Shown here: positions 1 to 7,891 of the stretch, piece by piece
Layout of the letters: each line of letters begins with the position of its first letter
Position numbering within the stretch: the first letter of the stretch is position 1
Assembly: GCA_021157815.1 (NCBI GenBank)
Contig: JAGGVT010000129.1
Location: forward strand, 1 to 7,891
Length of the DNA: 7,891 nucleotides
Reading direction: 5' to 3'
From: a bacterium
Lineage (GTDB): Bacteria; JAJVIF01; JAGGVT01
Notes under the pieces: generated by a model
Told to the model about the DNA's origin: nothing
Database searches by the model: none
Seen by the model: only the letters and a program-made list of their open reading frames with translations
Made by a program: the position numbers and the translations under genes

Positions 1-20
1 GGGGAGGGCTGGGGTGGGGG
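1..20. repeat. G-rich tract, probable edge of an intergenic repeat
   Basis: The first 20 bases contain four runs of three to five G separated by one or two bases, which fits the loose G-quadruplex pattern. The tract stands out against the AT-rich surroundings. From memory, C-rich/G-rich blocks of this form occur as dispersed non-coding repeats in many bacterial genomes, so this may be the cut-off end of one. No gene is visible in 1-116; the stretch lies downstream of the stop codon of the minus-strand gene that ends at 117. Confidence 0.4.
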
Positions 21-116
21 CTTCTTGTTTGCGATGCCTTTCCCGACACGCTCTTTAAAACCATTGCTATTTCCTATTTTCTGTTAATCCAAATCTGCTA
101 TTACATTTCAGCACGA

Positions 117-896
117 TTACTTCTCAATCTCTTCTTCATCCGACTGATCTATCTCATCAAGCGATTTCATGTCGAATCCAGACCACTTGCCCCAGATTAT
201 CCATAACCTGGAATATGGCTTTCTGAAATAAACGGTTCCATGTCCGACATTTGGCATCAATTTGCCGCGTTTTTTCTTATAGAAGAACTCGCCCTCGGCG
301 CTGCCTGCCCAGTAACCCAGTTCGAAAGCGCATTCCACTTTCCGAATAATTTTATATTTCTTGTCAATGTAATACTCAATGAAACTGAAAAACTCGTCAT
401 CGCGATTTAGCGCCTCAAGTTTGATTATATTGCACGGATGTTTATCCTGAACGGCATCACCTTTGTAGCTTACAGAGTACCTTTCAAGTAAAGATTCACC
501 GCACATTATCCCACCTGGCAGAGGAACAAGAGGAACTACAATCGTTGACTGCATCCCGGCGGTTTCAGCATCGTTACGAGCGATAACCTCACCAAAAACC
601 TTGAATTGAAAGATGCCGCCTTCTTTATAGTAATAATGCCCAATCCAGGGATACACTGATTTTGGTATGTTCCATTTTTCGATATCCTTTTTATTATAAT
701 TGCCTGAAGAATCGAAAATAATTTTAATGTCTGTGTTGAGTTCGCCGACTTCGATATTGTGGAAATAATCAGCCGCCGCCTGAAGTTCCTCAAGCGCGTC
801 GATTCCCTTTGTTTCGTTGTTCTCATCAGCGATAGACAGAGCGCAAAATCCGAACGTGAAGATAATTATCGATGCGATTATTGTGATTACTTTCAT
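117..896 (-). CDS. Exported protein of unknown function
   Basis: This 259-residue protein starts with a clear signal peptide: MKV, a hydrophobic stretch over about residues 4-20, and a likely cleavage after Ser-Ile-Ala at residue 23. The mature part is probably periplasmic or secreted. It has no further membrane segment and is rich in aromatic residues and alternating beta-like stretches (about 85-130 and 165-225). The phrases around 'SVSYKGDAVQDKHPCNIIKLEA' (141-162) and 'YYIDKKYKIIRKVE' (175-188) recall the LolA/LppX-type fold, where a lipoprotein-carrier-like beta sheet reads out a converted residue and a 'known' slope; this resemblance is a guess. The C-terminal 15 residues are strongly acidic. 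The ATG at 896 is preceded by GAGG five bases upstream. A weak promoter-like pair, TTGAAT (950-945) and TTTATT (927-922) with 17-bp spacing, lies upstream. The gene is separated from the operon above by 246 bases containing a repeat, so it is probably transcribed on its own. No specific function is recognised. Confidence 0.8.
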   Translation of the reverse strand: MKVITIIASIIIFTFGFCALSIADENNETKGIDALEELQAAADYFHNIEVGELNTDIKIIFDSSGNYNKKDIEKWNIPKSVYPWIGHYYYKEGGIFQFKVFGEVIARNDAETAGMQSTIVVPLVPLPGGIMCGESLLERYSVSYKGDAVQDKHPCNIIKLEALNRDDEFFSFIEYYIDKKYKIIRKVECAFELGYWAGSAEGEFFYKKKRGKLMPNVGHGTVYFRKPYSRLWIIWGKWSGFDMKSLDEIDQSDEEEIEK

Positions 897-964
897 GTTT
901 ACCTCATTTTACCGGTTAATGAATAAACAGACTACGTCAATAATATTCAATAAAAGAATAAAAA

Positions 965-1093
965 TTGTCATTCTGAGCTATTTGTCATTCTGAGCGAAGC
1001 GAAGAATCTATTCTCGATAACGTACGCTTTGCTTATCAGTTGTAATCATTCAAGCAGTAGCAAATAGATTCTTCGCTTTGCTCAGAATGACAA
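965..1093. repeat. Long inverted repeat of the TTGTCATTCTGAGC type
   Basis: Two 31-base arms, 982-1012 and 1063-1093, are reverse complements at 30 of 31 positions (the mismatch pairs 996 with 1079). They enclose a 50-base spacer. Each arm begins, read inward, with TTGTCATTCTGAGC and continues to AAGAATCTATT. A third, direct copy of the first 14 bases lies at 965-978, 17 bases before the left arm. The element fills most of the gap between two minus-strand genes and encodes nothing. From memory, sequences beginning this way are scattered between genes in many unrelated bacteria, which fits a small palindromic mobile or REP-like element. A transcript in either direction would fold into a long hairpin that could mark or stabilise the 3' end of the phosphatase operon. 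It lacks a clean stem directly followed by a T-run, so I do not call it an intrinsic terminator. Confidence 0.85.
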
Positions 1094-1142
1094 TCCTTCC
1101 GGTATTTTATACAACTATTAGACAATATCATGAGAAGCCGGG

Positions 1143-1763
1143 CTACATTTTAAGTTCTTTTACAATAATTTCAGATGCCGCTTTTAAATCATCCACTACA
1201 TAATGGATATTTATTTCATGCGATGACATATCCAAATTCATCATTTTACCATGACCTGTTCTGACCATAATATTAGTCATGCCTAAATCATTGCCTGCCT
1301 GCATGTCTCGAATATGATCTCCAATGTTGATAGACCGTTCAATGTCGATTGCATGTTCCTTTGCAAGTTCCTCAAAAAGAAGCGTTTTGGGTTTCCTGCA
1401 GTCGCAATTTTCCTTTGCTGTGTGAGGGCAGTATTTCAAACCGTCGATACGTCCGCCGTTTGATACTATCTCAAATTCCATCATGCCATGAATGAGTTCA
1501 ATACCGTATTTGGTAATCAATCCGCGATGAACAGCTGACTGGTTTGTCACAATCAGAATCTTAACCGGCAGTTTTGCCAGCGTGGCGAAAGCTTCCAATG
1601 TGCCGGGAATGAATTTGAACATGGGCCAGCTGGTGATATATTCACCCGCGCCGGCGATGTTAATTGTTCCATCCCGGTCGATAAAAACACCGATATCACC
1701 TTTGAGTTCCTCTATTTCTTCAATCTCTTTACTCAGCTGGTTTACCTGTCTTTTTACTTTCAA
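1143..1763 (-). CDS. HAD-family phosphatase, GmhB / histidinol-phosphatase type
   Basis: The protein is a HAD hydrolase of the family that includes D-glycero-D-manno-heptose 1,7-bisphosphate phosphatase and the histidinol-phosphatase domain. Motif I is FIDRDGTIN, with nucleophile Asp29 and acid/base Asp31. Motif II is TNQS (73-76). A zinc loop of Cys112, His114, Cys120 and Cys122 is followed by RKPK, which supplies the motif III Lys. Motif IV is GDHIRDMQAG, with Asp149 and Asp153. All catalytic and zinc-binding residues are present, so it is probably an active cytoplasmic sugar- or amino-alcohol-phosphate phosphatase. GmhB would act in ADP-heptose synthesis for lipopolysaccharide, but the substrate cannot be told from sequence and no heptose gene is nearby. 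The start is uncertain. TTG at 1763 gives 206 residues and a 35-base overlap with the lipoprotein gene, but with no convincing Shine-Dalgarno sequence. The in-frame CTG at about 1736 overlaps the upstream stop region and follows an AGG, so it could be a coupled start. The HAD core begins near residue 24 either way. It is the last gene of the operon. Confidence 0.88.
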   Translation of the reverse strand: MKVKRQVNQLSKEIEEIEELKGDIGVFIDRDGTINIAGAGEYITSWPMFKFIPGTLEAFATLAKLPVKILIVTNQSAVHRGLITKYGIELIHGMMEFEIVSNGGRIDGLKYCPHTAKENCDCRKPKTLLFEELAKEHAIDIERSINIGDHIRDMQAGNDLGMTNIMVRTGHGKMMNLDMSSHEINIHYVVDDLKAASEIIVKELKM

Positions 1764-2283
1764 CTTTAATATAGTAAATAATCTCAGTTGAACCGTTACT
1801 GGCTTTTCTTATGAATACACTGCCGCTTTGCCGGACTCCCTTTGCATTATATTCCAGATGAACCCAATCCTCGGGCTTTTTAGATACGGTTTCTTTAAGG
1901 TAATCCTCTGAAATGTTTTTTTTGAAAAACTCCGCGACTTTTTTTACGGGATCATCCGAATAATAAACAAGATTGTATTCCTTTCCCAGATTGGATTCGT
2001 TGTAACTGCCCTTTGATTTATCAAGTACAGCATCAGGATATGGCGGAAGAAAGATATGCGCATCCTTTGCAGCATCATCAGTTATGGACTTGATATATGA
2101 TTTACCGCCCATTGGATTCTTTTCAGCGTTTTGTAAATCGTTGACTGAGTTTTCTGTTTGCTTTGACAAGTTATCCAGCTGTTCCTTGCTCTGATTGTTT
2201 TTCGCTTCCCGATTCGCGCATGACAAGAAAAGAAGAAACATCATACAAAGCCAAATCAGGCTTAATTGATTGTTTAGTCTCAT
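1729..2283 (-). CDS. Predicted lipoprotein of unknown function
   Basis: This 184-residue protein has a type II signal peptide: a hydrophobic core over residues 7-20 ending in FLSC, with lipidated Cys22. The residues after it (Ala, Asn) do not resemble an inner-membrane retention signal, so outer-membrane anchoring is plausible. Residues 23-65 are a polar, low-complexity linker rich in Asn, Gln, Lys and Glu. A small folded domain follows over about 75-180: it opens with 'IFLPPYPDAVL' and contains 'YYSDDPVKKVAEFFKKNI', a pattern seen in many small bacterial periplasmic domains ('P-x-YPGA ... T-x-DS-x-x-x-V-x-x-FY'). The family is generic and the function unknown. The ATG at 2283 has GGAG eight bases upstream, a good ribosome binding site. 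The gene lies 26 bases after the protease gene and overlaps the phosphatase start by 35 bases, so it is cotranscribed with both. Confidence 0.85.
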   Translation of the reverse strand: MRLNNQLSLIWLCMMFLLFLSCANREAKNNQSKEQLDNLSKQTENSVNDLQNAEKNPMGGKSYIKSITDDAAKDAHIFLPPYPDAVLDKSKGSYNESNLGKEYNLVYYSDDPVKKVAEFFKKNISEDYLKETVSKKPEDWVHLEYNAKGVRQSGSVFIRKASNGSTEIIYYIKVESKKTGKPAE

Positions 2284-2309
2284 TTTTTCATCTCCATCTT
2301 GATTCGATG

Positions 2310-2969
2310 CTATATCGCGATTCCGAATAATTCGTAGAATTTTGATACAAGCATTAACAAATTATCCTCGCCGATAGAAAATATCATAATCAGCAGAATT
2401 CCTATTCCGAAATATCGCATCTTGTAAAAAAGAATCGTGAAACGCCATGGAAGAAATCCCGCTACTATATTAGACCCATCCAAAGGCGGAATCGGTAAAA
2501 GATTGATAGTCGCCAGAAGCAGGTTTATAAAGACACCGTAAACCATAATATATCCGACAAGCATTGGTATCGTTTGCGGTATCCAGTCGAGTATAAAAAA
2601 CGCAAGTAAAAATAAAGCTGCTAGCGCGAGATTCATCATAGGCCCCATAATAGCAACAAGGGCCATGCATTTACGCGGATTCGAGAAATAGCGGAAATCA
2701 ACCATCACAGGTTTTGCCCATCCGATCGGGAGAGGCAAAATATTCAAAATAGTAAGTCCGAGAGTTATCAGAAAAACCAGCGAACCAAGCGGGTCAATAT
2801 GCTTTGCCGGATTGAGCGTAAGCCTTCCCATACGTTTGGCTGTTGGGTCGCCCAGTTTGTATGCCGTGTATCCATGCCCGAATTCATGAAGCACGATACT
2901 GAAGAACAGAATCAGAATCTGGCAGGACAATAATAAAACGATTATAAGAATACCGTTTATTTCCATCAC
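2310..2969 (-). CDS. Site-2 protease family membrane metalloprotease (peptidase M50)
   Basis: This 219-residue integral membrane protein is a short form of the M50/site-2 protease family, without the PDZ domain of RseP. The zinc-binding motif is HEFGH, with His28, Glu29 and His32 in the first membrane segment. The third ligand comes from LPIPPLDGSNIV, with Asp164. Other family marks are 'NPAKHIDPLGS' (53-63), GWAKPV (83-88) and GPMMNL (109-114). About five or six hydrophobic segments are visible (roughly 5-27, 62-80, 104-128, 135-158 and 186-200). The family cleaves substrates inside the membrane; the substrate here is unknown. The stop of the fusion gene lies within GTGATG. Starting at GTG (2969) overlaps that gene by 4 bases, and starting at the adjacent ATG (2966) by 1. 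An AAGGA sequence serves either (6 or 9 bases upstream). Translation is almost certainly coupled to the upstream gene. Confidence 0.93.
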   Translation of the reverse strand: MMEINGILIIVLLLSCQILILFFSIVLHEFGHGYTAYKLGDPTAKRMGRLTLNPAKHIDPLGSLVFLITLGLTILNILPLPIGWAKPVMVDFRYFSNPRKCMALVAIMGPMMNLALAALFLLAFFILDWIPQTIPMLVGYIMVYGVFINLLLATINLLPIPPLDGSNIVAGFLPWRFTILFYKMRYFGIGILLIMIFSIGEDNLLMLVSKFYELFGIAI

Positions 2970-5605
2970 GAATTATCCTTTTCCAGTTTCAACAGGTATT
3001 CGTGAGTGAATTCAAGTTCTTTATCATGCCCCGAAAGGGTGCCTTCCATTTTACGGAAGTAACATTCCTTGAACGCGATTTTAAAAAGCCGTGATGGTTT
3101 ATGCCCCAACTTGATTAAGTCCTTTCCGTTTATTTCGAGAGAGATATTCCCAATATTCTCCAGATAATTTTCCAGAAGCCGCATAAGATTATTCTCTTTT
3201 TGCCAAAGCGCGGCAAGATAAATCTGTGCTTCTATTTTAAGCGCTGAAAATAGCGGCACATATTTTCGAATTTCATCCACCGACAATCCTTCAATCTGCT
3301 GTCGAATATCCTCCGCTTTATTTGCGGTGGATTTCAATATAATTTCAGATGAATGGTCAAAATTCATATTCTCAATGATTTTGAACAGATTCTTTGAGCC
3401 AAGGTTCATAAAAAGAGCTGGAAGATACGCGCGCCATTTTGAACCATTATCATCGGATGCGTATTTCTTCCACGCGCTGTTTATCAAATCGACCGGTTCA
3501 AACATGCTATGGTCAATTTTAATCGACGAGTTTACACGCTTCCATAATCCAATTTCATCACCTCGAAGGATGATTGACGCAGTATTTTTCTCTTTTAAAA
3601 TCAGCTCAATTTCATGCCGAATCCTCTCTGGAGCGATCTTTTCAAGAATTTTGTCATCAAGTGATAGTTTAGCCAAACGAATGGTTTCATCATCCATTTT
3701 GAAACCGAGCCTGCCCTCAAATCGAATAGCTCGAAATATGCGAGTTGGGTCATCAACAAAACTCAGAGGATGAAGAGTTCGAATACGTTTGTCCTCAAGA
3801 TCATTCGCGCTTCTGAAGTAATCTATCAATTCACCGAAACCAACCAAATTAAGGCGAATCGCAAGCGCGTTGATTGTGAAATCACGGCGATATAAATCAT
3901 CGCGCAATCCAGACGGCGCGACATCGGGAAGAGCACCAGGACGCGGATAGTATTCACATCTGCACATGGCAATATCGATATGGGTTTCGCTGGTTATATG
4001 AACTTTCGCGGTTGAGAATCGCTCATTGAAATCAACTTTCGCGCCAAATTCCTCTCCAAATTCCCTGGCAAAATCGTGTCCTGAGCCATCGATTAGAAAA
4101 TCAATATCAAGATTTTCACGGTCTAGAATGAGATCACGGATAATTCCACCAACAAGAAAAACCTGATATCCAAGTCGATCCGCAATCTTTCCGGCGATTT
4201 CAATATATTTCTTGTACGCAGGAGCGAGCTTTTCAAGATTTAATAGTATCTTTCTTTCCTCTTCGGACATTATATGATGGCTCACCCCCTCTTGCACTCG
4301 CCTGTGAATAGCTTTGAGAATATCGCTTCGAGTAACAATTCCCTGGAGCTTTCCACCGAACATAACAGGAAGCCGTCCCACATTTCGCTCAATGACCAGT
4401 TTCTGCATTTCATCAAGCGATGTGCCTTCATTTACAGTGATAACCTCGCGTGTCATGATTGATTTAACCGGAGCATGGCCAAGTTTGTGCGATATCGCTT
4501 TGTCAACATCCTTCCTTGAAATCAATCCTGCGATATCAGCATCCTCTTCGTTAAGAACAACCAATCCGGAATGACCTTTTTGTATCATCAAATCATACGC
4601 GCTTTTGATAGCGTTATCCGGATCGATAGTTAAAACAGGCGATGACATGATATCCGCTGCGGTGATTCCCGGGGGAACCGTTTCACGAATTATATCGATA
4701 AGATTTGGAAGAATCTTGCTTATTTTACTGTTTGGGACAGTCGCGCTTGCAGCAGCATGATGTCCTCCTCCTCCGAAATGTCCCAGTATCTCAGATACAT
4801 TGACACTTGGAAGACGGCTTCTGCCAACTATATACAGTTTGTCTTTCATTTCCACAACTGCAAAGATGACATCAGCGTTTTCCATTTCACGAACCTTGTG
4901 TGTTAAAAGAGCAAGTTCTTTCACCCAGATATTCATTTTCGCGGTTGTGAATGTAATTATACGGCCATTCAGATTCATTTCACGCACATTCAGAAGCATT
5001 TTCTGAAGAAGCTGGCGCTGTTCAGGTTCAAGCTGGTGTGATAGAAAACGGGTTACAATATCGAGCCTTGCGCCTCGTTTGAGCATTTCCGCTACTATTT
5101 CAAGGTCGTACGGTGTGGTTGATGAAAATGACAAACTGCCTGTGTCCTCATATATGCCAAGCGTAAAAAGAGTTGCTTCTATTGGATCGATGGAAACCTG
5201 TTCAGATAAAAGATGATTCATAACTACTGTCGTTGCAGCGCCGTATTTAGCCTGATGAATCTCATCTATTTCAAAATCTTTTTCCTCTAAAAGGTGATGG
5301 TCGTAAATGATAACTTTTACATCATCACGGTCAATTATCTCACAAATCTTTTTTCCAATGCGACGCCGTTGGCCGGCATCCGTGATTATGACAGTTTTAA
5401 CATTTGAGAAATCGACATCGTTAATATTGGCGAAGTTGAATACATCTCCATACAGCGAGAGGAATTCGCGAACATTCTCATCAGTGCCAGCTACAAGTAC
5501 GGGTTGAGCTTTTGGATAAAGCTTGTTGCATGCCGCCATTGACGCGAGTGAATCAAAATCAGTGCCCGCATGTGATGCGATTATTATTTCCGGTTTGTCT
5601 GTCAT
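2966..5605 (-). CDS. DHH phosphoesterase-CBS-CBS-tRNA nucleotidyltransferase / poly(A) polymerase fusion
   Basis: The 879-residue protein has three modules. Residues 5-300 form a DHH/DHHA1 phosphoesterase. Its motifs are SHAGTDFD (His12, Asp16, Asp18), Asp76 in IITDAG, the DHH triad at 102-104, Asp154 in EDTGS, and the DHHA1 loop GGGGHHAAASA (278-288). All metal ligands are kept, so this half is probably an active phosphodiesterase or exonuclease, not a relic. Residues 315-435 are two CBS domains, usually nucleotide-sensing. Residues 460-879 are a class II nucleotidyltransferase. It has LVGGIIRD (484-491), the catalytic pair Asp500/Asp502 in LDIDF, RRDFTINALA (573-582), DPTRIFRAIRF (619-629), PERIRHE (659-665) and a C-terminal 'NGKDLIKLGHKPSRLFK' (826-842) typical of bacterial CCA-adding enzymes and poly(A) polymerases. 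The same arrangement is known, including, from memory, the large A-adding enzyme of Aquifex. Whether this one adds CCA, only A, or poly(A) cannot be read from the motifs. The ATG at 5605 has no strong Shine-Dalgarno sequence. It is the first gene of a four-gene operon. Confidence 0.95.
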   Translation of the reverse strand: MTDKPEIIIASHAGTDFDSLASMAACNKLYPKAQPVLVAGTDENVREFLSLYGDVFNFANINDVDFSNVKTVIITDAGQRRRIGKKICEIIDRDDVKVIIYDHHLLEEKDFEIDEIHQAKYGAATTVVMNHLLSEQVSIDPIEATLFTLGIYEDTGSLSFSSTTPYDLEIVAEMLKRGARLDIVTRFLSHQLEPEQRQLLQKMLLNVREMNLNGRIITFTTAKMNIWVKELALLTHKVREMENADVIFAVVEMKDKLYIVGRSRLPSVNVSEILGHFGGGGHHAAASATVPNSKISKILPNLIDIIRETVPPGITAADIMSSPVLTIDPDNAIKSAYDLMIQKGHSGLVVLNEEDADIAGLISRKDVDKAISHKLGHAPVKSIMTREVITVNEGTSLDEMQKLVIERNVGRLPVMFGGKLQGIVTRSDILKAIHRRVQEGVSHHIMSEEERKILLNLEKLAPAYKKYIEIAGKIADRLGYQVFLVGGIIRDLILDRENLDIDFLIDGSGHDFAREFGEEFGAKVDFNERFSTAKVHITSETHIDIAMCRCEYYPRPGALPDVAPSGLRDDLYRRDFTINALAIRLNLVGFGELIDYFRSANDLEDKRIRTLHPLSFVDDPTRIFRAIRFEGRLGFKMDDETIRLAKLSLDDKILEKIAPERIRHEIELILKEKNTASIILRGDEIGLWKRVNSSIKIDHSMFEPVDLINSAWKKYASDDNGSKWRAYLPALFMNLGSKNLFKIIENMNFDHSSEIILKSTANKAEDIRQQIEGLSVDEIRKYVPLFSALKIEAQIYLAALWQKENNLMRLLENYLENIGNISLEINGKDLIKLGHKPSRLFKIAFKECYFRKMEGTLSGHDKELEFTHEYLLKLEKDNS

Positions 5606-5634
5606 AATTAACGATACATATTAATTTCCCAAAT

Positions 5635-5669
5635 CAGGTTTAAATTTGTTCAATTGAGATTCAAACCTG
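5635..5669. repeat. Inverted repeat in the divergent control region (candidate operator)
   Basis: Arms CAGGTTTAAAT (5635-5645) and ATTCAAACCTG (5659-5669) are complementary at 10 of 11 positions, with a 13-base spacer. The repeat covers the -35 region of the plus-strand candidate promoter and lies just downstream of the minus-strand one. This is the usual place for an operator controlling both genes. The inner part contains an arginine-box-like sequence, TCAAT-TGAG-ATTCA (5650-5663), matching the TGAAT-N4-ATTCA core at 9 of 10 fixed positions. In minus-strand mRNA it could also form a leader hairpin. Confidence 0.5.
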
Positions 5670-5681
5670 TCGAACTATTAT
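5654..5681 (+). promoter_or_regulatory. Candidate sigma-70 promoter for the carbamate kinase operon
   Basis: TTGAGA at 5654-5659 and TATTAT at 5676-5681 are separated by 16 bases (18 if the -10 is read as TTATAC at 5678). Transcription would start near 5688 and leave a leader of roughly 160 bases before the ATG at 5846. The region is AT-rich, so chance matches are likely; support comes from its position and the overlapping inverted repeat. Confidence 0.4.
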
Positions 5682-5706
5682 ACATAAGGAATTTCAGATG
5701 TCGCAA
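5677..5706 (-). promoter_or_regulatory. Candidate sigma-70 promoter for the DHH-nucleotidyltransferase operon
   Basis: Read on the minus strand, TTGCGA (5706-5701) and a perfect TATAAT (5682-5677) are 18 bases apart. The start would be near 5670, giving a leader of about 65 bases to the ATG at 5605. Its -10 shares five bases with the -10 of the plus-strand candidate, so the two polymerases could not both bind at once. Confidence 0.45.
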
Positions 5707-5764
5707 AATGTTTGGCCATGAATTATAATTATACTTGGAATATAAATTTTCTTTTTATCAGGTG

Positions 5765-5773
5765 TGTTATAAT
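5765..5773 (+). promoter_or_regulatory. Second candidate promoter: extended -10 upstream of carbamate kinase
   Basis: TGTTATAAT is a perfect extended -10 (TGnTATAAT) with no good -35 at 16-18 bases. Extended -10 promoters can work without one. Transcription would start near 5780, leaving a leader of about 65 bases, shorter than that of the candidate at 5654-5681. Confidence 0.4.
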
Positions 5774-5845
5774 TTTCAATGTATAGTCGTTCCTTTTGGT
5801 TGGCTATTGGTGCTGACAAAAGGGCTTTTTTATTTGGTGAGCATT

Positions 5846-6895
5846 ATGAGTATAGGATTTTTAAAAAATTATCGACAGATAGCTGTTGTGGCTCTGGGTG
5901 GCAACGCGATTTTGCGCAAGGGGCAATCGTCAGACCCGGATACACAGCGTGGCAATATCGCTAAAGCGTTAAAAAGTCTCGAACCGCTGCTTGACAAGTA
6001 TGATTCGTTTGCTTTGACACATGGAAACGGCCCGCAGGTCGGCAATGATTTAATCCGCGCGCATACCGCGAAACAGATGAAAAATCTTTCGAGAATCAGC
6101 CTTTCTGATTGCGGCGCTAACACTCAGGGACGAATCGGGCATTGGATTATTACCGAGATGAAAAGGAATCACGCTTTTTCAAAACGAAGGATTGCAAATA
6201 TCATCACTCATGTGTATGTCAACAAGAATAAATTCGCTCCTGATGAATATACGAAATATGTCGGCCCATGGCTTGGCGCGGGTGAGATAAACTGGAATAA
6301 AGCAAAGAATCGCGAGATTATTTACAAAGCGCCTGATGGCCAGAATGAACTCGTTAGACGAGTTGTGCCATCACCGCTGCCATATAAAATCGAAGAACTT
6401 GAAATAATAAACAATCTCATCATGCATGGCGTGATTACAATATGTTGTGGCGGTGGCGGGATTCCCGTTTATGACCCAACATTCAAGGGCAACATTGATG
6501 GTTCAGACCCATCATCAATCGAATGTTTCATTCCGTCTGATGTCGTGATTGACAAAGACAGGGCCAGCGCTGTTCTCGCTGCGAATATTCTTAAAATGAA
6601 TCCTGACTGCGATGTTCACCTGTTGATACTTACCGATGTTAAGGGGTTATACAAGACATCAGAACTGCGCGACGAGGATTTCATCAGTGAAATGAGCCTT
6701 AATGAAATGGAAGGCTTCATTAAAAGCAATGATCTTGATAAAGGAAGCATCAAACCCAAACTTGAGGCGATAATGCATTTCCTTAAATCAGGCGGCAAAT
6801 ATGCCTATCTTGGCAGCCTTGAGGATTTCGATTCAAATGGCTCCGGAACACGTTTTTTTTCGATAGACCAAATTAAGCTTTTCAGAAAGGCATAA
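5846..6895 (+). CDS. arcC: Carbamate kinase
   Basis: The enzyme makes ATP and carbamate from carbamoyl phosphate and ADP, the energy-yielding last step of arginine or other ureido catabolism, in the cytoplasm. Family motifs are all present: VVALGGNAI (14-22), LTHGNGPQVGN (57-67), the 'THVYVNKNKF' and YVGPW region (121-142), RRVVPSPLPY (171-180), CGGGGIPV (201-208), VIDKDRASAVLA (234-245), LTDVKGLY (262-269), KGSIKPKLEA (299-308) and YLGSLED (321-327). I chose the ATG at 5846, preceded by GGTGAG, which places the first conserved strand at residue 12. An in-frame TTG at 5735 would add 37 hydrophobic, unconserved residues with no ribosome binding site. At 349 residues it is longer than the usual 310 or so. 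Part of the excess is an insertion of about 14 residues after GGGGIPV (about 210-230, 'FKGNIDGSDPSSIE'), just before the catalytic VIDKD; part may be in the 140-170 region. The transcarbamylase gene follows after 46 bases and is probably cotranscribed. Confidence 0.92.
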   Translation: MSIGFLKNYRQIAVVALGGNAILRKGQSSDPDTQRGNIAKALKSLEPLLDKYDSFALTHGNGPQVGNDLIRAHTAKQMKNLSRISLSDCGANTQGRIGHWIITEMKRNHAFSKRRIANIITHVYVNKNKFAPDEYTKYVGPWLGAGEINWNKAKNREIIYKAPDGQNELVRRVVPSPLPYKIEELEIINNLIMHGVITICCGGGGIPVYDPTFKGNIDGSDPSSIECFIPSDVVIDKDRASAVLAANILKMNPDCDVHLLILTDVKGLYKTSELRDEDFISEMSLNEMEGFIKSNDLDKGSIKPKLEAIMHFLKSGGKYAYLGSLEDFDSNGSGTRFFSIDQIKLFRKA

Positions 6896-6908
6896 AATCT
6901 ATATAATT

Positions 6909-6935
6909 CCTCCGGCTTATTCACATCTTCGGAGG
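6909..6935 (+). promoter_or_regulatory. Hairpin sequestering the transcarbamylase ribosome binding site
   Basis: CCTCCG (6909-6914) pairs perfectly with CGGAGG (6930-6935) around a 15-base loop, with one possible extra G-U pair inside. The 3' arm is the Shine-Dalgarno sequence of the next gene, whose ATG is at 6942. There is no T-run after the stem, so it is not a terminator. The predicted effect is reduced or conditional translation of the transcarbamylase relative to carbamate kinase, perhaps opened by a protein, small RNA or ribosome traffic. This is an inference from pairing alone. Confidence 0.5.
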
Positions 6936-6941
6936 TGTAAC

Positions 6942-7891
6942 ATGCATTTTTTAGGTCTGAATGATTTCACACAGGATCAACTTCTCAAAGTCATTAATCA
7001 ATCAATTGGAATTAAAGCGATAATGAGGGAGTATCCGAATGAGTATGAGGCCGGTTATGGGCAAATCCTCAAAGGAAAAACCATGCTGATGCTTTTTGAA
7101 AAACCCTCATTGAGAACAAGAGTTAGTTTCGAGGTTGGCATGACTCAATTTGGCGGCCATGCGATTTTTTACGACATCGCGACATCCCCGTTGGGTAAAA
7201 AAGAGATTATTTCTGATTTCTCGCAGGTTACATCAAGATATGTGGATATCATAATGGCGCGGCTGTTCAAACATTCAGATATTAAGGAACTTGCTGATTA
7301 TGCCTCTGTTCCCGTTATCAATGCGCTGACCGATTTCTCGCACCCATGCCAGGTACTTTGCGACCTTATGACAATCAAGGAAAAAAAAGGAAAATTGGAA
7401 GGCTTGAAACTGGCGTACATGGGCGATTCAAACAACAACATGACACATTCACTCCTGTACGGCTGCTCGATAATGGGAATGAACATAAGTGTCGGATGTC
7501 CTGAGGGTGTTGATTTCGAGCCGCAACAAGATGTTGTTGACTGGGCAAAAGAAAAAGGGACCAGTTCAGGTTCTGAAATTGTGGTAACTCACGACCCAAT
7601 TGAAGCTGTTAAAAACGCTGATATCGTTTATACTGATTCCTGGATGAGCTATCATATCGACCCATCAGAAGAAGAGGCGAGAAAAAAGATATTTATGCCT
7701 TATCAGGTGAATCAGGATTTAATGAGCAATGCTTCAAAGGAAGCTTTATTCATGAACTGCCTTCCAGCTATGAGAGGCTGCGAGCAGACCGACGAGGTTA
7801 TTGACGGGCCTCAATCGATTGTTTTTGATCAGGCTGAGAATCGCCTTCATGTTCAAAAGGGCATTGTTCTGGAATTACTTGGAATGAGCCA
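6942..7891 (+). CDS. Ornithine carbamoyltransferase family protein, divergent second-substrate site (3' end outside window)
   Basis: Translation from ATG 6942, with an ideal GGAGG six bases upstream, runs open for 316 codons to the window edge. Family members have about 300-340 residues, so little is missing. The N-terminal carbamoyl-phosphate domain has KPSLRTRVSFE (Ser56, Arg58, Thr59, Arg60), MARLFKH (Arg107) and HPCQ (134-137). The second domain has GDSNNNMTHS (161-170), TDSWMSYHI (231-239), PYQVN (253-257) and MNCLPAMRG (271-279), then 'TDEVIDGPQSIVFDQAENRLH' (283-303). This is clearly the OTCase branch and not aspartate transcarbamylase. Two places differ from typical OTCase. The ornithine-binding D-x-W-x-SMG loop reads DSWMSYH (232-238), keeping Asp and Ser but losing Met-Gly. 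HCLP reads NCLP (Asn272, with the Cys kept). Being next to carbamate kinase suggests the catabolic direction: phosphorolysis of citrulline or another carbamoylated amine. I therefore leave the symbol open; ornithine remains possible. Confidence 0.88.
   Translation, partial: MHFLGLNDFTQDQLLKVINQSIGIKAIMREYPNEYEAGYGQILKGKTMLMLFEKPSLRTRVSFEVGMTQFGGHAIFYDIATSPLGKKEIISDFSQVTSRYVDIIMARLFKHSDIKELADYASVPVINALTDFSHPCQVLCDLMTIKEKKGKLEGLKLAYMGDSNNNMTHSLLYGCSIMGMNISVGCPEGVDFEPQQDVVDWAKEKGTSSGSEIVVTHDPIEAVKNADIVYTDSWMSYHIDPSEEEARKKIFMPYQVNQDLMSNASKEALFMNCLPAMRGCEQTDEVIDGPQSIVFDQAENRLHVQKGIVLELLGMS

Follow-up and report, generated by a model that had tools for sequence, protein, structure and literature searches.

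Genes and motifs at the locus

The window, the whole 7,891-nucleotide stretch of DNA analysed, ends in two genes read on the forward strand, the second of which encodes an ornithine transcarbamylase (OTCase) with unusual motifs. The features that bear on its interpretation are as follows.

5846–6895 (+), divergent carbamate kinase (TIGR00746, PDB matches, neighbour in two same-class genomes)
6942–7889 (+), OTCase of the SYH/NCLP (Giardia-type) subfamily, 316 aa (TIGR00658, PF02729, PF00185, AlphaFold model, 3grf match)
7095–7121 (+), carbamoyl-phosphate site FEKPSLRTR, residues 52–60 (sequence; role of K54 from PMC3282769)
7341–7352 (+), HPCQ, residues 134–137, carbamoyl contacts (sequence; invariant in the alignment)
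7422–7445 (+), GDSNNNMT, residues 161–168, with the Asn that binds ornithine and a single inserted residue common to the subfamily (alignment)
7635–7658 (+), DSWMSYHI, residues 232–239, in place of the DxWxSMG substrate loop, with D232 and S236 retained (sequence, alignment)
7755–7766 (+), NCLP, residues 272–275, in place of HCLP (sequence, alignment)

The reading frame at 6942–7889 (+) is open at the contig end, with only the extreme C-terminus missing. Its product exceeds the cut-offs of two general OTCase models (TIGR00658, 372 bits vs 281; PRK00779, 378 bits vs 306), matches both Pfam domains, PF02729 and PF00185, and is the single OTCase detected in the source genome, a 3.2 Mb draft in 221 contigs that is 91% complete and carries a bacterial 16S gene fragment. 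The transcarbamylase motifs SxRT (within SLRTR, residues 56–60) and HPxQ are present, and the DxxxSMG and HxLP features of OTCases are both absent. The original prediction had described this same combination, an intact carbamoyl-phosphate site with both substrate-side motifs replaced, and the sequence bears it out, as do the motifs shared with relatives.

The carbamate kinase gene lies upstream, with 46 bases between its end and the OTCase start. The listed reading frame opens at TTG 5735, and the start is probably the ATG at 5846. The protein scores 218 bits with TIGR00746, under the cut-off of 358, and matches PDB carbamate kinases with an E-value of 4e-38. Over the OTCase ribosome-binding site, a CCTCCG...CGGAGG inverted repeat (6909–6936, +) could couple OTCase translation to carbamate kinase; its folding z is -1.8 (10 of 200 shuffled sequences fold equally well), and the two same-class relatives show no evident counterpart. 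Rfam gave no match anywhere in the window. On the opposite strand, 2966–5605 (-) encodes an 879-aa fusion of DHH/DHHA1, two CBS domains and a poly(A) polymerase/CCA-transferase head domain.

Distribution and phylogenetic placement of the motif pair

Two further genomes of the same class carry DSWMSYHI together with NCLPAMRG in proteins 58–61% identical to the window OTCase, and seven Lokiarchaeota loci (L002–L004, L006, L008, L009 and L011; 52–59% identity) carry DSWMSYGI with NCLPA. The suspicion that NCLPAMRG-type proteins occur in uncultured microbes was thus well founded, in its exact form for the same-class genomes and as NCLPA for Lokiarchaeota. The OTCase of Giardia lamblia (PDB 3grf) has DSWMSYHI and NCLPATRG. 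As the motif pair is common to same-class genomes, Lokiarchaeota and Giardia, it is neither a sequencing error nor a product of chance. The aligned homologues comprise SMG/HCLP (83), SYG/NCLP (7), SYH/NCLP (4) and SYH/HCLP (3) proteins, the last from two Woesearchaeota loci and archaeon AR15. Among these proteins, only those with an SY[H/G] loop have Asn in place of the His of HCLP. The alignment also shows that the subfamily shares single-residue insertions after the loop and in GDxxNNxT (GDSNNNMT vs GDG-NNV in other OTCases).

A maximum-likelihood tree of 78 transcarbamylases, built with short searches and with SH-aLRT supports in place of bootstraps, united the window OTCase, its same-class relatives, Giardia and the Lokiarchaeota in one group (SH-aLRT 96), which the Woesearchaeota and AR15 proteins join next (SH-aLRT 99). 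The same groups were recovered at 88 and 92 after three motif regions were dropped, and the grouping therefore rests on more than the motifs. The distinct subfamily that had been proposed from the paired replacement is thus supported by both trees, which assign the window OTCase to an SY[H/G]-NCLP group.

Within this subfamily the Giardia enzyme is a close characterised counterpart, among the top matches in both sequence and structure. It shares DSWMSYHI, NCLPAxRG, GDSxNNVT, the fold and a catabolic pathway with carbamate kinase, by which protists such as Giardia gain ATP from arginine; it differs in being eukaryotic and only about 41–45% identical to the window OTCase. For one same-class relative (L117), 3grf is the best PDB match, at 304 bits vs 269 for Pyrococcus furiosus. 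Papers citing Galkin et al. 2009 describe the Giardia lamblia OTCase as kinetically characterised and ornithine-targeting. Since this characterised enzyme departs from the canonical motifs in the identical way, strict HxLP and DxxxSMG motifs do not define all OTCases. A 2015 review names "DxxxSYH and NCLP" as the motifs of two Trichomonas OTCases, which it takes to be catabolic (PMC4581275); the likeness of these eukaryotic Trichomonas vaginalis enzymes to the window OTCase is drawn from that published motif description. The Lokiarchaeota OTCases share NCLPA, the SY loop and the extra GDxxNN residue, but have SYG for SYH and, in most loci, a following ornithine aminotransferase gene. Pyrococcus furiosus OTCase (1a1s) is the best PDB match of the window OTCase in sequence (46–47% identity) as well as structure, but it has SMG and HCLP, and the tree places it apart from the SY clade.

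SYH/NCLP therefore marks a clade of OTCases already described in Giardia and Trichomonas and gives no evidence of a new substrate; the window OTCase is a new bacterial member of this known subfamily. This corrects an inference that can be expected to return, in which SYH/NCLP is taken as the sign of a new substrate. The known prokaryotic relatives of the metamonad enzyme, for which the literature consulted mentions only a Lokiarchaeum sequence, are also extended by a bacterial class: Novak et al. 2016 recovered a eukaryotic OTCase group that contains all metamonads and within which Lokiarchaeum takes a position lacking support. The finding has a modest bearing on the origin of the protist arginine-fermentation enzyme.

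The probable ornithine pocket

In OTCases three side chains bind the ornithine alpha-amine, those of an Asn and of the Asp and Ser in DxxxSMG, and the Met of SMG reaches the ornithine carboxylate via its backbone only (PMC10765591). The OTCase-specific lysine, K54 in the window protein, pairs with the ornithine carboxylate (PMC3282769), a contact made by the FxKxSxRT Lys through water (PMC10765591). HxLP side chains make no substrate contact, which is instead provided by main-chain oxygens (PMC4581275). The original prediction had the SMG loop contacting ornithine and the HCLP loop closing the active site. The first role agrees with these descriptions, the Met acting by its backbone; the second does not, as the SMG loop is the closing part and HCLP supplies main-chain carbonyls (PMC4581275, PMC10765591).

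K54, D232, S236 and the Asn of GDxxNN are retained in 14/14 subfamily members in the alignment. The replacements thus fall at positions where the side chain has the least to do with ornithine binding. An AlphaFold model of the window OTCase (pLDDT 93.9) superposes on 1a1s with a Z-score of 44.5 and on 3grf with a Z-score of 42.7 (rmsd 1.2 A over 291 residues). Because putrescine enzymes also reach Z 41–42 against the model, the fold match does not discriminate substrate. By analogy with Giardia and from the gene context, the window OTCase is most likely specific for ornithine.

Pathway context and alternative roles

Carbamate kinase adjoins OTCase in three genomes of the class, including the two same-class relatives, and in six Lokiarchaeota loci. 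In most Lokiarchaeota loci the order is OTCase, carbamate kinase and then, on the opposite strand, ornithine aminotransferase (in L002, TIGR01885 537 bits, above cut-off). In the source genome and three same-class genomes, neither argG (best 21.7 bits vs cut-off 268) nor argH was found over cut-off; the genomes searched for pathway genes are drafts, 82–99% complete, and the argH-like matches in G000, G001 and G003 are purB (486–500 bits). With argG and argH undetected, a role in arginine biosynthesis is unlikely.

We therefore favor, with a probability of roughly 85%, an ornithine-specific, catabolic OTCase of the SY[H/G]-NCLP subfamily previously described in Giardia and Trichomonas. The window OTCase would convert citrulline and Pi to ornithine and carbamoyl phosphate, and the kinase encoded upstream would convert carbamoyl phosphate to ATP, ammonia and CO2. 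A shifted direction preference had been among the proposed consequences of the paired replacement. The carbamate kinase neighbour, the undetected argG and argH and the Giardia/Trichomonas precedent make a catabolic direction plausible; no observation ties this direction to the motif pair itself.

Counting against this catabolic reading, searches of the source and related genomes with PF02274 and at the TIGR01078 cut-off returned no canonical arginine deiminase, whereas Giardia has a true one. The modest identity to the Giardia enzyme and the carbamate kinase score under its family cut-off also weigh against it. The top TIGR01078 match in the source genome scores just 19 bits and falls on a protein resembling dimethylarginine dimethylaminohydrolase (DDAH), encoded outside the window:

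Contig C217, L111, 299–1063 (-), DDAH-like hydrolase (PDB and NCBIfam matches)

In the PDB it most closely matches dimethylarginine dimethylaminohydrolases (E 2e-36), its NCBIfam score is 197 bits vs a cut-off of 340, and it is the sole arginine-deiminase/DDAH-type enzyme detected in the source genome. The gene adjoins acyl-CoA carboxylase-type genes and was not found in the two same-class genomes sharing the OTCase. This hydrolase is a possible citrulline source for the OTCase–carbamate kinase pair. That it is the main one, with methylarginines from protein turnover rather than arginine supplying the citrulline, seems unlikely; if true, this bacterium would have a methylarginine-fuelled ATP pathway.

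An ordinary anabolic OTCase of arginine biosynthesis, with incidental variant motifs, would fit with the enzyme being the only OTCase detected in the genome and with its scores above the general OTCase cut-offs. We consider this quite improbable, as argG and argH were not over cut-off in the source and three same-class genomes and the neighbouring gene is carbamate kinase, not argD; for many SMG/HCLP homologues, the gene just upstream belongs to the acetylornithine/ornithine-aminotransferase family.

The original prediction had instead suggested a subfamily that may use another amine (a diamine, a modified ornithine or a ureido acid). In this reading the loop changes would set a new specificity, for putrescine, diaminopropionate, or an acetylated or otherwise modified ornithine. 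The replacement of Met-Gly by Tyr-His in the specificity loop speaks for it, as does the loop of putrescine transcarbamylase, which also has a Tyr important for specificity (PMC3282769). The putrescine enzyme of Enterococcus faecalis (4a8h) resembles the window protein in fold, in sequence (39–41% identity) and in having a carbamate kinase partner in fermentation, but differs in its Gln in place of the OTCase Lys, its loop signature, its C-terminal helix and its agmatine deiminase context. On each of these points the window protein departs from putrescine transcarbamylases: K54 is retained where they have Gln, the loop is SYHI and lacks the (Y/W)(G/W)(V/L/I)x signature, and about 42 residues follow NCLP, as in OTCases, without the C-terminal helix extension of about 20 residues (PMC3282769). 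TIGR04384 gives 317 bits vs a cut-off of 500. Agmatine deiminase was not found in the source genome, which speaks against a putrescine route. Nor does the window protein show the marks of diaminopropionate enzymes, an HDLP motif and Thr/Ser in place of Asp (PMC4581275).

More generally, every side chain with a known role in holding ornithine is retained, and the Giardia OTCase, which shares SYH/NCLP and the same loop, is described as ornithine-targeting (PMC10765591). An enzyme proven to act on ornithine with these same residues, which the original prediction had taken to be incompatible with its proposal, essentially exists in the Giardia OTCase, because the citing papers present that enzyme as both kinetically characterised and ornithine-targeting. 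A different amine as substrate is accordingly very improbable. N-acetylornithine transcarbamylase was rejected at 179 bits vs a cut-off of 288 (PRK04523), and the acetylornithine, YgeW and aspartate transcarbamylases all score far under their cut-offs.

Other SMG-loop variants were observed among the homologues. Two OTCase-like proteins, L138 (196–1266, -) and L076 (7929–8912, +), have DTWxDMEFF where DxWxSMG is expected, one of them with HDMP or HCLP at the second motif. They pair in the tree with a support of 99, and L138 scores under the general OTCase cut-offs; an altered specificity may be more likely in this group than in the window OTCase. Eleven Nitrososphaerota loci (L040, L046, L053, L054, L056, L058, L060, L061, L065, L066 and L069) fail the DxWxSMG pattern. 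They are probably the SIH/HCLP class of the motif tally (n = 11), a further natural variant of the SMG loop.
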